DNA from: Parachryseolinea silvisoli
GTDB taxonomy: Bacteria; Bacteroidota; Bacteroidia; Cytophagales; Cyclobacteriaceae
DNA length: 64,000 bases
Direction of reading: 5' to 3'
NCBI RefSeq assembly: GCF_021190955.1
Contig: NZ_JAIOAO010000001.1
Location: 186,001 to 250,000, forward strand
Shown here: positions 1 to 64,000 of the stretch, one piece after another
Layout of the letters: each line of letters starts with the position of its first letter
Numbering within the stretch: the first letter of the stretch is position 1
Made by a program: the position numbers and the translations under genes
The notes under the pieces: generated by a model
The model's input: only the letters and a program-made list of their open reading frames with translations
What the model was told of the DNA's origin: nothing
Database searches by the model: none

Positions 1-266
1 GGCAGGGTCATATTGAAGACAATGAGCTACAATGGATGCTCGACAGCATTCTGCCCGAAGCCACGCGCAACGGCCTGCGGCGCATTGCCACGATCCAGCA
101 CGACGCCGAAGACGAACACGTCCAGCAATATATACGCCGCATCGCTGAACAGCTGCTGACACTGAACATCATTAGCCGGCATTTCCGCACATTTCAGGAA
201 GCCACGGCCTGGCTGGAACAAGAGAATGAGGATCTGGCACTCAAAAACGCCAACAGTAGAAGATAA
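1..266 (+). CDS. C-terminal part of an unrecognised protein, cut by the window edge
   Basis: The frame is open from base 3, before the first ATG at 36, so the gene begins upstream of the window and only its last 87 residues are visible. The visible part is hydrophilic and probably helical, with the stretch HDAEDEHVQQYIRRIAEQLL and the end NANSRR. No membrane segment or catalytic motif is seen and I do not recognise the family. Position 36 should not be taken as the true start. The next gene follows after 66 bp on the same strand without an obvious terminator. Confidence 0.7.
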   Translation, partial: QGHIEDNELQWMLDSILPEATRNGLRRIATIQHDAEDEHVQQYIRRIAEQLLTLNIISRHFRTFQEATAWLEQENEDLALKNANSRR

Positions 267-332
267 ACCAATAACTTTATAGCCAATATTTCGTATTAGC
301 AACAAACACTTTAATCTTATTCCAACCATACC

Positions 333-1934
333 ATGCTTAGCCGTAATTTCTTTCCGCTACGGATGTGTTCTGTAGCCCTGACCCTGTTTATCGCCGCCGC
401 GACCGTTTCCTGCAGCGACGACGATACCGCCCCCGAAAACACCGAAAACCGTTCGGATGATGATGACGATCCCGCAGAAGATACCGAAGCGCCTACGGTA
501 AACCTGACAGGCATCACCGACGGCGAAGTCGTCTGGAATGTCGTTACCCTCAACGTATCCGCTTCCGACAACCAGGCCGTGGATAAGGTCGAAATCAAAG
601 TAGATAACACCCTGCTCACCACCCGCACCGAAGCAACCTTCGAAGCAGATGTAGACACCCAGCCTCTCGCAGAAGGCGCACACGACATCACCGTCCGCGC
701 ACTAGACAAAGCCGGCAATGAGCATGAAGTATCGATGACCGTGATCGTGCAAAACATACTGGTCGCGACACACGTTCCCGATGACTATTTCACGGTCAAC
801 CCGAACCGTCGGGGTTTTATCTTTCTTTCCGACAACGACGGCAGGATCATCACCGTCCGCGAATATGAGACGGCCGGCGAAGCGATCGAGCTAAGAGCGC
901 CCGACTTTGACGGAAGCGAGTTCTCCATCACCGAAGTAACCTACCTGAGCGGATACGCCAATGCCCGGACCTTCACCCGCGTGAACCGCGGCACGTGGGT
1001 CACCACCGGTGTCAGCGACCACAACTTTCAGGACTATCTCAATCACTACACCGGCAAGGTAACGTTCAACTTTACGAATAGCGCTCCGGGCACGACGTAT
1101 GGACTTTCCGTAGCCCACGCTGAACGTGAATTTTCAAGTGAAAGCGCCCTCGCCGTGGACCTGTACAGCGCAAGCAGTAAGCTCCTGATCACCCGCCAGG
1201 CTATACGCCCGGAGACCGGCGTCGCCTATCCCACGCACTACGCCGTATACCCCAACGTAACCGGTGGTACGAGCGTAGGCGTCAACCTGGCGGCCGTCGT
1301 GCAACCGACCATCGAACAAACCGTACAATCCGACTTTGCCACCGGCGTTGTACGGATTTACGGCATCGGCAACCCGGCGCGTCCCCGCGAAATGCATCCG
1401 ATCAGTCTCGCCTATTGCGCCAACCACGAATTGAAGTTTAACTATCCCGGCAACGCCTTCCCGGAATATTTCCACACCTATTTCTACGAAACCGGTGAGG
1501 GCGAATATTATTATAACAACCAGCGCGGATTGCCGACCCTGGACAAGCTCGAATGCAACGCCGACCTGACCGCTGACGGAGCCTACTTCACCGGCTCAGT
1601 CGCCGGCGAAGGCGTCGACACCTATGTACTCACTTTATCGAGCGATACACAAGGTTGGACCATCTGGGCGGCGCCCGGTGAGCAAGACATCAAACTGCCG
1701 GAAATTCCCTTTGCCGTTTCGGGCTTTATGTCGCACAACTATATCTTAAACCGTTCGACTGTTACCGCAGTAGACTTTAGCGACATGGAGGGATACGAAA
1801 GCTGGCTGGCCTATATCCGTGCGTCAGCCTACGGCCTGGAAGGCTGGGACGAACCGGGGGCCATCAGCCACCGTGCATACAAGAAATACCTCCTCTGGGC
1901 CGGCGGCGCCGGACGCCAACCAGCCGGCAAGTAA
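333..1934 (+). CDS. Ig-like domain surface lipoprotein
   Basis: The 533-residue protein starts with a lipoprotein signal peptide whose lipobox is AATVSC (Cys27), followed by an acidic linker (SDDDTAPEN, SDDDDDPAEDTEAP) typical of surface-exposed Bacteroidota lipoproteins. Residues about 50-140 form one bacterial Ig-like module (APTVNLTGITDGEVVW, then DKVEIKVDNTLL, then VRALDKAGNEHEVSMTVIV). The remaining 390 residues look beta-rich, with many Tyr, Thr and Gly, and match no catalytic motif that I recognise. Export and lipidation are well supported. The function, perhaps binding or adhesion, is inference only. A hairpin terminator follows. Confidence 0.75.
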   Translation: MLSRNFFPLRMCSVALTLFIAAATVSCSDDDTAPENTENRSDDDDDPAEDTEAPTVNLTGITDGEVVWNVVTLNVSASDNQAVDKVEIKVDNTLLTTRTEATFEADVDTQPLAEGAHDITVRALDKAGNEHEVSMTVIVQNILVATHVPDDYFTVNPNRRGFIFLSDNDGRIITVREYETAGEAIELRAPDFDGSEFSITEVTYLSGYANARTFTRVNRGTWVTTGVSDHNFQDYLNHYTGKVTFNFTNSAPGTTYGLSVAHAEREFSSESALAVDLYSASSKLLITRQAIRPETGVAYPTHYAVYPNVTGGTSVGVNLAAVVQPTIEQTVQSDFATGVVRIYGIGNPARPREMHPISLAYCANHELKFNYPGNAFPEYFHTYFYETGEGEYYYNNQRGLPTLDKLECNADLTADGAYFTGSVAGEGVDTYVLTLSSDTQGWTIWAAPGEQDIKLPEIPFAVSGFMSHNYILNRSTVTAVDFSDMEGYESWLAYIRASAYGLEGWDEPGAISHRAYKKYLLWAGGAGRQPAGK

Positions 1935-1956
1935 AAGACACGACTACCAACAGTAT

Positions 1957-1988
1957 AAAAGCCACGGACCAACACTGTGGCTTTTTTA
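1957..1988 (+). terminator. Rho-independent terminator after the Ig-domain lipoprotein gene
   Basis: AAAAGCCAC (1957-1965) pairs with GTGGCTTTT (1977-1985) and is followed by more T residues. It lies 23 bp after the stop codon. Confidence 0.8.
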
Positions 1989-2134
1989 TTTTTATATTGT
2001 ACCTACTACTCCCGAAAACTTCGGCGCCGCGTACAAACGGTACGACCGCAGCCTTCTTCCGGCTTTAGAAGGCCGCATACACATCAACCGGGACGTGCCA
2101 GGGCAAAAAGCAATATATCAACGCCCATTAACAC

Positions 2135-2166
2135 AAAAAGCCATGGTATAAAGCCCTGGCTTTTTT
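2135..2166 (+). terminator. Hairpin with T-run just upstream of the PAP2 gene
   Basis: AAAAAGCCA (2135-2143) pairs with TGGCTTTTT (2157-2165) around a 13-nt loop and runs into T residues. It ends only 13 bp before the ATG at 2179. It is either a second stop for the upstream lipoprotein transcript or the end of a short unannotated RNA in 1990-2135. The sequence TACATTTA directly after it (2166-2173) resembles a Bacteroidota -7 element and could start the next transcript. Confidence 0.6.
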
Positions 2167-2178
2167 ACATTTACCCCC

Positions 2179-2763
2179 ATGGAGCAACTCGTCGAATGGG
2201 ATAAAGCATTCTTTTTATACCTCAACGGCCAGCATACACCCTGGCTGGACCCAGTCATGACGGTATTGTCACATCGCCTGACGTGGGTGCCGCTATACCT
2301 ATGTTTGCTGGTATTTATTATACGGCGACACGGCCGCGAAAGCTGGGTTCCCGTGGTCGGCATTATCATCACCATCCTGCTGGCCGACCAGGTTTGCAGC
2401 AGCCTGTTAAAACCCATCGTCGGCCGGTTTCGCCCTTCACACGAGCCCTCCCTCGACGGACTCGTACACATTGTTGATGGCTACCGTGGTGGACAGTATG
2501 GTTTTGCCTCCAGCCACGCCGGCAACACGTTTGGCCTGGCCATGTTCTTTATCCTGCAGTATCGCCGGGTCTGGAAGTGGACGTGGGTGTTATTGCCCTG
2601 GGCAGCGATCGTCGCCTATACCCGGATCTATCTCGGCGTGCATTATCCCGGCGATGTCATCGTAGGCGCGCTGATCGGCATGCTGGCTGCATATGCCGGC
2701 AGCGGGACGTCCAGAGGCCTCAGGAAAGCCATTCACGGCCGGCGCCCCACCTCGGCAGTCTGA
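2179..2763 (+). CDS. PAP2-family membrane phosphatase
   Basis: This 194-residue integral membrane protein carries the three PAP2 signature motifs: K78-x6-R85-P86 (KPIVGRFRP), an SSHAGN motif at 111-116 in place of PSGH with the catalytic His113, and R149-x5-H155-x3-D159. Enzymes of this family hydrolyse lipid phosphates such as undecaprenyl pyrophosphate or phosphatidic acid on the outer side of the inner membrane. The exact substrate cannot be read from the sequence. The gene converges on riboflavin synthase with a 5-bp gap. A second PAP2 gene lies at 59.5 kb. Confidence 0.9.
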   Translation: MEQLVEWDKAFFLYLNGQHTPWLDPVMTVLSHRLTWVPLYLCLLVFIIRRHGRESWVPVVGIIITILLADQVCSSLLKPIVGRFRPSHEPSLDGLVHIVDGYRGGQYGFASSHAGNTFGLAMFFILQYRRVWKWTWVLLPWAAIVAYTRIYLGVHYPGDVIVGALIGMLAAYAGSGTSRGLRKAIHGRRPTSAV

Positions 2764-2768
2764 GGGCA

Positions 2769-3353
2769 CTACTTGCCTAACAACCGCTTCACATACTTGC
2801 CGATAATGTCGAACTCGAGGTTCACCGTATCGCCCGTCTTTAACTGATGGAAATTGGTGTGCTCGTAGGTATACGGAATGATCGCTACGGTAAAGCCATT
2901 GTCGCGGCTGTTAAAACAGGTAAGGCTCACGCCATTCACGGCGATAGACCCCTTCTCAACCGTTACATTGCCCACACCGGGATCGTACTCAAAGTCGAAT
3001 AACCAACTGCCATCCTTTTCGGTAATGCGTGTGACGATCCCTGTCTGGTCAACATGGCCCTGTACAACGTGCCCGTCAAACCGCCCGTTGCTCAACATGC
3101 AGCGTTCCAGGTTCACGACGCCGCCCGGCTTCAAAGCCCCCAGGTTGGATTTTTGCAAAGTTTCATCGATGGCTACTACCTGGTACCCGTCCGGGCCGGT
3201 TTCGACAACCGTCAGGCATACGCCGTTGTGCGAAACACTCTGGTCAATCTTTAATTCCCGGCTTAGCGCACTATGAATGGTAAAACGGCGGTTGCTCCCC
3301 TCCTGCTGCACCGCCTCCACGCGACCGGCGGCTTCAATGATTCCTGTAAACAT
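2769..3353 (-). CDS. ribE: Riboflavin synthase, alpha chain
   Basis: The 194-residue protein begins MFTGIIEAAGRV, the hallmark N-terminus of riboflavin synthase, and contains two related lumazine-binding halves (about 1-95 and 96-190) with GVCLTV and GVSLTC as the equivalent segments. It dismutates two 6,7-dimethyl-8-ribityllumazine molecules to riboflavin in the cytoplasm. Length is normal. It stands alone, since no other riboflavin gene is adjacent, and no FMN riboswitch is apparent upstream. Confidence 0.95.
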   Translation of the reverse strand: MFTGIIEAAGRVEAVQQEGSNRRFTIHSALSRELKIDQSVSHNGVCLTVVETGPDGYQVVAIDETLQKSNLGALKPGGVVNLERCMLSNGRFDGHVVQGHVDQTGIVTRITEKDGSWLFDFEYDPGVGNVTVEKGSIAVNGVSLTCFNSRDNGFTVAIIPYTYEHTNFHQLKTGDTVNLEFDIIGKYVKRLLGK

Positions 3354-3389
3354 GCCCCAAATTAGCGTTTTTTGGCCCTTTCTGATAAA

Positions 3390-3397
3390 TAATTTTG
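3390..3397 (+). promoter_or_regulatory. Candidate Bacteroidota -7 promoter element
   Basis: TAATTTTG fits the TAnnTTTG consensus of the Bacteroidota primary sigma factor. A TTTG at 3371-3374 could be the upstream element, although the spacer of 15 is shorter than usual. It would start transcription near 3404, upstream of the palindrome at 3420-3440. Confidence 0.5.
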
Positions 3398-3419
3398 GTT
3401 TATAAAATAAACTACTTTA

Positions 3420-3440
3420 TGTTTGAGTCATATTCAAACA
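3420..3440 (+). promoter_or_regulatory. Perfect inverted repeat, candidate operator
   Basis: TGTTTGA (3420-3426) and TCAAACA (3434-3440) are perfect 7-bp arms around a 7-bp centre. The repeat lies between the -7 element and the preferred start codon at 3443. Since the second gene of the operon encodes a winged-helix regulator, autoregulation through this site is a reasonable inference. Confidence 0.5.
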
Positions 3441-3442
3441 CA

Positions 3443-4021
3443 ATGGAACCTACCGCTCAACCCATGACCCCCCAGGAGAGCCTCGACCTGATCACGAGCA
3501 TGATCCGTCAGGCCCAGCGCAATGTGCAACAAAGCAGTTACTACTTTTTACTTTGGGGCTGGGTAGTAGCCCTATCCCACGCCAGTGCGTATGTGCTTCT
3601 CATGATGGACTATCGTCGGCCGTACCTGGTCTGGCTGCTCACCATTCCGGCCTGGATCATCACCGTTTACAAGTCGCGGCAACAAGGTCGCACCGCCCGC
3701 TCCGTGTCGCATTTAGACCATATCACCTGGGCGCTCTGGACCAGCTTTGGCATCTGCATTTTTACACTGGTCGCCTTTGGGTATAAGATCAATTTTCAGC
3801 TTAATGCCGTCATTCTATTGGTGTGTGCACTGCCGACAAGTGTCTCCGGCGTGATCTTGCGTTTCAAGCCGTTGATCTGGGGCGGCGTTTGTTTCTGGCT
3901 GTGTGGCATTGCCAGCTTCCTGCTGCCGGCCTCGTGGCAACACATCGTGGGCCTTGTCGCCATTGTATCGGGTTATCTCGTGCCCGGGTATCTGCTGCGC
4001 AATAAACTGAAGAATGTTTAA
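3443..4021 (+). CDS. Multi-pass membrane protein, first gene of a regulator operon
   Basis: The protein of about 192 residues begins METPTAQP-like (MEPTAQPMTPQESLD) and has roughly five hydrophobic helices (YYFLLWGWVVALSHASAYVL, YLVWLLTIPAWIITVY, and three in the C-terminal half). I chose ATG 3443 over the TTG at 3395 and ATG 3419 because those fall at or too near the predicted promoter and inside the palindrome. Its last 8 bp overlap the next gene. No enzyme motif is seen. Membrane proteins of this kind are often paired with small winged-helix regulators, and it may be a sensor or partner, which is inference. Confidence 0.7.
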   Translation: MEPTAQPMTPQESLDLITSMIRQAQRNVQQSSYYFLLWGWVVALSHASAYVLLMMDYRRPYLVWLLTIPAWIITVYKSRQQGRTARSVSHLDHITWALWTSFGICIFTLVAFGYKINFQLNAVILLVCALPTSVSGVILRFKPLIWGGVCFWLCGIASFLLPASWQHIVGLVAIVSGYLVPGYLLRNKLKNV

Positions 4022-4307
4022 GGAACTCGACCCGCTTTTACACGCGCAGTTGCGCCTGGCCGTGATGTCACTGCTCATGAGCCTGGAGTCGGCAGAGTTT
4101 ACTTTCCTGAAAGAAAAGACCAGCAGCACAGCCGGCAACCTCAGTGTACAGCTCGACAAGCTGGCCGAGGCAGAATATATAGTCCTCGAAAAAACCTTTC
4201 GTGGCAAAAAGCCCTTAACGACCTGTCGCATTACACCGAAAGGTATAGCAGCCTTTGAACAATATGTAAACGACCTCAAACAATACTTAAACCATAACCC
4301 CTCATGA
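4014..4307 (+). CDS. Small winged-helix transcriptional regulator
   Basis: The 97-residue protein is one winged helix-turn-helix domain. LRLAVMSLLMS is the first helix, EFTFLKEKTSSTAGNLSVQLDKLAEAEYI the recognition region, and VLEKTFRGKKPLTTCRITPKGIAAFEQYV the wing and last helix. This is the layout of the MarR/ArsR-like HTH_34 group. It overlaps the upstream membrane gene by 8 bp (ATGTTTAA) and the downstream gene by 4 bp (ATGA), so the three are translationally coupled. The likely target is the palindrome at 3420-3440, by inference. Confidence 0.85.
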   Translation: MFKELDPLLHAQLRLAVMSLLMSLESAEFTFLKEKTSSTAGNLSVQLDKLAEAEYIVLEKTFRGKKPLTTCRITPKGIAAFEQYVNDLKQYLNHNPS

Positions 4308-4852
4308 AAAACACGTTGATCCTCCTCCTGATGCTGGCCCTGCACATGCTCTTCAGCCGCACACTGCCCGCACAAGACGCCGCCAATACCGGCAAGCTCA
4401 AACCTTTTGCTGCCTGGATCGGCCGCTGGCAAGGCGAAAGCTCGATGAAGATGGACAATGGCCCGGCCCGTACCGCGCACGTGGACGAGCATGTGGAAAT
4501 GAAGCTCGAAGGCGCCATCATTGTTGTGGAAGGTGTTGGCAAAGCCGTCAATCCTACTACCAAACAAGAGACCGTCGTACACCATGCTTTTGGTGTATTG
4601 TCGTATGACCTGAACACCCAGGAGTATAAATTCAAAACATACCTGAAGGATGGTCGCGGCACCGACGCCTGGGTGAAGCCGACCGGCGACAATGCCTTTC
4701 AATGGGGCTTTGATATTCCCAACCGCGGCAAGACCCGGTATGCCATCACGATCGACCCGGTTAAAAAAACGTGGCACGAAACGGGCGAGTTCTCGGCCGA
4801 CGGCGCCACCTGGTTCCCCTTTATGGAAATGAACCTGACGCGGGTCGATTAG
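4304..4852 (+). CDS. Secreted lipocalin-like (DUF1579-type) protein
   Basis: The 182-residue protein has a cleavable signal peptide (MKNTLILLLMLALHMLF, cleavage near TLPAQ-DA). The mature part is a beta-rich domain with KPFAAWIGRWQGES near its start and repeated strand-like segments such as YKFKTYLKDGRGTDAWV and GKTRYAITIDPVKKTWHETGEF. This resembles DUF1579/THAP4-like lipocalin folds that bind hydrophobic ligands or occur as stress proteins. It is the third gene of the regulator operon, overlapping the regulator by 4 bp. Ligand and role are unknown. Confidence 0.65.
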   Translation: MKNTLILLLMLALHMLFSRTLPAQDAANTGKLKPFAAWIGRWQGESSMKMDNGPARTAHVDEHVEMKLEGAIIVVEGVGKAVNPTTKQETVVHHAFGVLSYDLNTQEYKFKTYLKDGRGTDAWVKPTGDNAFQWGFDIPNRGKTRYAITIDPVKKTWHETGEFSADGATWFPFMEMNLTRVD

Positions 4853-4860
4853 TATTCCGA

Positions 4861-4890
4861 ATGTGCTACTTTTACCAGTAGCACGTTTTA
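4861..4890 (+). terminator. Hairpin terminator between the regulator operon and the DUF72 gene
   Basis: GTGCTACT (4863-4870) and AGTAGCAC (4877-4884) form a perfect 8-bp stem with a 6-nt loop. The stem extends by an A-T pair and a G-T pair on the outside and is followed by TTTT. It ends just before the DUF72 start codon. Confidence 0.6.
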
Positions 4891-4898
4891 TACACATC

Positions 4899-5855
4899 AT
4901 GGAATTTGGAAAGGTAGATCCGAACACACTCGACGCAATTGACTTCACACTCCCGGCAGACCCTGCCGGGACCACGGCTATACTGCAGGCAACGAACCAC
5001 GCCAGGCCGGAAATCTTTGTCGGGTGTGCCAAGTGGGGACGCAAAGACTGGGTCGGTAAGGTCTACCCACCCGGCACGCGGGAGTCGGACTTTCTGGAAC
5101 ACTACGCACGCCATTTCAACTGCATTGAAATGAACGCCACGTTTTATCGGATGCCGACAGTAAGCCAAACCAATAGCTGGCGCGAGAAGGTAGGACCTGA
5201 TTTTAAGTTCTGCCCCAAGTTCACGGAAGACATCACCCATGGGAAACGACTAAAAGATGTACAGGAGCTAACCGATCGCTTCCTGGAAGGTATAGCAGGG
5301 TTTCAAAACAACCTGGGCCCTATCTTCCTGATGCCGCACCCCAGCATGGGACCGCAGACGCAGGATACCCTCGAAGCATTTTTAAAAGCGCTCCCGCGCG
5401 ACCTCGACGTCTTTGTAGAATTCAGAAACACGGGTTGGTTCAGCGACCCGCAGGCGTTCAAGTCCGTCTTTGAAATGTTAACGCACAATCATTACGGCTC
5501 CGTTATTTCCGATGCCTCGGGACGACGCGATTGTGTGCACATGCGGCTGACGACGCCAGAGGCTTTTATCCGGTTTGTAGGCAACGGCCTGCACCCCACA
5601 GACTATACGCGCATCGACGCATGGGTACAGCGCATCAAACAGTGGATGGGCCACGGCATTCAGAAGATATACTTCTTCATGCACCAGCACGACGAGCTTC
5701 ATTCGCCCGAGCTGATCAAATACTTCATCGCAGAGCTAAACAAACATTGTGGCACAAACGTACGGGAGCCGGCGTTTATTCCCCAGCAAAGTACGTTGTT
5801 CGATCTTCCGCCGATGAGTGCCCCCACCGGGCGAAGACCTTCGCGAAAATTCTGA
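4899..5855 (+). CDS. DUF72 family protein
   Basis: The 318-residue cytoplasmic protein shows the DUF72 TIM-barrel signature: IFVGCAKWGRKDWVGKVYP near the start, then FNCIEMNATFYRMP, then FKFCPKFTEDITH, and a late VFVEFRNTGW. ATG 4899 is preferred because the GTG at 4863 lies inside the hairpin at 4861-4890. The biochemical activity of the family is not established. It meets the reverse-strand M48 protease gene end to end with no gap. Confidence 0.85.
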   Translation: MEFGKVDPNTLDAIDFTLPADPAGTTAILQATNHARPEIFVGCAKWGRKDWVGKVYPPGTRESDFLEHYARHFNCIEMNATFYRMPTVSQTNSWREKVGPDFKFCPKFTEDITHGKRLKDVQELTDRFLEGIAGFQNNLGPIFLMPHPSMGPQTQDTLEAFLKALPRDLDVFVEFRNTGWFSDPQAFKSVFEMLTHNHYGSVISDASGRRDCVHMRLTTPEAFIRFVGNGLHPTDYTRIDAWVQRIKQWMGHGIQKIYFFMHQHDELHSPELIKYFIAELNKHCGTNVREPAFIPQQSTLFDLPPMSAPTGRRPSRKF

Positions 5856-6752
5856 TTATTGTACCACAGTCGTATCCGCGCCGACTTCTTCGGTCATATC
5901 TACTACGGAGTCCGCTTCGGAGTCATAGCCACGCAGATCATCCTCGTTTTCATCTTCCTCATAGCTGGATACCAGGCGTTGAATCTCCTTCCAGTCGGTA
6001 CCGAGAATAGGTTCAGGCTCCAGAGTATAGTTTTTCTTCAACTTGATGATCTCGCCTGCACGTTCGTCGGTGTCGGGGTGCGTGCTGATCCAGACCAGCT
6101 CTTCGGGCATATCGTGCTTGCGCGCAAGGCGGAAGAAGAAGTTGCTGAGATGCTGGGGATCGATGTTGGCCGCTGCCAGCGTTTCTACCGCGAAGGCATC
6201 TGCTTCGCGTTCTTTATCACGATCAAAGGCCGTGGACGAGAGCATCCTGGCAGTTTCGCGGGCAATCTCACCACCGGCTTCACCTCCGGCGATAGCGAAA
6301 AGCATGGAGAGGCCGATATCTTTGGTGAGTTTTTTCATAACGTGGTTCTTTTCGATGTGGCCAATCTCGTGGGCCATAACACCCGCTACTTCCTCCGGCT
6401 TTTCTGCATACTCCAGCAAACCGGTGAAGACCACCAGGTGATCGTCCGGCAACGCAAAGGCGTTGACTTCGCTGTTGCGCACCAGGTGCACCTTGATCTT
6501 GCTGCAGTCTAAGTGTTTGCCCTCGCACAGGCGCGTCTTGATGGAATCCAGCACCGCCTGAAGCTTTTTGTTGTGGACCTCTTCGCTGGTCAGGGTGATA
6601 CTTTCGAGAATGATTTCGCCGAGCTTTTGTTCGCTTTCCGCCGCGAACTTATCTACCCGGTCGCGGTTGATAAACTCAATACGGCTGAGGAGAAACCACA
6701 GGCCGAAGAAGGAGATGACCAGTACAGCAAACTGGATCAGTACTTTTTCCAT
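5856..6752 (-). CDS. M48 family membrane-anchored metalloprotease
   Basis: The 298-residue protein has one N-terminal membrane helix (residues about 3-23) and a peptidase M48 domain with the zinc motif HEIGH at 128-132. The third-ligand glutamate lies in DKEREADAFAVETL about 60 residues later. The C-terminus is a strongly acidic tail (EEDENEDDLRGYDSEADS). Proteases of this class degrade damaged or misassembled envelope proteins. It is the last gene of a four-gene reverse-strand cluster, 4 bp after the DUF4870-like gene. The acidic tail is uncommon in HtpX/BepA-type enzymes. Confidence 0.9.
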   Translation of the reverse strand: MEKVLIQFAVLVISFFGLWFLLSRIEFINRDRVDKFAAESEQKLGEIILESITLTSEEVHNKKLQAVLDSIKTRLCEGKHLDCSKIKVHLVRNSEVNAFALPDDHLVVFTGLLEYAEKPEEVAGVMAHEIGHIEKNHVMKKLTKDIGLSMLFAIAGGEAGGEIARETARMLSSTAFDRDKEREADAFAVETLAAANIDPQHLSNFFFRLARKHDMPEELVWISTHPDTDERAGEIIKLKKNYTLEPEPILGTDWKEIQRLVSSYEEDENEDDLRGYDSEADSVVDMTEEVGADTTVVQ

Positions 6753-6756
6753 GATA

Positions 6757-7188
6757 TCAGTCTTTACAGATGAGAGCGGTTAACGGACCAAAGAACCAAA
6801 ATGACACGTGTTGTCCCTTGCGGGTAACAATGGCGGCATATACGGTAGCGATAAACTCGCTGATGTTAAACAATACCACGGTGATCATGTAAGCAATGTA
6901 GGGATTGGTTAACGTGACATCGCCGAAAATAATAGACATGGTCCAGGCAAAGCCGGCACTGTTCATGCACAGCACCGTGGCTTGTGAGAGCAGCGCTTGC
7001 GTGCAATGCCAGCGCACGAAAAACGTGCCCTTGCGGTTGCCAAAATAAAAGAATAGTGTAGCCAGTAGGTTGATAATGGGCAGTGGCAACCCGGCGATTA
7101 CCGCCACGACAGACATGAGGTAGCTGTTCGATGCTTTTTCACTTTCGTAGTCATCGGGCCGGTATGCAAATTCCGATACTTGTGCCAT
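6757..7188 (-). CDS. DUF4870/Tic20-like small membrane protein
   Basis: The 143-residue protein has a short hydrophilic N-terminus and about four hydrophobic segments (YLMSVVAVIAGLPLPIINLL, then a region around RWHCTQALLSQATVL, then YIAYMITVVLFNISEFIATVYAA, then a short C-terminal one). The pattern of a charged loop with RWHCTQAL after the first helix pair resembles DUF4870/Tic20-like proteins, in which an H-x-x-Q-A-L segment recurs. It is 2 bp from DUF2752 and 4 bp from the M48 gene. The function is unknown. Confidence 0.7.
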   Translation of the reverse strand: MAQVSEFAYRPDDYESEKASNSYLMSVVAVIAGLPLPIINLLATLFFYFGNRKGTFFVRWHCTQALLSQATVLCMNSAGFAWTMSIIFGDVTLTNPYIAYMITVVLFNISEFIATVYAAIVTRKGQHVSFWFFGPLTALICKD

Positions 7189-7190
7189 GG

Positions 7191-7607
7191 TTAAAGATCT
7201 TTAAGGATGTTCCAGCCCCAGTTCACGAGGACAAGGGCAATGAGGGGTATGTACAATAACTTCTGTTGCTGCAGTTGGAGCTCCGCCCAATGGTAGGCCC
7301 CGGGTAACGTACGCTTGCGCTGTACGCCGTCATACAACGCCCAGGCCGGCAGCACTATCAACAGAATGGCGGCCACAAGGCCGAGGGGATTGATCCACAA
7401 CGCTTCCTGGATATTGCCATGCAGGAGGGAAAGAAGGGACCGGGTAATGCCACACGAAGGACACGGTACGCCTGTCATGTGTTTGAACACACACAGCGTA
7501 ACGTGGGCGTGGTCATCGCCTCCGAAGAGATGATACCCCAACCAGGCATACCCGGCCCCAGTCAAGAATACGATCAAGCCATAAACACTACGGTTACTCA
7601 GTGCCAT
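7191..7607 (-). CDS. DUF2752 membrane protein
   Basis: The 138-residue protein carries the diagnostic DUF2752 stretch FKHMTGVPCPSCGITRSLL followed by INPLGLVAAILLIV, plus a first membrane helix near the N-terminus and another at the C-terminus. The CPSCGITR motif suggests metal or redox chemistry, but no activity is established for the family. It is the second gene of the TM2, DUF2752, DUF4870-like, M48 cluster, a combination that recurs in Bacteroidota. Confidence 0.88.
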   Translation of the reverse strand: MALSNRSVYGLIVFLTGAGYAWLGYHLFGGDDHAHVTLCVFKHMTGVPCPSCGITRSLLSLLHGNIQEALWINPLGLVAAILLIVLPAWALYDGVQRKRTLPGAYHWAELQLQQQKLLYIPLIALVLVNWGWNILKDL

Positions 7608-7632
7608 ACGATCGGATTCTGTTAAAGATGGT

Positions 7633-7968
7633 TTATACCACTTGCAGCAGACGCTCGAAATTTATTTCGCGCGTGCGTGCCTGGATCATGAACCAGTCAA
7701 CAATGGTCCAGATGCCCAGGCCACCGCAGGTCAGGAGCTTTGCAATGCCAAGACCTGTGTCACCGATCATAAAACGATCGATACCAAGGCTACCGGCCAG
7801 AATAGAGACAATCAGGATAGTAGTGGGGTCTTTCAGATTTATAGCGTGCAATTGAGCAAAACGGCTTTCGTCCAACGCCAGGAGGCGCTCGCGGATCAGG
7901 GGAATCTTGTTACCATCGAAGAACTTGGCGTTCGTCATCAGGTACATGTCAATCTTTGATGAATCCAT
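7633..7968 (-). CDS. TM2 domain membrane protein
   Basis: The 111-residue protein has a hydrophilic N-terminus of about 48 residues and then a TM2 domain: TTILIVSILAGSLGIDRFMIGDTGLGIAKLL followed by GGLGIWTIVDWFMI. The GIDRF and G-x-G-x-x-K features between two helices are typical. It appears to be the first gene of the four-gene envelope cluster. The function is not known, and the neighbourhood suggests inner-membrane maintenance together with the M48 protease. Confidence 0.88.
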   Translation of the reverse strand: MDSSKIDMYLMTNAKFFDGNKIPLIRERLLALDESRFAQLHAINLKDPTTILIVSILAGSLGIDRFMIGDTGLGIAKLLTCGGLGIWTIVDWFMIQARTREINFERLLQVV

Positions 7969-8077
7969 AGATAATTGTGGAAAGGTTAGAACAGTGAATT
8001 TTTGTGAAAGATATCCATTACCGCAAATAAGTCAATGAACATGACAGAAATGTGGCCACTTTACAGTTTTTTCACCA

Positions 8078-11000
8078 TCACAGGGCCTTATGCCCTACCC
8101 CACCGAAGGTATACAGTGTGGCCTCGCGTACATTACCGGACAGTGTGATCTGTCGCGACGACTGCGACAGATAGCCCGCCCCATAGAACAATTCCACCCG
8201 TTGCTTGCGGCCGTCGGTATATACCACCTCCAGCCTGCAGTCCAGTGGCCCCGGCGTAATATGCCGGGTTTCGCCCTGTACAGGTACCTGAAACACTTTC
8301 AGGCTGTCTCGGTTTTGTGATGCCAGAAACAGCTCACCTTTCGGCATCGGTACCCGCACCAATGCCTTGGCATCGCCGGGTACATAGAAGCCACTTTGTT
8401 CGGACGGCACTACGCGAAAGGCCCCTTTTCCATCGCCCAGCAGCACCAGCCCGGTAAAGGCATCATACCGGCCGGCAAACACCTCATTGCCATAATCATT
8501 GCCGACAAGCAGCACATCCTGGTGGCCATCGCGATTGACGTCGGTTGTCACCATGCCGTTGACAGGGGCTACCTGCACCGCCATGGGCAACGCATGTAGG
8601 GTAAACCGCCCCCCGCCCCCATTTTCGATATACGCCGAGCGCAGCTGGTTTGCCTCCAGCACGACAACGTCTTTCAACTCTTCGGGTGAAAGCAAATTCT
8701 GCATGGTGACCTTGCTGTACTGTTTATAGCGCGCATACTTGTTCCGGAACTTCGGGCTCTGCGAGTTGATCTCATCCCAGAAATGCACGGGAAACAGGCG
8801 TTTGGTATCGTCTGTCATAGACGTTTTCATATAGCACGCCAGCACCGGGTCAATGCTGCCATTGCCATCGACATCCTTGGCCGTAAGGCGCAGCGGATAC
8901 TCTTTCGTTACCTGAAAGCCATTGTTCTCGCCCAGGTTGCCGGCCAGATAATCGGTGTCGCCATCCTCATCAAAGTCGCCCGCTACCAGGCTGTTCCACC
9001 ACCCTACCGATGTTTCAACCCCCGTCTGTTCGATGCGTTGCAACATGCCCGATTGGTTCCGGAAAAAGGTGATCGGCATAAACTCGCCGGCCACCACCAG
9101 GTCTACACGGCCATCGTTGTCGATATCCGACCAGAGCGCATCCGTGACCATGCCCACCCGGCGCAACGCAGGGGCCACTGATTCCGTCACATCGGTAAAC
9201 CGGCCGCCCTGGTTCTGCAACAGGTAGCTGTCGGGTGATAACGGATAGCTGCCGGGAATCACGCGCCCGCCGACAAACAGGTCGAGATCGCCGTCGGCGT
9301 CATAGTCCGCCGCCCGTACGCACGAGCTGCTGGCTTGTATCACGGGAAGCCTATCGGCGTCCTCGGTAAACTGCCCTTTGCCATTATTGATGTATACACT
9401 GTGGCGATACCGTTCGGCCGCAGCATTTTCGACACTTCCCGCGGATACGTACAAGTCGAGGTCGCCGTCAAGGTCAGCGTCGAACAGCAGCATTCCGGCC
9501 ATTTCGCGTTGTTTGTCGTTGGAGCGGAGCGCCTGGGGTACCCGTTGAAAGGTGCCGTCTTTCTTTTGAATAAATACGGCCGGTTCCTGGTTGGCCGAGG
9601 CGCCGATGACCACATCGTCGAGGCCATCGCCGTTTATGTCGCCACTACACAACGCGGGGCCTGCCTGTGAGAACTTATGGGGCAAGGTGCGCTGCAGGTT
9701 AAAGTCAATCTTGTCTTCCTCCTCGTGCCGGTACGCAACCTTGTCCGGCGCGGCGGCCAGTAACGGCGCGGCTACGCGGTCCATCCAGGCCGGCCGGGGC
9801 GCTGTCGGGGCGTTCGCTTGGGCGGTAACATCCAGCACCTGGTTTGCCGGCACCTGGACCAACTGTTGCAACGTGCCGTCGGGCCATGCAATCCACACCG
9901 TATCAGCCTGGCGGGAAGCGCCCAGGCCAAAGTGTAGCGTCGGCTCCACCGTAGACAAGAACCCACGCGAAGGATAATACTCCTGGTACTGCGTGCGATT
10001 GCCGTCGCGCAACCACACCTTGGCACCCACCGCCATCACGCCTTGCGGGAAACGTACCCGCAGAAAGTTGCTCGCGGGCGGTGCATCACTGTCCGGAGTA
10101 TATAATGTATTTTCAAAAAACAAGGCAGCTTCATTGATATCGCTGACGACATAATCCAGGTCACCATCGTTGTCGAAGTCCGCATACGCGGCACCGTTGG
10201 AAAACGACGGCACGTCAAGGCCCCATGCTTTGGTGGCATCCGTAAAAGTCAAATCACCATTATTGCGAAAGGCGTAGTTCGGTATACGTACTACTGGAAT
10301 CGAGTCAATGAGCTGTGCAGCGCTGGCCACTTTCCCCACGTCGTTACGGTAATTTGAAAAATCCTTGTCGGTTACGTCTTTGGGGAAACCGTTGGTGACG
10401 AGCAGGTCTTTATACCCGTCGTTATCGATGTCGGCGAACAAGGGTGACCAGCTCCACTCCGTCTGGTACACCCCAGCCATCTGACCGATCTCGCTGAACT
10501 TGATACCTTTCTCAAACCCGTTGTTCAGGTGCAGCATGTTACGCACATACTGGTACTCGTAGCCATACTTTTCGTTGTGGATATAGTTGAGGTACGATTT
10601 ATTGCTGATGGTGGTCTTTTTACGATCGTTGTTTTCGGGCAGCATGTCGACCGTAATGATGTCGGGCCGGCCGTCATTGTTGATGTCACCGGCATCGTTG
10701 CCCATCGAGAATTGACTCTGATGGCCTACGTATTCGGCAATTTTGTTACGGAAGGTGCCGTCGCGCTGGTTCATGTACAATACATCGTTCGACAAGTAGT
10801 CGTTTGAAATATAGAGATCCGGCCAACCATCGAGGTTTAGATCGGCAACCGAGAGGCCCAGGCCAAAGCCTTCCAGGGTGATCCCCGCGGTGACGGATAC
10901 GTCCGTAAAGGTGCCGTTGCCATTGTTGCGATAGAGACGGTCGTTGTTGAGTGCCGTGCCATCGGCAATTTTGGGCCGGTAGTTTGTGGGCAGATGATCC

Positions 11001-11593
11001 ATGCGCTGGTTGATCAGGACAAACAGGTCGAGATCACTGTCGCGATCGTAATCCAGAAAAGCAGCGGTTACGCTGTAACCTCCGTCGGTAACACCGTATG
11101 CTTCCGCTTCGTCGGCAAAGACCGGCAGGCCTTGTTCGTTCAGTCCCTTGTTGATAAACAACATGTTCTTACGGTCGGCCGAGTCGGGCTTCATGGTCGC
11201 ACAAACGTAGATATCCATCTTGCCATCCTGATTGACGTCGGCTATCGCCACACCCGAGTTCCACCGGCCGGGTATCGTTACATTCGCCGTGGCCGTCACA
11301 TCTTCAAACGCAAGATTGCCCCGATTCAGGTACAATCGGTTGGGCACGGCATTGCCCGCGAAAAAAATGTCTTGCAGCCCGTCGTTGTTAAAGTCGGCTA
11401 CTCCTACTCCGCCGCCATTGTAGATATACTCTTGTGTAAGGATATTGAAGGAATCGCTTTCTTGTATAGTATTCTCGAAATCTATACCGGTCTTGTCGGC
11501 AGACAGCCGCCGGAAAAGCGTCGTGGAAGGTTTGTCGCACGAGCATGTCAGGACGACCAACAGTGCGAACGGAAATAAAGATGCTTTGTACAT
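8078..11593 (-). CDS. Giant FG-GAP/VCBS repeat lipoprotein with ASPIC/UnbV domain
   Basis: The 1171-residue lipoprotein (lipobox VVLTCSC near residue 19) is built from many FG-GAP/VCBS repeats of the form ADFNNDGLQDIFFAG, ADVNQDGKMDIYV and GDINGDGLDDVVIGA, giving calcium-binding D-x-N-x-D-G loops of beta-propellers. Residues about 520-590 hold an ASPIC/UnbV domain (GAKVWLRDGNRTQYQEY, then LHFGLG), and a second propeller set follows. Such CRTAC1-like proteins commonly sit next to SusC/SusD pairs and probably bind or handle the same surface substrate. It is the last gene of the Sus-like cluster but is separated from susD by a strong hairpin. Confidence 0.9.
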   Translation of the reverse strand: MYKASLFPFALLVVLTCSCDKPSTTLFRRLSADKTGIDFENTIQESDSFNILTQEYIYNGGGVGVADFNNDGLQDIFFAGNAVPNRLYLNRGNLAFEDVTATANVTIPGRWNSGVAIADVNQDGKMDIYVCATMKPDSADRKNMLFINKGLNEQGLPVFADEAEAYGVTDGGYSVTAAFLDYDRDSDLDLFVLINQRMDHLPTNYRPKIADGTALNNDRLYRNNGNGTFTDVSVTAGITLEGFGLGLSVADLNLDGWPDLYISNDYLSNDVLYMNQRDGTFRNKIAEYVGHQSQFSMGNDAGDINNDGRPDIITVDMLPENNDRKKTTISNKSYLNYIHNEKYGYEYQYVRNMLHLNNGFEKGIKFSEIGQMAGVYQTEWSWSPLFADIDNDGYKDLLVTNGFPKDVTDKDFSNYRNDVGKVASAAQLIDSIPVVRIPNYAFRNNGDLTFTDATKAWGLDVPSFSNGAAYADFDNDGDLDYVVSDINEAALFFENTLYTPDSDAPPASNFLRVRFPQGVMAVGAKVWLRDGNRTQYQEYYPSRGFLSTVEPTLHFGLGASRQADTVWIAWPDGTLQQLVQVPANQVLDVTAQANAPTAPRPAWMDRVAAPLLAAAPDKVAYRHEEEDKIDFNLQRTLPHKFSQAGPALCSGDINGDGLDDVVIGASANQEPAVFIQKKDGTFQRVPQALRSNDKQREMAGMLLFDADLDGDLDLYVSAGSVENAAAERYRHSVYINNGKGQFTEDADRLPVIQASSSCVRAADYDADGDLDLFVGGRVIPGSYPLSPDSYLLQNQGGRFTDVTESVAPALRRVGMVTDALWSDIDNDGRVDLVVAGEFMPITFFRNQSGMLQRIEQTGVETSVGWWNSLVAGDFDEDGDTDYLAGNLGENNGFQVTKEYPLRLTAKDVDGNGSIDPVLACYMKTSMTDDTKRLFPVHFWDEINSQSPKFRNKYARYKQYSKVTMQNLLSPEELKDVVVLEANQLRSAYIENGGGGRFTLHALPMAVQVAPVNGMVTTDVNRDGHQDVLLVGNDYGNEVFAGRYDAFTGLVLLGDGKGAFRVVPSEQSGFYVPGDAKALVRVPMPKGELFLASQNRDSLKVFQVPVQGETRHITPGPLDCRLEVVYTDGRKQRVELFYGAGYLSQSSRQITLSGNVREATLYTFGGVGHKAL

Positions 11594-11616
11594 GGAGATA
11601 CAGGGTCAGGCTAATA

Positions 11617-11650
11617 AAAAGGCAAGACCAATATAGACTGGTCTTGCCTT
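11617..11650 (-). terminator. Strong hairpin terminator between susD and the FG-GAP gene
   Basis: Read on the minus strand, AAGGCAAGACCA pairs perfectly with TGGTCTTGCCTT (12 bp, 8-nt loop) and is followed by TTTATTAG. It stands 24 bp from the susD stop and about 24 bp before the FG-GAP start codon, so it would end most transcripts after susD. Confidence 0.8.
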
Positions 11651-11672
11651 TCTTAAAAATATTATCGCGTTC

Positions 11673-13508
11673 TTAATATCCCGGGTTCTGATTCAGTGCC
11701 GAAACGCCACCCGTCTGCTCGAGATCGATCTGGTTTTGCGGCAGCGGATAGTAGTCGTGCTTGCCACGGACGAATGTAACGCCTTTGTAGATGCCCAGAC
11801 GTGTACCTTCATAGTCCAGGTAGGCTTGCAAGTTTACCGGGTTACCGCCGGCGCTGGTCGTCTCGTCCCAGCGTACCAGGTCAAAGAAGCGGTGGCCTTC
11901 CATCCCGAATTCAAGCTTGTGCTCAAAGTGAATAGCGCGAAGCGCGTACGTGGCATCAGGGAACGAAGGATATTCGGCAACAACATATTTCGCAGCAGGC
12001 TGCGAGGCTACCGTGGCATCCAGGTAGGCGTCCCAGTCGCTCTTCCCGTCCTGTACGCTGGCCTTCACAAATCCCGCCGGGTTGGCGGCTCTGGCGCGGA
12101 CCATATTTACATACTCCCGTGCTTTCTCCAGGCTACCGCCAGTACCGGCTTTTACCAGCTCGGCTTCAGCTTCGGCGGCCCACAATAGTACCTGAGCATA
12201 ACGGATGAATTGCACGTTGATACCGGTCAGACCTTTCGTCCACGAGCTGCCGTCGGTAACAGACGACTCGTCAGCTTTGGCATAAGCATGTTTCTTAGGC
12301 GAATACGGCCCACCGTTGGATTGCAGACGTACCCACGAAGACCCGGGGTGTGTACCCCAGTCGAGGTAGGGTATACCGCGACGACCGATTGTCCAGTCAA
12401 TGCGGGGATCGAGGTTGCCGGCATCCGGTGTAAACCCGGGGTCGTCTACCGCAATGCCCATGTCGTCTCTCAATTGCTCGCCGGAGCTGTTGTATGAGCG
12501 GTCGAGCAGCGGCAAGCCGGTACCGTCCGTACGATACGAGTTAGCCAGTTCGAACGAAGGCTGGAAGAAACCGCAGCAGCCACCCGGGCCGTTGTTGTAG
12601 GGCCAGTTCAGAATCTCGTCGAAGTTCGCATTGTTACCACCGGATCCGTCGTTGATGGACGCCTGGTAGGCGAATACAGATTCCTTGTTGTTGTCATTCT
12701 TCATTTCGAAGTTATCGTGGAACCGATCCATCAGGCCGTAGCGGGCGCCGCCGGGTGTCGTACCTTCGGCAATGATGGCATCCAGTACCGTCTTCGCTTC
12801 GGCAAACTTACGTTGGAAGATATAGGCCTTCGCCAGAAAAGCACCGGCAGCCCATTTGTTCGCGCGGCCTGCGGCCATGCCGCTGCCGGCCAGGTTATCG
12901 TAGCCGAACTTAAAGTCCGCTTCGATGTCGGCCCAGATGTCGCGGTCGTTAGGCACTTTGAAGTTACCCAGCAGGTAGTCGATCTTCTCGTCTACATACG
13001 GCACCATGTTCCACATCTTCTTTACCTCGAAGTGAAAGAAGCCACGCAGGAAGCGGGCCTCGGCACGCAGCGTGGTTTTGTCAGCGTCCGAAATATCGCT
13101 CGGCTCCAGTTTGTCGAGGATCTTGATCGTCGAGTTCGCGCGGTTGATACCGTCGTAGTTCGTGATCCACTTCGCATTGAAGTAGCTGTTGGTCGACGTC
13201 GCCGTAAAGTTTGCAATCGAGTTGATGTCCGACTGGTCACCGGCATCAGACCCCTTGTGGGCGTCGCCACCGACGATACTGCCGAACACCCAGCCGGTGT
13301 TGGAACCGTTGTAGTTACCCTGATTGCCCTTCAGGGCAGCATAGGCACCGATCAGGCTTTGCTCGGCACCCTTCTTGGTGATGACCAGTTCATCGCCCAA
13401 CGCACCTTTTTGCGGCTGCTCCAGGAAGCTATCCTCGCACGAATAGGCAACCATGAGCGCAACCGGAAACATCCAGGCAATCGTCTTGATGATTATATTC
13501 TTATTCAT
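11673..13508 (-). CDS. susD-like: SusD/RagB family surface lipoprotein
   Basis: The 611-residue protein has a lipoprotein signal (lipobox VAYSC, then EDSFLEQPQKGA), the usual SusD opening. An N-terminal TPR-like helical part follows, including LIGAYAALKGNQ, RANSTIKILDKLEP and EARFLRGFFHFEVKKMW. The C-terminal half has ALRAIHFEHKLEFGMEGHRFFDLVRWDE and ends with YYPLPQNQIDLEQTGG, the standard SusD finish. It acts as the outer-membrane lid of the SusC transporter and binds the nutrient. Its start lies 29 bp from the susC stop. The substrate cannot be deduced since no glycosidase is in the operon. Confidence 0.95.
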   Translation of the reverse strand: MNKNIIIKTIAWMFPVALMVAYSCEDSFLEQPQKGALGDELVITKKGAEQSLIGAYAALKGNQGNYNGSNTGWVFGSIVGGDAHKGSDAGDQSDINSIANFTATSTNSYFNAKWITNYDGINRANSTIKILDKLEPSDISDADKTTLRAEARFLRGFFHFEVKKMWNMVPYVDEKIDYLLGNFKVPNDRDIWADIEADFKFGYDNLAGSGMAAGRANKWAAGAFLAKAYIFQRKFAEAKTVLDAIIAEGTTPGGARYGLMDRFHDNFEMKNDNNKESVFAYQASINDGSGGNNANFDEILNWPYNNGPGGCCGFFQPSFELANSYRTDGTGLPLLDRSYNSSGEQLRDDMGIAVDDPGFTPDAGNLDPRIDWTIGRRGIPYLDWGTHPGSSWVRLQSNGGPYSPKKHAYAKADESSVTDGSSWTKGLTGINVQFIRYAQVLLWAAEAEAELVKAGTGGSLEKAREYVNMVRARAANPAGFVKASVQDGKSDWDAYLDATVASQPAAKYVVAEYPSFPDATYALRAIHFEHKLEFGMEGHRFFDLVRWDETTSAGGNPVNLQAYLDYEGTRLGIYKGVTFVRGKHDYYPLPQNQIDLEQTGGVSALNQNPGY

Positions 13509-13537
13509 ATGGAATTTCTGTTAAAGTCGTCTGTCAA

Positions 13538-16500
13538 TTAAAACCCAAGGTTAACACCGAGAGAATAGATCCGTGTAGCCGGGTAGTTACCGACGTCGAT
13601 CCCCAGGGTGGTATCAACGCTGGAAGCGATCTCAGGATCTTTGCCCTGATACTTGGTGATGGTAAACAGGTTCACGGCCTGTAAGTAAACCTTCAGTTGT
13701 TTGATGCCCGCGCGATCGAGTAATGGCAGCGGCACGTTGTAGGTCACCTGCAGGTTCTTCATACGCATGTACGCACCGCTTTCCACATACCAGGAGTTGG
13801 CCTGGGTGTTGGTGCTGAAGTTCGATACGTTTTCGAAAATCGGCGTTTCGGCACCCCTGTTCTCCGGTGTCCACGAATCCATGGTGCGGGCACCAATGGC
13901 AGCACCCGAGAAGGAAGGATAGAAATCGGTAAACCACTTCGAGAAGTTTACGATGTCATTCCCCGCCTTACCATAGAAGAACGCTTCGATCGTGAAGGCC
14001 TTGTAGTTTGCCATGAGGTTCAGACCGTAGGTGAATTTAGGAATCGGCGTACCCATATATACCCGGTCGTTGGGATCGATGCGGTTATCACCGTTGACGT
14101 CCGCAAACTTGAAGCGACCCGGGGCGGCGCCATCCTGTTTCGGTGAGGCTGCCACGTCTTCAGCAGACTGGAAAAATCCTACCGTTTTATACCCATAGAA
14201 AGACGACAAGCTCTGTCCTACCGCGTTGCGCACGAAGGTCAGGTTACGGTACGTGCCGTTATCAAAGAAGTCGAGACCGTCGGCAATGGTTTTGATCTCG
14301 TTGTGGATAAAGCCGATGTTGCCTTCTACCACGAAGTCCAGGTCCTGGCTTACGCGGTGGCGTTTGATGATCTGCAGATCCACACCACGGTTGTCGATAC
14401 TACCCACGTTCACAAAGGGATATTGCGAGAACACGCCGCCGGTCGCAGCGAAGGCCGGGTTATACAACAGGTCTTCTGTTTTCTTGCGCCATACGTCCAA
14501 CACGACCTCGAGAGTACCTTTCATGAAGGTTGCATCGATACCCACGTTGGTGGTAATGTTTTTCTCCCACTTACCGGAAGGGTTACCGATCTGCAAGGGC
14601 ACGATACCCGGCGATACCGAGCTGTTCGCACCGTTGATGTCATATCCCACCGACGGGTTGCCGCCGTACAATGTATACTGGTTGGTCGGGTTGATGTTCT
14701 GGTTCCCCATGATACCCCAGCCACCGCGCAGTTTCAAGTCGTCGACAATTGTGATCCCCTGCATAAAGTTCTCTTGCGAAATACGCCATGCACCGGTAAT
14801 GGACGGAAAGTAGCCGAAGCGCTTTTCGCTACCGAAGGCCGACGAACCGTCGTGACGCAGCGTGAAGCTGGCATAGTATTTCTCTTGGAAGTTGTAGTCC
14901 AGTTTACCGAACTCAGACACCAGTGTGCGTGACGTGCCTTGCGGACCGCTGTTTACCTGACGGCCAGTAGACGACGAGTTGGAAATGCTGATGTAATTCG
15001 GGTCGATGCTGAACGGGTTCAGACCTACACCATTGATGAACCGACCACGGGCCGGATCCTTAATGGCTTCATACCCTACGAGGGCTTTAAAGCTGTGGTC
15101 GCTCAGTTTCAGGCTATAATTGATCGTATTTGTCCAGATCCAGTTGGCACCGTAGAAGCCGGCTTCGTTGATGGAGTAAGCACCATTGTTTTCAGAGTTC
15201 TCATACGTGCGGTAACCAAACTGCATGGCATAGCCGCTGGCAAGCGAACCACCAAACGATGTACGTACTGTCAAGTTCTTCAGGACATCCACTTCGGCAT
15301 AAGCATTGCCGAACAGGCCCCAGGCGGTTTGCTGGTTGTAATCTTTGCTCAGGCGCTTCAAGCTGGCCACCGGGTTAGCCGGGTTATTCAAACCAGGTGC
15401 AGCCGTGCCGGCCCATCCACCATACTCATCGTATACTGGAATGATCGGGTTCATACGATACGCCATGTTCAGCTGGTTCTCGCTTTGCGGATCACCGATC
15501 TGCGGGTTATCGCGGTAGGTCACTTGCAGGTTCTCGCCGATGCGTACGATAGACGCCGGCTTGAACTCTGAGTTAAAACGAGCTGTATAACGCTTCAGGT
15601 ACTGGTTGATGGCAATACCTTGTTGGTTGTAGTAGCCAAGACCCATATAGTAGTGGCTGCGTTCGTTGCCGCCCGACAGTCCCAACGAGTGCCGTGTAAC
15701 GGGCGCCACACGCGTCATTTCATCATACCAGTCAGTGCCGCCTTTGTTCGCACGGACCACTTGTACGATAGAACCTTTGTCGAAGTCTACGTTATAGTTG
15801 TCACGGGCATTTTGGATACGCGGATCGCCTTCGCTCACACCCGCGGCCACAGACCAGTTACCTTTGTCGTCTTGCACACCTACGTTGATGTAATCCGGCA
15901 GCACGGGGGTAGCGCCATCACCATATTGCGGGTGCTTGGCCTCCTGGCCGGCATTGCGGAAAGCTTCCCATGTCTTATTGGCAGTTTGCTGTGGATTCAG
16001 CAGCTCGATGCCCTCGCCCGGGAAGTTCATACCAACGCTCATGTCGTAGGTTACTTTGATGGTGCCGTCAGGCTTACCATGCTTCGTAGTATATACAATG
16101 ACACCCGACGCAGCACGCGCACCATAAATAGAAGCCGCACCTGCATCTTTCAGTACTGTAGTAGACTCGATGTCATTCGGATTCAGGTTGTCGACGTTGA
16201 AGGTGGGAACACCGTCCACGATATACAGCGGCGTGTTGTTCGTAAACGAACCATACCCGCGGATACGCACCTGGCTCGTAGCACCGGGCTGACCCGAGGT
16301 GATTACTTGCACACCGGCAACGCGCCCCTGGATGGCTTGCTCAACGTTCGGGATCGGAATCGCCGTCGTATTTTTATTCGACAGTGTCGAAACCGCCGCG
16401 ACGATGTCCTGCTTCCGTTCCGTGGTATACCCTGTGACCACGACTTCCTCGAGGGAGGCCACATCCGGGTCCATGGAGATGGCTATCGATGTGCGGTTAT

Positions 16501-16768
16501 CCACCGACACTTCTTGTGTTCGATAACCGATAAAAGAAAATGTCAGCACCGGATTTTCCCCGCGCACTGTCAAATTATACTTGCCCTCGGTATCCGTGGT
16601 GGTACCGTTGGTCGTACCTTTTTCAAGAATGCTCACCCCGGGTATCGGGGAGCCGGCCTCGTCCAGGACCGTTCCGGACACCGACTTCTGCGCGTAGAGT
16701 GCGCTGGCGGCGGTCATCAACCCAATTACCAGGGTAACGCGCAACCATAATGTATATAGATTTTTCAT
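13538..16768 (-). CDS. susC-like: SusC/RagA family TonB-dependent transporter
   Basis: The 1076-residue outer-membrane transporter has a signal peptide ending ALYAQ, and a carboxypeptidase-regulatory-like domain (residues about 28-105, VSGTVLDEAGSPIPGVSILEKG and FSFIGYRTQEV). A TonB-box region with EEVVVTGYTTERKQDI follows, then a plug domain (RVAGVQVITSGQPG, VRIRGYGSFTNNTPLYIVDGVP, YGARAASGVIVYTTKHG) and a 22-stranded barrel ending in a terminal Phe. It pairs with the SusD protein next to it. Length and domain order are normal for SusC. Confidence 0.96.
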   Translation of the reverse strand: MKNLYTLWLRVTLVIGLMTAASALYAQKSVSGTVLDEAGSPIPGVSILEKGTTNGTTTDTEGKYNLTVRGENPVLTFSFIGYRTQEVSVDNRTSIAISMDPDVASLEEVVVTGYTTERKQDIVAAVSTLSNKNTTAIPIPNVEQAIQGRVAGVQVITSGQPGATSQVRIRGYGSFTNNTPLYIVDGVPTFNVDNLNPNDIESTTVLKDAGAASIYGARAASGVIVYTTKHGKPDGTIKVTYDMSVGMNFPGEGIELLNPQQTANKTWEAFRNAGQEAKHPQYGDGATPVLPDYINVGVQDDKGNWSVAAGVSEGDPRIQNARDNYNVDFDKGSIVQVVRANKGGTDWYDEMTRVAPVTRHSLGLSGGNERSHYYMGLGYYNQQGIAINQYLKRYTARFNSEFKPASIVRIGENLQVTYRDNPQIGDPQSENQLNMAYRMNPIIPVYDEYGGWAGTAAPGLNNPANPVASLKRLSKDYNQQTAWGLFGNAYAEVDVLKNLTVRTSFGGSLASGYAMQFGYRTYENSENNGAYSINEAGFYGANWIWTNTINYSLKLSDHSFKALVGYEAIKDPARGRFINGVGLNPFSIDPNYISISNSSSTGRQVNSGPQGTSRTLVSEFGKLDYNFQEKYYASFTLRHDGSSAFGSEKRFGYFPSITGAWRISQENFMQGITIVDDLKLRGGWGIMGNQNINPTNQYTLYGGNPSVGYDINGANSSVSPGIVPLQIGNPSGKWEKNITTNVGIDATFMKGTLEVVLDVWRKKTEDLLYNPAFAATGGVFSQYPFVNVGSIDNRGVDLQIIKRHRVSQDLDFVVEGNIGFIHNEIKTIADGLDFFDNGTYRNLTFVRNAVGQSLSSFYGYKTVGFFQSAEDVAASPKQDGAAPGRFKFADVNGDNRIDPNDRVYMGTPIPKFTYGLNLMANYKAFTIEAFFYGKAGNDIVNFSKWFTDFYPSFSGAAIGARTMDSWTPENRGAETPIFENVSNFSTNTQANSWYVESGAYMRMKNLQVTYNVPLPLLDRAGIKQLKVYLQAVNLFTITKYQGKDPEIASSVDTTLGIDVGNYPATRIYSLGVNLGF

Positions 16769-16786
16769 CGTTCGCTCAGGTTTGGG

Positions 16787-18097
16787 TTATTGGAGGTAAA
16801 GAACACTGACTTTGTACATAGCCCAGTACGTGACACCACCGTCCAGGCGGCTATCTGTTACAGGCAGCCTGAAGTTTACGTTCTTGGTGTAGTCTACTTC
16901 GTCACCCGGCGAGAAGGGTACCCAGTTGCCGTTAGCATCCTGGTACTCGAGGTCGTTCACCGAAGCGGTGACGCCAGCAGGCTGTTCCTCGATCCACGCG
17001 TCTGTAGAAAACGCAGTGCCGGCGATCTTCAGTACCTTCAGCGTAGTGGTAAACCCATCAACCGTACCGGCGACAGAGGGCACGAGGTCGGGGAATGAGA
17101 AGTTTAATTTCGGTGCATCCGTGCCATATACCTTATAGTCCTGTGTACCTCCGGCGCCCAGTGAATCTTGCGAATAGGCTTCTACTGTAGCCGCAGCAGG
17201 GTTCAGATCGAACTCCGTGTCCTGCTTGAGCCTCTTGTTATCGAACTTGAGGTACGCAAATTTGCCTGCCATCTCATAGTTCAGGGAAATCTTGTCGAAC
17301 GCCGTGGCAGATGTCCCGGCAGGACCATAGAGTACAATCGTGTGATTGTCATTATCCACCGCACCGGTAAACACCTTGTCTTTGAGATCACCCGCCAGAA
17401 CTTTACCGGTAGCGCCTTTAAGCTCAAAGGTCTGCTCAACCGGTGTGACGTTTACCGTCACGGTATAATTCACCGAAGTGCCATCGTTCGATTTGACAGT
17501 ATAGACAACCGGGTTCGTGAAGTTGTTTGCCGTACCATCGCTGGTTTGTGCTGTGCTGCCCACGGTCACGGTCGTGAAGGGGCTTACCGAAAACTTCGCT
17601 TTCAGCGCCGTTACATCCGTGCCGTACGGTACAACAACGGTAATGGTGCGGGCACCCTGGTCGATCACCGAGCTTGTGCTCTTCTCAAAGGTGAAGTCAG
17701 AGATTTCTTTCCGATCGCTGGTAATCGTCACAGTCTTGGACTCCGAAAATGTCGATTTGACACTTTCTCCGTCGGCGGTGTGATTGTTGGTCACCACGAC
17801 AGCCTCAAACGTTCCGACTTCTTCATATTTAAAGGTTACGGTCGCTTTCCCGTCCTTAAAATTAGTAATGCGAATACCCCCCAAATTGGGGCGTTCGGTA
17901 CCGTACGGCAGGAGAGAAATGTCGCTTGCACTTACCTGGTCCACTACGAATGTGAACTCGGTATCGTTGGCCAGGCCAGAAGTTTTGTCCACCGTGAAGG
18001 AGGACTTCGGAGGAGAAGATGCCTCGTCGTCGTCGCACCTGACCAGCAGTAACGCCACGGCACAGGCAAACAGAAAAGGGGTAAATCTTTTCATCAT
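16787..18097 (-). CDS. DUF5018-type multi-domain lipoprotein, first gene of the Sus operon
   Basis: The protein of about 436 residues starts at MMKRFTPFLFACAVALLLVRC; a GTG or ATG further upstream would add 16 hydrophilic residues that spoil the signal peptide. Cys21 is the lipidation site, followed by DDDEASS. Residues about 130-217 resemble DUF5018 (ISDFTFEKSTSSVI, VVVPYGTDVTALKAKF, VVYTVKSNDGTSVNYTVTV), and the rest is also beta-sandwich-like. It lies 18 bp upstream of susC on the same strand. It is probably a surface accessory or substrate-binding lipoprotein. Its place in front of susC, rather than after susD, is unusual. Confidence 0.75.
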   Translation of the reverse strand: MMKRFTPFLFACAVALLLVRCDDDEASSPPKSSFTVDKTSGLANDTEFTFVVDQVSASDISLLPYGTERPNLGGIRITNFKDGKATVTFKYEEVGTFEAVVVTNNHTADGESVKSTFSESKTVTITSDRKEISDFTFEKSTSSVIDQGARTITVVVPYGTDVTALKAKFSVSPFTTVTVGSTAQTSDGTANNFTNPVVYTVKSNDGTSVNYTVTVNVTPVEQTFELKGATGKVLAGDLKDKVFTGAVDNDNHTIVLYGPAGTSATAFDKISLNYEMAGKFAYLKFDNKRLKQDTEFDLNPAAATVEAYSQDSLGAGGTQDYKVYGTDAPKLNFSFPDLVPSVAGTVDGFTTTLKVLKIAGTAFSTDAWIEEQPAGVTASVNDLEYQDANGNWVPFSPGDEVDYTKNVNFRLPVTDSRLDGGVTYWAMYKVSVLYLQ

Positions 18098-18611
18098 AAG
18101 GTTTACGTTTGGGTTAATTGATTTAGGGTGAAAATTTCGTTTCAAAACTCCATTCAGAATTTTGTTTTGGAAATCATACTAACCCGAATGTAAATATTCC
18201 GCCACTCATGTAACTAAAAAGCCGAAAAAATACTTTAGTAAACGTTGCCACAAACGTTTCCGATTCCGTTTGTGAAGACCGTTGTGCAAGCGTTTTCTAT
18301 GAAACTATTGAACCAAATCGGGATAAAATCCATGATTAAGAAATAAGCATGTTAAAACGTTTGTTCTGCGTGTCGTGTGAATGGTTTGGCAGGGACGTTG
18401 CCGACAACATGTTGAATGTGCACGCGAACATGTCTGAACGTCGTTCCTTTTTGCCGAAAGAACGCACGGATGCCCCTTACGGCGGTATACCGTTTTGCTA
18501 TAGAAATGGCTTCCCAACAAAATAATACCGCAAACGTAAGGGATAACTGTCCGCAAATGTCCAGATTGGGCACCTACATATTAAATAAGTATTTTCGGCC
18601 GATTTTTAGTT
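18098..18611. other. Divergent intergenic region between the Sus operon and cysS
   Basis: About 510 bp without a convincing gene; the short open frames here lack coding character. It must hold the promoters of both flanking units. The octamer AAACGTTT occurs twice (18252-18259 and 18355-18362), with the close variants AAACGTTG at 18240 and AAGCGTTTT near 18288. Palindromes with this central CG are typical half-operators of LacI-family regulators, but no such regulator is encoded nearby. A -7-like TATTTTCG lies shortly before cysS. Confidence 0.4.
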
Positions 18612-20111
18612 ATGGAGCTTTACGATAAATACCCCGTCCACCTATCGAATTCCCTGGGAGGTAAAAAAGAACTTTTCACTCCTGTTAATCCCGGCCACGT
18701 CGGCATGTATGTGTGTGGTCCCACCGTGTACAACGACGTGCACCTGGGCAACGTGCGCACCTTCCTGACCTTTGATCTGGTGTCCCGTTATTTTCGCCAC
18801 CTCGGCTATAAAGTACGTTATGTACGCAATATCACCGACGTGGGCCACCTGGAAAACGACGCCGACGAAGGCGAAGACAAGATCTCGAAGAAAGCCCGCC
18901 TGGAGCAACTGGAGCCCATGGAAGTGGTGAAACACTATACCGAAGGCTTTCACGAAGTATCGCGCCAGTTTAATATCCTGCCGCCCAGCATCGAGCCTTC
19001 CGCTACCGGACACATTGTCGAGCAGATTCAGATCACCCAAAAGCTGATCGACCTGGGTCTTGCTTACGAAGTAAACGGCTCGGTATACTTTGATGTATTG
19101 GCCTACGATAAAAACAATCACTACGGCATCTTGTCGGGCCGCGTGATTGAAGATCTCATGGAGAGCGGCCGCAAGCTCGACAGCCAGGACGAGAAGCGAA
19201 ACAAGATCGACTTTGCCCTGTGGAAAAAAGCGTCGCCGTATCACATCATGCGCTGGCCCTCGCCGTGGGGCGAAGGGTTTCCCGGCTGGCACATCGAATG
19301 TACCGTCATGAGCACGAAGTACCTGGGTGAGACGTTCGACATCCACGGCGGTGGCATGGACCTCAAGTTCCCCCACCACGAGTGCGAGATCGCGCAGGCA
19401 GTAGGCGCCCACGGCAAAGCCCCGGCCAATTACTGGTTGCATTCCAACATGCTGACGGTAAACGGACAGAAGATGAGCAAGTCGCTCGGCAACTCGTTCC
19501 TGCCGCGTCAGCTGTTTACGGGCGACCACCCGATGCTGGAACGTGGCTTCGGCCCGATGACCGTGCGGTTCTTTATGCTGCAGTCGCATTACTCCAGCAC
19601 CCTGGACTTCTCGAACGAAGCCTTGAACGCCGCCGAGAAAGGCTTTAAGAAATTATCCAATGCGCTGGGCATCATCAAAAAGATGAACCACCCGGGCGGT
19701 GGCGCCGTGACGGGCAGCAGCGACCTGGACAAGTTAGTAGCAGATTGCTACACAAACATGAGCGACGACTTCAACACGGCCAAGACACTGGCTGTATTGT
19801 TTGAAATGGCCTCGCGCATCAACGACATGAAGTCGGGCAACCTGTCACTCAAGAGTCTGTCGGAAGAAAGCTTCCTGCACTTTAAGAACACCTACACCGG
19901 CATGATGGAAGACGTGCTCGGCCTGCGCGAAGAGCAGGAGCACGACCACGAGCTGCTGAAAGGCATCATACACGTATTGATCGACCTGCGCAAGAAGGCG
20001 CGCGAAGATCGTAACTATGCACTGTCAGACCGTATCCGCGACGACCTCAAAAAGCTGGGCGTCCAGCTGATGGACGGCAAGGATGGCGAGATGGGCTACA
20101 CACTGGAATAA
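18612..20111 (+). CDS. cysS: Cysteinyl-tRNA synthetase
   Basis: The 499-residue class I aminoacyl-tRNA synthetase charges tRNA-Cys. The N-terminus has the zinc-ligand Cys35 in [15 protein letters not shown], where HLGN (44-47) is the HIGH motif. Further zinc ligands lie in GWHIECT and in the [18 protein letters not shown] stretch, and KMSKS stands at 287-291. The C-terminal part is the DALR anticodon domain. Length is normal. A GC-rich hairpin terminator follows the stop codon. Confidence 0.98.
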
Positions 20112-20115
20112 TATA

Positions 20116-20168
20116 GCGGCACCGCGGCGTGCGCCTGGCGCTACCGCTGTGCCTTCTCTTTTTTTTAA
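20116..20168 (+). terminator. GC-rich hairpin terminator after cysS
   Basis: GGCACCGCGG (20118-20127) pairs with CCGCTGTGCC (20144-20153) with one mismatch, and an inner GCGCC/GGCGC pair strengthens the stem. TTCTCTTTTTTTT follows. The yidD start codon lies 5 bp beyond the T-run. Confidence 0.75.
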
Positions 20169-20172
20169 AGTC

Positions 20173-20406
20173 ATGCTGCGTAAGCTTTTTATATTACCCA
20201 TACGGTTCTACCAGCTCTTCATCTCGCCGTTGTTGGGATCGAACTGCCGGCATACGCCGACATGCTCGCAGTATGCCATCGAGGCTATTCGCGAGTGGGG
20301 TGTGTTCAAAGGCCTGTGGCTGGGGTTGCGTCGTATCGCGCGGTGCCATCCATGGGGCACGAGTGGGTATGATCCGGTGCCCCGGAAAAACCACGAAGCA
20401 CAGTAA
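20173..20406 (+). CDS. yidD: Membrane protein insertion efficiency factor YidD
   Basis: The 77-residue protein has the YidD signature: [20 protein letters not shown], then [12 protein letters not shown], then [18 protein letters not shown] place the start at ATG 20173 (MLRKLFILP) because the in-frame ATG at 20083 would lie inside cysS and add 30 residues foreign to the family. YidD assists YidC/Sec in inserting membrane proteins. It is not next to yidC, rpmH or rnpA as in many bacteria. Confidence 0.95.
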
Positions 20407-20528
20407 GCCTTCGCCGGCATTACAGCCCGTCGCGCGTACCGTTGGTCAAATTCAATTTGCCTCCCTCCTCTTTTTGGCGTATCATCGTTCTGTTAATTCT
20501 TTTTGTAAACAACCATCACGATATTACC

Positions 20529-21992
20529 ATGCCCCTGAAAAAGTCAACGCCCCCGTCCGCTATATCGCGGAGAAGCTTTATCAAGACAGCCGGTATAACG
20601 GCCGCCGCCTTTACCATTGTTCCCCGTTTTGTGTTGGGTGGACAAGGCTTTCGCGCCCCCAGCGACAAGCTCTACATCGCCGGTATCGGCGTGGGCGGCA
20701 AAGGGCAGAGCGATATCTCCAGCTTCGCCAAGAGCGGCAAGGCCGAGATCGCCTACTTGTGCGACGTACACGACAGCCGTGCCGCCAACTCGGTGAAGGC
20801 TTTCCCGAAGGCCGTATACTATAAAGATTTCCGCAAGATGCTCGACAAAGAGCACAAGCATATCGATGCCGTGTCGGTATCTACACCCGACCACAACCAC
20901 GCCGTGCAAGCCATGGCGGCCATGCAGTTGGGCAAGCACGTATATGTACAGAAGCCGCTCACGCACGACATCTACGAAGCCCGTATGTTGACCGAAGCAG
21001 CCAAGAAGTATAAAGTGGTAACCCAGATGGGCAACCAGGGCTCTTCCGGCGACGGCGTGCGCAAGCTGATGGAATGGTACCAGGCCGGTCTGATCGGTGA
21101 AGTCAACGAAGTATACTGCTGGACCAACCGCCCCGTGTGGCCACAAGGCATTGCCTGGTCGGATAAAAAAACGGCCGTGCCCGCAGACCTCGACTGGGAT
21201 CTGTGGCTCGGTACAGCGCCGTATAAGGAGTACGTTGAAAAGCTCGTGCCCTTCAACTGGCGCGGCTGGTGGGATTACGGCACAGGCGCCCTCGGCGACA
21301 TGGGTTGCCACATTGTGGAACCTCCCTTCCGTGTACTCGGACTGCAATATCCCACCGACGTAACGGCCAGCGTAGGCAGCGTCTACGTCGATGAATTTAA
21401 ACGCGGCTATTTCCCCGACAGCTGTCCGCCGTCGTCATACACCGTATTGACATTCCCCGGCAAGAACGGCAAGCCGTCGGTGAAAATGCATTGGATGGAC
21501 GGTGGTATTCAACCCGAACGCCCCGAGGAACTGGGGCCGAACGAAGTCATGGGCGACGGTGGCAACGGCGTAATCTTCATCGGCAGCAAAGGCAAGATGA
21601 TGTGCGGCACGTACGGTGCAGACCCGAAGCTGCTGCCTACCGCGAAGAACAAAGAAGACAAAACACCGGTGACCATCAAACGTGTACCCGGCGGCGCCGA
21701 AGGACACTATGCACAGTGGGTGGAAGCCTGTCTGGCCGGTTATGGCAAGATGGAAGTGAGCTCGCCATTTGAGATCGCCGGTCCGCTGACCGAGACTGTG
21801 CTCATGGGCAACCTGGCCATTCGCAGCTTTGACGTGCGCGTGCCGAAGGCCGATAAACCCGATCAGTTCGACTTCCCGGGCCGTAACATCAAATTGCTCT
21901 GGGATGGCGCCAACATGAAGATCACCAACTTCGACGCGGCCAACCAGTTTGTGAAACGCGAATACCGCCAGGGCTGGAAACTGGGCGCGTAA
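20529..21992 (+). CDS. Tat-exported Gfo/Idh/MocA family oxidoreductase
   Basis: The 487-residue protein starts at ATG 20529 (MPLKKSTPPS). It has a twin-arginine signal (SRRSFIKTAG, Arg14-Arg15, then a hydrophobic stretch), so it is predicted to be folded with its cofactor and exported. The Rossmann motif GIGVGGKG (52-59), the STPDHNHAVQAM segment and the KHVYVQKPLTHDIYEA segment define the Gfo/Idh/MocA family. The usual EKP reads QKP here. These enzymes use NAD(P) on sugars or inositols, and Tat-bearing members are common in Bacteroidota, although their substrates are mostly unknown. Confidence 0.93.
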   Translation: MPLKKSTPPSAISRRSFIKTAGITAAAFTIVPRFVLGGQGFRAPSDKLYIAGIGVGGKGQSDISSFAKSGKAEIAYLCDVHDSRAANSVKAFPKAVYYKDFRKMLDKEHKHIDAVSVSTPDHNHAVQAMAAMQLGKHVYVQKPLTHDIYEARMLTEAAKKYKVVTQMGNQGSSGDGVRKLMEWYQAGLIGEVNEVYCWTNRPVWPQGIAWSDKKTAVPADLDWDLWLGTAPYKEYVEKLVPFNWRGWWDYGTGALGDMGCHIVEPPFRVLGLQYPTDVTASVGSVYVDEFKRGYFPDSCPPSSYTVLTFPGKNGKPSVKMHWMDGGIQPERPEELGPNEVMGDGGNGVIFIGSKGKMMCGTYGADPKLLPTAKNKEDKTPVTIKRVPGGAEGHYAQWVEACLAGYGKMEVSSPFEIAGPLTETVLMGNLAIRSFDVRVPKADKPDQFDFPGRNIKLLWDGANMKITNFDAANQFVKREYRQGWKLGA

Positions 21993-22027
21993 AAGCGCTG
22001 CCCCCAAGGCGACTAATCTATAGGAGC

Positions 22028-22061
22028 GTCCCGCCGGAAGGTTTTCCGGCGGGACTTTTTG
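22028..22061 (+). terminator. Rho-independent terminator after the oxidoreductase gene
   Basis: GTCCCGCCGGAA (22028-22039) and TTCCGGCGGGAC (22044-22055) form a perfect 12-bp stem with the loop GGTT, followed by TTTTTG. It is one of the clearest terminators in the window. Confidence 0.92.
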
Positions 22062-22112
22062 TTTTACCTTGCGCGCGCATTATCGATTCGGACGCCGCGG
22101 GGCTTTTGCAGC

Positions 22113-22985
22113 ATGGATACATCAGATCGTCGTTATATTCTCACCGGATTACTATTCTCTATGCTATGGGCGTCGGCCTCGGTGGCCGGCAAGTTTGGCC
22201 TGAGAGGCGCGGAGCCGCTCGTGTTCTTCACCCTGCGCTTTCTATTGGCGGGCATCATGCTGCTGGGGTATGTTTACCTGGTCGGGAAAAGCCGCCTGCC
22301 CATAGGCAAGGAGTGGAAACAGCTGACCATTTTCGGAGCCTTAAATACAACGCTGTACCTGGGCCTTTTTGTCGTGGCCCTGCAGTATGTCACGCCGGGC
22401 ATTACCACGCTGGCCATCGCGCTCAATCCTTTATTCATCAGCATTATGTCGGCATTGCTCATGAAGCGCCGCGTGAAGGGTGTCGAATGGCTGAGCATCG
22501 CGCTGGGTGTAGCGGGCGTCATCGTGGCCGCCTATCCCCTCCTGCGCGACAGCCAGGCCACGACCACAGGCATGCTGTTGCTGGCCGCCAGCATGGTGGC
22601 CTATTCATACGGTTCGGTCTATTATGCCGGCGTGGGCTGGCAGCTCTCCCGCACCACGATCAATGCCTGGCAAGTGCTCCTCGGTGGTATCCTGATCGCC
22701 CCGTTTGCCTGGTTGCTGCACAAGGTGCCCAGCCAGTTTGACCTCACCGTCTGGCTTTCGCTTGCCTGGCTTATTGTACCGGTTTCGATCGGGGCGGTGC
22801 AGCTCTGGCTGCGGCTGCTGAAAACCGACGCCGTGCGGGCGTCGCTGTGGCTGTACCTCTGCCCGGTCTTTGGCTTTCTGTATGCTGCCGTTCTATTGCA
22901 CGAGCCCCTGACAATCTTTACACTTGTGGGCACCGCGCTGGTGCTATTGGCCTTGTACCTGGGCCAGCAAAAACAGCAGCAGTAG
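22113..22985 (+). CDS. EamA/DMT family transporter
   Basis: The protein of about 290 residues has ten hydrophobic helices in two EamA halves. The first holds [19 protein letters not shown] and [14 protein letters not shown], and the second begins near [19 protein letters not shown] and includes LVIVP-like and [20 protein letters not shown] segments. I chose ATG 22113 ([10 protein letters not shown]) because the ORF start at 22059 overlaps the preceding terminator. Such permeases export metabolites or drugs; the substrate is unknown. TACCTTGC shortly upstream (22066-22073) may be its -7 element. Confidence 0.9.
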
Positions 22986-23065
22986 TTCTCAGGCTACATC
23001 TTGCCGCTTTCGGCTCCACATTTGACAATATTTGCTTTTCTTTGCGGTTTAATAAAAAAGTATCT

Positions 23066-23797
23066 ATGAAAGTACTCGTTCTCTGTGCCGCTGTCTTGAC
23101 CGGAACTGTCGTGCATGCCCAATCTAAAAAAGAGCTTCAGGCCGAAGTGACCAAGCTGAAAGCTGAAATTACCGAGCTGAAGAAGCCTAAAGATGTTGAA
23201 CTGACCGACAAGCATAAGAAAGCCAGCTACGGCCTGGGCGTGCTCATGGCCACCAACATCAAGACACAGGGTGCGGACTCCCTCGACGTCGAAGCGATCA
23301 ACATCGCCTTCCGTGATGTATTTCAAGGCAAGGCGCTGAAGATCGAGAAACAAGAATCGTTGACGATCGTACAAGAATACATGCAGGCGGCCATGGAACG
23401 GAAAACGGCTGTTCTGAAGGCCGAAGGCCAATCCTTTCTCGAAGGCAACAAAACCAAGCCCGGCGTAGTAACAACCGCCAGCGGCCTGCAATACAAAGTC
23501 ATAACAGCCGGCAAAGGCAAAGCCCCCGTCGCCACCTCCAACGTTACGGTACACTACACCGGCAAACTGCTGGACGGCACGGTATTCGATAGCTCCGTCG
23601 AGCGCGGCGAACCCGCCTCGTTTGGCGTAAGCGACGTAATCGGCGGCTGGACCGAAGCCCTGCAACTGATGCACGAAGGCGACAAATGGGAACTATATAT
23701 CCCCTCCGACCTGGCCTACGGCGAGCGCGGTGCCGGCGGACAAATCCCTCCGTTTGCCACGCTTGTGTTTGAAGTCGAGCTGATCAAAGTAAATTAA
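23066..23797 (+). CDS. Mip-like FKBP-type peptidyl-prolyl isomerase, exported
   Basis: The 243-residue protein starts at ATG 23066 with a signal peptide ([19 protein letters not shown]) and a short coiled coil ([20 protein letters not shown]). An FKBP_N dimerisation helix region ([18 protein letters not shown]) leads into the C-terminal FKBP domain ([64 protein letters not shown]). It catalyses prolyl cis-trans isomerisation of periplasmic proteins. The domain order is that of Mip/FkpA. The coiled coil before FKBP_N is a small addition. A terminator follows. Confidence 0.95.
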
Positions 23798-23828
23798 GAG
23801 TTATAGCCTCTGTCGCCTGACGGCGATG

Positions 23829-23866
23829 AAAAAGCCACTGCCGGTAAAACCAGCAGTGGCTTTTTG
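23829..23866 (+). terminator. Rho-independent terminator after the FKBP gene
   Basis: AAAAAGCCACTG (23829-23840) pairs with CAGTGGCTTTTT (23854-23865), a 12-bp stem that ends in a T-run. Confidence 0.92.
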
Positions 23867-23953
23867 TTTTGGGGAGCAGCCTCACCGTTAACATCTCATT
23901 AACGACATCGGTTTGTGAATCAGTCGATATTAGCCCACATAAACTAAACACCC

Positions 23954-24802
23954 ATGAAATCGCTCTATACCCTCTGCCTGATTATACTCTGCCACATGGC
24001 CTCCGCCCAGGTAGAACTCCCCGACCCCAGCCCCGAAGCTTCGTTCTCACAACACGTGGGCTATACCCGCATGGACCTGCGCTACGGCCGTCCCGCAGCC
24101 CGTGGCCGTACGATCTTCGGCGGCCTCGTTCCCTACGGCAAGGTATGGCGTACCGGAGCCGGCCGCTGCACCATCGTGCAATTCGATGCACCCGTAACAA
24201 TCGGCGGACGGGATATACCGCCGGGCGCGTATGCGCTATTGACAATCCCCAATACCAATCACTGGGCCGTTATCCTCAACGCCGACACAACAAAGGTCTA
24301 CGGGCGGCCAGACGATTATCGTACAACAACAGAAGTCCATCGCTTTGAGGTCAAACCCGAGAAGACTTCGCGCTATTATGAGTCGCTGAGCTTGATGCTG
24401 GATGTAGCACGGTACGATGCCGAGCTGATATTGGCCTGGGAAAATACACAGATCCGTTTCAGCCTGTTGACGCACAGTGATAGTGTGGCCACCGCCCGGT
24501 TAGAGGCTGCCTTGAAACAATCTCCCGACAATGCTGATTTGCTGGGGCAGGCGGCGGAATATTGGGCGCTGCATTATAATAAAGACGTGCCACGGCAGCT
24601 GCGAGTGGTGGATCGGGCACTGGCGATAAAGAAAAGCCCATGGTTGTACCGGCTGAAGATGGATATCTATATTCGTCAGGGAAAGCCGGTGGAAGCGCAG
24701 AAGACCGTAAAGGAGGCCATAACCTTTTTGCGAGAGGCAAAGCCGGAAGGTTGGGAACGGACAATTGGACTATTTGAGGAAGAATTGAGACAAATACGGT
24801 AA
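23954..24802 (+). CDS. Secreted DUF2911 protein with TPR-like tail
   Basis: The 282-residue protein has a signal peptide (MKSLYTLCLIILCHMASAQ). The DUF2911 domain follows, recognisable from YTRMDLRYGRPAARGRTIFGGLVPYGKVWRTGAG and IPPGAYALLTIPNTNHWAVILN. Residues about 175-280 look like two helical hairpin repeats (ARLEAALKQSPDNADLLGQAAEYW, then VVDRALAIKKSPWLYRLKMDIYIRQGKP), a TPR-like tail often seen in this family. The role is unknown. It is a single-gene unit between two hairpins. Confidence 0.88.
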   Translation: MKSLYTLCLIILCHMASAQVELPDPSPEASFSQHVGYTRMDLRYGRPAARGRTIFGGLVPYGKVWRTGAGRCTIVQFDAPVTIGGRDIPPGAYALLTIPNTNHWAVILNADTTKVYGRPDDYRTTTEVHRFEVKPEKTSRYYESLSLMLDVARYDAELILAWENTQIRFSLLTHSDSVATARLEAALKQSPDNADLLGQAAEYWALHYNKDVPRQLRVVDRALAIKKSPWLYRLKMDIYIRQGKPVEAQKTVKEAITFLREAKPEGWERTIGLFEEELRQIR

Positions 24803-24810
24803 GCGCAGCT

Positions 24811-24834
24811 ATATACCCCATAATTCAGGTATAT
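24811..24834 (+). other. Stem-loop after the DUF2911 gene
   Basis: ATATACC (24811-24817) pairs with GGTATAT (24828-24834), and GC-rich flanks can extend the stem with one mismatch. No T-run follows, so it is a weak terminator or RNA 3-prime end at best. Confidence 0.35.
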
Positions 24835-24886
24835 CTGCAAAGTATAGCGGCACCGTTTAACGATACGATAAAACTTTTAAAGATTT

Positions 24887-24913
24887 TTTAACGCACCAGC
24901 GCACTGCGTTAAA
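24887..24913 (+). promoter_or_regulatory. Inverted repeat upstream of the response regulator gene
   Basis: TTTAACGC (24887-24894) and GCGTTAAA (24906-24913) are perfect 8-bp arms 11 bp apart, about 90 bp upstream of the start codon at 25004. It could be an operator or part of a leader hairpin. No T-run follows. Confidence 0.35.
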
Positions 24914-25003
24914 CTATTCAAACGATTGTGGTCATGCCGGTAAACTTATCGGCACCAACGGCATCTTTTCTTCCTTGTGTTAATAAATTATATTTAACAT
25001 AAC

Positions 25004-25636
25004 ATGGTAAAGATAGTCGTTGTCGATCAGAATGCCCTTTCCAGAATCGGTCTGGTGGCGCTCTTGAAACAGGATGCGCGGTTTGAGCTTGTGGGTGATT
25101 TCAAAAGTTTTCATACCGTGCGACCGCTCATTCCCACCCTGGACGCCGACCTGGTCATCATCGATATATCCCTGAACCGCGAAGGGGAAGGAGAAGATGT
25201 CGCCACCCACATCAAACACCTGCGCCAGGACATTAAGGTCATTATTCTGACCTTTCACAAAGAAGAGTTTCATATTCTGAATGCCGTGGAGACCGGCATC
25301 GATGGATACATCCATAAAGACTCCGAGGCGGACGAATTGCTGCTGGGAATAAACCGGGTATTGGAGGGCGAGAAGTTCTTTTCACGCGAAGTCTCCAACC
25401 TCCTGATCGGCAACCTGGCCAAGAAAAACTATCGCGGGCATCCGTTCCTGACCAGCAAAGAGAAAGAGATCATCCGGTATATCATGGAAGGTTACTCCAG
25501 TAAAGAGATCGCCGCCTTGTTGGAGGTCAGTCCCCGTACCATCGACACGCACCGCGCCAACATCCTGGGCAAATTCAATCTCAAGAACACGACGGAGCTG
25601 ATCACGCGCATCGCTGAGCAGAAGATTCGATTATAG
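25004..25636 (+). CDS. NarL/FixJ-type response regulator, orphan
   Basis: The 210-residue protein has a receiver domain (1-120) with the phosphoacceptor Asp54 in LVIIDISLNREG, the switch Thr in VIILTFHKEE and the Lys in YIHKDSEADE. A LuxR/NarL helix-turn-helix occupies about 145-205 (LTSKEKEIIRYIMEGYSSKEIAALL, then SPRTIDTHRANILGKF). The acidic pair that binds magnesium is Asp8-Gln9 rather than two acids, so phosphorylation may be altered. No histidine kinase is adjacent. The gene borders the repeat-bearing intergenic region. Confidence 0.93.
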   Translation: MVKIVVVDQNALSRIGLVALLKQDARFELVGDFKSFHTVRPLIPTLDADLVIIDISLNREGEGEDVATHIKHLRQDIKVIILTFHKEEFHILNAVETGIDGYIHKDSEADELLLGINRVLEGEKFFSREVSNLLIGNLAKKNYRGHPFLTSKEKEIIRYIMEGYSSKEIAALLEVSPRTIDTHRANILGKFNLKNTTELITRIAEQKIRL

Positions 25637-25666
25637 TAGCGGGGCCTTCGCGCCGGCAAAGTTCAC

Positions 25667-25796
25667 ATTCACGTCAAAAATTACCGCAGAATACCGCCAA
25701 AAGCGACGATGTCTCAGAGTTGAGTCAGTGTATAGCCAGCGTTGAGTCAGACATAAGCCAGTGCTAAAGGGCTGAGACATGACTCGGTCATGTCTC
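25667..25796. repeat. Structured repeat, copy 1 (five CAG cores, 11-bp period)
   Basis: The copy opens with ATTCACGTCAAAAATTACCG and runs through GCCAAAAGCGACGATGTCTC. CAG cores then stand at 25715, 25726, 25737, 25748 and 25759, exactly 11 bp apart, in units alternating TTGAGTCAG and ATAGCCAG/ATAAGCCAG. GTCTCAG (25711-25717) is complementary to CTGAGAC (25772-25778). That same segment begins a perfect hairpin, GAGACATGAC (25774-25783) with GTCATGTCTC (25787-25796) and loop TCG, so the two pairings exclude each other. Confidence 0.75.
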
Positions 25797-25874
25797 CCTG
25801 TTCCCTTACAAACATCCCCTGCACTCCGCCGCCCGTCCCCTTGCGCTCCACTCCCTTTCCTAACCCCACGCCAA

Positions 25875-26004
25875 ATTCAAGTCAAAAATTACCGCAGAAA
25901 TAACGGCCAAAAGCGAGGATGTCTCCGTGTTGAGTCCGTGTATAGCCCGAGTATAGTCCGATATAAGCCCGTGCTAAAGGGCGGAGATATCGCGCCCTCA
26001 TCTC
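25875..26004. repeat. Structured repeat, copy 2 (five CCG cores, 11-bp period)
   Basis: The copy opens with ATTCAAGTCAAAAATTACCG and matches copy 1 along about 130 bp with two single-base insertions in its left part. The five cores are at 25925, 25936, 25947, 25958 and 25969, again 11 bp apart, and every one reads CCG instead of CAG. GTCTCCG (25921-25927) pairs with CGGAGAT (25982-25988) with one G-T pair. GAGAT (25984-25988) can instead pair with ATCTC (26000-26004), as in copy 1. Confidence 0.75.
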
Positions 26005-26505
26005 ACACGATGAGCCTGCTAACACTCCCTTTTACCGGCGACCGGCCCTCTTTGCCAGCGCTTCTGCACACCTTCCTTTCAACATTTCATCAACCCATCT
26101 CCGTATTCGTCGCAACGGTCTTTTATCACGGGATTTTACTGCTAACGATCGAAAAAAAGTGAATCGCCGTTTCGCTTCGCAGTACTGATACAGACCTCCG
26201 TATTTTTTCCAGCGCCGCCTAGGTAAAAATGCGGATTGATTCATTCATAGGGTCAGTATTACCTTACTATAGCAAAAAAACTATCCTGAAACCTAAATCG
26301 ATGATCTATATGAAACCTACTTTTCATCCTCTTCGCCTCTGAGCAGGCAATTGCAGTTTAAAATCTAACTGATCCTCATTGTTTGTCCGGTGTATCGGTT
26401 GCCTGTACGGCACCCTGATGCCATCTATTTTCTTTTTTGTACGGAGCATTCGCCCGCGTGTGGCGAAGCGAGACCCTATTGTTTTAAAAGTATACCAACC
26501 CCAAC

Positions 26506-29442
26506 ATGAAGATGAAATTATTTATACCCCTTTTATGCACACTCCTGCTGTCGGTCGCAGCCCTTCCAGGCTTTGCGCAGACGAAGACCATTACCGGTAA
26601 AGTATATTCCACCGACGGTACGCCCTTGCCCGGGGTGAGTGTCATCATCAAGGGAAGCGCCGGCAAAGGCACACTGACCGATGCGCAGGGGCTCTATACA
26701 CTCGAGGCTACGCCGGAAGATGTACTGGTTTTTTCTTTTATCGGCCTGAAGTCAAAAGAGCTGCCGGTGGGAACAGGTTCTACTCTTGATGCCCCCATGG
26801 AAGAGTCGATGAACGAGCTTACCGAAATCGTGGTAACAGGCACTCGGAGCGTGGGGCGTACCGTGCTGGAAACACCAGTGCCGGTCGATGTGATTCCGAT
26901 CCAGGATATCATGGGTGAGCTCCCCCAGATCGACCTGGGTCAGATGCTGGCGATCCTGGCCCCGAGCTTTAACGCCGTCCGTTCGCAGGGAGGTGACCTC
27001 GACTCACACGTCGACCCCGCGCAGCTGCGCAACCTCGCTCCCAACCAAACGCTGGTGCTCGTGAACGGCAAGCGTCGTCATACGTCGGCCTTGCTGATTA
27101 CGTCGACCGCCGTCGGCAGTCCTTCTACCTCGGTCGACTTAATGACCATACCAGCCTCGGCTATTGAGAAGGTCGAGATCTTGCGCGACGGCGCGGCTGC
27201 ACAGTATGGCTCTGACGCAGTGGCCGGTGTAATTAACATCGTGTTAAAGAAAGGCACCGACAAGCTTACCGGCAGCTTTACGGGTGGTGGCTACCTGAAC
27301 TCGGGTGGTGATGCCGGTCCGCTCACCAACAAAGGAGATCCGGATGGATATAATTATCAGCTCACCGCCAATTACGGCTTTTCACTCGGGCCGAAAGGGT
27401 TCATCAACCTGTCGGGTGAGATCACCCAACGCCGCGCCACGCTGCGGCCGTTCGTAAACGACTGGGAGGTATACGATGGCTCCTACCTGAACAATACGCG
27501 CACGGATAAAACTGGCAACCCCATCATTACCAACCCCGAGCTCATTGCCGCCCAGGCCTCGGGCAATGAATCACTGGCCGCCACGCTTCAGACACAAGAG
27601 GGACTGATGGGCGCGCGTGGACTGTCTTTTGAAGATTATGCAGTCTATGCCGGTATGCCGGCCATTACACTCGGCAGCTTATTCTATAACTCCGAATATA
27701 CCATCGGCCCCAATACTACCTTCTATACCTTTGGCGGTCTGTCCTATAAATTCCTGGAAGGATACTCCTGTTACTTCCGGCGACCGGCACAAACAGATCG
27801 TTTTAACTATCTGCTCTACCCGAACGGCTTCCGGCCACAGATGACCTCAAACACCAGCGACTTCTCCAACACGGTCGGCATTCGCAGCAAAGCAGGACTC
27901 TTCAACATGGACTTCAGCAACACCTTTGGCCGCAACAAGATGCGCATCGGCATGGTGAATACGTTCAACGCCTCAATCGGCTCGAACTCGCCCGTGGAAA
28001 TGAACCTGGGCACACACCAGTTTACGCAGAACTCCACCAACCTCGACTTTTCGCATAACTTCAAAGAAGTCGCCAACGGCCTCAACATCGCCTTTGGTGC
28101 GGAGATGCGCGTGGAGAACTATAAGATCATCCACGGCCAGGAAGAAAGCTACACGTTTGGAGATGCCGGTGTATTGAAGATCACGGAAGACGGCTACCTG
28201 GTGGGTGCCGACGGCAAGCCATTGGAAAATGAAAAAGGTGAACCGATCGTCGACGCCAACGGTGACCCGTTGTGGGTACGACGCGGCGACGAGGTCGTGG
28301 TGAAGAATTTTGCTTCCAACTGCCAGTGCTTTGCCGGCTTCGGTCCCAAGAATGAGCGCGATGAATACCGCACCATGCTGGCGGCCTACGTTGACGCTGA
28401 ATTAGACCTGACGGAAGACCTGCTGATCGCCGGTGCTACGCGCGTCGAAAATTACTCTGACTTCGGTAGTGTCGTGACCGGCAAGATCGCCGCACGGTAT
28501 ACGGTGATGAAGAACCTTGCCATCCGGGCTTCGGCCTCTTCCGGCTTCCGCGCGCCGTCTTTACAAGAATTGAACTATACCCATACGGCAACAGCTTTCC
28601 TGCCCGATGCAAACGGTGTTCCGCAGCCAGTCGACAACACCACCTTCCCTACGAATAGTACCGCCGCGCGGGCCATTGGCATCAAGGAACTATCAGAGGA
28701 ACGTTCGACCAGCTATGGCGCCGGCCTGACATATCAGCCCATTCTGGGGCTTGAGCTTACCATCGATGCTTACCAGATCGATGTACGCGACCGGGTCTTC
28801 CGTACCAATACGTTCAATGCAACCGAAGTAGGTCACAATTATGAAGAGGTAATCGGCGTCGGCAGCGAAGCGCAGTTCTTCGTCAATGGTGCCAATGTAC
28901 GCTCGAAAGGCCTCGAGATGGTAGGAGCCTATACCACCAGCCTGACAGGCACCTCGCAGATCACGGTCAGCCTGGCATCCATCTTCAGCAAGAATGAGAT
29001 TACCAAACGTAAAATTATAGACCTGGATGTCGACAACCTGACCGACGAGGAGCTGGTAGAAAAATACCTGAACCGCCAGGTGATGGGGCAATTCGAAACG
29101 GGCACGCCGCGCACCAAGCTGATCGGATCGATCAACTATCGCGTCGGCAAACTTTCCACGATGTTACGCGGAACATATTTTGGAAAAGTTACCGAGCTTT
29201 CGATCGAAGGCGACGGTGCGGGAAATTACTGGGATCAAACGTTTTCGGCGCAAACTATATTTGACCTCAGCGTTAGCTACGATGTCAACCCCAATATCAA
29301 ATTATCCATAGGCGGTAATAATATACTCGATACTTATCCCGATATTATGCGTGCGGAGAACAGAGGATTCTACCTGTATTCCAACAATCAGCAAGGATCC
29401 AGCGGGGCGTATTATTATGGTCGTATCATGTTCAACTTCTAA
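26506..29442 (+). CDS. TonB-dependent outer-membrane receptor
   Basis: The 978-residue protein has a signal peptide cleaved near PGFA-QT, and a carboxypeptidase-regulatory-like domain (about 27-105, ITGKVYSTDGTPLPGVSVIIKG and FSFIGLKSKELPV). A TonB-box-like stretch (ELTEIVVTGTRS) follows, then a plug (LRNLAPNQTLVLVNGKRRH, EKVEILRDGAAAQYGSDAVAGVINIVLKK) and a barrel ending RIMFNF. No SusD partner follows, so it is a classic siderophore, cobalamin or small-ligand type receptor rather than SusC. It is followed directly by a lipoprotein gene (stop and next possible start overlap, TAATG). Confidence 0.95.
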   Translation: MKMKLFIPLLCTLLLSVAALPGFAQTKTITGKVYSTDGTPLPGVSVIIKGSAGKGTLTDAQGLYTLEATPEDVLVFSFIGLKSKELPVGTGSTLDAPMEESMNELTEIVVTGTRSVGRTVLETPVPVDVIPIQDIMGELPQIDLGQMLAILAPSFNAVRSQGGDLDSHVDPAQLRNLAPNQTLVLVNGKRRHTSALLITSTAVGSPSTSVDLMTIPASAIEKVEILRDGAAAQYGSDAVAGVINIVLKKGTDKLTGSFTGGGYLNSGGDAGPLTNKGDPDGYNYQLTANYGFSLGPKGFINLSGEITQRRATLRPFVNDWEVYDGSYLNNTRTDKTGNPIITNPELIAAQASGNESLAATLQTQEGLMGARGLSFEDYAVYAGMPAITLGSLFYNSEYTIGPNTTFYTFGGLSYKFLEGYSCYFRRPAQTDRFNYLLYPNGFRPQMTSNTSDFSNTVGIRSKAGLFNMDFSNTFGRNKMRIGMVNTFNASIGSNSPVEMNLGTHQFTQNSTNLDFSHNFKEVANGLNIAFGAEMRVENYKIIHGQEESYTFGDAGVLKITEDGYLVGADGKPLENEKGEPIVDANGDPLWVRRGDEVVVKNFASNCQCFAGFGPKNERDEYRTMLAAYVDAELDLTEDLLIAGATRVENYSDFGSVVTGKIAARYTVMKNLAIRASASSGFRAPSLQELNYTHTATAFLPDANGVPQPVDNTTFPTNSTAARAIGIKELSEERSTSYGAGLTYQPILGLELTIDAYQIDVRDRVFRTNTFNATEVGHNYEEVIGVGSEAQFFVNGANVRSKGLEMVGAYTTSLTGTSQITVSLASIFSKNEITKRKIIDLDVDNLTDEELVEKYLNRQVMGQFETGTPRTKLIGSINYRVGKLSTMLRGTYFGKVTELSIEGDGAGNYWDQTFSAQTIFDLSVSYDVNPNIKLSIGGNNILDTYPDIMRAENRGFYLYSNNQQGSSGAYYYGRIMFNF

Positions 29443-29456
29443 TGTGTATACTCACT

Positions 29457-29963
29457 ATGAAACCCATCTATATAAAACAATCTATCCTGATCCTGCTTGG
29501 TCTCTGCCTGATCATTACCCTGATTACTTCGTGCGAGCAGGAAGAGCTCGAGCCGGAAATGAATGTCGCCCCAGGCGGTGGCGCTGTTTCTACCTATAAG
29601 GCCTATACAATCGATGCCGCTCCCGGCAGCGAGGTAAGTGGCCGGGTTGTTTTCTGGCAGGATAATGCCGGCAATACACTTGTGCAGCTCTCGCTCAATA
29701 ATACAGAAGAGGGCACGTTGTACCCTTCCGCTATATTCGATGGTGCCGTGGCAGAAGCATCTGCCACCAAGCTCGAGCCGCTGTACGACATCGACGGTGC
29801 CACCGGATCGTTCAGTACATCGAAATTCTATATAATAAGCGATAAAGAATTCTTTGATTCCCTCGACACCTACGATGCACACGTGAGTGTGCTATTGGGT
29901 GATGACGTAGTCGCCACCGGCGATGTCGGCGTGAACGCAGCGCCGGTCGCAGTAGGCGAGTAA
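29457..29963 (+). CDS. CHRD-like lipoprotein downstream of the TonB receptor
   Basis: The protein of about 168 residues starts at ATG 29457 (MKPIYIKQSILILLGLC), with a lipobox LITSC and then EQEELEPE. An in-frame ATG at 29442 overlaps the receptor stop codon and would add five residues. The mature domain (GRVVFWQDNAGNTLVQLSLNN, YPSAIFDGA, YDAHVSVLLGDDVVATGDVG) resembles the CHRD beta domain found in many Bacteroidota lipoproteins. It is probably co-transcribed with the receptor and may act as its surface accessory, which is inference. The CHRD assignment is tentative. Confidence 0.6.
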   Translation: MKPIYIKQSILILLGLCLIITLITSCEQEELEPEMNVAPGGGAVSTYKAYTIDAAPGSEVSGRVVFWQDNAGNTLVQLSLNNTEEGTLYPSAIFDGAVAEASATKLEPLYDIDGATGSFSTSKFYIISDKEFFDSLDTYDAHVSVLLGDDVVATGDVGVNAAPVAVGE

Positions 29964-30008
29964 CTTTCTCTGAACATGACATCCTAAATCCACCTAAAAA
30001 AACAGAAC

Positions 30009-31193
30009 ATGACAACACCCGGTATTAGCAGAAGAGCATGGTTGAAACGCAGCACGGTAACGGCCGGCGGAATCTTTACAGGCATGGCGCTCTCCGAGTC
30101 GCTCCTGGCAAAGCCCGCCTTTGGTATGACACCGGTCAAAGGGAATTATCATCTGCTGGAGCAATATCACGTAGCGCCACCCGACATGGAAAATCTCAAG
30201 GCCCGTTTGCTGGCCAACGAGAATCCATGGGGTCCTTCCAAGAAAGCCGTTGCCGCCATCAGCCTGGCCGCTACCAAAGGCAACCGCTATGTATACAGCA
30301 GCTGCCTGAAGATGATTGAGATCGTGGCGGAAAAAGAAGGCGTCGCCAAAGAGAACATTCTGCTCGCACCGGGGTCCACCGATGTACTGGAGAAAGTGGC
30401 CTTTGCGCTTTGCCGGAACGGTGGCAACGTCATTTCTGCCGACCCCTCCTATATGTCACTGGTCAACACCGCCACCTCGATCGGGGCCACCTGGAAGAAT
30501 GTACCGCTGCGGGCCGACTATGCACACGACCTGACGTCCATGGCCGGCGCTGTCGATGCACAGACCAAACTGGTCTACATCTGCAATCCCAACAACCCGA
30601 CGGGTACACTCACACCGATCGCCGAGATCCAAACCTTCTGCCGCCAGGTAGCCTCGAAGGCGCCGATCTTTATCGACGAAGCCTACCTCGAGCTGCTCGA
30701 CGCACCGGAATCTCAAACCGCGGTGAGCCTGGTAAAAGAAGGCCACGATGTGATCATCAGCCGCACGTTCTCCAAGATCCATGGCATGGCCGGCCTGCGC
30801 ATTGGCTACATGATCGCCAAGCCCGAGCGGGTGAAGATGATCCAGGACCTTGTTCGTACCGAAATGGGCATCAGCGTAACGTCGCTCGAAGGCGCGTTGG
30901 CCAGCATGCAGGATACCGAATTCCAAATGTTCACACGCACCAATACTAAAAAGAACCGCGAGTATGTCTTCCAGGAACTAAAGAAAGCCGGGCTCAATCC
31001 CATCCCTTCGTATACCAGCTTTGTGTTGTTCCCGCTGCAAATGCCCGTCAAGCAAATGATGGACGGTATGCTGGCAAAGGGCGTGGGCATCCGTGGCTAT
31101 GATATTCATGGTAAGCCCTACGGGCGCGTGAGCATTGGTACGATGGATGAGCTCAAACTCTTTGTCAAGACGCTAAACGAAATCGTCAGCTAA
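30009..31193 (+). CDS. PLP-dependent aminotransferase with a twin-arginine signal
   Basis: The 394-residue fold-type I aminotransferase resembles histidinol-phosphate aminotransferase. It has LLANENPWGPSKKA at the start of the domain, YICNPNNPTGTLTP (190-203), FIDEAYLELL (221-230) and the PLP lysine Lys256 in SRTFSKIHGMAGLRIGY. The first 39 residues form a Tat signal (SRRAWLKRS with Arg8-Arg9, a Gly/Ala-rich hydrophobic stretch, then KPAFG), so the enzyme is predicted to be exported after folding with PLP. It lies 45 bp after the lipoprotein gene and may belong to the receptor operon. The substrate is unknown. Confidence 0.92.
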   Translation: MTTPGISRRAWLKRSTVTAGGIFTGMALSESLLAKPAFGMTPVKGNYHLLEQYHVAPPDMENLKARLLANENPWGPSKKAVAAISLAATKGNRYVYSSCLKMIEIVAEKEGVAKENILLAPGSTDVLEKVAFALCRNGGNVISADPSYMSLVNTATSIGATWKNVPLRADYAHDLTSMAGAVDAQTKLVYICNPNNPTGTLTPIAEIQTFCRQVASKAPIFIDEAYLELLDAPESQTAVSLVKEGHDVIISRTFSKIHGMAGLRIGYMIAKPERVKMIQDLVRTEMGISVTSLEGALASMQDTEFQMFTRTNTKKNREYVFQELKKAGLNPIPSYTSFVLFPLQMPVKQMMDGMLAKGVGIRGYDIHGKPYGRVSIGTMDELKLFVKTLNEIVS

Positions 31194-31225
31194 CAAACGC
31201 TGTACGGCCGGAGTACAATCCAACC

Positions 31226-31298
31226 GGAGAGGATCGTCTCCTGAAAAGGGGCGGCGGTAATAGCCGCCGCTCCGTCCAGGGAGCGCAGATACGCGCTC
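31226..31298 (+). other. Cluster of three stem-loops between the aminotransferase and AEC genes
   Basis: Three hairpins follow one another: GGAGA (31226-31230) with TCTCC (31237-31241); GCGGCGG (31251-31257) with CCGCCGC (31264-31270) and loop TAATAG; GAGCGC (31281-31286) with GCGCTC (31293-31298). None is followed by a strong T-run, though ATTATTTTTATC comes a little later. They may together end the upstream transcript. Confidence 0.45.
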
Positions 31299-31345
31299 AC
31301 CCGGATCATTATTTTTATCACCATTCGTTTGAGAAGATTTTACGC

Positions 31346-32455
31346 ATGAGCTCTGCCACCACCAAGACTATTTCGTTACTGCTGCTTATTCTCATCGGCT
31401 ACCTGTTCCGAAACAAGATCAGGAGCAAAGAGCAGCGCGACGGAATCAAAATATTGATCTTAAGCCTGGCCCTGCCGGCCACCATTTTTATCGCCTTGCT
31501 TCAGATCGATTTTAAATCCGACCTGATCATCATTCCCATTCTCTCGCTGGGCTTCAATATCATCATGCACTTGCTCATTGATAAGTTGCCCCTGCGGCCG
31601 GTATTCAACATCCCGGTGAATCAATATCGCACACTCATCATGCTCATACCCTCCCTGGCGCCGGGGCTTTCCTGTTTTCCGTTCATCATGGAATATAGCG
31701 GGCAGGGGCCCTTGGCGATGGCCGCCTTAGCCGACGTCGGGAACAAGGTCTTTGTACTCATCATCTCGTATACCATCGCCATGAAGTGGTACTATGAGAA
31801 TAATAAACATCATACCGCCAACGGCCGCAGCAAAGTGAAAGACCTGCTACTCTCCCTCGTGAACGAGCCGGTGAACATCGTGATTGTAACGGCATTGTTG
31901 ATGTTAGGGCTGGGGCTTGGCTATAACGCCTTTCCGGAGTTTATTCGATTGAGCGTTGACCGGCTGAGTGTCATGATGACGCCGCTGGTGCTTTTGTTCA
32001 TCGGCATGTCTATGCGGCTCACCTGGGAACAGGTGCGCACGATCTTTTCATTTCTGTTCTTTCGGTCGGGTATAGCGTACCTGATCAGCGGTGCGTTGCT
32101 GGTTCTTTTTCCCGTGAGTGACGTACCGACTATTCTGTTGATTGTGGTGTTTCCGCAGAGTGCCTGTAGTTTCTGGCCGTGTGCGCACATGGCGGCCGTG
32201 AGTAAGCTGGAGGCGAACAATGCCGTCAAGACATTCGATCAGGACTTCGCGATGAACGTGCTGGCGTGCTCGATGCCGTTTTCGGTCATTCAGATTCTCG
32301 CGATCTATGCTTCGGGTGATTTCTTTGCCGGGACGACGAATATATTTATTTGCTCGGGGGTGCTGCTGGTGCTGGCCGTAGTGACGACGGTCGTGTCGAC
32401 GCGGCTGTCGCAGGTATATCAGGAGGAACGCCGGGAGAATATGACGGCGTCGTGA
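31346..32455 (+). CDS. AEC family (auxin efflux carrier-like) permease
   Basis: The 369-residue protein has about ten hydrophobic helices in two halves, with LLLLILIGYLFRNKI at the start, LILSLALPATIFIALLQI, and a second half with IVIVTALLMLGLGLGYNAFP and VDRLSVMMTPLVLLFIGMSM. The late VVFPQSACSFWPCAHMAAV segment has the conserved helix-breaking character of this family. Such permeases carry organic acids or amino acids. It ends 22 bp from the convergent J-domain gene. No regulator is adjacent. Confidence 0.85.
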   Translation: MSSATTKTISLLLLILIGYLFRNKIRSKEQRDGIKILILSLALPATIFIALLQIDFKSDLIIIPILSLGFNIIMHLLIDKLPLRPVFNIPVNQYRTLIMLIPSLAPGLSCFPFIMEYSGQGPLAMAALADVGNKVFVLIISYTIAMKWYYENNKHHTANGRSKVKDLLLSLVNEPVNIVIVTALLMLGLGLGYNAFPEFIRLSVDRLSVMMTPLVLLFIGMSMRLTWEQVRTIFSFLFFRSGIAYLISGALLVLFPVSDVPTILLIVVFPQSACSFWPCAHMAAVSKLEANNAVKTFDQDFAMNVLACSMPFSVIQILAIYASGDFFAGTTNIFICSGVLLVLAVVTTVVSTRLSQVYQEERRENMTAS

Positions 32456-32477
32456 ATGGAACAAGTAAAGGGTTACA

Positions 32478-33188
32478 CTATAATTTTTCTTGCCTCGTCC
32501 GCTTCTTAAGCTGCACAATCTTCTGCTCAAACTGCTCGCGCAGCGCATCCATAAGCGCATCGCGATCGGGCGTAACCGCCAGCTGATAGCTCTGCGATTG
32601 AAGCAATTCCGCTAACGCAGCGTTCAGCTGTTCCTTTTTCCGCAGTAAGAAATTACGTGTGGCGTTTCCCGCCACATAGGCCGTATGCCGCAGCGGATGT
32701 TCTCCAAGAATATGCTCATGAAAATCGCGAAGCGCTTCCAGATCTCCGCGTTCATACAATTCGTTCAGATGCGTGGTCAATGCAGCCGCCTGCTTCCCCT
32801 CCGCTTCACTTGCCGCTGGAAATTTATCCGGATGTACCTGTACAATCGCCTCGCGGTACAACCGCTTCAACTCGGCAGGGTCGTCGCTATTCAACTCCTC
32901 CTCTTCCCTCCTCGTCCTCAATAAACCCTGCGGTTCCTGATAATTCTTTCCTCGCCGCTTCTGCTCCCGCCGCTTTTCTTTCTTGGCAGCCTTTTGTGCT
33001 TTATACACATCCGTCAATGCGCGCATTTGCCGTATCTGCTCGCCGAGCCGCGCACGTACGGTTTGTTCAAAGGCGTTGAGCGTAGCCTCCGCCTGTTGCA
33101 ACGCCGCCTCCAAACGCAGCACCTCCTGTTCCAGGCCATCGGCAGGGAGCTCGGAAGCATGCACGGAATGGATGGGCGGCGTGGACAT
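32478..33188 (-). CDS. Coiled-coil protein with a C-terminal-half J-domain
   Basis: The 236-residue cytoplasmic protein starts with a coiled coil (EQEVLRLEAALQQAEATLNAFEQTV) and a very basic linker (KAQKAAKKEKRREQKRRGK). A J-domain-like segment has LKRLYREAIVQVHPDKF, with HPD at 119-121. J-domains stimulate the ATPase of DnaK-type Hsp70. No zinc-finger or Gly/Phe region is present, so it is a specialised co-chaperone rather than DnaJ. It is the last gene of a four-gene reverse operon, 10 bp after ywbE. Confidence 0.85.
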   Translation of the reverse strand: MSTPPIHSVHASELPADGLEQEVLRLEAALQQAEATLNAFEQTVRARLGEQIRQMRALTDVYKAQKAAKKEKRREQKRRGKNYQEPQGLLRTRREEEELNSDDPAELKRLYREAIVQVHPDKFPAASEAEGKQAAALTTHLNELYERGDLEALRDFHEHILGEHPLRHTAYVAGNATRNFLLRKKEQLNAALAELLQSQSYQLAVTPDRDALMDALREQFEQKIVQLKKRTRQEKL

Positions 33189-33198
33189 GTTAATCAGC

Positions 33199-33393
33199 TT
33201 ATTCTAAAATCTCCTGTACGCGGCCGATCTGACCGTCTTGCAGGCGTACTTTGATGCCGCGGTGGTGTTTGGGAGCGGATGTCAGCAGGTCTTTGACGAT
33301 GCCTTCGGTGAGGGTGCCCGTCCGCTGGTCTTTCTTGAGGACGATCTTGACGTGGCTGCCGGGTTTGATGTTGGCGCGGATGGTTCCGTTCAT
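33199..33393 (-). CDS. ywbE: YwbE family small protein
   Basis: The 64-residue protein MNGTIRANIKPGSHVKIVLK followed by KDQRTGTLTEGIVKDLLTS and HHRGIKVRLQDGQIGRVQEI is a full-length YwbE, a small KOW/SH3-like fold common in Firmicutes and Bacteroidota. Its biochemical role is unknown. It lies between the asparagine-synthetase-like gene (21 bp) and the J-domain gene (10 bp). Confidence 0.92.
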   Translation of the reverse strand: MNGTIRANIKPGSHVKIVLKKDQRTGTLTEGIVKDLLTSAPKHHRGIKVRLQDGQIGRVQEILE

Positions 33394-33414
33394 GGCGTGC
33401 TTGTTGAGGTTGTT

Positions 33415-35175
33415 TTAGTGCTTCGCTTCGTACCGCCGGTATTTTTTGTTGAATACCTGCTGTAGCCAGATCTCCACCGTCACGGCCCCCATGACCTGTT
33501 TCATATAGTTATGTTTGCCCTGCACGTGTGGCTCCAGAAACTTCGTTACGTAATTATCCGACGTGTACTGAGCATACAATGCTGTTTTGGGATCGAGTAG
33601 CCGGCGGATTGCCGCGGCCGTTTCGGGTACCTTGATCCAATTGTATACATCCGTGTAGGACGTCGGAATGCCCAGCTTGTATTTTACCGCATATACCAGC
33701 TTGTTGTACTTCTTGCGCAGCGTGTACGCCAGTGTGGGGTGCTCCATGAGCGGCAGGCCGGACGAAGCGTTGGGTATGGTCTTGTAGAACGCCGGGTATT
33801 TGCGCAACAGGGCGCGGTAGTATACGCGGCTGTTAACGCGGTACTCGTCGGGTAAGGCGTATGACAGCTCCATCAGCTTGTTGTCCATAAACGGCACGCG
33901 CTGTGGTATGATCTTGGCGGCCTCCTCGGCACCCATGCCGATCATACGGCGGCCGCGGTTGTAGAACAGGTAGGGATCGACTTTGTCGAGATCGAAGAAG
34001 GAGTCGTTCAGGTCACACTGGGTATAGTAGGGACCATAATAATGTCTGGCGACTTCCGGATTAATGCGCTGACTCAGGAAGGTCTTGCCTTTTTTGCTAA
34101 GATAGGTACCACCGATCACGGCATCGCCGAGGAAGCCGCTCAGGTTCACATCCATCACGGCAGCGATCTTGTCCATGAGGTGCGAATAGTGCATGTGGTA
34201 CACGTTAAACATGCCGTCGGTCTTCCAGATGCCGCTGAAGCGTTGCTCCAGCCAGTGGTCGACATGCGTATCGTAGGCCACATGTGTAACGCCGGCCACG
34301 GCAACAACCTGTTTGGCTACCGCCACATCCGCGCTGCCTTCAATGCCAAAGGTATAGGTGGGTGGCTTCTGTTCGTGCACCGCGGCCAGGATGGCGCGGG
34401 AGTCCATGCCGCCACTCAATGCTACGCCGACGGTATAGCCGTCGTGAATCGCGCGTGACTTGTTGGCCTGGTCCAGCAGCATGCCCATTTCTTCGGCGGC
34501 TTCATCCAGCGTCAGGGTACGGGGCTTCATCGCGGCCCAGGTCCAGTACCGTTTCTGACGCAGGCTGTCGTCGTCCAGCGAGTAGGTGTACCACGTGGAC
34601 GGCGCGGCTACCCATACACCTTCGAACCAGGTTGTGTCGCCCAGGAAATGCTCCAGGTGCATAAAACTGTCGACCACGTCACGGCGTATGCGGGGTGTAA
34701 AGGGTTCGAGCTCGAGGAAACATTTTACTTCCGCCCCAAAGAGCAGGTGGCCCTGGCCGTGGTACAGATAGAACGGGCGCAGGCCGTAGCGATCAACCAG
34801 GATGTGCAGTTGCCGGCGGTCAGTATCGTACAACAAGGCGATGTATACACCATCTACGCGGGCCAGTAATTGCTCCAGGCGGCCGTCGCGATAGTGCTGC
34901 AAGAGCGTGTCGGCAAATACTTCGCCGGGGGCCGTTGCCAGTTCGGACTGGTTATAGATCTCACCGTCAACCCAAACGTGCAGGCCACCGGCTTGCGCAT
35001 GGTTTCGCGTGGTTTCTAAAAAGCCAAAGAACGACCGGTGTACGATCAGCGCACGGTCACTGTAGACAGGAGCCTCAGTAGCCTTCGGGGAATATACAGT
35101 CATTTGTGCCGCGCGGGCGACAGAAGCTTCGGTAACTGACAATGCACGACTACAGGCGCCTACAAATCCGGCCAT
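33415..35175 (-). CDS. Asparagine-synthetase-like enzyme without the glutaminase cysteine
   Basis: The 586-residue protein has the two-domain layout of class B asparagine synthetase. An N-terminal Ntn-like half (1-160, DGEIYNQSEL, VDGVYIALLYDTDRRQLHILVDRYGLRPFY) precedes an ATP-pyrophosphatase domain with SGGMDS at 254-259. The family needs Cys2 as nucleophile (MCGI), but here the protein begins MAGFVG, so residue 2 is Ala and glutamine hydrolysis should be lost. The enzyme could use free ammonia or another amine and form an amide on a non-standard substrate. Its partner 2 bp upstream is a polysaccharide flippase, which suggests modification of a surface glycan or its precursor. Confidence 0.85.
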   Translation of the reverse strand: MAGFVGACSRALSVTEASVARAAQMTVYSPKATEAPVYSDRALIVHRSFFGFLETTRNHAQAGGLHVWVDGEIYNQSELATAPGEVFADTLLQHYRDGRLEQLLARVDGVYIALLYDTDRRQLHILVDRYGLRPFYLYHGQGHLLFGAEVKCFLELEPFTPRIRRDVVDSFMHLEHFLGDTTWFEGVWVAAPSTWYTYSLDDDSLRQKRYWTWAAMKPRTLTLDEAAEEMGMLLDQANKSRAIHDGYTVGVALSGGMDSRAILAAVHEQKPPTYTFGIEGSADVAVAKQVVAVAGVTHVAYDTHVDHWLEQRFSGIWKTDGMFNVYHMHYSHLMDKIAAVMDVNLSGFLGDAVIGGTYLSKKGKTFLSQRINPEVARHYYGPYYTQCDLNDSFFDLDKVDPYLFYNRGRRMIGMGAEEAAKIIPQRVPFMDNKLMELSYALPDEYRVNSRVYYRALLRKYPAFYKTIPNASSGLPLMEHPTLAYTLRKKYNKLVYAVKYKLGIPTSYTDVYNWIKVPETAAAIRRLLDPKTALYAQYTSDNYVTKFLEPHVQGKHNYMKQVMGAVTVEIWLQQVFNKKYRRYEAKH

Positions 35176-35177
35176 CG

Positions 35178-36629
35178 TTATTTTAGTATTTTAAATGGGT
35201 CAATCAGTTTTACTTCGTTGCGGTACGCTACGTACAACAACCCGACACACAGTACACCATAGCCCAGGTGCACGGGTAAAGGATAATGTACACCCAACAA
35301 TGGCTCGCCCACCACGATGACGGCAAACATCAGCAGTGGTGCAATGAACAATTTAAAGGCATTGAAGCGCATGGCATAGTCGTCCTTTAAATTAATCCAC
35401 AGCAGCACCAGCTCGAACGCATAGGCTAATACCGCCGATACCACGACACCGTATAACTGCCACCGGGTAATGAGCACGACCATCAGGCCGATCTTCAATG
35501 CCGAGACAAAAATATTAATGACGGTGAGCGTACCCATCTTTTTTAAGACTGTATACGGCGTGACAAAATACAGGCGCATGGCCCGGAAGATAAAGACCAC
35601 GGCAATGTACGGTATATACTGCAGGGCCTCGCCGGCATAACTATCCTTCTTGACAAACAATGCTAATATGGAGGGAATAAAAGCGATGGACAGGCATAGT
35701 ATCAGCAATACAACCGACACCAGGCCATAGTAATAACGATTAATTTCCTGGGTAGCAGTCTTGACCGTCTGCTCATTCATGCGCTTTACTACCTTAGGAC
35801 CAATGGTACTGTTTAGTCCGTTGAGCATGAGCTCCACCGGCACCAGGCACTTGATGGCAAAGTCATACGTCGCCACCATCGAAAAGGTGAAATAGGCGGC
35901 GATCATCAGCCGGTCGAAATAGTTGATCACCCACTGTAGGACCTGGTATACAAACGCCAGGGCATTAAACCGGGCCGACGTCTGCTGCCAGGGGCTTTTG
36001 AAGTGCCATCCATATGCGCCGAATACGCGAAAGAGCACCCATAAGGTCATTAGTACACCCGCCAGCAGCCGTCCGCCTAACGGACCGACCAGGGTATTTG
36101 GAAAAAGTACCATGCCGGCGATCGACGCCGCGGCGATGATCGTAAAATTGATGACATTGGCCCACAGGTATGTCTCTGACTTCTCGCGCGTTTGCAGCAG
36201 GTTGCTGTGCACTTTGAAGATTGCCTGAAACACACCGATTCCCACGGAGATCAATCCGTAGGGATAAAATGAAAGATCTTTGTCCTTAATGAAATACGTA
36301 AAAATGAATTCACCACTCAGCGCAAAAAATACCGTCAGCGCGACACCCAGCAGCAGCATAAAAATAAACGCTGAACTGACATAGGTGCTCAGACGGTCGC
36401 GGTCGTGCTTAAGCTCATGATAGGTTACATACAACGAAGTATCAAAGCTATACGACGCGAGGATCTGCACCAGTACCGAAAACGCCAGGCAGGTCATTCC
36501 CACGCCGTACAGTTCGCCGGGCAAGTACCGAAGGTAAAACGGCACGAGAATTAGCGCACTGGCCATGGGCAGCGCGCCGGCCACGGTATAAATAAACGAA
36601 TTCTTAATAAAGCCTTTGCTGACGCGCAC
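35178..36629 (-). CDS. Wzx/MATE-like polysaccharide flippase
   Basis: The protein of about 483 residues has twelve to fourteen membrane helices and the flippase opening KGFIKNSFIYTVAGALPMASALILVPFYLRYL. Such proteins move undecaprenyl-linked oligosaccharides across the inner membrane. I place the start at the GTG at 36629 because the longer GTG at 36662 would include a -7 element (TACTTTTG at 36657-36650) as coding sequence and adds eleven residues unlike the family. It is the first gene of the reverse operon and stands 2 bp from the asparagine-synthetase-like gene. No glycosyltransferases are nearby. Confidence 0.88.
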   Translation of the reverse strand: MRVSKGFIKNSFIYTVAGALPMASALILVPFYLRYLPGELYGVGMTCLAFSVLVQILASYSFDTSLYVTYHELKHDRDRLSTYVSSAFIFMLLLGVALTVFFALSGEFIFTYFIKDKDLSFYPYGLISVGIGVFQAIFKVHSNLLQTREKSETYLWANVINFTIIAAASIAGMVLFPNTLVGPLGGRLLAGVLMTLWVLFRVFGAYGWHFKSPWQQTSARFNALAFVYQVLQWVINYFDRLMIAAYFTFSMVATYDFAIKCLVPVELMLNGLNSTIGPKVVKRMNEQTVKTATQEINRYYYGLVSVVLLILCLSIAFIPSILALFVKKDSYAGEALQYIPYIAVVFIFRAMRLYFVTPYTVLKKMGTLTVINIFVSALKIGLMVVLITRWQLYGVVVSAVLAYAFELVLLWINLKDDYAMRFNAFKLFIAPLLMFAVIVVGEPLLGVHYPLPVHLGYGVLCVGLLYVAYRNEVKLIDPFKILK

Positions 36630-36649
36630 GGTGCCACTGGTATAGCGGG

Positions 36650-36657
36650 CAAAAGTA
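36650..36657 (-). promoter_or_regulatory. Candidate -7 promoter element of the flippase operon
   Basis: On the minus strand TACTTTTG matches TAnnTTTG exactly and is followed by C. Transcription would start near 36643, about 14 nt before the preferred GTG start at 36629. No clear TTTG stands at the ideal upstream distance. Confidence 0.45.
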
Positions 36658-36772
36658 AGCACAAACCCCCGAAGATCACGCCCCGGCGCAAAAAACCTGC
36701 CTCCCTCTTGGAGGATATCCCGATCGGGCTTACTTTACCAGTACAATCGTTTGATGCCTAACCTTAGCCTGT

Positions 36773-37768
36773 ATGAAATACGTAACCCTATCCGCTATGT
36801 TTCTTCTCCTGGCAGCTTGTACTTCCAAAGAAACCGGTCCCATTGGCACCGTAGAACGCCTTGACCCAGCCCTGGACGCCATTGTACAACGGGGCACACA
36901 GCCAGAGGTGATCGCCTCGGGCTTTGAGTGGAGCGAAGGCCCCCTCTGGCTGGAAGAGACCAAGACACTGATCTTCTCGGACGTGCCCAAAAACACCATT
37001 CACCAGTGGTCGGAAGGAAAGGGTGTATCGGTGTACCTTACACCCTCCGGCTATACCGGCGAGACACCCCGCGGTGGCGAGATGGGCTCCAACGGCCTAA
37101 CGCTTAGCCTGGATGGAAAACTGGTACTCTGCCAGCACGGCGACCGCCGCGTAGCGATGATGGCCGCGCCGCTTAACAACCCGCAACCTAACTTTGTTAC
37201 CCTGTCTGACACCCTCGGCGGCAAAAAGCTCAATAGTCCCAACGACGCCGTCTATCGCCCGAACGGCGACCTATACTTCACGGACCCGCCCTACGGCCTG
37301 CTTACCCAGTCCGACCAGGACAGCGCGAAAGAGACACCTATCAATGGCGTCTACCGCGTGTCGCATGGCAAGACCACGGTCGCGGTAGACTCGCTTACGC
37401 GTCCGAACGGCATTGCCTTTCTGCCCGGCGGCAAGACGTTCATCGTCGCCAACTCCGACTCGAAGAAAGCCATCTGGTACGCGTTCGACATTGCCGACAA
37501 CGACTCGATCGTAAATGCCCGGGTCTTCTATGATGCCACGAAAGCAGCGGAGTCCGAACAGGGACTGCCCGACGGCCTGAAGGTAGACAAGCAGGGTAAT
37601 ATCTTCGCCAGCGGTCCGGGCGGACTCTGGATCTTTAACAGCGCAGGCAAGATACTGGGCAAGATCAAAATGCCGGTGCCGGTATCGAACTGCGCCCTGA
37701 CGGCTGATGAGAAAACCCTGTTTATGACGGCGGATATGCACGTGGTACGCGTACATTTGCGTGACTAA
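36773..37768 (+). CDS. SMP-30/gluconolactonase-like lipoprotein
   Basis: The 331-residue lipoprotein (lipobox LLLAAC, Cys16) holds a six-bladed propeller of the SMP-30/gluconolactonase/LRE family. Visible motifs are FEWSEGPLWLEETKTLIFSD with the metal-ligand Glu, LNSPNDAVYRPNGDLYFTDP with the conserved Asn-Asp, and LPDGLKVDKQGNIF with the late Asp. It probably hydrolyses sugar lactones in the periplasm or at the surface, using a divalent metal. It is divergent from the flippase operon and seems to be transcribed alone. Confidence 0.92.
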   Translation: MKYVTLSAMFLLLAACTSKETGPIGTVERLDPALDAIVQRGTQPEVIASGFEWSEGPLWLEETKTLIFSDVPKNTIHQWSEGKGVSVYLTPSGYTGETPRGGEMGSNGLTLSLDGKLVLCQHGDRRVAMMAAPLNNPQPNFVTLSDTLGGKKLNSPNDAVYRPNGDLYFTDPPYGLLTQSDQDSAKETPINGVYRVSHGKTTVAVDSLTRPNGIAFLPGGKTFIVANSDSKKAIWYAFDIADNDSIVNARVFYDATKAAESEQGLPDGLKVDKQGNIFASGPGGLWIFNSAGKILGKIKMPVPVSNCALTADEKTLFMTADMHVVRVHLRD

Positions 37769-37812
37769 GGGCAAGCCCTGCACTTTACCAGATCTTAAAA
37801 CCGCTTTTCCGG

Positions 37813-37917
37813 ATGCATGCTGTCAACCAAATAACCCCTGAAGTACTGCTTATTATGTGCATCGGCGGGATTGCTTTTATCCTGATATTCAAGGCCATAT
37901 TCCGCAAAGGGAGGTAA
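37813..37917 (+). CDS. Candidate 34-residue single-span membrane peptide
   Basis: ATG 37813 opens a frame of 34 codons ending TAA 37915-37917. The peptide MHAVNQITPEVLL continues with a hydrophobic segment (residues about 11-26, LLIMCIGGIAFILIF) and ends in the basic tail KAIFRKGR. A short polar N-terminus, one helix and a positive C-terminus is the pattern of small regulatory membrane peptides, oriented with the tail inside. It is below the usual length cut-off for gene finding. Expression is unproven and no family is recognised. Confidence 0.4.
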   Translation: MHAVNQITPEVLLIMCIGGIAFILIFKAIFRKGR

Positions 37918-37919
37918 GG

Positions 37920-37939
37920 TTTGTGGCTGTTTGCCACAA
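37920..37939 (+). other. Stem-loop after the small membrane peptide ORF
   Basis: TTGTGGC pairs with GCCACAA as a perfect 7-bp stem with the loop TGTTT, starting 3 bp after the stop codon at 37917. No T-run follows. It could be the 3-prime end of a short transcript. Confidence 0.35.
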
Positions 37940-38049
37940 TCGACGGCGAATCCGGCGATCAATGACGCTTTTAATCGTCAGGATGATTTTATAATTTCAA
38001 CGGGGGGATCGTTATTTAACCCCAGAACATTTCAATGATCAAATTCTGT

Positions 38050-38775
38050 ATGAAAAAGACACTTGCTCTCTCCGTAGCCTTTTTACTGGCCGTCGTGACG
38101 TTTGCTCAAACTACCAAAAAGGTCCTGGAACTGCCTGAGTTCAAGGGCATCTATGTAAACTCCAATTACACCGTTTACCTGAAGCAAACCAACAAGCAGG
38201 AGGTTACTGTAGAAGCCCTGACCGAGATTTTTTCGGTGAGCGATATCAAAGTAGAAAACGGCATCCTCATGATCAACATCGAGCGCAAGCCCGAGTCGCC
38301 GAACAAAAGCCTGTGGGCCAAGATCGACGACATCAAATTAAACCCTACCATGAAGCTGTACGTCAGCGTAAAAAGCATCAACGACCTGCAGGTGAACGGT
38401 GGCGGCAAGATAATCTCTGAAAACTCGATCGCCGCGGACTACGTAACGCTCGGGGTAAACGGCAACGGCGCGATGGACGTCGATATCAAAGGCAACACGG
38501 TAAAAGCTGAAGTGAGCGGCTCGGGCGTATTGACGTTGAAGGGCTATGCTACTTCGATCGATGCTTCCGTAAGCGGCTCCGGCGCTATTAAAGGCTTTGC
38601 CTGCCCGCTGGAAACTGCGAAGGCTAAAGTTACCGGCAGCGGTACCGCTGAGCTGAATGTGGCCAGCAACCTCGACGCAACCATTCAAGGCAGCGGCAGC
38701 ATCAAACACAAAGGAAACACGAAGACCGCTACCAAGAAGATCTATGGATCGGGCACGGTGGACCGGGCTTATTAG
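38050..38775 (+). CDS. Secreted GIN-domain (DUF2807) protein
   Basis: The protein of about 241 residues starts at ATG 38050 (MKKTLALSVAFLLAVVTFAQ), a clean signal peptide; the upstream ATG at 38035 adds only five residues. The mature protein is a right-handed beta-helix of the GIN/DUF2807 type, with repeats ending in GSG (VSGSGVLTLKG, VSGSGAIKGF, VTGSGTAELN, IQGSGSIKHKG, YGSGTVDRAY) and an N-terminal FKGIYVNSNYTVYLKQ typical of the family. It is secreted or attached to the outer membrane. Its function is unknown, and a role as adhesin head is only suggested. Confidence 0.9.
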   Translation: MKKTLALSVAFLLAVVTFAQTTKKVLELPEFKGIYVNSNYTVYLKQTNKQEVTVEALTEIFSVSDIKVENGILMINIERKPESPNKSLWAKIDDIKLNPTMKLYVSVKSINDLQVNGGGKIISENSIAADYVTLGVNGNGAMDVDIKGNTVKAEVSGSGVLTLKGYATSIDASVSGSGAIKGFACPLETAKAKVTGSGTAELNVASNLDATIQGSGSIKHKGNTKTATKKIYGSGTVDRAY

Positions 38776-38779
38776 TACA

Positions 38780-38850
38780 GCGTGAGTGTGAGCGCGAGAG
38801 TGAATACCGATACACTGTTTCCTTCCTCGCTCTCACACTCACCCTCACAC
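38780..38850. other. Long imperfect inverted repeat between two convergent genes
   Basis: GTGAGTGTGAG near 38782 pairs with CTCACACTCAC near 38835-38845, continuing into GCGAG/CTCGC with mismatches, across a loop of about 25 nt. The DNA is purine-rich on the left arm and pyrimidine-rich on the right. It lies between the convergent GIN and CMD genes and may serve as a two-way transcription barrier, though no T-run is present. Confidence 0.4.
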
Positions 38851-38865
38851 CCACACTGCCCTCCC

Positions 38866-39306
38866 CTACCGTGGGATCGGCATATGCGTACTAATCGCAA
38901 TCCTATTCCACGCGTTGATCAATACAATCGCCATAATAATCTGCGCAATTGTCTCCGCGCTAAAGAACTTCTCAGCACCTTTATAGGTCTCATCCGTCAC
39001 CCCTTTCTGGTGAATGAGCGTAACCTCCTCGATCAATGCCAGGAGCGCTTTCTCTTCCGCTGTAAAGAGGTCCGTCTCGCGCCAGGCGCTGAGGACGAAG
39101 AGGCGTTGTTGGGTCTCTCCCAGTTTCAGGGCATCCCGAGTGTGCATGTCGAGGCAGTAGCTGCAGCCGTTGATTTGAGACGCGCGGATTTTGATCAGCT
39201 CTTTCTGGATCGGCGTCAGGTTGATTTTGCTTAAGGCGGTGACAAGGCCTATCATGCCTTTTTGGCCTTCGGGAAATGCTTCGGCGATTTTTACTCTTTG
39301 TTCCAT
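38866..39306 (-). CDS. Carboxymuconolactone decarboxylase/AhpD-like protein
   Basis: The protein of about 146 residues starts at ATG 39306 (MEQRVKIAEAFPEG) and contains ELIKIRASQINGCSYCLDMHTRDALKLG, the CMD/AhpD active-site motif with Cys48, Cys51 and His55. Proteins with this CxxCx3H site act as alkyl-hydroperoxidase-type disulfide reductases. The length fits the one-domain CMD family. A Crp-like regulator gene starts just upstream on the same strand, a frequent pairing that suggests control of this gene, but that is inference. Confidence 0.93.
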   Translation of the reverse strand: MEQRVKIAEAFPEGQKGMIGLVTALSKINLTPIQKELIKIRASQINGCSYCLDMHTRDALKLGETQQRLFVLSAWRETDLFTAEEKALLALIEEVTLIHQKGVTDETYKGAEKFFSAETIAQIIMAIVLINAWNRIAISTHMPIPR

Positions 39307-39367
39307 AGCTGTTGTGATTTGATGGATCAAAGGTATCGGGCCACCCGATGGGAATTCTTAAACAGGT

Positions 39368-39943
39368 TTAAGATCGTTTCTTTGCGCGGATTTCGCTCAG
39401 ATATTCGGGTGTAAAGCCCAGGAAGGATGCCAACAGATATTGGGGCACCCGTTGCACGAACTCCGGGTATCGCCGGGCAAAGTTCAGGTACTGGTCTTCG
39501 CGGGACAAGTTATACTGCCCGCGAATGCGCTGCTGCGAGGCCGCGTGAGCACGCTGGTGCATGAGACGAAAGTAGCGCTCGAGTAACGGGTATTGTTGCA
39601 GCATTTTTTCCTGCGCCTGGTAATGCAAGGCCAATACCTCGGCACGCTCGACGGCCTGAATGGAAAACAGGCCGGGCTTTTGGTGGGAGAACGAATCGTA
39701 GTCGGCCATCCACCAGTTCTCCAGGGCAAACTGGATTGTCTTCTCGTCGCCCTTGTCATTGATATAAAACATGCGCAGGTAGCCTTTCACCACGAAATAA
39801 TTCGAGTGACAGACGTTACCTTCCACCAACAAGTTCTCCTTCTTTCGGAGGTGCATCGGCGTGAAGTATGCCAGTATCCCGGACATGTCTTCCTCCGGGA
39901 TACTGACAAACTTTTGAATATGTTGTTGTAAGGCGGATTGCAT
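39368..39943 (-). CDS. Crp/Fnr family transcriptional regulator
   Basis: The protein of about 191 residues starts at ATG 39943 (MQSALQQHIQKFVSI); the GTG two codons upstream is less likely. An N-terminal cyclic-nucleotide-binding-like domain (LRKKENLLVEGNVCHSNYFVVKGYLRMF, GDEKTIQFALENWWMADYDSF) leads through a long helix to a C-terminal winged helix (YLLASFLGFTPEYLSEIRAKK). The usual Crp residues that bind cAMP are not evident, so it may sense another signal. It lies 61 bp upstream of the CMD gene and 14 bp after the DUF5009 gene. Confidence 0.9.
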   Translation of the reverse strand: MQSALQQHIQKFVSIPEEDMSGILAYFTPMHLRKKENLLVEGNVCHSNYFVVKGYLRMFYINDKGDEKTIQFALENWWMADYDSFSHQKPGLFSIQAVERAEVLALHYQAQEKMLQQYPLLERYFRLMHQRAHAASQQRIRGQYNLSREDQYLNFARRYPEFVQRVPQYLLASFLGFTPEYLSEIRAKKRS

Positions 39944-39957
39944 AGCCACTACGTTGA

Positions 39958-41151
39958 CTACAGCTGCAACCTGATCCTGAGCTTATTCAACCCGATCACG
40001 AGGGCCATGACGGCCACCGCAAACACCATGGACCACACAATGCCGACCACCCCTTCGTACAGGAAGCCGGGAAAGTGCGTATGGAACAGGCGCAACATGG
40101 CGTACAAGATAAACGGTATGATATACGTCAGCAAGGGGTTGGAGGCCGCGGGTTTAAAAAAGGCCGTCCAGCGACTGACGTGCTTCAGATCGATGAGCCA
40201 ATACAGGAATGTGAAGATGACACAGCAGATCGCCGCGCTGTAGAAAGCCCAGGAAGGCGTCGCAAAGATCTTCGAGATTTTATAGTAGGGTCGCGCCAGA
40301 AAGGCCGCCGCCACCAGGATAAGTGCAAAAGCAAGCACTTCCAGCAACCGGCGGTCGTTGGTATGGGCATGCTTGCGGTCAAAGAATATGAGCGATGCTG
40401 TAATACCGCAAAGCACGATCGCTGTATGGATGGCGTGTCCCATCTGGCCGACAATCCAACCCAGTACAGGTACCTCGCTTACGACTCCAGCTTTCCCCAG
40501 TATATACAGTCCTAAACACAGCAAGATTCCGGCGCAGATTCCGGCCAGCTTACCGCGCACGAGCTGGTACCACAGGCAGGCTACCAGGTACGCCCAGCCG
40601 ATAAGGCCAAGGATTCCCCACCACTGTGGTGTCATCGAGCCCGTGCCGTCTTCGCCACCACGGTACAGCCACGCCAGCACCAGCAGCAATACGGCACCCG
40701 TCGCCCGGAGCGTATAGACAACCGGCTTGCTCAGGGAAGTATAAACATTCCAAATCAGGATCACGCCCACGTAAAACAACAGCGACCACAGGGCCAGCGG
40801 TATCGCCATGGCCGCTTCGTTATAGCCGCCTTCGGCGTTGACCATAAAGAAGCCCAGGACCAGCAGGCCCAGGGTGCGGAAGAGTATGTGGGCGTTTAGC
40901 TGACCCACGCTGTCGCCTTTGGCCCGGCGACTGGCAATAGCGAAGGGAATGGACATTCCGACAATAAACAGGAAGGCCGGAAACACCACGTCGACAAACG
41001 TCATGGCATCGGCTGTCGCCGGCACGTGTTTCATCCAGGCCGGTATGCCCTGTACACCGGCCAGCTCGTTGACAAAGATCATGACCAGGATCGTAATGCC
41101 GCGAAAGGCATCGATCGATAACACGCGTTGGGTTGTTAGGGAGTTTTGCAT
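39958..41151 (-). CDS. DUF5009/HGSNAT-like multi-pass membrane acyltransferase
   Basis: The 397-residue protein has about eleven membrane helices and the start LSIDAFRGITILVMIFVNELAG, which is the DUF5009/heparan-alpha-glucosaminide N-acetyltransferase-like signature. VDVVFPAFLFIVGMSIPFAIASR follows. The family transfers acetyl groups across membranes to amino sugars. It lies 12 bp after the GH20 hexosaminidase gene on the same strand, so the two are probably co-transcribed and may act on the same N-acetylglucosamine-containing material. That functional link is inference. Confidence 0.88.
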   Translation of the reverse strand: MQNSLTTQRVLSIDAFRGITILVMIFVNELAGVQGIPAWMKHVPATADAMTFVDVVFPAFLFIVGMSIPFAIASRRAKGDSVGQLNAHILFRTLGLLVLGFFMVNAEGGYNEAAMAIPLALWSLLFYVGVILIWNVYTSLSKPVVYTLRATGAVLLLVLAWLYRGGEDGTGSMTPQWWGILGLIGWAYLVACLWYQLVRGKLAGICAGILLCLGLYILGKAGVVSEVPVLGWIVGQMGHAIHTAIVLCGITASLIFFDRKHAHTNDRRLLEVLAFALILVAAAFLARPYYKISKIFATPSWAFYSAAICCVIFTFLYWLIDLKHVSRWTAFFKPAASNPLLTYIIPFILYAMLRLFHTHFPGFLYEGVVGIVWSMVFAVAVMALVIGLNKLRIRLQL

Positions 41152-41163
41152 GGGGCTATCGGT

Positions 41164-43731
41164 TTAGGGGTTCTTAACAGTACTGGTCTTTCCCGCACGA
41201 CCGCGGGTGTTGAATGCTTTTATTTTAATGTCGCCTTTGACGGCAATGGGTGCCGTATAGGCCTGGCTCTTTACTGTTGGCTCGGTGCCGTCCGTGGTAT
41301 AGCGCAGTGTAAAGCCCGGCAGTTGTTGGTTCAACACCACCTTACCGTCGACCACAGTCGCCCCGGGCGAAGGTATGCGGTATTGGAAACCACCGGCATA
41401 ATAATCCAGGCGTGGCAACTCACGGCTGCCGACGGTTGTCGCAAAGGACGACCAGGCGTCCGCGTACAGCGCCTCGCTGCGGGCCGGATCTTTCTCCGTA
41501 GCCCACGCCGGGTCTGCGGCCCAGGCGCGTTCCGCCAGGCCCAGCATCTTCGGCAGTATTTTATATTCCAACTGCTCCGGACCACGCACGGTCTCGGACC
41601 AGATCAGTCCCTGAATACCGACGATGTTTGACTTACCATAGTCCGTCAGCCGTTCTTTACCAATAAAGATCGAACGATCCAACGGATTGCCCAGACGGTC
41701 TTCTTTGGTATTCTTGAAATAGTCGTATGGAATAAAGTAGAAGAGCTTATCGACATCCACAAACGCGCCCCAGTAATATCCGGGCTCGTCAAAGGCTTTA
41801 TATACCGACATGTCGAAGTACATATTGCTCACGCACGATAGCACGACCTTATAGCCGGCGTTGGCGAGGCGATAAGCCAGATCTTCCGAGCCCCAGCCTA
41901 TGGAATTGTTCCAAACATCTACCTGAAAGCCCTTCTGCACAAAGTCGGGGTTGGGTATAGCATGCGGGTTGCCGTCAAGTTGTGTTTTGCGCATGGCGAT
42001 CTCTTCCCAGCCATACATATACAAACCCTTGCTGGCGGCCATTCGGCTTACTTTACCATAGAAGTAATACCACAGGTCGCTGGTTGTTTTGATCGCGGGC
42101 TCGGCCGCCATGAGCTTCTTCACGGCGGGAGACTTCTCCCACACACCCGCGGGCACTTCGTCACCGCCGTAGTGAACCGTTTTGAGCGGTGCACCGGCTT
42201 CTTTATACATGGCAACCAACTCGTCGGTCACTTTTTCGAGGAATGTATAGGTGGACGGCATGGCCACGTTAATGACGTTGTCCGTCCAGCCCTGCACCGA
42301 ATGGTATTCGGAAGCGTCTTCCGGATCGCTCAGCAGGTAGCGGGCGGCCTCTTCGCGTCTTCCCTCCTGTTGTAAGCGCTTGTGGCGAACGTTCATCGCG
42401 ACCACGGCAGCGCGCGCATGGCCCGGTGTTTCCAACTCGGGAATCACTTCGATATGCCGCTCGGTGGCATACTTCAGAATCTCGATATAGTCCGCGCGAG
42501 TATAATGGCCCGACCCTATCCGGCCGTTCACATCCGGGCCGGAGCCAAAGGATGGCTGCAGGTAATCTTCGCCCGTTACGGTGTGCCCGCGGCGTGCGCC
42601 GATCTCGGTCAGCTCCGGCAAGCCGGGTATTTCCAAACGCCACCCTTCGTCTTCCGTCAGGTGAAAGTGCAACACGTTAAGTTTGTACAGCGCCATCAGG
42701 TCGAGCAGCTTGAGGATTTCTTTCTTCTCCTGGAAGTTGCGGCAGACATCGATAAAGAAAGCACGGTGTCCAAAGCGCGGAGCGTCTTGTACTGTCGTTT
42801 CCGGAATGCGAATGACATTCGCGGGTGCGGCCCACGCCGTTGGCGGTATCAGGGTCTTCAACGACTGTATACCATAGAATATACCTTTGGCGGAACCTGC
42901 CGTGATGATAATCCCCTCTGCCTTTACTTCCAGGGTATAGGCCTCTTCGGGCATAGCCTTCTGTTGCAATACGATCTTGGCGGCACCCCCGGAGGCTGCT
43001 GACAAGAGCGGGCGTTTGCCCAGCAAGGTGGTCAGCTCGCCGGCCAGGTAGCTGGCTTCGCGTTTAAAAGCCGCATCGGCCTGGATGGGTACTTGCGGCG
43101 TGAGAATAAAGGTACCCGGGCCGCCGCGGTAGGACACGGGCGTCGGGAAAATGGGCACTTGTTGTTGCGCGGGTACGTCGTGGTATAGCTTGTTTTGTTC
43201 GTATAGCACCTGTGGTGTGATGAGTCCGATCTTGTCGGCTTCAAAGCGGTTGTACTGGCGCGGCTCGGTGGACGGCAGAACGGTATAGTTTGTTACCGGC
43301 ACACCCACGGCAGGTGCATCCTGCCAGACCAGGTATAATCCGGCGGGCGCATCGGTATAATTGATCACCCAGTCGTGTGCCACGAATTCTACGCGAACGG
43401 ATTTACCGGCGGGTAAGCCGGCAAAGTCGGCTTGCGGCGTGAGGCGGAACAAGTCGCCATTCAGGCGCTCGACGTTTACCCCACCCGTGGTGGTGCCGGC
43501 GATGGGGGTACGGATAAAGTTGAAATAGAGCGTCCACCCCTCCCTGGGTAAATCTGTCTTGCCGGTGTTGGTGAACGTGAAGGCCGAGAGGAATTGGGTT
43601 TTGCCCTGGTAGTTGTTTTCGACAATCTCCCAGCGCACCTGCAGGTACCGGGCATCAAAGCCTGGCGCTGCCACGGTGGGTACTGCCAGGGCCAGGACCA
43701 ACAGCCAGGCAGCCAAAAATGTTCGTGTCAT
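41164..43731 (-). CDS. GH20 beta-N-acetylhexosaminidase
   Basis: The 855-residue exported enzyme has a signal peptide (TRTFLAAWLLVLALAVPTVAA), a CHB_HEX carbohydrate-binding domain (about 30-160, YLQVRWEIVENNY), a GH20b domain (about 190-310), the catalytic barrel (about 318-690) and a chitobiase C-terminal domain. The barrel shows DVCRNFQEKKEILKLLDLMALYKLNVLHFHLTEDEGWR in shorter recognisable parts and the catalytic pair Asp524-Glu525 in YGGDEVP. It releases terminal GlcNAc from chitin fragments or glycans by substrate-assisted catalysis. The four-domain layout is that of Serratia-type chitobiase. Confidence 0.95.
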   Translation of the reverse strand: MTRTFLAAWLLVLALAVPTVAAPGFDARYLQVRWEIVENNYQGKTQFLSAFTFTNTGKTDLPREGWTLYFNFIRTPIAGTTTGGVNVERLNGDLFRLTPQADFAGLPAGKSVRVEFVAHDWVINYTDAPAGLYLVWQDAPAVGVPVTNYTVLPSTEPRQYNRFEADKIGLITPQVLYEQNKLYHDVPAQQQVPIFPTPVSYRGGPGTFILTPQVPIQADAAFKREASYLAGELTTLLGKRPLLSAASGGAAKIVLQQKAMPEEAYTLEVKAEGIIITAGSAKGIFYGIQSLKTLIPPTAWAAPANVIRIPETTVQDAPRFGHRAFFIDVCRNFQEKKEILKLLDLMALYKLNVLHFHLTEDEGWRLEIPGLPELTEIGARRGHTVTGEDYLQPSFGSGPDVNGRIGSGHYTRADYIEILKYATERHIEVIPELETPGHARAAVVAMNVRHKRLQQEGRREEAARYLLSDPEDASEYHSVQGWTDNVINVAMPSTYTFLEKVTDELVAMYKEAGAPLKTVHYGGDEVPAGVWEKSPAVKKLMAAEPAIKTTSDLWYYFYGKVSRMAASKGLYMYGWEEIAMRKTQLDGNPHAIPNPDFVQKGFQVDVWNNSIGWGSEDLAYRLANAGYKVVLSCVSNMYFDMSVYKAFDEPGYYWGAFVDVDKLFYFIPYDYFKNTKEDRLGNPLDRSIFIGKERLTDYGKSNIVGIQGLIWSETVRGPEQLEYKILPKMLGLAERAWAADPAWATEKDPARSEALYADAWSSFATTVGSRELPRLDYYAGGFQYRIPSPGATVVDGKVVLNQQLPGFTLRYTTDGTEPTVKSQAYTAPIAVKGDIKIKAFNTRGRAGKTSTVKNP

Positions 43732-44208
43732 ATTGGGTTATTCGGTTAGGTCGGCGAATATGCGGAATTGTATTCTATCAAACTATCGTGTGCGCATGTG
43801 TCTGCAAGCATTATCGTGCTTTTGCCGGAACACACGGTGAGGTGCACTGTGGTGGGCTTACGTGGTTCCGGACGACGTCTGTCGTGTAGGGGGAACGATG
43901 TATTTGCTGCTTTTGGCGCGTCCGGCGCAACGGTTTGAAAAACGTGATTTATATCTTCCAAGGTCTATTCCGCCGACGGTAAAAAAGGCGGAATAATGGG
44001 TATCAACAAGGCACCAGAATTGTCCGAAACACCGAAAAAGCTGCGTTTTTGAGCTGGAAACGAGGAAAAGTGGCAAAATTTGAAAATTCAAAAAAATCCT
44101 TACCTTGCATATGTTAATTGTCACGCTTACTTAAAACCCCTCTATGTAGTTTGCAGGTTAAGTTTGCCAGTTCACACAAACTAATTTCTCATTTACTATT
44201 TTTCAACA
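43732..44208. other. Divergent intergenic region between the GH20 and RRM genes
   Basis: About 480 bp without a credible gene. TATTCCGCC (43966-43974) and GGCGGAATA (43987-43995) form a perfect 9-bp stem with a 12-nt loop. The part from 44079 on carries the promoter and a leader of about 95 nt for the RRM gene, with two GTTTGC repeats near 44147-44168. A promoter for the reverse-strand GH20 gene was not found with confidence. Confidence 0.5.
44079..44108 (+). promoter_or_regulatory. Candidate promoter of the RRM gene
   Basis: TTTG (44079-44082) and TACCTTGC (44101-44108) are separated by 18 bp, close to the Bacteroidota TTTG-N19-TAnnTTTG pattern. Transcription would start near 44115, leaving a leader of roughly 95 nt before ATG 44209. 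Confidence 0.6.
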
Positions 44209-44535
44209 ATGAACATTTACGTTGCCAACATCCCTTTTAAGGCGTCCGAGCAGGAATTGAAGGGATTATTCGAAGAGTATGGCGAAGTTTCTTCTGCCAA
44301 GATTATCATGGACAAAGTAACGCAGCGCAGCCGTGGTTTCGGTTTTATCGAAATGGCGGATGAGTCTGCAGGTCGTCAGGCTATCACTAGCCTTAACGGA
44401 TTCAACTTCCTCGGCAAAACCCTGGTTGTAAACGAAGCAAGACCGAAGACCGATGCTCCCCGCAGTGGCGGTGGTGGCGGCTACAGAAGCGGTGGCGGTG
44501 GTGGCGGTGGTTATAACCGCAGAAATGACTATTAA
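44209..44535 (+). CDS. Glycine-rich RRM RNA-binding protein
   Basis: The 108-residue protein is one RNA recognition motif with RNP2 IYVANI (3-8) and RNP1 RGFGFIEM (42-49), plus a tail from about residue 86 rich in Gly, Arg and Tyr (SGGGGGYRSGGGGGGGYNRR). Such proteins bind single-stranded RNA and are often cold-inducible or abundant in Bacteroidota and cyanobacteria. The long leader suggests post-transcriptional control. It is a monocistronic unit closed by a terminator. RRM proteins seem to take the place of cold-shock chaperones or Hfq in this phylum, which is inference. Confidence 0.95.
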   Translation: MNIYVANIPFKASEQELKGLFEEYGEVSSAKIIMDKVTQRSRGFGFIEMADESAGRQAITSLNGFNFLGKTLVVNEARPKTDAPRSGGGGGYRSGGGGGGGYNRRNDY

Positions 44536-44555
44536 TCCCCAATGGAAATACAAAC

Positions 44556-44588
44556 AATGTCCTGGCTCCCCGTCAGGACATTTTTGTT
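44556..44588 (+). terminator. Rho-independent terminator after the RRM gene
   Basis: AATGTCCTG (44556-44564) pairs with CAGGACATT (44574-44582) around a 9-nt loop and is followed by TTTGTTT. Confidence 0.9.
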
Positions 44589-44709
44589 TAAGCGCCCCCT
44601 GACAATTACGTTACGTCATTATTAACTGTTATTAATACACTATAACTCAAAGAAGCCACTCGGCTCATAGTTTTCCTACATATTTCTTCACGAAGGTACA
44701 TGTCGTGCA

Positions 44710-47166
44710 TCACGATTCGTCGTATTCCACTACCATCTTGCGGATGCGGTCTTCGATCTTCTCGGTCGTCAGCTTTTCACGCATGCGGTCTACCATGATG
44801 GGGAACGCGAACGGCGTTGGTTTCGGTGGATAGGTGATCATGATCTTTTGTCGCGCAATGCGGTCCAGCGCCCGGCGCAGGCGCGCCTCCTCCAACTGAA
44901 AGTCCATCACTTCTTCATACGCCTGCCGTAAGAGTAGGTTGTGCCCCTCGTAGTCGTGAAAGACGTTAAAGAACAACTGCGACGATGACTGCAGGTGGCG
45001 GTCCTTTACCGGCTTGCCCGGGTAGCCTTTGAACACCAATCCTGAAATGGCGGCGATGTCGCGAAACTTGCGGCGGGCCATTTCCGTGGCGTTGACACTG
45101 GCCTGAATGTCTTTGAGCAGGTCGGTCGTACCGAGTACATCGGTCTCGAGGGCTTCTTCGATCGGAATGGGCTGATCTGACAATAGCTCGAAGCCATAGT
45201 CGTTCATGGCAATCGAAAAAGTGATGGGCTGAATCTGGGCAATGCGATACGCCACCAGGGCGGCGATACCTTCGTGCACAAACCGGCCTTCGAAGGGGTA
45301 CATGATCACGTGATACCCTTCATCACTCTCAAAGTACTCTACCAGAAAATCACCCGCACCGGGCAAGTGTGAGCGCTGACGTTGCAGGTCGAACAGCGGC
45401 TTTAAGAATTTTAACTCTTCGTCGTGCTCCACACCGCGCACAACTTCATCGAGCTTGTTGCGTATCAGCTCGCTCATCTGCGACGACAGCGGCATACGTC
45501 CCCCCTGCCACGACGGCACCCGACCGGACTTTTTGTTAGACTTGCGCACCTGCGCCACCATGTCCTTGACACGTACCAGTTCCAGGTTGCGGCCCGCAAA
45601 CCAAAATACATCGCCGGGACTCATGCGTGTTATAAAGTACTCTTCGATTGTGCCCAGGTATTTGCCCGACAAAAACTTGACGTGCATGGAGCTGTCGCTC
45701 ACGATCGTACCGATCGACAATCGATGGCGCATCGCAATGGCCCTGTTCTCGACGCGGTATATACCGTTTTGCAATACAACCTTGCGATATTCATCATACG
45801 CCTGCAAGGAGTCGCCGCCATGGGTGAGGAAGTTCAGCATCCAGAGCCACTCGTCGTCGGTCACGCTGGCAAAGCTAAAGGTGCCGCGTATTTCGGCCAG
45901 CGTGGTGTCGGCCTCAAAACCATCTGACACGGCGAGTGTCACCAGGTATTGCATCAACACATCAAACGAACGGATATAGGGCAGCCGGTCTTCGACTACC
46001 TTGCGGACGATCGCTTCGCGTATCGCGGCTGCTTCGATAAGCTCCAGCGAGTGCGTCGGTACAAAGTATATACGGCTTACCGCGCCGGGCTGGTGACCGC
46101 TGCGGCCGGCACGCTGCAGGAAGCGCGCAACACCTTTCGGCCCACCGACCTGCACGACTGTCTCCACGGGACGAAAGTCCACGCCCAGGTCGAGGCTGGA
46201 GGTACAGACTACTGCCTTGAGCTTGCCCAGGTGCAGTTGCTCTTCTACCCAGTTGCGCAACTCCTGGCTGATCGAACCGTGGTGCATGGCCATGAGGCCC
46301 GAAAGCTCGGGCGCTTTGTCGAGCATCTTTTGATACCAGATCTCGGCAAATGACCGCGTATTGGTAAAGATGAGCGTCGTCTTACTGTTGCGTACGATCT
46401 CAATTACCTTCTCCAACAATACTATCCCCAGGTGACCCGCCCACGGCATGCGCTCCAGCGTGTCGGGCATGACCGAGATCACTTCGATTTTTTTATGAAT
46501 GTCGGCGCGGATCACGCTATAGGGACGCTGGTGGTAATAATTACCAAGCAGTGCCTGCAAGGCTTCGTCCATGTTACCGATCGTCGCCGAGATGCCCCAT
46601 ACCTTGAGTGCCGGCACGACCGTCTTGAGCCGTGACAGGGCCAGCTCTACCTGTACACCGCGTTTACTGCCCATCAGCTCGTGCCATTCATCGGCGACTA
46701 ATACCTTCAATTCTTTGAAGAAATCAGCATAGCCCTTCGACGCCAGCAACAAGTGCAGGCTTTCGGGTGTCGTGATCAGGAGCTCGGGTGGTTTGCTGCG
46801 TTGTGCGGCGCGGTCTTTGGTGGACGTGTCGCCGGAGCGCACGCCGATGCGCCAGGGCAGCTCCAGCCCGTCGATCAGGCGGCGGGCCGATAGCTCGATC
46901 TCTTTGGACAGTGCGCGGATGGGCGTGATCCAAATGGCTTGCAGTCCGTTATTGCGGCGCGTCTTATAATCATCGGGATGATTGCGTATATACTCCAGCA
47001 TGACCGGCATCAGGAGCGAATAGGTCTTGCCGCTGCCAGTGGGCGCATTGACCAGACCACTACTACCATCCAGGTACGCCTGCCACGACTCTTCCTGAAA
47101 AGGAAAAGGGCGCCAGCCCTGCGCGGAAAACCAGTCTTTTGCTATTTTTAAAACCTCCACCGACAT
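44710..47166 (-). CDS. Ligase-associated DNA damage response DEXH-box helicase (Lhr-like)
   Basis: The 818-residue SF2 helicase has Walker A APTGSGKT (41-48), motif II DEWH (159-162), a TTPES motif, the SATI motif (GISATIGNM), and motif VI around QRAGRSGHQPG. A long C-terminal half of the Lhr type follows. The length and opening (WFSAQGWRPFPFQEESWQAY) match the ligase-associated DEXH helicase, which usually sits with an ATP-dependent DNA ligase, an exonuclease-like MBL protein and a PdeM-like phosphoesterase. None of those partners is within 2.4 kb here. It should act in DNA repair. Confidence 0.9.
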   Translation of the reverse strand: MSVEVLKIAKDWFSAQGWRPFPFQEESWQAYLDGSSGLVNAPTGSGKTYSLLMPVMLEYIRNHPDDYKTRRNNGLQAIWITPIRALSKEIELSARRLIDGLELPWRIGVRSGDTSTKDRAAQRSKPPELLITTPESLHLLLASKGYADFFKELKVLVADEWHELMGSKRGVQVELALSRLKTVVPALKVWGISATIGNMDEALQALLGNYYHQRPYSVIRADIHKKIEVISVMPDTLERMPWAGHLGIVLLEKVIEIVRNSKTTLIFTNTRSFAEIWYQKMLDKAPELSGLMAMHHGSISQELRNWVEEQLHLGKLKAVVCTSSLDLGVDFRPVETVVQVGGPKGVARFLQRAGRSGHQPGAVSRIYFVPTHSLELIEAAAIREAIVRKVVEDRLPYIRSFDVLMQYLVTLAVSDGFEADTTLAEIRGTFSFASVTDDEWLWMLNFLTHGGDSLQAYDEYRKVVLQNGIYRVENRAIAMRHRLSIGTIVSDSSMHVKFLSGKYLGTIEEYFITRMSPGDVFWFAGRNLELVRVKDMVAQVRKSNKKSGRVPSWQGGRMPLSSQMSELIRNKLDEVVRGVEHDEELKFLKPLFDLQRQRSHLPGAGDFLVEYFESDEGYHVIMYPFEGRFVHEGIAALVAYRIAQIQPITFSIAMNDYGFELLSDQPIPIEEALETDVLGTTDLLKDIQASVNATEMARRKFRDIAAISGLVFKGYPGKPVKDRHLQSSSQLFFNVFHDYEGHNLLLRQAYEEVMDFQLEEARLRRALDRIARQKIMITYPPKPTPFAFPIMVDRMREKLTTEKIEDRIRKMVVEYDES

Positions 47167-47271
47167 ACCAAACCAGGGTTGGGATCAGGAATATAGAACA
47201 TCGCGCAGATAATGACAGATAAAAGAAACATTTTTGGGCTTCCGTGGTTTTTAGAACGGTAATCAGCGGTT

Positions 47272-48138
47272 ATGGGTAAATATTCAATCAAGGAACTTGA
47301 AAAGCTCTCCGGCATCAAAGCGCACACAATCCGTATCTGGGAGAAACGTCATAAAATAATTGCGCCAGCCCGCACCACCACCAACATTCGGTTTTACTCG
47401 GACGACGACCTCAAGAAGCTGATCAACGTTTCGCTGCTCAACAACAACGGCATCAAGATCTCGCGCATTGCCGACATGAGCATGGATGAGATAAACCGCA
47501 AGGTGCTTGAGATCAGCGAGCTGCATAATGATGCCGCGGTGCACATCGATCAACTGGTGCTGGCCATGATCGGCCTGGAAGAAGAGATCTTTGAAAAGAA
47601 TCTGAACACACTCATTTTACGCTACGGTTTTGAGAAGACCATCGCTGACATCATCTATCCCTTCCTCGAAAAGATCGGCATCCTCTGGCAGACACAGAAC
47701 ATCACGCCGGCGCACGAACATTTTATCTCGAACCTCATCCGTCAGAAGATCATTGTCGCCATCGATGGCCTGACCCTTCCCCCCAAGGGAACGCACAAGG
47801 CGTTGTTGTATCTGCCCGAAGGCGAGATGCACGAGCTGGGCCTGTTGTTCTATAACTTCCTGGCCCGCAAGGCGGGTTATCGCACCTACTATCTGGGCCA
47901 GAACGTGCCCTATGAAGACCTGGTCAAGATCGTGGAGATACACAAGCCCGGTATACTGATCACTATTATTACCAGCCCGCTGACGGGCAGCCTCGAAGCG
48001 TATTTCAAAAAACTCTCGGCCGACTTCCCGAACGCTACTGTGCTGGCATCGGGTGTGCAAACCACCCGGTTTCACGGCGAGAAGGTGGGCAATGTGCAGA
48101 CGTTTACCACACCCACCGAGCTCCAACACTTCTTCTAA
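47272..48138 (+). CDS. carH-like: CarH/LitR-like MerR regulator with B12-binding domain
   Basis: The 288-residue protein joins a MerR winged helix (1-70, YSIKELEKLSGIKAHTIRIWEKRH) to a cobalamin-binding module. The helical bundle part holds Trp139-x9-Glu149-His150, the Wx9EH motif that caps adenosylcobalamin in CarH. The Rossmann part holds Glu185-x-His187-x-x-Gly190 (EMHELG) with His187 as predicted lower cobalt ligand. CarH-type proteins repress carotenoid genes in the dark and release DNA when light breaks the cobalt-carbon bond. Residue 140, next to the Trp, is Gln, where the Thermus protein has the light-state His. It directly precedes the carotenoid and photolyase operon. Confidence 0.9.
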   Translation: MGKYSIKELEKLSGIKAHTIRIWEKRHKIIAPARTTTNIRFYSDDDLKKLINVSLLNNNGIKISRIADMSMDEINRKVLEISELHNDAAVHIDQLVLAMIGLEEEIFEKNLNTLILRYGFEKTIADIIYPFLEKIGILWQTQNITPAHEHFISNLIRQKIIVAIDGLTLPPKGTHKALLYLPEGEMHELGLLFYNFLARKAGYRTYYLGQNVPYEDLVKIVEIHKPGILITIITSPLTGSLEAYFKKLSADFPNATVLASGVQTTRFHGEKVGNVQTFTTPTELQHFF

Positions 48139-48266
48139 GCATACTTAAAACACACCGGAAGCCGGAAAATACCCTGATTTACGTAGGCGGGAATGGTCTT
48201 TTCCTGTGTAAATTATAGATGCTACAGGCGCCTACCGTCTGCTTTGCCATCATATGCTCAATTCAC

Positions 48267-48300
48267 TTTGTTTAGTTTTTAAAACAAAAAACTAAACAAA
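48267..48300 (+). promoter_or_regulatory. 34-bp perfect inverted repeat, candidate CarH-like operator
   Basis: TTTGTTTAGTTTTT (48267-48280) and AAAAACTAAACAAA (48287-48300) are perfect 14-bp arms around AAAACA. The repeat ends 3 bp before the -33 TTG of the sigma factor promoter, where a bound repressor would block polymerase. The regulator gene lies just upstream. Binding by that regulator is inference. Confidence 0.7.
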
Positions 48301-48303
48301 ACA

Positions 48304-48333
48304 TTGCTTAAAGTCGGTCTTTCTTTATATTTG
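48304..48333 (+). promoter_or_regulatory. Promoter of the sigma factor and carotenoid operon
   Basis: TTG (48304-48306) and TATATTTG (48326-48333) are 19 bp apart, an exact match to TTG-N19-TAnnTTTG. Transcription would start near 48340, about 30 nt before ATG 48371. It is the best promoter match in the window. Confidence 0.8.
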
Positions 48334-48370
48334 TTGATATAAATTAGGTGTTACTTAAACAAAAAAGACC

Positions 48371-48871
48371 ATGACCGCTGTTGAATTCACCTATCAGATT
48401 GCCCGTTTGCGGCCTACGCTGCAAATGTTTACGCGCCGATTCACCCGTGACCGTGAGGAATCACATGATCTGGTGCAGGACACAATGCTCAAGGCTCTGT
48501 TATACCGCGACAAGTTCCGCGACGATACAAACCTGAATGGATGGCTCTTTACCATCATGCGGAATACGTTCATTAACAACTACCGCCGCACAAAGCGCGA
48601 GCGCACCAGGCACGATGGCACCAAGGAGTTATATTTCCTCAACGTAGAGGAAGAACACACCTTTGCGCGGCCGCAGGAGCGTATGCAGTTCCAGGAAATC
48701 TGGCGCAACGTGCACGCCATTAAAAACGACCTGCTGATGCCGTTTAAGATGTATACCACCGGGTATCACTACCACGAGATTGCCGAGCAACTGGGCATTC
48801 CCATCGGCACAGTGAAGAACCGCATCTTCCAGGCGCGTAAAGAAATTCAGAAAAGATTGCCGGGGTACTAA
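48371..48871 (+). CDS. ECF-type RNA polymerase sigma factor of the carotenoid operon
   Basis: The 166-residue protein is a sigma-70 family ECF factor. Region 2 covers about 15-80 (RRFTRDREESHDLVQDTMLKALLYRDKF, NLNGWLFTIMRNTFINNYRR), and region 4 covers about 110-160 (FKMYTTGYHYHEIAEQLGIPIGTVKNRIFQARKEIQK). No anti-sigma gene is next to it. In Streptomyces a B12 light sensor (LitR) controls a sigma factor (LitS) that drives carotenoid and photolyase genes, and the same order here suggests an equivalent cascade. It is 3 bp upstream of crtI. Confidence 0.93.
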   Translation: MTAVEFTYQIARLRPTLQMFTRRFTRDREESHDLVQDTMLKALLYRDKFRDDTNLNGWLFTIMRNTFINNYRRTKRERTRHDGTKELYFLNVEEEHTFARPQERMQFQEIWRNVHAIKNDLLMPFKMYTTGYHYHEIAEQLGIPIGTVKNRIFQARKEIQKRLPGY

Positions 48872-48874
48872 ACG

Positions 48875-50356
48875 ATGGAGCGTGTAGCAGTGATCGGTTC
48901 CGGTTTTGCCGGGTTGTCAGCAGCGTGTTTCCTGGCCCGTGACGGCTTTGAGGTAACGGTTTTCGAAAAGAACGCCCAACCCGGTGGACGCGCCAGCGTG
49001 TTTCAGGCCGATGGCTTTACGTTTGATATGGGCCCAAGCTGGTATTGGATGCCCGATGTATTCGACCAGTTCTTTGGTGAGTTTGGCAAAAAAACCGCTG
49101 ACTACTACACGCTCGAGAGACTCGATCCCTCCTACCGCATTGTGTATGCCGCCGGCGATGTACTCGACGTACCCGCGGGTGTAGAAGCCCTGTGCGATAT
49201 GTTTGAGCGGGTGGAGCCCGGCAGCAGCAGGCACTTGCTGCGCTTTTTAGAAGAAGGCAAGTTTAAATACAACATTGGCATGCGCGACCTGGTATACCAA
49301 CCCGGCCTGTCGGTGCGCGAGCTGTTGCGGGCAGACGTGATAAAAAATACCTTTCGCCTGCACGTATTCCAATCTATTTCGGCATACATCCGAAAGTTCT
49401 TTCGTAACCCGCGGCTTATACAGCTACTGGAGTTTCCGGTGCTTTTCCTGGGCGCATCGCCAGAAAAGATTCCCGCGCTATATAGTCTCATGAACTATGC
49501 CGACATGGCGTTGGGCACCTGGTACCCGCAGGGCGGCATGTATCGCATCATTGAAGGCATGACCGCGCTGGCCCGCGAGCTGGGCGTGCGTTTCGCCTTC
49601 AACAGCCCGGTAGAAAAGCTAGTGGTGGAAGGGTCGGAAGCCACCGGCGTAGTCGTGCACGGCGAATTCCAGGCATTCGACTATATCGTCGCCGGCGCCG
49701 ATTACCACCATGTGGAACAACACCTGTTGCCCCCGTCACACCGGCAGTATAGCGAGGCCTATTGGAAAAAGCGCGTGCTGGCGCCGTCGAGCCTGATATA
49801 CTTTCTCGGCATCGACAAAAAGCTCCGGGGGCTGCTGCACCACACGCTGTTCTTTGACGAAGACTTTCGCCTGCACGCCGCCGAGATCTACGACCGGCCG
49901 CAGTGGCCGTCAGCGCCGCAGTTCTATGTTTCCTGCACGTCGCAGACAGACCCCACGACAGCGCCCGCCGGCTGCGAGAACCTTTTTATACTGATTCCCG
50001 TCGCCCCGGGTCTGACGGACACAGCCTCGATCCGCGAGCACTACCTGCAGCGCGTGCTGACACGCCTCGAACAGCTCACGGGACAATCCGTGCGTGAGCA
50101 TATTGTTTACCAACGCAGCTATGCCCACCAGGATTTTATACAGGACTACAATGCGTTTAAGGGAAATGCTTATGGTCTCGCCAATACCTTGTGGCAGACG
50201 GCAAACCTGAAGCCTTCCATGCGAAACAAAAAGGTGCGTAACTTGTTTTATACAGGCCAGCTTACAGTACCGGGCCCGGGTGTGCCACCCGCCCTGATAT
50301 CAGGCCAGGTGGCCGCGCGTGAGCTTATTAAAACCCATCAGGAATTTGTACATTAA
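48875..50356 (+). CDS. crtI: Phytoene desaturase CrtI
   Basis: The 493-residue flavoenzyme starts with the dinucleotide-binding motif VIGSGFAGLSAACFLARDGFEVTVFEKN, followed by PGGRASVFQADGFTFDMGPSWY, both characteristic of CrtI. The C-terminal part holds NLFYTGQLTVPGPGVPPALISG, the conserved second flavin region. It converts phytoene to lycopene in the membrane. It is the second gene of the light-response operon, and its stop codon is 5 bp from crtB. Length is normal. A diapophytoene-type substrate cannot be excluded from sequence alone. Confidence 0.96.
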   Translation: MERVAVIGSGFAGLSAACFLARDGFEVTVFEKNAQPGGRASVFQADGFTFDMGPSWYWMPDVFDQFFGEFGKKTADYYTLERLDPSYRIVYAAGDVLDVPAGVEALCDMFERVEPGSSRHLLRFLEEGKFKYNIGMRDLVYQPGLSVRELLRADVIKNTFRLHVFQSISAYIRKFFRNPRLIQLLEFPVLFLGASPEKIPALYSLMNYADMALGTWYPQGGMYRIIEGMTALARELGVRFAFNSPVEKLVVEGSEATGVVVHGEFQAFDYIVAGADYHHVEQHLLPPSHRQYSEAYWKKRVLAPSSLIYFLGIDKKLRGLLHHTLFFDEDFRLHAAEIYDRPQWPSAPQFYVSCTSQTDPTTAPAGCENLFILIPVAPGLTDTASIREHYLQRVLTRLEQLTGQSVREHIVYQRSYAHQDFIQDYNAFKGNAYGLANTLWQTANLKPSMRNKKVRNLFYTGQLTVPGPGVPPALISGQVAARELIKTHQEFVH

Positions 50357-50361
50357 TTGTT

Positions 50362-51198
50362 ATGAAGCAGCTCTTTGATCATGTTTCGATCCGGTGCAGC
50401 CGGCTGACAACAAAGGCTTATAGTACCTCGTTCTCGCTGGGCATTCTGTGCCTGGGCAAAGGGCTGCGCGACCCGATCTATTCCATCTATGGATTTGTGC
50501 GCTTTGCCGACGAGATTGTCGACTCCTTTCAGGACTATGACAAAGTCACGTTGCTGGCGCGCTTTCGCGAAGAGACGTATCGCGCCATCGACGAAGGCAT
50601 CAGCCTGAATCCTATCCTGAACAGCTTTCAGCATGCTGTTCGGCAGTACCAGATTGACCGGGAGCTGATCGACCAATTCCTCCACAGCATGGAAATGGAC
50701 CTGACGCATGTAGATTACACGCCAGAGAAGTTCCAGGAATATATTCTGGGTTCGGCCGAGGTGGTGGGATTGATGTGCCTGCGGGTATTTTGCCAGCACA
50801 ACGACGCGCTGTACCAGCAGCTGAAGCCTTCCGCCATGCGGCTGGGCGCAGCCTTTCAGAAAATCAACTTCCTGCGCGACCTGCAGGCCGACTTTAGCGG
50901 CATGGGGCGCTCATATTTTCCAGGCATTGACTTGCACAGCTTTAACGACACGTGCAAGGCAACCATTGAAGCCAGCATCGCCGACGACTTCCACGCGGCG
51001 TACCTCGGCATCAAAAAACTGCCACGTTCCGCACGGTTGGGTGTATATGTCGCGTACGTATATTACCTTGCCCTCTTTCGGAAGATACGCAACACGCCGT
51101 CGGCGCTGGTGATGAAAAGCCGCATCCGCATTCGAAACCGGCACAAGGCCCGGCTGTTGGCGTACTCGTATGTAAAGCATCAACTGAATTTGATCTGA
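50362..51198 (+). CDS. crtB: Phytoene synthase CrtB
   Basis: The 278-residue prenyl synthase has the two aspartate-rich motifs: DEIVD at 50-54 in FVRFADEIVDSF and DLQAD at 173-177 in KINFLRDLQADFSGMGRSYFP. It joins two geranylgeranyl diphosphates head to head into phytoene. The gene overlaps the idi start codon by one base (TGATG), a translational coupling. No GGPP synthase gene is in the cluster, so the precursor must come from a crtE or ispA-type gene elsewhere. Confidence 0.96.
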   Translation: MKQLFDHVSIRCSRLTTKAYSTSFSLGILCLGKGLRDPIYSIYGFVRFADEIVDSFQDYDKVTLLARFREETYRAIDEGISLNPILNSFQHAVRQYQIDRELIDQFLHSMEMDLTHVDYTPEKFQEYILGSAEVVGLMCLRVFCQHNDALYQQLKPSAMRLGAAFQKINFLRDLQADFSGMGRSYFPGIDLHSFNDTCKATIEASIADDFHAAYLGIKKLPRSARLGVYVAYVYYLALFRKIRNTPSALVMKSRIRIRNRHKARLLAYSYVKHQLNLI

Positions 51199-51722
51199 TG
51201 GAACATGTGATATTGGTAAATGAGCAAGACGAAGCCATCGGAACCATGGAAAAAATGGAGGCGCACCGTACGGGCGTTCTGCACCGTGCCTTCTCCATTT
51301 TACTTTTTAATTCCAAAGGAGAAATACTGCTGCAGCAACGCGCCCTGGGCAAATATCACAGCGGTGGCTTATGGACCAACACCTGCTGCAGCCACCCACT
51401 GCCTGGCGAAACGATGGAAGCCGCCACCCGCCGCAAGTTATACCAGGAAATGGGCGTCGATCTGCAACCGACATTTGCTTACAAGTTCATCTACCGCGCC
51501 ACGCTGGACCACGACCTGATCGAGCATGAATACGATCATGTGTATACGGGTTTTTACGATGGCGAGCCCGCCATCAATCGCGACGAAGTAGCCGACTGGA
51601 AATACATGGACCTGGTCTTACTGCGGGAAGATATGCGGCTGCACCCTGCAGACTATACGTACTGGTTCAAGCTGATCGTAGAACAAGGTCTGGAAATCCG
51701 GAGTGTCAGTCACACATCCTGA
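51198..51722 (+). CDS. idi: Isopentenyl-diphosphate isomerase type I
   Basis: The 174-residue Nudix enzyme has the metal-site Cys-Ser-His segment NTCCSHP (61-67), GLWTN before it, and the Nudix-like helix GETMEAATRRKLYQEMG (70-86). The late EYDHVYTG contains the catalytic Glu. It interconverts IPP and DMAPP and so feeds carotenoid synthesis. It starts inside the crtB stop codon and ends 14 bp before the photolyase gene. Type I enzymes are common in Bacteroidota carotenoid clusters. Confidence 0.95.
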   Translation: MEHVILVNEQDEAIGTMEKMEAHRTGVLHRAFSILLFNSKGEILLQQRALGKYHSGGLWTNTCCSHPLPGETMEAATRRKLYQEMGVDLQPTFAYKFIYRATLDHDLIEHEYDHVYTGFYDGEPAINRDEVADWKYMDLVLLREDMRLHPADYTYWFKLIVEQGLEIRSVSHTS

Positions 51723-51736
51723 CCAAGCGCTAAACT

Positions 51737-53080
51737 TTGAAAAAAAAGACCTCCCCTTTTTCTGCTACCGCGGCCGGCACCATCGACAACGACACCACCA
51801 TCTTCTGGTTTCGCCGCGATCTGCGTCTGTCTGACAACGCCGGGCTATACCACGCCCTGCGCGACAACAAACACGTCGTACCGGTATTTATTTTCGACAC
51901 CGTGATACTTGAAAGGCTGGAAGAGCCCGAAGACCGACGCATAGAGTTTATTTATCAAACCCTGACCGGGTTAAAAAAAGAGCTGGAAGAGCTCGGCACA
52001 TCCCTTGTCATTTTGTACGGCAACCCGGTAACACTGTACCAGTCGCTGCACCCACGGGCGGTCTATACAAACCATGATTACGAGCCATACGCCCGCGCGC
52101 GTGATGGTGCTATTCACGCACTGCTCGAAAAAAAAGACATTCCATTTTACACCTACAAAGACCAGGTGATCTTCGACAAGGATGAAGTGGTCAAAGACGA
52201 TGGCAAACCTTATACGGTCTTTACACCCTATAGCCGCAAGTGGAAGGCCATGCTCACGCCATTCTACCTGAAGCGTTATCCCGTGGAAAAATATACGGGC
52301 AACTTTAAGAAGATCAAACCCCAGCCTTTCCCTGCGCTGGAAGTCCTGGGCTTTCGCAGCACGGGAGCATCCTTTCCGGAACGGGTGATTCGTACCGCCA
52401 TCATTGAAAAGTATGACCGTCAGCGCGACTTCCCCGCGATACAGGGTACCACACGTTTGAGTGTACACCTGCGCTTCGGCACAGTCAGTATTCGCAAGCT
52501 GTGCCAGGTGGCGCAGCAGAAGAACCAGGTGTGGCTGAATGAGCTTATCTGGCGTGAGTTCTATGCCATGATCTTGTGGCATTTCCCGCAGGTGCGAACC
52601 CAATCCTTTAAGCCAAAGTACGATCGCATTGCCTGGCGCAACGATCCGGTGGAGTTTGAGCGTTGGTGTACTGGACAGACAGGCTACCCCATTGTCGACG
52701 CGGGCATGCGCGAGCTCAACACCACGGGCTTTATGCATAACCGCGTGCGCATGATCACGGCCAGTTTTCTGACCAAACACTTGCTGATCGACTGGCGCTG
52801 GGGCGAAGCGTACTTCGGTCGAAAGCTGCTCGACTACGACCTCGCCTCCAACAATGGCGGCTGGCAGTGGGCGGCGGGCTCCGGCTGCGATGCAGCACCG
52901 TACTTCCGGGTATTTAATCCAGAATTGCAAACAAAGAAATTTGACCCGGACCATGCCTACATCAAAAAGTGGGTACCCGAATACCAGACCGACGCGTATG
53001 CCCGGCCCGTGGTCGAGCACGCCCTGGCGCGCCAGCGTGCGTTGAATACCTATAAAAAAGGATTGGGATCAGCATCATGA
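51737..53080 (+). CDS. phr: Deoxyribodipyrimidine photolyase (CPD class I)
   Basis: The 447-residue flavoprotein has an N-terminal antenna domain (TIFWFRRDLRLSDNAGLYHAL) and a C-terminal FAD domain with LNELIWREFYAMILWHFP, DAGMRELNTTGFMHNRVRM and DYDLASNNGGWQWAAGSGCDAAPYFRVFNP. It splits cyclobutane pyrimidine dimers with blue or near-UV light. The start is a TTG at 51737 (ttgaaaaaaaag), the first possible codon after an in-frame stop, with no ATG near. The gene overlaps the next by 4 bp. A cryptochrome function is possible but less likely given the conserved Trp and Asn residues. Confidence 0.93.
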   Translation: MKKKTSPFSATAAGTIDNDTTIFWFRRDLRLSDNAGLYHALRDNKHVVPVFIFDTVILERLEEPEDRRIEFIYQTLTGLKKELEELGTSLVILYGNPVTLYQSLHPRAVYTNHDYEPYARARDGAIHALLEKKDIPFYTYKDQVIFDKDEVVKDDGKPYTVFTPYSRKWKAMLTPFYLKRYPVEKYTGNFKKIKPQPFPALEVLGFRSTGASFPERVIRTAIIEKYDRQRDFPAIQGTTRLSVHLRFGTVSIRKLCQVAQQKNQVWLNELIWREFYAMILWHFPQVRTQSFKPKYDRIAWRNDPVEFERWCTGQTGYPIVDAGMRELNTTGFMHNRVRMITASFLTKHLLIDWRWGEAYFGRKLLDYDLASNNGGWQWAAGSGCDAAPYFRVFNPELQTKKFDPDHAYIKKWVPEYQTDAYARPVVEHALARQRALNTYKKGLGSAS

Positions 53081-53535
53081 AAATTTATTCTATAAAGCAG
53101 GTACAGGTAGTACCCATTACGTTGCCCGAAGCCTGGGACTTCTTTTCTTCGCCGCGTAACCTGGCGATCCTTACACCCGGCAAGCTTAACATCCGCATAC
53201 AGCATATATCCGGCTCGGAGAAAATGTATGCCGGACAGCTGATACGCTACAAGATCAGCGTGCTGCCCGGCATGACCACCGACTGGCTAACGGAAATCAC
53301 CCACGTGCAGGAGCCTGACTTTTTTGTAGACGAGCAACGTTTTGGTCCCTATGCGCTGTGGCATCATCAGCATACCTTTCGCGCGGTACCGAGTGGCGTA
53401 GAAATGACGGACGAGGTGCACTATGCCCTTCCCTTTGGAATTCTGGGCCGATTCGCCCATTGGCTGTTTGTGAAGCGGCAGCTAAGTACTATTTTTGATT
53501 ACCGCCGCCAGGTGCTGAACCGGCATTTTGCATAA
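53077..53535 (+). CDS. SRPBCC family protein of the carotenoid operon
   Basis: The 152-residue protein is a START/SRPBCC-like fold: LPEAWDFFSSPRNLAILTPGKLNIRI at the start, RYKISVLPGMTTDWLTEITHVQEPDFFVDEQ in the middle and a long C-terminal helix (RFAHWLFVKRQLSTIFDYRRQVLNRHF). This fold binds hydrophobic ligands. It overlaps the photolyase stop by 4 bp and is 2 bp upstream of crtZ, so it is surely part of the operon. A role in carrying or shielding a carotenoid or precursor is possible but not established. Confidence 0.85.
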   Translation: MKIYSIKQVQVVPITLPEAWDFFSSPRNLAILTPGKLNIRIQHISGSEKMYAGQLIRYKISVLPGMTTDWLTEITHVQEPDFFVDEQRFGPYALWHHQHTFRAVPSGVEMTDEVHYALPFGILGRFAHWLFVKRQLSTIFDYRRQVLNRHFA

Positions 53536-53537
53536 CA

Positions 53538-54032
53538 ATGGATACCCTGACCATCATATTGTGTGCGCTGATCGTGATCGGAACGTTTTTGTTCTGGGAG
53601 TTCGTCGCGTGGTTTACCCACAAGTACATCATGCATGGTTTTTTGTGGATCTGGCACCGCTCGCACCACACCGTACACGACCACGCGCTCGAACGCAACG
53701 ACTGGTTTGCCGTAGTCTTCAGCCTTCCTTCCATCGGTTTGTTTTATTACGCAACCCTGGTAACGTACAATCCATACCTGATCGCGGTGGGGCTCGGCAT
53801 CCTGTGTTACGGCATCTTTTACTTTATCTTCCACGACATCATCGTCCACCAACGCCTGCGTTGGCGGCCGGCCAAACGCAGCCGCTACCTGCAACGGATG
53901 ATCCATGCCCACTACGTACACCACGCCCGGCATACCAAAGAAGACTGCGAAGCCTTCGGCTTTTTATATGCTCCCCCGAAATACGAGCCCGGGAAATTTG
54001 AGTTTAAGAAAGAACGCCGGGAGACGCAATAA
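53538..54032 (+). CDS. crtZ: Beta-carotene hydroxylase CrtZ
   Basis: The 164-residue membrane protein carries the histidine clusters of the fatty-acid-hydroxylase superfamily in CrtZ form: His28 and His33 (THKYIMHG), His40, His43 and His44 (HRSHH), His99 and His104 (HDIIVH), and His123, His125, His128 and His129 (HAHYVHH). It is a di-iron enzyme that adds hydroxyls at C3 and C3' of beta-carotene, giving zeaxanthin. It follows the SRPBCC gene by 2 bp and precedes the lycopene cyclase gene by 23 bp. Length is typical. Confidence 0.95.
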   Translation: MDTLTIILCALIVIGTFLFWEFVAWFTHKYIMHGFLWIWHRSHHTVHDHALERNDWFAVVFSLPSIGLFYYATLVTYNPYLIAVGLGILCYGIFYFIFHDIIVHQRLRWRPAKRSRYLQRMIHAHYVHHARHTKEDCEAFGFLYAPPKYEPGKFEFKKERRETQ

Positions 54033-54055
54033 TTAACACCCCTATTAAAATCATT

Positions 54056-54742
54056 TTGAACCCGCACTATCTTTACTTACTGCTCGACCTGCTTTCGCTT
54101 GCGTTTCCGTTCCTGTTCAGCTTTTACCGGCCGGCACCGTTTTACCGGCAATGGAAATATCTATGGCCTGCCATTCTGATCCCCGCCATTCTCTTCCTGG
54201 TGTGGGACGAGGCCTTTACCCAGGCGGGCATCTGGGGCTTCAATCCCCAATACCTGACGGGCATTATGGTGGGCTCTTTACCACTCGAAGAGATCCTGTT
54301 CTTTATTTGTATACCGTATGCCTCTGTGTTTACCTACTTCGCGCTGACACACCTGGTTGAGCGCGACCATCTCTTTCCGCACCAGGAGCTGATTTCCAGC
54401 GCGCTGATCATCGCCATGCTGGTCATCGGCATGTATCACCTCGAGAAACTGTATACCGGCATGACATTCGTGGGCCTGGGGCTTTTCCTGGCATTCCAAC
54501 TGTTAAAGTTGCGCCCGCGGTATATGGGCCGTTTTTACCTGGCCTTTGCGGTAATCCTGATTCCGTTCTTTTTGGTCAATGGCGTTCTGACGGGTTCCTT
54601 TATTGAAGGCGAAGTGGTGTGGTATAATGATGCGCACAACCTGGGCATTCGCATGGGTACCATTCCGTTGGAGGATCTGTTTTATGGTATGCTGATGATC
54701 CTGATGAACGTCTCCATTTTCGAGTGGCTGCGCCAACGGTAA
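54056..54742 (+). CDS. crtY: Lycopene beta-cyclase, fused CrtYcd type
   Basis: The 228-residue membrane protein has six to seven helices in two halves, each with the cyclase motif PLEE (76-79, MVGSLPLEEILFF) and PLED (204-207, GTIPLEDLFYGM). It is the fused form of the heterodimeric CrtYc/CrtYd cyclase and turns lycopene to beta-carotene. The start is TTG at 54056 (ttgaacccgcac), with no ATG in a suitable place. It is the last gene of the operon and is followed by a strong terminator. Confidence 0.94.
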   Translation: MNPHYLYLLLDLLSLAFPFLFSFYRPAPFYRQWKYLWPAILIPAILFLVWDEAFTQAGIWGFNPQYLTGIMVGSLPLEEILFFICIPYASVFTYFALTHLVERDHLFPHQELISSALIIAMLVIGMYHLEKLYTGMTFVGLGLFLAFQLLKLRPRYMGRFYLAFAVILIPFFLVNGVLTGSFIEGEVVWYNDAHNLGIRMGTIPLEDLFYGMLMILMNVSIFEWLRQR

Positions 54743-54754
54743 CAATAGCGCAAT

Positions 54755-54789
54755 AAAAAAAGCCCCCTGTCTGCACAGAGGGCTTTTTT
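54755..54789. terminator. Two-way terminator closing the carotenoid operon
   Basis: AAAAAAGCCCCCTGT pairs with ACAGAGGGCTTTTTT with one mismatch around the loop CTGC. The A-run on one side and T-run on the other let it serve both the carotenoid operon and the convergent coiled-coil lipoprotein gene. Confidence 0.92.
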
Positions 54790-54808
54790 ATTATCAACTG
54801 GTAAGAGA

Positions 54809-55555
54809 CTAGATCTTCTTTTCCAGCTCGGTGATTTTTTCCTGCGCTTCGTTCTTGCCCATCGACAGCGCTTTTTTGTACAGCTCGACAGCCTCTTTCA
54901 AAGTTTCTTTCTTCTTGCGGGGAGCCAGCTTGGTGCGGTTAGCAGCTTCTTCCACGGCCTGGGCACGGGCAAAGTATGCGTCGGCTTCGGTCATTTTGCT
55001 TTGGATCATCAGCTCCTGCACGCGGGCTTCGATCAGCGCGAGCTCTTGTGTTTTTGCTTCGATTTGTGACGCCTTGTCCGACAGCTCGGCTTCCTGCATG
55101 CTCACGGTAGAGATCAGGTTCTGGTTTTCGCTGCGGTATTTTTCCACTTGCTCTTGCAGTTGTACGATCTCCTGGGTTTTGTTTTCCAGGTCTGCCTTCA
55201 GTTTTCTCAGAAGCTTAGCATTTGCATTGTTCTTGGAGTTAGAAGCCGTTACCGTTTTTTCCAGGTCGTCGATCTTCTTTTGTGTGTCACGCACATAGCC
55301 GTTGATGTCTTTCATACGCGATGTATAATCGTCGTAGGTAGTGCCTTCTACCATGTTTACACGAAGCAGTTGGCGGCTGGCATCGATGGAATCCATCAGC
55401 ACACCTACTTCGGTCAGGGTATTGGCCATTTTCTGGCTGGTCTCAAGTTCTACTTTCAGAGAATCCACCTGAGTACGCAGTTGATCCTTCTCTTTTGTAT
55501 CACACCCAAAAACAAGGGCGGCAAGCGGCAATGCAAAAACTAAATTTCTAGTCAT
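54809..55555 (-). CDS. Coiled-coil lipoprotein
   Basis: The 248-residue protein has a lipoprotein signal (RNLVFALPLAALVFGC, Cys18, then DTKEKD). Long helices with heptad character follow (LRTQVDSLKVELETSQKMANTLTEV, VRDTQKKIDDLEKTV, LENKTQEIVQLQEQVEKYRSE, LSDKASQIEAKTQELALIEARVQELM). The C-terminal part is TPR-like (TKLAPRKKKETLKEAVELYKKALSMGKNEAQEKI). It probably spans part of the periplasm as an outer-membrane-anchored coiled coil. No enzyme motif is seen and the role is unknown. Confidence 0.8.
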   Translation of the reverse strand: MTRNLVFALPLAALVFGCDTKEKDQLRTQVDSLKVELETSQKMANTLTEVGVLMDSIDASRQLLRVNMVEGTTYDDYTSRMKDINGYVRDTQKKIDDLEKTVTASNSKNNANAKLLRKLKADLENKTQEIVQLQEQVEKYRSENQNLISTVSMQEAELSDKASQIEAKTQELALIEARVQELMIQSKMTEADAYFARAQAVEEAANRTKLAPRKKKETLKEAVELYKKALSMGKNEAQEKITELEKKI

Positions 55556-55944
55556 AACTCGTTGATTTTAGAGGTTATAGAGCAAAAGTACAGTTGATTT
55601 TGCTGTCAAACGGTTGCACTACCACAAATTATTTTTGTTATACGCCGAATTGCCATTAGCGGCGACCTGTAGCCGCGGTGTATCCGCCGCAACATTACCG
55701 GGTTTTTCTTTTTACCCTTCCCGGAAGGGATTACATTTGCCACCGTTTTGCAACCAGTGGGGGTAACAAAGCACTTTCGGCAATACGCGGTGGCATATTT
55801 TTTTACGTTGTCACGCGATTGTTCCGGGCGGCCGGCATTACCCCTCTCCCCCATGGATGCGTTCTCACCAGATGGGCAGAGGGAAATGTGAGATTTTAGG
55901 AAAATAATAGCGGTTTAGACATATACACTTTTCCGGATACACAC
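55556..55944. other. Divergent intergenic region between the coiled-coil lipoprotein and NDH-2 genes
   Basis: About 390 bp without a gene. The promoter of the lipoprotein lies at its left end. GCGGCG near 55660 and CGCCGC near 55685 can pair, and CCTTCCCGGAAGG-like symmetry occurs near 55725. Nothing else stands out. TACACTTTTC at about 55924 may serve as a -7 element for the NADH dehydrogenase gene, but the match is poor. Confidence 0.4.
55582..55610 (-). promoter_or_regulatory. Promoter of the coiled-coil lipoprotein gene
   Basis: On the minus strand TTTG (55610-55607) is followed 16 bp later by TACTTTTG (55590-55583), an exact TAnnTTTG -7 element. Transcription would start near 55575, leaving a leader of about 20 nt. 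Confidence 0.65.
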
Positions 55945-57249
55945 ATGCCCAAACTGATAAACACTCGTACCCGTATTGTCGATGAGGGCAAACCTCGTAT
56001 TATCGTCATCGGTGGCGGCTTTGGCGGGCTGGAAGTCGTGAAAGGCCTCAAAGGTTTCAAAGCGCAAACCGTACTGTTCGACAAGTATAATCACCACTGC
56101 TTTCAACCTCTGCTATACCAGGTAGCCACCTCGGGACTCGAGTCAAGCTCGATCGTGTTTCCGTTTCGTAAGCGCTTTGGTCCTCAACGCGACTTTTACT
56201 TCCGGTTAGGAGAAGTAACTCAGTTAAAACCGGAAGAAAATACTATTGAAACTTCGATCGGCAGTATAAAATACGATTACCTGGTACTGGCCAACGGTGC
56301 CACCACCAACTACTACGGCATGAAGGACGTCGAAGAGCACGCCATGCCCATGAAGACGATCGTCGACTCGATCAAGCTTCGGAACCTCATCATACGCAAC
56401 TTCGAAACAGCCCTGCTGACCGACGACCCGGAGCTGGTCAATAGCCTGATGGATATCGTGATCGTTGGCGGCGGGCCGACCGGTGTTGAACTGGCGGGCG
56501 CACTGAGCGAGCTGAAGAACCACGTCTTCCCCAAAGACTATCCCGAACTGGAAATGAGCCAGATGGACATCCACCTGGTAGAAGCTACCCCCAAACTGCT
56601 GAACGGTATGTCGGAGGCTGCTTCTAAAAAGGCGCTGGAGTATTTACAGCACATGGGTGTAAAAGTACACCTCAACTGCGCTGTAAAGTCGTACGATGGT
56701 CACGAGACCATGTTCAATACCGGCGAGCGGCTCATTACACGTACCATGATCTGGGCAGCGGGTGTGAAAGGCCAGCCCGTGCAAGGCATTGCCGCTTCGT
56801 CGCTGGGACGTGCGGCGCGTATTACTGTAGACGAATACAACCGGGTAAAGGGCTATGAGAACATCTTCGCCATTGGCGATGCGGCTATCATGACCGGCGA
56901 CGCGGGTTTTCCCAATGGCCACCCGCAAATGGCGCAGCCGGCCATTCAACAAGGACGGCTGCTGGCCGCAAACCTGCGCCGGCTGATTAGTAACAAGCCG
57001 CTCAAACCATTCAAGTACAAAGACCTGGGGTCCATGGCCACCATCGGGCGCAACCGGGCTGTGGCCGATTTGGGCAAAGTGAAGCTCAAAGGATTCCCGG
57101 CCTGGATGGTTTGGATGTTTATTCACCTCATCTCCATCATCGGCTTTAAGAACAAATTCTTTGTCTTGCTGAGCTGGCTGATGAGCTACTTCTCGTACGA
57201 CAAGAGTAACCGCTTGATTATCGCCCGTCCCAAAGACGGCGTACAATAG
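55945..57249 (+). CDS. ndh: Type II NADH dehydrogenase (NDH-2)
   Basis: The 434-residue flavoprotein has an FAD site IIVIGGGFGGLEVVKGL (Gly23-Gly28) and a later NADH site IVIVGGGPTGVELAGALSEL, with VLFDKYNHHCFQPLLYQVATSGLE between them as in NDH-2. Near the end, ENIFAIGDAAIM is the second FAD contact, and the hydrophobic C-terminus (WMVWMFIHLISIIGFKNKFFVL) is the usual membrane anchor. It passes electrons from NADH to quinone without pumping protons. It lies 3 bp upstream of kup. Confidence 0.93.
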   Translation: MPKLINTRTRIVDEGKPRIIVIGGGFGGLEVVKGLKGFKAQTVLFDKYNHHCFQPLLYQVATSGLESSSIVFPFRKRFGPQRDFYFRLGEVTQLKPEENTIETSIGSIKYDYLVLANGATTNYYGMKDVEEHAMPMKTIVDSIKLRNLIIRNFETALLTDDPELVNSLMDIVIVGGGPTGVELAGALSELKNHVFPKDYPELEMSQMDIHLVEATPKLLNGMSEAASKKALEYLQHMGVKVHLNCAVKSYDGHETMFNTGERLITRTMIWAAGVKGQPVQGIAASSLGRAARITVDEYNRVKGYENIFAIGDAAIMTGDAGFPNGHPQMAQPAIQQGRLLAANLRRLISNKPLKPFKYKDLGSMATIGRNRAVADLGKVKLKGFPAWMVWMFIHLISIIGFKNKFFVLLSWLMSYFSYDKSNRLIIARPKDGVQ

Positions 57250-57252
57250 TAT

Positions 57253-59205
57253 ATGGCTAATTCATCTGATAAACACCTGACGCCATTATCCGTTGGCGGC
57301 GTACTGGTCTCGTTGGGCATCATTTATGGCGACATTGGTACCTCACCGTTATACGTATTCAAGGCCATTGTCGGCACACAAACCATCGATCAGGACCTGA
57401 TCTTCGGTGGGCTGTCCTGCGTATTCTGGACATTGACGCTGGTCACGACGATCAAATATGTATACCTGGCGCTGAACGCCGATAACAAAGGTGAAGGTGG
57501 AATATTCGCCCTCTACGCATTGGTGCGCCGGTATAAAGCCGGGTGGGTGATCTATCCAGCCATCATCGGTTGTTGTACGCTGATTGCCGACGGGTTTATT
57601 ACACCCGCCATCTCGGTGTCCTCGGCCATTGAAGGCTTGCGCATCCTCAACCCTGAAATTCCCACGGTCACGATTGTGATCGTGATCCTGGCAGCCCTGT
57701 TTGTCTTCCAACAGTTTGGTACCAGCGTGGTGGGCAAGATCTTTGGCCCGATCATGACGGTTTGGTTCTGTACGATCGCCGTGTTCGGCATCATGCAGTT
57801 TTACGATCACCCGCAGATCTTCCAGGCGCTGAACCCGTACTACGCCTATCACCTCATAGCGGAATATCCCAACGGCTTCTGGCTGCTGGGCGCTGTGTTC
57901 CTTTGTACGACGGGGGCCGAGGCGCTCTACTCCGACCTGGGCCACTGCGGTAAAGCCAACATCCGTGTAGGCTGGACGATCGTGAAGGTGGCATTGCTCT
58001 GTAACTACTTCGGCCAGGGTGCCTGGCTGCTCGACCACCAGGGCACTGTACTGGGCGAGCAGATTCCCTTTTATGCAATCATTCCGCGCGACTTCCTGAT
58101 CTTCGGCATCATCATCGCCACCCTGGCGGCCATCATCGCCAGCCAGGCGTTGATCTCGGGCACGTTCACCCTGGTGAACGAAGCCATGAAGCTGAAGCTG
58201 TGGCCGGCCACCCGCGTGCGCTACCCCAGCCAGGTGAAAGGCCAGATCTATGTACCGGCGATCAACTGGATCTTGCTGGTGGGTTGTATAGGCGTGGTGC
58301 TCATCTTCCGCGAGTCGTCACGGATGGAAGGAGCCTATGGGCTTGCCATCACCATCAACATGCTGATGACAACCTCCCTGCTGGTGTTTTATTTTATTAC
58401 CACCAAAAAATCGAAAGTACGTTCAGCCATCATGGCGGTGATCTTCTTTTCGCTGGAAGGCATGTTCCTCTTTTCCAACCTGGACAAGTTCCACCATGGA
58501 GGTTGGTTTGCGTTTAGCATTGCCTTCCTGTTCTTTCTTATGATGTATGTACTGCTGCACGCGCGCCGATTGCGCGACCGGCATACCGAGTTTGTCGACT
58601 TAAAACACTACGTGGGCATGCTGCAAGATCTGCAAGCTGATAACACGGTGCCGAAAGAAGCAACCAACCTTGTATACCTGGCCATGGCCGACAGCAAGCG
58701 CTACATCGACTCCAACATTATCTACTCCATCTTCAAGAAGCGCCCGAAGCGTGCCGATGTATTCTGGTTTGTGCACGTCGATACGGTAGACAATCCGTTC
58801 ACCAGCAAGTACGTGGTCGATACGATCATTCCGCGCAAGTGCTTCTTTGTGCGGATCAAGCTTGGGTTCAAGACCGATCACCGCGTGAATCTGTTGTTTA
58901 ATAAGATCATTCACGAAATGGCCGACGCGGGTGAAATAGATCTCACCAGCCCCTATCCATCGCTGCACAAGTACAGCATGATGGCCGACTTTAAATTTAT
59001 CATCTTACACTCGTGGGCGTCGTCCGACAGTGAGATCTCGAGCTTTGACCGGTTGATCATTCAGGGGTATCGCCTGCTGAAAGAATACAGCTTGTCTACC
59101 GAAGAATTGTACGGCATCGAGGCGGCCAACTTAGAACTGGAGCGCGTGCCGATCCAGGTCGGACCGCAGGCGCGCGTCAAGATCAAGCGGGATCGCGAGG
59201 ATTAA
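57253..59205 (+). CDS. kup: Kup-type potassium uptake transporter
   Basis: The 650-residue protein has the Kup opening LGIIYGDIGTSPLYVFKAIVG, then LNADNKGEGGIFALYALVRR, and about twelve helices up to residue 440. A cytoplasmic C-terminal domain follows (VFWFVHVDTVDNPFTSKYVVDTI). It imports potassium with protons. It is next to the NADH dehydrogenase gene with a 3-bp gap and is likely co-transcribed, a pairing of respiration and ion uptake whose meaning is not obvious. A hairpin terminator follows. Confidence 0.96.
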   Translation: MANSSDKHLTPLSVGGVLVSLGIIYGDIGTSPLYVFKAIVGTQTIDQDLIFGGLSCVFWTLTLVTTIKYVYLALNADNKGEGGIFALYALVRRYKAGWVIYPAIIGCCTLIADGFITPAISVSSAIEGLRILNPEIPTVTIVIVILAALFVFQQFGTSVVGKIFGPIMTVWFCTIAVFGIMQFYDHPQIFQALNPYYAYHLIAEYPNGFWLLGAVFLCTTGAEALYSDLGHCGKANIRVGWTIVKVALLCNYFGQGAWLLDHQGTVLGEQIPFYAIIPRDFLIFGIIIATLAAIIASQALISGTFTLVNEAMKLKLWPATRVRYPSQVKGQIYVPAINWILLVGCIGVVLIFRESSRMEGAYGLAITINMLMTTSLLVFYFITTKKSKVRSAIMAVIFFSLEGMFLFSNLDKFHHGGWFAFSIAFLFFLMMYVLLHARRLRDRHTEFVDLKHYVGMLQDLQADNTVPKEATNLVYLAMADSKRYIDSNIIYSIFKKRPKRADVFWFVHVDTVDNPFTSKYVVDTIIPRKCFFVRIKLGFKTDHRVNLLFNKIIHEMADAGEIDLTSPYPSLHKYSMMADFKFIILHSWASSDSEISSFDRLIIQGYRLLKEYSLSTEELYGIEAANLELERVPIQVGPQARVKIKRDRED

Positions 59206-59239
59206 GCAGGAAAGCCATAGTACCACAAACGTTTTCGAA

Positions 59240-59284
59240 AACCAGCCGGGCATGGGAACCAATGCACCGGCTGGCTTGTTTTTC
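59240..59284 (+). terminator. Terminator after kup
   Basis: CCAGCCGG (59242-59249) pairs with CCGGCTGG (59267-59274) around a 17-nt loop and is followed by CTTGTTTTT. Confidence 0.85.
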
Positions 59285-59467
59285 ACCCCATTAACACAAT
59301 ATTTCACGATGACAAAAATCTGCTCCCGCCATGGCGTTGAGCACAGTAGAATATTGTATATTAGGGAGTTATAGGGGAATTGACGCGTGCAGAGAGGAAG
59401 CTGGGATTTACCAACCCTTGTACCTTTTGGGTAGGAATTACAATCGTAACCATAGTCTGCAATAACG

Positions 59468-59475
59468 TATCTTTG
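59468..59475 (+). promoter_or_regulatory. -7 promoter element of the second PAP2 gene
   Basis: TATCTTTG matches TAnnTTTG exactly, 22-28 bp before the start codon. A second possible -7 element (TACCTTTTG) lies near 59421. The best upstream TTTG is too distant, so the -33 box is unclear. Confidence 0.5.
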
Positions 59476-59497
59476 GTATACGTTTTGCCAACAATAA

Positions 59498-60304
59498 ATG
59501 CGCATGAAACTAACCCCTGCAGTACTCCTCCTGTGTTTGGCCTGCCCGCTGGCGAAGGCTCAGTACAATCAGCACTTTGCTGCCCGTACCAAGCCCACTG
59601 CTCCGGCAAAGATTGACCTATTTATGCAAGAGAAGGCCGTAGCGGCCGAACCGGTAGCGCCCAGCAAAGGCCTTGCGCTGTGGCAGGCTGCGCGCGTGCC
59701 CACGATCCTGATCGGTTTGGGCGTATACTCCACCGTCCGCCGCGACGTCATTAACCGGTACCAGGTGCGCGAGGAACGGAACGAGCACATGCCCAACTTC
59801 CACAGCACAGTCGACAACTATCTCATGCACGCTCCGATTTTGGTCGTGTATGGTTTGAACGCTGCCGGCGTAAAAGGCAAACACGACTTTCGCAACCGCA
59901 CGCTGCTGCTTGCAAAATCAGAAATGATCATGGCCGCCCTGACATTCTCCTTCAAGAAAGTGACCAACGTGTCGCGTCCGGACGACAGCAATAACTTCTC
60001 CTTCCCGTCGGGCCACACCGCCCAGGCGTTTGCCACGGCCACTTTCCTGGCCAAGGAATATGGCGACCAAAGCGTTTGGTACAAGATCGGCGCATATAGT
60101 ATGGCCACTACGGTAGGTGCCATGCGCATTTTGAACAACCGCCACTGGGTGTCAGATGTGCTGGCCGGTGCCGGTATTGGTATCTTATCTACAAACCTGG
60201 CGTATCTCACGCACCAGTACAAGTGGAAGAATAAGAACAGCAACCTGACCGTGCTGCCAGTGTATTCAAACGGCCCCGGGGTGTACGTCGGAATGAAGCT
60301 CTAG
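59498..60304 (+). CDS. Exported PAP2-family phosphatase
   Basis: The 268-residue protein has a signal peptide (MRMKLTPAVLLLCLACPLAKAQ; ATG 59504 is an alternative start) and the PAP2 motifs Lys153-x6-Arg160-Pro161, PSGH at 170-173 and Arg210-x5-His216-x3-Asp220 (RILNNRHWVSD). It is longer than the first PAP2 protein at 2.2 kb and, unlike it, has a cleavable signal and a proline-rich, alanine-rich linker, so it is more likely outer-membrane or periplasm facing. The substrate is unknown, probably a lipid phosphate. Confidence 0.9.
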   Translation: MRMKLTPAVLLLCLACPLAKAQYNQHFAARTKPTAPAKIDLFMQEKAVAAEPVAPSKGLALWQAARVPTILIGLGVYSTVRRDVINRYQVREERNEHMPNFHSTVDNYLMHAPILVVYGLNAAGVKGKHDFRNRTLLLAKSEMIMAALTFSFKKVTNVSRPDDSNNFSFPSGHTAQAFATATFLAKEYGDQSVWYKIGAYSMATTVGAMRILNNRHWVSDVLAGAGIGILSTNLAYLTHQYKWKNKNSNLTVLPVYSNGPGVYVGMKL

Positions 60305-60325
60305 GATTTTCAATAAAGGATTACG

Positions 60326-60356
60326 AAAGCCATCCCATTGGGTGGCTTTTTTCTTT
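60326..60356 (+). terminator. Terminator after the second PAP2 gene
   Basis: AAGCCATCCC pairs with GGGTGGCTT, with one bulged T, around a 3-nt loop, and runs into TTTTTTC. It lies about 20 bp after the stop codon. Confidence 0.8.
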
Positions 60357-60618
60357 CCCGGCCAACAATTCCGGGCAGAGGCCGCGCTCAAATCTGGCGC
60401 AGGTACTCGCCAGCTCCCGAAAAATTCACAGCTACCGGGGTGGTACTTCGCACCTACCATTCACCCCATAAACTGTCATTTTCCATAAAAGCCACCGTTT
60501 CTCTCCGTTCTTCTGAGCATCTTTGCCGCTCTGGCCTGTCATTCACCCCAAAACACGGGGGTGAACAGCGATCTGCCAGCGAAGGAAACTTTCTTGGTTT
60601 TCTTTGCAACTATAATTA
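60357..60618. other. Intergenic region upstream of tetR
   Basis: About 260 bp with no gene. It contains a perfect stem TTCACCCC (60542-60549) and GGGGTGAA (60558-60565) with an 8-nt loop, and an earlier copy of the motif CATTCACCCCA near 60460. The role of these is not clear. Confidence 0.35.
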
Positions 60619-60635
60619 ACTTTACACCGTTAAGT
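60619..60635 (+). promoter_or_regulatory. 17-bp palindrome upstream of tetR (candidate operator 1)
   Basis: ACTTTACACCGTTAAGT fits the palindrome ACTTnAC-N3-GTnAAGT. It ends 18 bp before the tetR start codon. A near-identical site stands upstream of tolC at 61299-61315, in the opposite orientation. Confidence 0.65.
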
Positions 60636-60653
60636 AAGTAACCACTGAACAAT

Positions 60654-61277
60654 ATGTCCATCGCCGAAAGAAAAGAACGTCAGAAAATCGAGTTACGGGC
60701 TAAGATCCTGGACGCGGCGCGCATGTTGTTTCTGGAGCAAGGCTATGAGCAAACCTCTATCCGCAACATTGCGGACAAGATCGAATACTCCCCGACAACC
60801 ATCTACCTCTATTTTAAGGACAAGGACGATGTCTTTTATGCCCTGCACCAGGAAGGCTTTGCGCTCCTGCGGCAGTTCATACGGCCACTGGAGCACGTTT
60901 CTAACCCTTTCGAGCGCCTGAAGGCCCTGGCGAAGGTCTATACCACCTTTGCCATGGAAAATACCGAGTTCTACGACTTGATGTTTACCATGCCCGCCCC
61001 GATGAACGCCTTACAGAAAGAGGAATGGACGGAAGGCGACATGGCCTTTGGTTTCCTGCTTCAGACAATCCGCGACTGCCAGGCGATCGGGTATTTCGAG
61101 GGTATGGACACCGAGGTCCTCTCCTACACCGTCTGGTCGATGGTGCACGGCATTTGCAGCCTCGAGATCCGTGGCCGATGCAGCAAAGTACTTAGTGACG
61201 CTACGCATGAAAATATTGTCGCCAAGGCTACCGCCCAGGTACTGCATATTCTGGAAAAAATGAATCCACCCCGCTAG
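60654..61277 (+). CDS. TetR/AcrR family repressor of the efflux operon
   Basis: The 207-residue protein has an N-terminal TetR DNA-binding domain (ILDAARMLFLEQGYEQTSIRNIADKIEYSPTTIYLYFKDKDDVFYAL, about 18-64) and a helical ligand-binding domain of the usual length. It is followed 47 bp later by a TolC, adaptor and RND pump gene set on the same strand. This genetic arrangement and the two shared palindromes point to local repression relieved by a pump substrate. The inducer is unknown. Confidence 0.93.
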   Translation: MSIAERKERQKIELRAKILDAARMLFLEQGYEQTSIRNIADKIEYSPTTIYLYFKDKDDVFYALHQEGFALLRQFIRPLEHVSNPFERLKALAKVYTTFAMENTEFYDLMFTMPAPMNALQKEEWTEGDMAFGFLLQTIRDCQAIGYFEGMDTEVLSYTVWSMVHGICSLEIRGRCSKVLSDATHENIVAKATAQVLHILEKMNPPR

Positions 61278-61298
61278 ACTAAAAAAATTTGTCTTACG

Positions 61299-61315
61299 AC
61301 TTAACAGTGTAAACT
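61299..61315 (+). promoter_or_regulatory. 17-bp palindrome upstream of tolC (candidate operator 2)
   Basis: ACTTAACAGTGTAAACT fits ACTTnAC-N3-GTnAAGT with one mismatch. It ends 9 bp before the TolC start codon at 61325. Its reverse complement shares 15 of 16 positions with the site at 60619 (core TTTACAC-GTTAAGT). Confidence 0.65.
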
Positions 61316-61324
61316 AAATAACCG

Positions 61325-62698
61325 ATGAACATCTCAACACCCTTCAAGGCCCTCCGGAATCGCTGGCTCCCGCTGCTGGTAGCCCTTCTTCCGGCCGGTG
61401 TGTACGCTCAGCCGGTACTCGACACCTACGTGGCCGAGGGACTGCGCAGCAACATTGTGCTTCAACAGCGGAATATTTCGTTGCTACAAGCCGAAAACTC
61501 CCTGCGCATTGCCCACAGCTACTTCCTGCCGTCGGTCACCCTGCAAGGCGACTATACGTCGGGCAAAGGCGGCCGGAGCATCGACATCCCGATCGGTGAT
61601 CTGCTCAATCCCGTTTACTCATCGCTTAACCAGCTTACCGGTAGTGACGCCTTTCCTCAAGTGCAGAACGTCAGCCAGAACTTCTTCCCCCATGACTTCT
61701 ACGACGCCAAAGTGCGCACATCCCTCCCGTTGATAAACACCGACTTGTATATGAACCGCGCCATTCAACACGACCAGGTTGTGCTCAAACAATTTGAAGT
61801 CGACGCCTATAAACGCCAGTTGGTGTTCGACATCAAACGTTCGTACTATGATTACCTGGCAGCGATCGAGGCGGTAAAGATTTACGAAAGCGGCCTGGTG
61901 CTGGTAAATAAGAATGTAGAAATAAATGAATCGCTAACACGCAACGGCAAGGGCCTTCCCGCCAACCTGCTGCGGTCACGCAGTGAAGCCGACCGCCTGC
62001 GCGCCGACTTGAACAGCGCTAACAATACAGCGGAGAATGCTCGTCGCTATTTCAACTTCCTATTGAACAAATCCCTTGAAAGTACGGTCACCGTAGACAC
62101 AGCCGTGATGAGTGTTCCGCTGCCCGACTCGGTGGAGCACGATGCTGCCGCACGCGAAGAGCTTTCCATGCTGCGCACGGCACGGTCTATCAATCAATCG
62201 CAGATTCGCATGACCCGTCTCAACCGCGTGCCGAAGCTTAGCGCATTCCTGGACCTTGGCTCGCAGGCTACACATTGGGAGTTTAACAACGACTCGCGCT
62301 ACTACCTGGTGGGCGTACAACTTTCTTTGCCACTCTTTCAGGGCTTTCGCAACAACTATACCATTCGCCAATATAAACACGAGCTGCAAAAAACAGAGCT
62401 GGAGCTGAACAATACAACACGCCAGCTGGAGCTTGCCACGTCAATTGCTCAAAACGACTTACAGACGGCCACACAAAACCTGCAGGCAGCGCACCAGCAA
62501 CAACGCTCGGCCCAAAGCTACTTTACACTGATCGAAAAAGGATACCAACAAGGTGTCAACAGCCTGATCGAGTTTCTCGACGCCCGTAACCAGTTGACGG
62601 CCTCCGCCCTGCAGCTCAACCTGCGCACCTTTGACGTACTGCGCGCCGTGGCACGACTGGAGCGTGAAACAGCTTCCTATACCCTCACTTCAAACTAA
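61325..62698 (+). CDS. TolC-family outer-membrane efflux protein
   Basis: The 457-residue protein has a signal peptide (LPLLVALLPAGVYAQ) and two related TolC halves of paired long helices: LRSNIVLQQRNISLLQAENSLRIAHSYFLPSVTL in the first and SINQSQIRMTRLNRVPKLSAFLDLGSQ in the second. The late QQGVNSLIEFLDARNQLTASALQLN segment is also typical. It forms the outer-membrane channel of the tripartite pump encoded here. The adaptor gene follows 29 bp later. Confidence 0.93.
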   Translation: MNISTPFKALRNRWLPLLVALLPAGVYAQPVLDTYVAEGLRSNIVLQQRNISLLQAENSLRIAHSYFLPSVTLQGDYTSGKGGRSIDIPIGDLLNPVYSSLNQLTGSDAFPQVQNVSQNFFPHDFYDAKVRTSLPLINTDLYMNRAIQHDQVVLKQFEVDAYKRQLVFDIKRSYYDYLAAIEAVKIYESGLVLVNKNVEINESLTRNGKGLPANLLRSRSEADRLRADLNSANNTAENARRYFNFLLNKSLESTVTVDTAVMSVPLPDSVEHDAAAREELSMLRTARSINQSQIRMTRLNRVPKLSAFLDLGSQATHWEFNNDSRYYLVGVQLSLPLFQGFRNNYTIRQYKHELQKTELELNNTTRQLELATSIAQNDLQTATQNLQAAHQQQRSAQSYFTLIEKGYQQGVNSLIEFLDARNQLTASALQLNLRTFDVLRAVARLERETASYTLTSN

Positions 62699-62727
62699 CC
62701 GATTCTAACGACCTCAACATACGCATT

Positions 62728-63792
62728 ATGAAACGTATCCATACATCCTTCCTTTCTTCCCTGGCGTTCATCGCCATCCTGGCCGCGGTGCAGGCTTGCT
62801 CTGACAGCAAGGGAAACACCCGCAGCATTCCGTCCCGCTCCGAGGCCGTGCCTGTGAAAGTCATGGCGCTGGAGAAAAGCTCTTCCGCTGCCGCCGTCAT
62901 TGCCTCTGGACAGCTCAGCACCGAAGACGAATCCATTCTGGGCTTTAAGATCGGGGGCGTGGTCAGCCGCGTGCTGGTCAAAGAAGGTGACGCCGTCAAA
63001 AAGGGACAGCTCCTGGCAACACTCGACCAAACCGAGATCGACGCTACAGTAGCGCAGGCACGCCACGGCTTTGAGAAAGCGCAACGCGACTACGAACGCA
63101 CCAGCCATCTGTACCACGACAGTGTCGCTACGCTGGAGCAATGGCAGAACTCCCAGACCGCCCTGGACGTAGCACGCGAGCAGCTTGCTGCCGCCCGCTT
63201 TAACAAGAGCCACGCGGAAATACGGGCTGCCGGCAATGGCTATGTGCTCAGCAAGTTTATCAATCCCGGCCAGGTGGTGGGCGCAGGCGAACGGGCTCTG
63301 CAGTGTAACGTTACGGCCAATGGTAACTGGGTTCTGAAAGTAAGTGTGAGCGATAAACAATGGGCGCTGCTGAAGGTTGGAGAAAAAGCTGCGATCTCTA
63401 TCGATGCGTTTCCAGATCAGTCATTCCCCGCTGTGATTTCCCGGAAGTCTGAAACTGTAGATCGTCAGACCGGGACCTTTACCGTAGAGCTTCGTCTGGA
63501 CGCTACCAAAGCCCGCCTGGCCACAGGCATGTTTGGCTCGGCGAAGATCCAATCTGCGCAAACCAATACCTTCTGGTCGGTGCCCTATGAAAGTGTGCTC
63601 GATGCCAGCGGCGACGAAGGATTCGTTTTTGTTACCCGCGACGATAAAACGGCGCATAAGCAACGCGTTACGGTTGCCTCCTTTGACGGCCAGCACATCA
63701 ACATTCGCGGCGGACTGGAAGATGCCGGCAAACTGATCATCTCGGGTAGCGCATACCTGTCCGACAACTCTCCCATCACCATTATACAATAA
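62728..63792 (+). CDS. RND efflux periplasmic adaptor (membrane fusion) lipoprotein
   Basis: The 354-residue protein has a lipobox (AVQACSDS) and the layout of an AcrA/MexA-type adaptor. A lipoyl half with GFKIGGVVSRVLVKEGDAVKKGQLLATLD comes first, then a helical hairpin (KAQRDYERTSHLYHDSVATLEQWQNSQTALDVAREQL). The second lipoyl half (IRAAGNGYVLSKFINPGQVVGAG) and the barrel domain follow. It links the inner-membrane pump to TolC. The pump gene starts 5 bp after its stop codon. Confidence 0.94.
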   Translation: MKRIHTSFLSSLAFIAILAAVQACSDSKGNTRSIPSRSEAVPVKVMALEKSSSAAAVIASGQLSTEDESILGFKIGGVVSRVLVKEGDAVKKGQLLATLDQTEIDATVAQARHGFEKAQRDYERTSHLYHDSVATLEQWQNSQTALDVAREQLAAARFNKSHAEIRAAGNGYVLSKFINPGQVVGAGERALQCNVTANGNWVLKVSVSDKQWALLKVGEKAAISIDAFPDQSFPAVISRKSETVDRQTGTFTVELRLDATKARLATGMFGSAKIQSAQTNTFWSVPYESVLDASGDEGFVFVTRDDKTAHKQRVTVASFDGQHINIRGGLEDAGKLIISGSAYLSDNSPITIIQ

Positions 63793-63797
63793 GCTGT

Positions 63798-64000
63798 ATG
63801 AAGATCTCTGAATATGCTGTCAAGAATTATCAGTTTACGCTGATCATGTTCTTAATGGCCGCTGCCGTGGGCATCACCACGCTGCTGACCATGCCCCGGG
63901 GAGAAGACCCGGAAACCGAATCTCCGCAGTTCTCTGTCGTCGTAGTATACCCCGGCACCAGCCCTAAGGATATGGAAGAGCTGGTGGTCGATCCGATGGA
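63798..64000 (+). CDS. RND efflux pump inner-membrane subunit, truncated by the window end
   Basis: ATG 63798 opens a frame that runs to the window edge: MKISEYAVKNYQFTLIMFLM, then GITTLLTMPRGEDPETESPQF and VVVVYPGTSPKDMEELVVDP. This is the standard start of an AcrB/HAE-type RND transporter (first membrane helix, PRGEDPE, and the PGTSP segment of the porter domain). Only 67 codons are visible. It belongs to the TetR-controlled operon. Confidence 0.9.
   Translation, partial: MKISEYAVKNYQFTLIMFLMAAAVGITTLLTMPRGEDPETESPQFSVVVVYPGTSPKDMEELVVDPM

Follow-up and report, generated by a model that had tools for sequence, protein, structure and literature searches.

REP/REPIN elements with RAYT are short, dispersed, extragenic and palindromic, and R1-type parC centromeres carry iterons in sets of five. 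The R1 protein ParR requires at least two 11-bp repeats (PMC9426499). The same period occurs in the operators of the MerR-type regulators CarH and CarA, which lie at promoters and comprise three to five repeats with the core TnnACA. CarH binds one face of these 11-bp tandem direct repeats, with one conserved core per unit (PMC9304148). Geminivirus iterons keep their positions and repeat pattern, while the identity of the motif is diverse between relatives (PMC12548392). Finally, the BrickBuilt MITE of Porphyromonas gingivalis is intergenic, is present in 19 copies, and consists of a leader, tandem units of 23 nt, and a tail (PMC4596501).

We analysed a window, meaning the whole stretch of 64,000 nucleotides from Parachryseolinea silvisoli, in which two elements stand between a response regulator gene and a TonB receptor gene. 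A preliminary description had taken them for two 130-bp copies of a repeat. There are indeed two, each nearer to 157 bp long (a 128-nt repeat plus a 28-nt lead). Its account of five cores 11 bp apart, all CAG in the first copy and all CCG in the second, can be read directly in the following features.

25004..25636, + strand: LuxR-type response regulator (Response_reg + GerE), flanking the copies
25664-25820: copy 1, an intergenic element with lead, five 11-bp units, inverted arm and tail
25664..25713, + strand: lead of copy 1, with the shared 28-nt block (25664-25691) and then a stretch ending GATGTC
25714..25761, + strand: array of copy 1, five YCAG cores at exact 11-bp spacing (TCAG 25714, TCAG 25725, CCAG 25736, TCAG 25747, CCAG 25758, direct reading)
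25772..25779, + strand: inverted arm of copy 1, CTGAGACA, complement of TGTCTCAG at 25710-25717
25785..25791, + strand: tail of copy 1, CGGTCAT, present in some other copies
25872-26030: copy 2, an intergenic element with lead, five 11-bp units and inverted arm
25872..25923, + strand: lead of copy 2, with the 28-nt block (25872-25899, 93% identical) and then a stretch ending GATGTC
25924..25971, + strand: array of copy 2, five YCCG cores at exact 11-bp spacing (TCCG 25924, TCCG 25935, CCCG 25946, TCCG 25957, CCCG 25968, direct reading)
25982..25989, + strand: inverted arm of copy 2, CGGAGATA (direct reading)
26506..29442, + strand: TonB-dependent receptor, flanking the copies on the other side

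In a repeat search, the two copies align over 128 nt at 75% identity with a spacing of 210, and their leads over 28 nt at 93% identity with a spacing of 208. The third core letter (hereafter N) differs between them in six matching changes, the 3' arm changing in step from CTGAGACA to CGGAGATA, just as first described. The five-core pattern TCNG-N7-(YCNG) has 2 matches in the window against a mean of 0 in 100 dinucleotide shuffles. At 25779-26162, overlapping copy 2, there is a mechanical ORF of 127 aa. No Rfam family reached its gathering score in the window.

The arrays resemble each of the known systems in part. They have the 11-bp direct repeats, conserved core, and free bases elsewhere of the CarH operator; unlike it, they lack TnnACA (by eye, the cores are YCNG or CTAG), end in an inverted unit, are dispersed in many copies, and switch cores. 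With R1-type ParR/parC they share 11-bp repeats, but parC is a plasmid locus beside parM/parR, whereas these are dispersed chromosomal copies, with a response regulator and a TonB receptor as neighbours in the window. The likeness to geminivirus iterons, a fixed layout with diverse motifs, is one of analogy only, since those belong to a viral origin with its own Rep and these to bacterial intergenic DNA. BrickBuilt shares the leader, tandem units and tail, and the intergenic setting; its units are of 23 nt against a period of 11 here, and the abstract of PMC4596501 mentions no split into core and spacer. The arrays are also short, dispersed, extragenic, and palindromic, as REP/REPIN elements are. 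We rejected a REP/RAYT origin because the one Y1_Tnp match of the genome (L128) has no lag-11 run (22/44) in its 3.2-kb locus. The preliminary description knew of no element with such a layout, and we found none among the matches listed from the open-access literature, including PMC4679880, PMC4596501, PMC12548392, PMC9304148, and PMC9426499.

The Y1_Tnp match is itself of note: at L128 1100-1990 (G000:C7) lies a RAYT-like Y1 transposase of 183 aa. The inverted repeat on either side of it, centred around CCTCGGGAGTCTGAAGACTCCCATTAG, is unrelated to the 11-bp arrays.

Dispersal and period of the arrays

The genome scan proposed in the preliminary description did find further copies. With blastn, the own genome (7.95 Mb, 13 contigs) shows 16 places; because both window copies fall into one of them, the number of copies is 17. 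Many of them, copy 1 included, have a lead near AAAGCRGGGATGTC. A covariance model built from these 17 blastn-found copies returned 25 matches in the same genome at E up to 10: all 17 copies at E 2.2e-15 or better, six matches with a CTAG core (E 1.1e-6 to 0.3), and two other weak matches, one of which is the wrong strand of a known copy. The CTAG-core pattern has 23 matches at 9 loci of this genome against 0 in the backward control, and these loci together with L065 make a sub-family of 10. Lead, last spacer, and tail are common to its members and the window copies, being close to GGATGTC or GGATAAG, to GATAAG, and to TGCTAAAAGGAC, respectively. Of the 10 arms, 6 contain CTAG and 4 CCAG (L062, L064, L065, L066). 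The genome also contains 11-bp arrays of quite different units, e.g., at L026, L032, L037, L094, and L098. As a side observation, long, nearly perfect inverted repeats of 11-mers occur at L094 12162-12330 and L187 15530-15700, where stems of about 30 bp seem possible by eye.

A strict lag scan of the window and 15 family loci, which had been chosen for the repeat, gave 13 runs at lag 11, two at lag 22, one at lag 18, and none at other lags from 4 to 30. The period is less conspicuous in DNA at large. When 400 kb of unselected stretches were scanned strictly along with the window, four lag-11 runs appeared, one of them copy 2, together with runs at periods 12 (1), 15 (4), 21 (4), 24 (2), 27 (1), 30 (3), and 33 (4); lag 11 stands out there only among the non-multiples of three, all others of which, from 4 to 32, gave none. 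In a second 400 kb it barely stands out: at 30/55 it has 4 runs, compared with 3 for lags 10 and 23.

We classed the surroundings of 21 elements by a hand count on mechanical ORFs, with L015 uncertain: 6 lie between convergent, 13 between codirectional, and 2 between divergent genes. Among the 13 between codirectional genes, 7 point with the genes and 6 against them on the same hand count, which argues against a role as sense RNA. The setting could suggest a topology or terminator site between genes, either wrapped in a gyrase-like manner or acting through Rho or a terminator, for which phasing alone would matter. In its favour are the intergenic position, with 2 of the 21 elements between divergent genes by hand count, the 11-bp period, and the many gaps that hold differing arrays in two species (see below). 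We nevertheless regard this explanation as very unlikely: wrapping has no need of the single-base concordance at N described in the next section, there is no orientation bias among codirectional genes (7 versus 6), and units with CTAG cores seem mostly to lack the YC steps associated with Rho.

When the flanking ORFs of 20 loci and of the window were compared with each other, no gene carried by the element was seen; the matches were apparent paralogues of ABC transporters and outer-membrane receptors, plus one uncharacterised gene, without a Pfam match, next to L009 and L061. As a separate observation, a multicopy gene (LDITGPLG... protein) lies beside arrays at L009 3206-4024 and L061 556-1434, the L009 copy having no Pfam match, and similar-looking multicopy genes adjoin arrays of the sister species (genome G002) in L173 and L177.

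Concordance of the cores and complementarity of the arm

All five N are equal in 14 of the 17 copies and mixed in L011, L016, and L021; the copies were collected with homogeneous queries, and mixed arrays may be under-sampled. We compared the agreement between units of one copy (17 copies, 5 units) with that obtained when each unit column was shuffled among copies. At unit position 3, which is N, agreement within copies was 0.900 against 0.460 expected (sd 0.038, z 11.6; 0/2000 shuffles as high). The other ten positions gave z from −2.1 to +0.4, with positions 2 and 4 uninformative because they hardly vary and positions 6 to 11 resting on four spacers. Copying of units would carry the spacers too, and this position-wise test, in which N alone is concordant, therefore rules out gene conversion of whole units.

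The preliminary description had offered, as an alternative to pairing, array-wide gene conversion of a protein-binding iteron. The conversion has to be given up, as units of one copy agree in their spacers no more than chance allows, and a tree of the non-core columns, built with cores masked, interleaves the core types; the helically phased, protein-binding iteron we retain as a putative reading. In that tree, which comes from 87 columns and has mostly weak branches, copies with A and with C at N imply at least 6 changes among 17. L019 (C) and L020 (A) are sisters, with support of 99/88 when 28 rows are used and of 89/87 when 17 are. Local recombination is possible for the two window copies, because the array letters of copy 2 are identical to those of L009.

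The compensatory pairing first proposed survives in part. In 13 of the 17 copies the arm is complementary to the majority N, against a shuffled mean of 6.4 (0/5000 shuffles as high), but in L010, L013, and L019 the arm fails to match although all five units are identical. The same holds for L256 of G002, where five ATAG units face the arm CTGG. Units being concordant in these four elements despite the unmatched arm, their concordance is independent of it, and we discarded the arm as the sole hub of concordance.

One could still explain the elements by intramolecular pairing, with a hairpin of DNA or RNA in which the units serve as alternative partners of the 3' arm, and with compensatory selection or hairpin-templated (quasi-palindrome) mutation keeping cores and arm complementary. 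The 13 matched arms speak for it, and so does an outer stem, TGTCTCNG/CNGAGACA, that pairs in 83% of cells, a value reached in 5/500 shuffles; its covariation score, 0.151, was reached in 14/500. At L023 the arm complements unit 5 plus its spacer and the RNA fold has z −4.0, and other arrays (L094, L187) form long inverted repeats of 11-mers. Against this, pairs changed on both sides show no excess over shuffles (324/500), direct units cannot pair with each other at N, the unmatched arms leave the units concordant, the remaining four of the five copies folded as RNA gave z −1.9, −1.7, −1.7, and −0.4, and three copies folded as DNA gave −2.1, 0.0, and −1.2. Pairing seems to us an improbable account of the whole and, with arm and core in agreement in 13 of 17 copies, a possible second constraint beside reading by a factor.

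The same gaps in a sister species and wider occurrence

The sister species G002 is ~85% identical to the own genome at flanking coding DNA. We compared 18 orthologous gaps, namely those of the window, of L012, and of 16 of the 19 typed flanks; L009 and L011 (weak matches only) and L063 (no match) were left out. Many of these gaps are occupied in both species: a lag-11 run of at least 28/55 is found in 12 of the 18 orthologous G002 gaps against 7 of 53 unselected ones (Fisher p 3.5e-5), the former ranging from 61 to 1005 bp and the latter from 150 to 900 bp between mechanical ORFs. In this count, the gaps of L015, L061, and L021 are anchored on one side, L018 was unscored and is included among the misses, L020 just reaches the threshold, and the L010 gap owes its run to a second array there.

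By reading, CTAG is kept in both species in the L061 gap, and in the L010 and L020 gaps the tail is still related and the cores are different and mixed. Other array families fill the G002 gaps of the window, L012, L013, L015, L017, L023, and L064, and the arrays in those of L016 and L022 possibly match the second array of the same own-genome gap. Among the gaps outside the count, L062 holds a remnant, L021 a partial array, and L018 ~1 kb of other sequence. There is no element in the gaps of L014, L019, and L065, and no clean junction or target duplication is visible in these three.

Such empty gaps would be expected if the element were a non-autonomous MITE, with the 11-bp units as its subterminal transposase sites and with sub-families that follow different transposases. 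The elements are dispersed and intergenic with 8-bp TG..CA inverted ends, and they show copy bursts by species: the element query R1 has 21 matches in the own genome and 0 in 58 relatives, and matched the own genome alone, i.e., 1/59 and, in another set, 1/149. On the other hand, conserved sequence reaches past the inverted ends, no transposase gene stood out when the neighbours of the copies were compared with each other, and the presence of an array in both species at 12 of 18 orthologous gaps would, under independent insertion, need a strong site preference. On balance we consider a MITE unlikely.

The reciprocal set comprised seven G002 sites from the lag scan; L183 is the pair of L012, L173 and L177 were left out as lying beside the multicopy gene, and four were queried. 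L178 had no match, and the other three own-genome gaps hold an 11-bp run (33, 30, and 29 of 55), the last in a gap where lag 10 also reached 27 and an ATAG element is readable. Aligned by eye between the species, this ATAG element differs at 5/20 core and 1/28 spacer bases, the CTAG pair L061/L136 at 1/20 and 8/28, and L010/L206 at 12/20 and 12/28; greater divergence of core than spacer is thus seen in one pair of orthologues, and L061/L136 shows the reverse.

The pattern ATAGN7ATAGN7ATAG has 39 matches in G002 and 5 in the own genome; four other congeners have between 0 and 3. The count is not clean, because the backward control gives 23 for G002 and 5 for the own genome. Eight G002 elements (L256-L260, L183, L188, L204) have 5, 5, 5, 5, 5, 4, 5, and 5 ATAG units, respectively; L256-L260 were picked with the ATAG pattern, and their concordance is by choice. 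L256 alone among the eight has the layout of the window copies. The others (L257-L260, L183, L188, L204), distinct in lead and spacers, make up a second group that has the ATAG core as well. In the congener G003, no array reached the threshold in 51 gaps.

Further afield, 11 of the 390 genomes in the family search have matches to the CTAG pattern, which stands out only in the own genome (23 versus 0 in the control) and in G305, a genome of another genus with long 11-bp arrays (87 versus 1). Single matches elsewhere mean little because many genomes give backward-control matches (up to 25, in G172). Two structures of G305 deserve mention. In L152 (G305:C2), 1998-2485 and 9890-10376 are direct copies of a ~490-bp block with long 11-bp ATCAGAGA-core arrays, and the genes between the two blocks resemble, by reading, a type I restriction-modification set. 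L145 11347-11519 and L146 10721-10886 (G305:C1) are CCTAGNNNGAA 11-bp arrays in inverted orientation, ~44 kb apart.

A degenerate three-unit pattern found 36 stretches in the species-genome collection, against ~7 expected by chance on a hand estimate. By record title, 25 are from Bacteroidota (including Bacteroidales, Prevotella, Sphingobacterium, and Pedobacter), 4 from Lentisphaeria or Oligosphaeraceae, and 7 from others. Around the match, 33 of the 36 reach 30/55 at lag 11, and 31 lie outside ORFs of ≥90 aa. Many are plain tandem repeats, silent on core concordance because their spacers are identical too. The contigs of these stretches show no lag-11 excess away from the matches (5 runs versus 0-14 at other lags). 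Searches of plasmids and phages gave no similar DNA at E 0.01, and viral_contigs gave one pattern match. Some individual arrays in this broader set are of separate interest. In L242 (Lentisphaeria), the array is preceded by GGGATGTCTCCG, the lead of the window element, despite the other phylum. L244, from a Pseudomonadales MAG and hence outside Bacteroidota, has 11-bp phased runs at 1107-1225 and 5242-5316 (GATCTATTACG, GACCTGCAYTW). The Sphingobacterium runs at L222 686-803 and L232 3026-3135 have an TTAGGTTT-like core, unlike the TCCG arrays of the same contigs.

A candidate reader of the arrays

The arrays are phased and dispersed, their concordance is confined to the core, differing cores occur on one layout, and many of the same gaps are occupied in G002. 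The array class is real and apparently undescribed, while its mechanism is something we infer. Our preferred, if tentative, reading is that the units are iteron-like sites on one helix face, read by a candidate factor of changing specificity. Each copy would be a small dispersed intergenic element in which a lead is followed by five 11-bp units and then by an inverted unit at the end; the ~4-bp cores of the units, all on the same face of the helix, would be the sites that are bound. The reader would be an oligomeric, sequence-specific factor, probably a protein, presumably acting in trans and at the level of DNA; the inverted last site would cap the array. The five cores would change together because one factor reads all of them, and when specificity shifts between sub-families or species (TCAG, TCCG, and CTAG, with ATAG in G002), the direct units would follow and the layout would stay. 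Their role may lie in the spread of the element or in chromosome organisation between gene ends.

We favour a one-face DNA-binding oligomer because it accounts with one assumption for the phase, the concordance of ~4 bp, the free spacers, the varied cores, and the neutrality of orientation. One-face reading of 11-bp direct repeats has a working precedent in CarH, the use of 11-bp iterons one in the ParR of R1, and a fixed layout with diverse motifs one in geminivirus iterons. The neighbouring genes yielded no binding factor. As A, C, and CTAG cores coexist in one genome, either several readers or one relaxed reader would be needed.

A broader proposition, which we hold to be rather doubtful, is that these arrays belong to a widespread, hitherto unrecognised bacterial chromosomal class of iteron-hairpins, in which sites keep their intergenic places across species and the motif 'address' is rewritten as a set whenever a fast-evolving reader protein shifts its specificity. 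Such rewriting might be likened to a PRDM9- or centromere-like arms race.

If a factor does read the cores, these elements would offer a natural series of coordinated site switches (CAG, CCG, CTAG, ATAG) on one layout. The series spans one genome and its sister species, which would make the co-evolution of DNA recognition directly testable. If true, this would also be a new class of intergenic DNA in places where annotation shows nothing.
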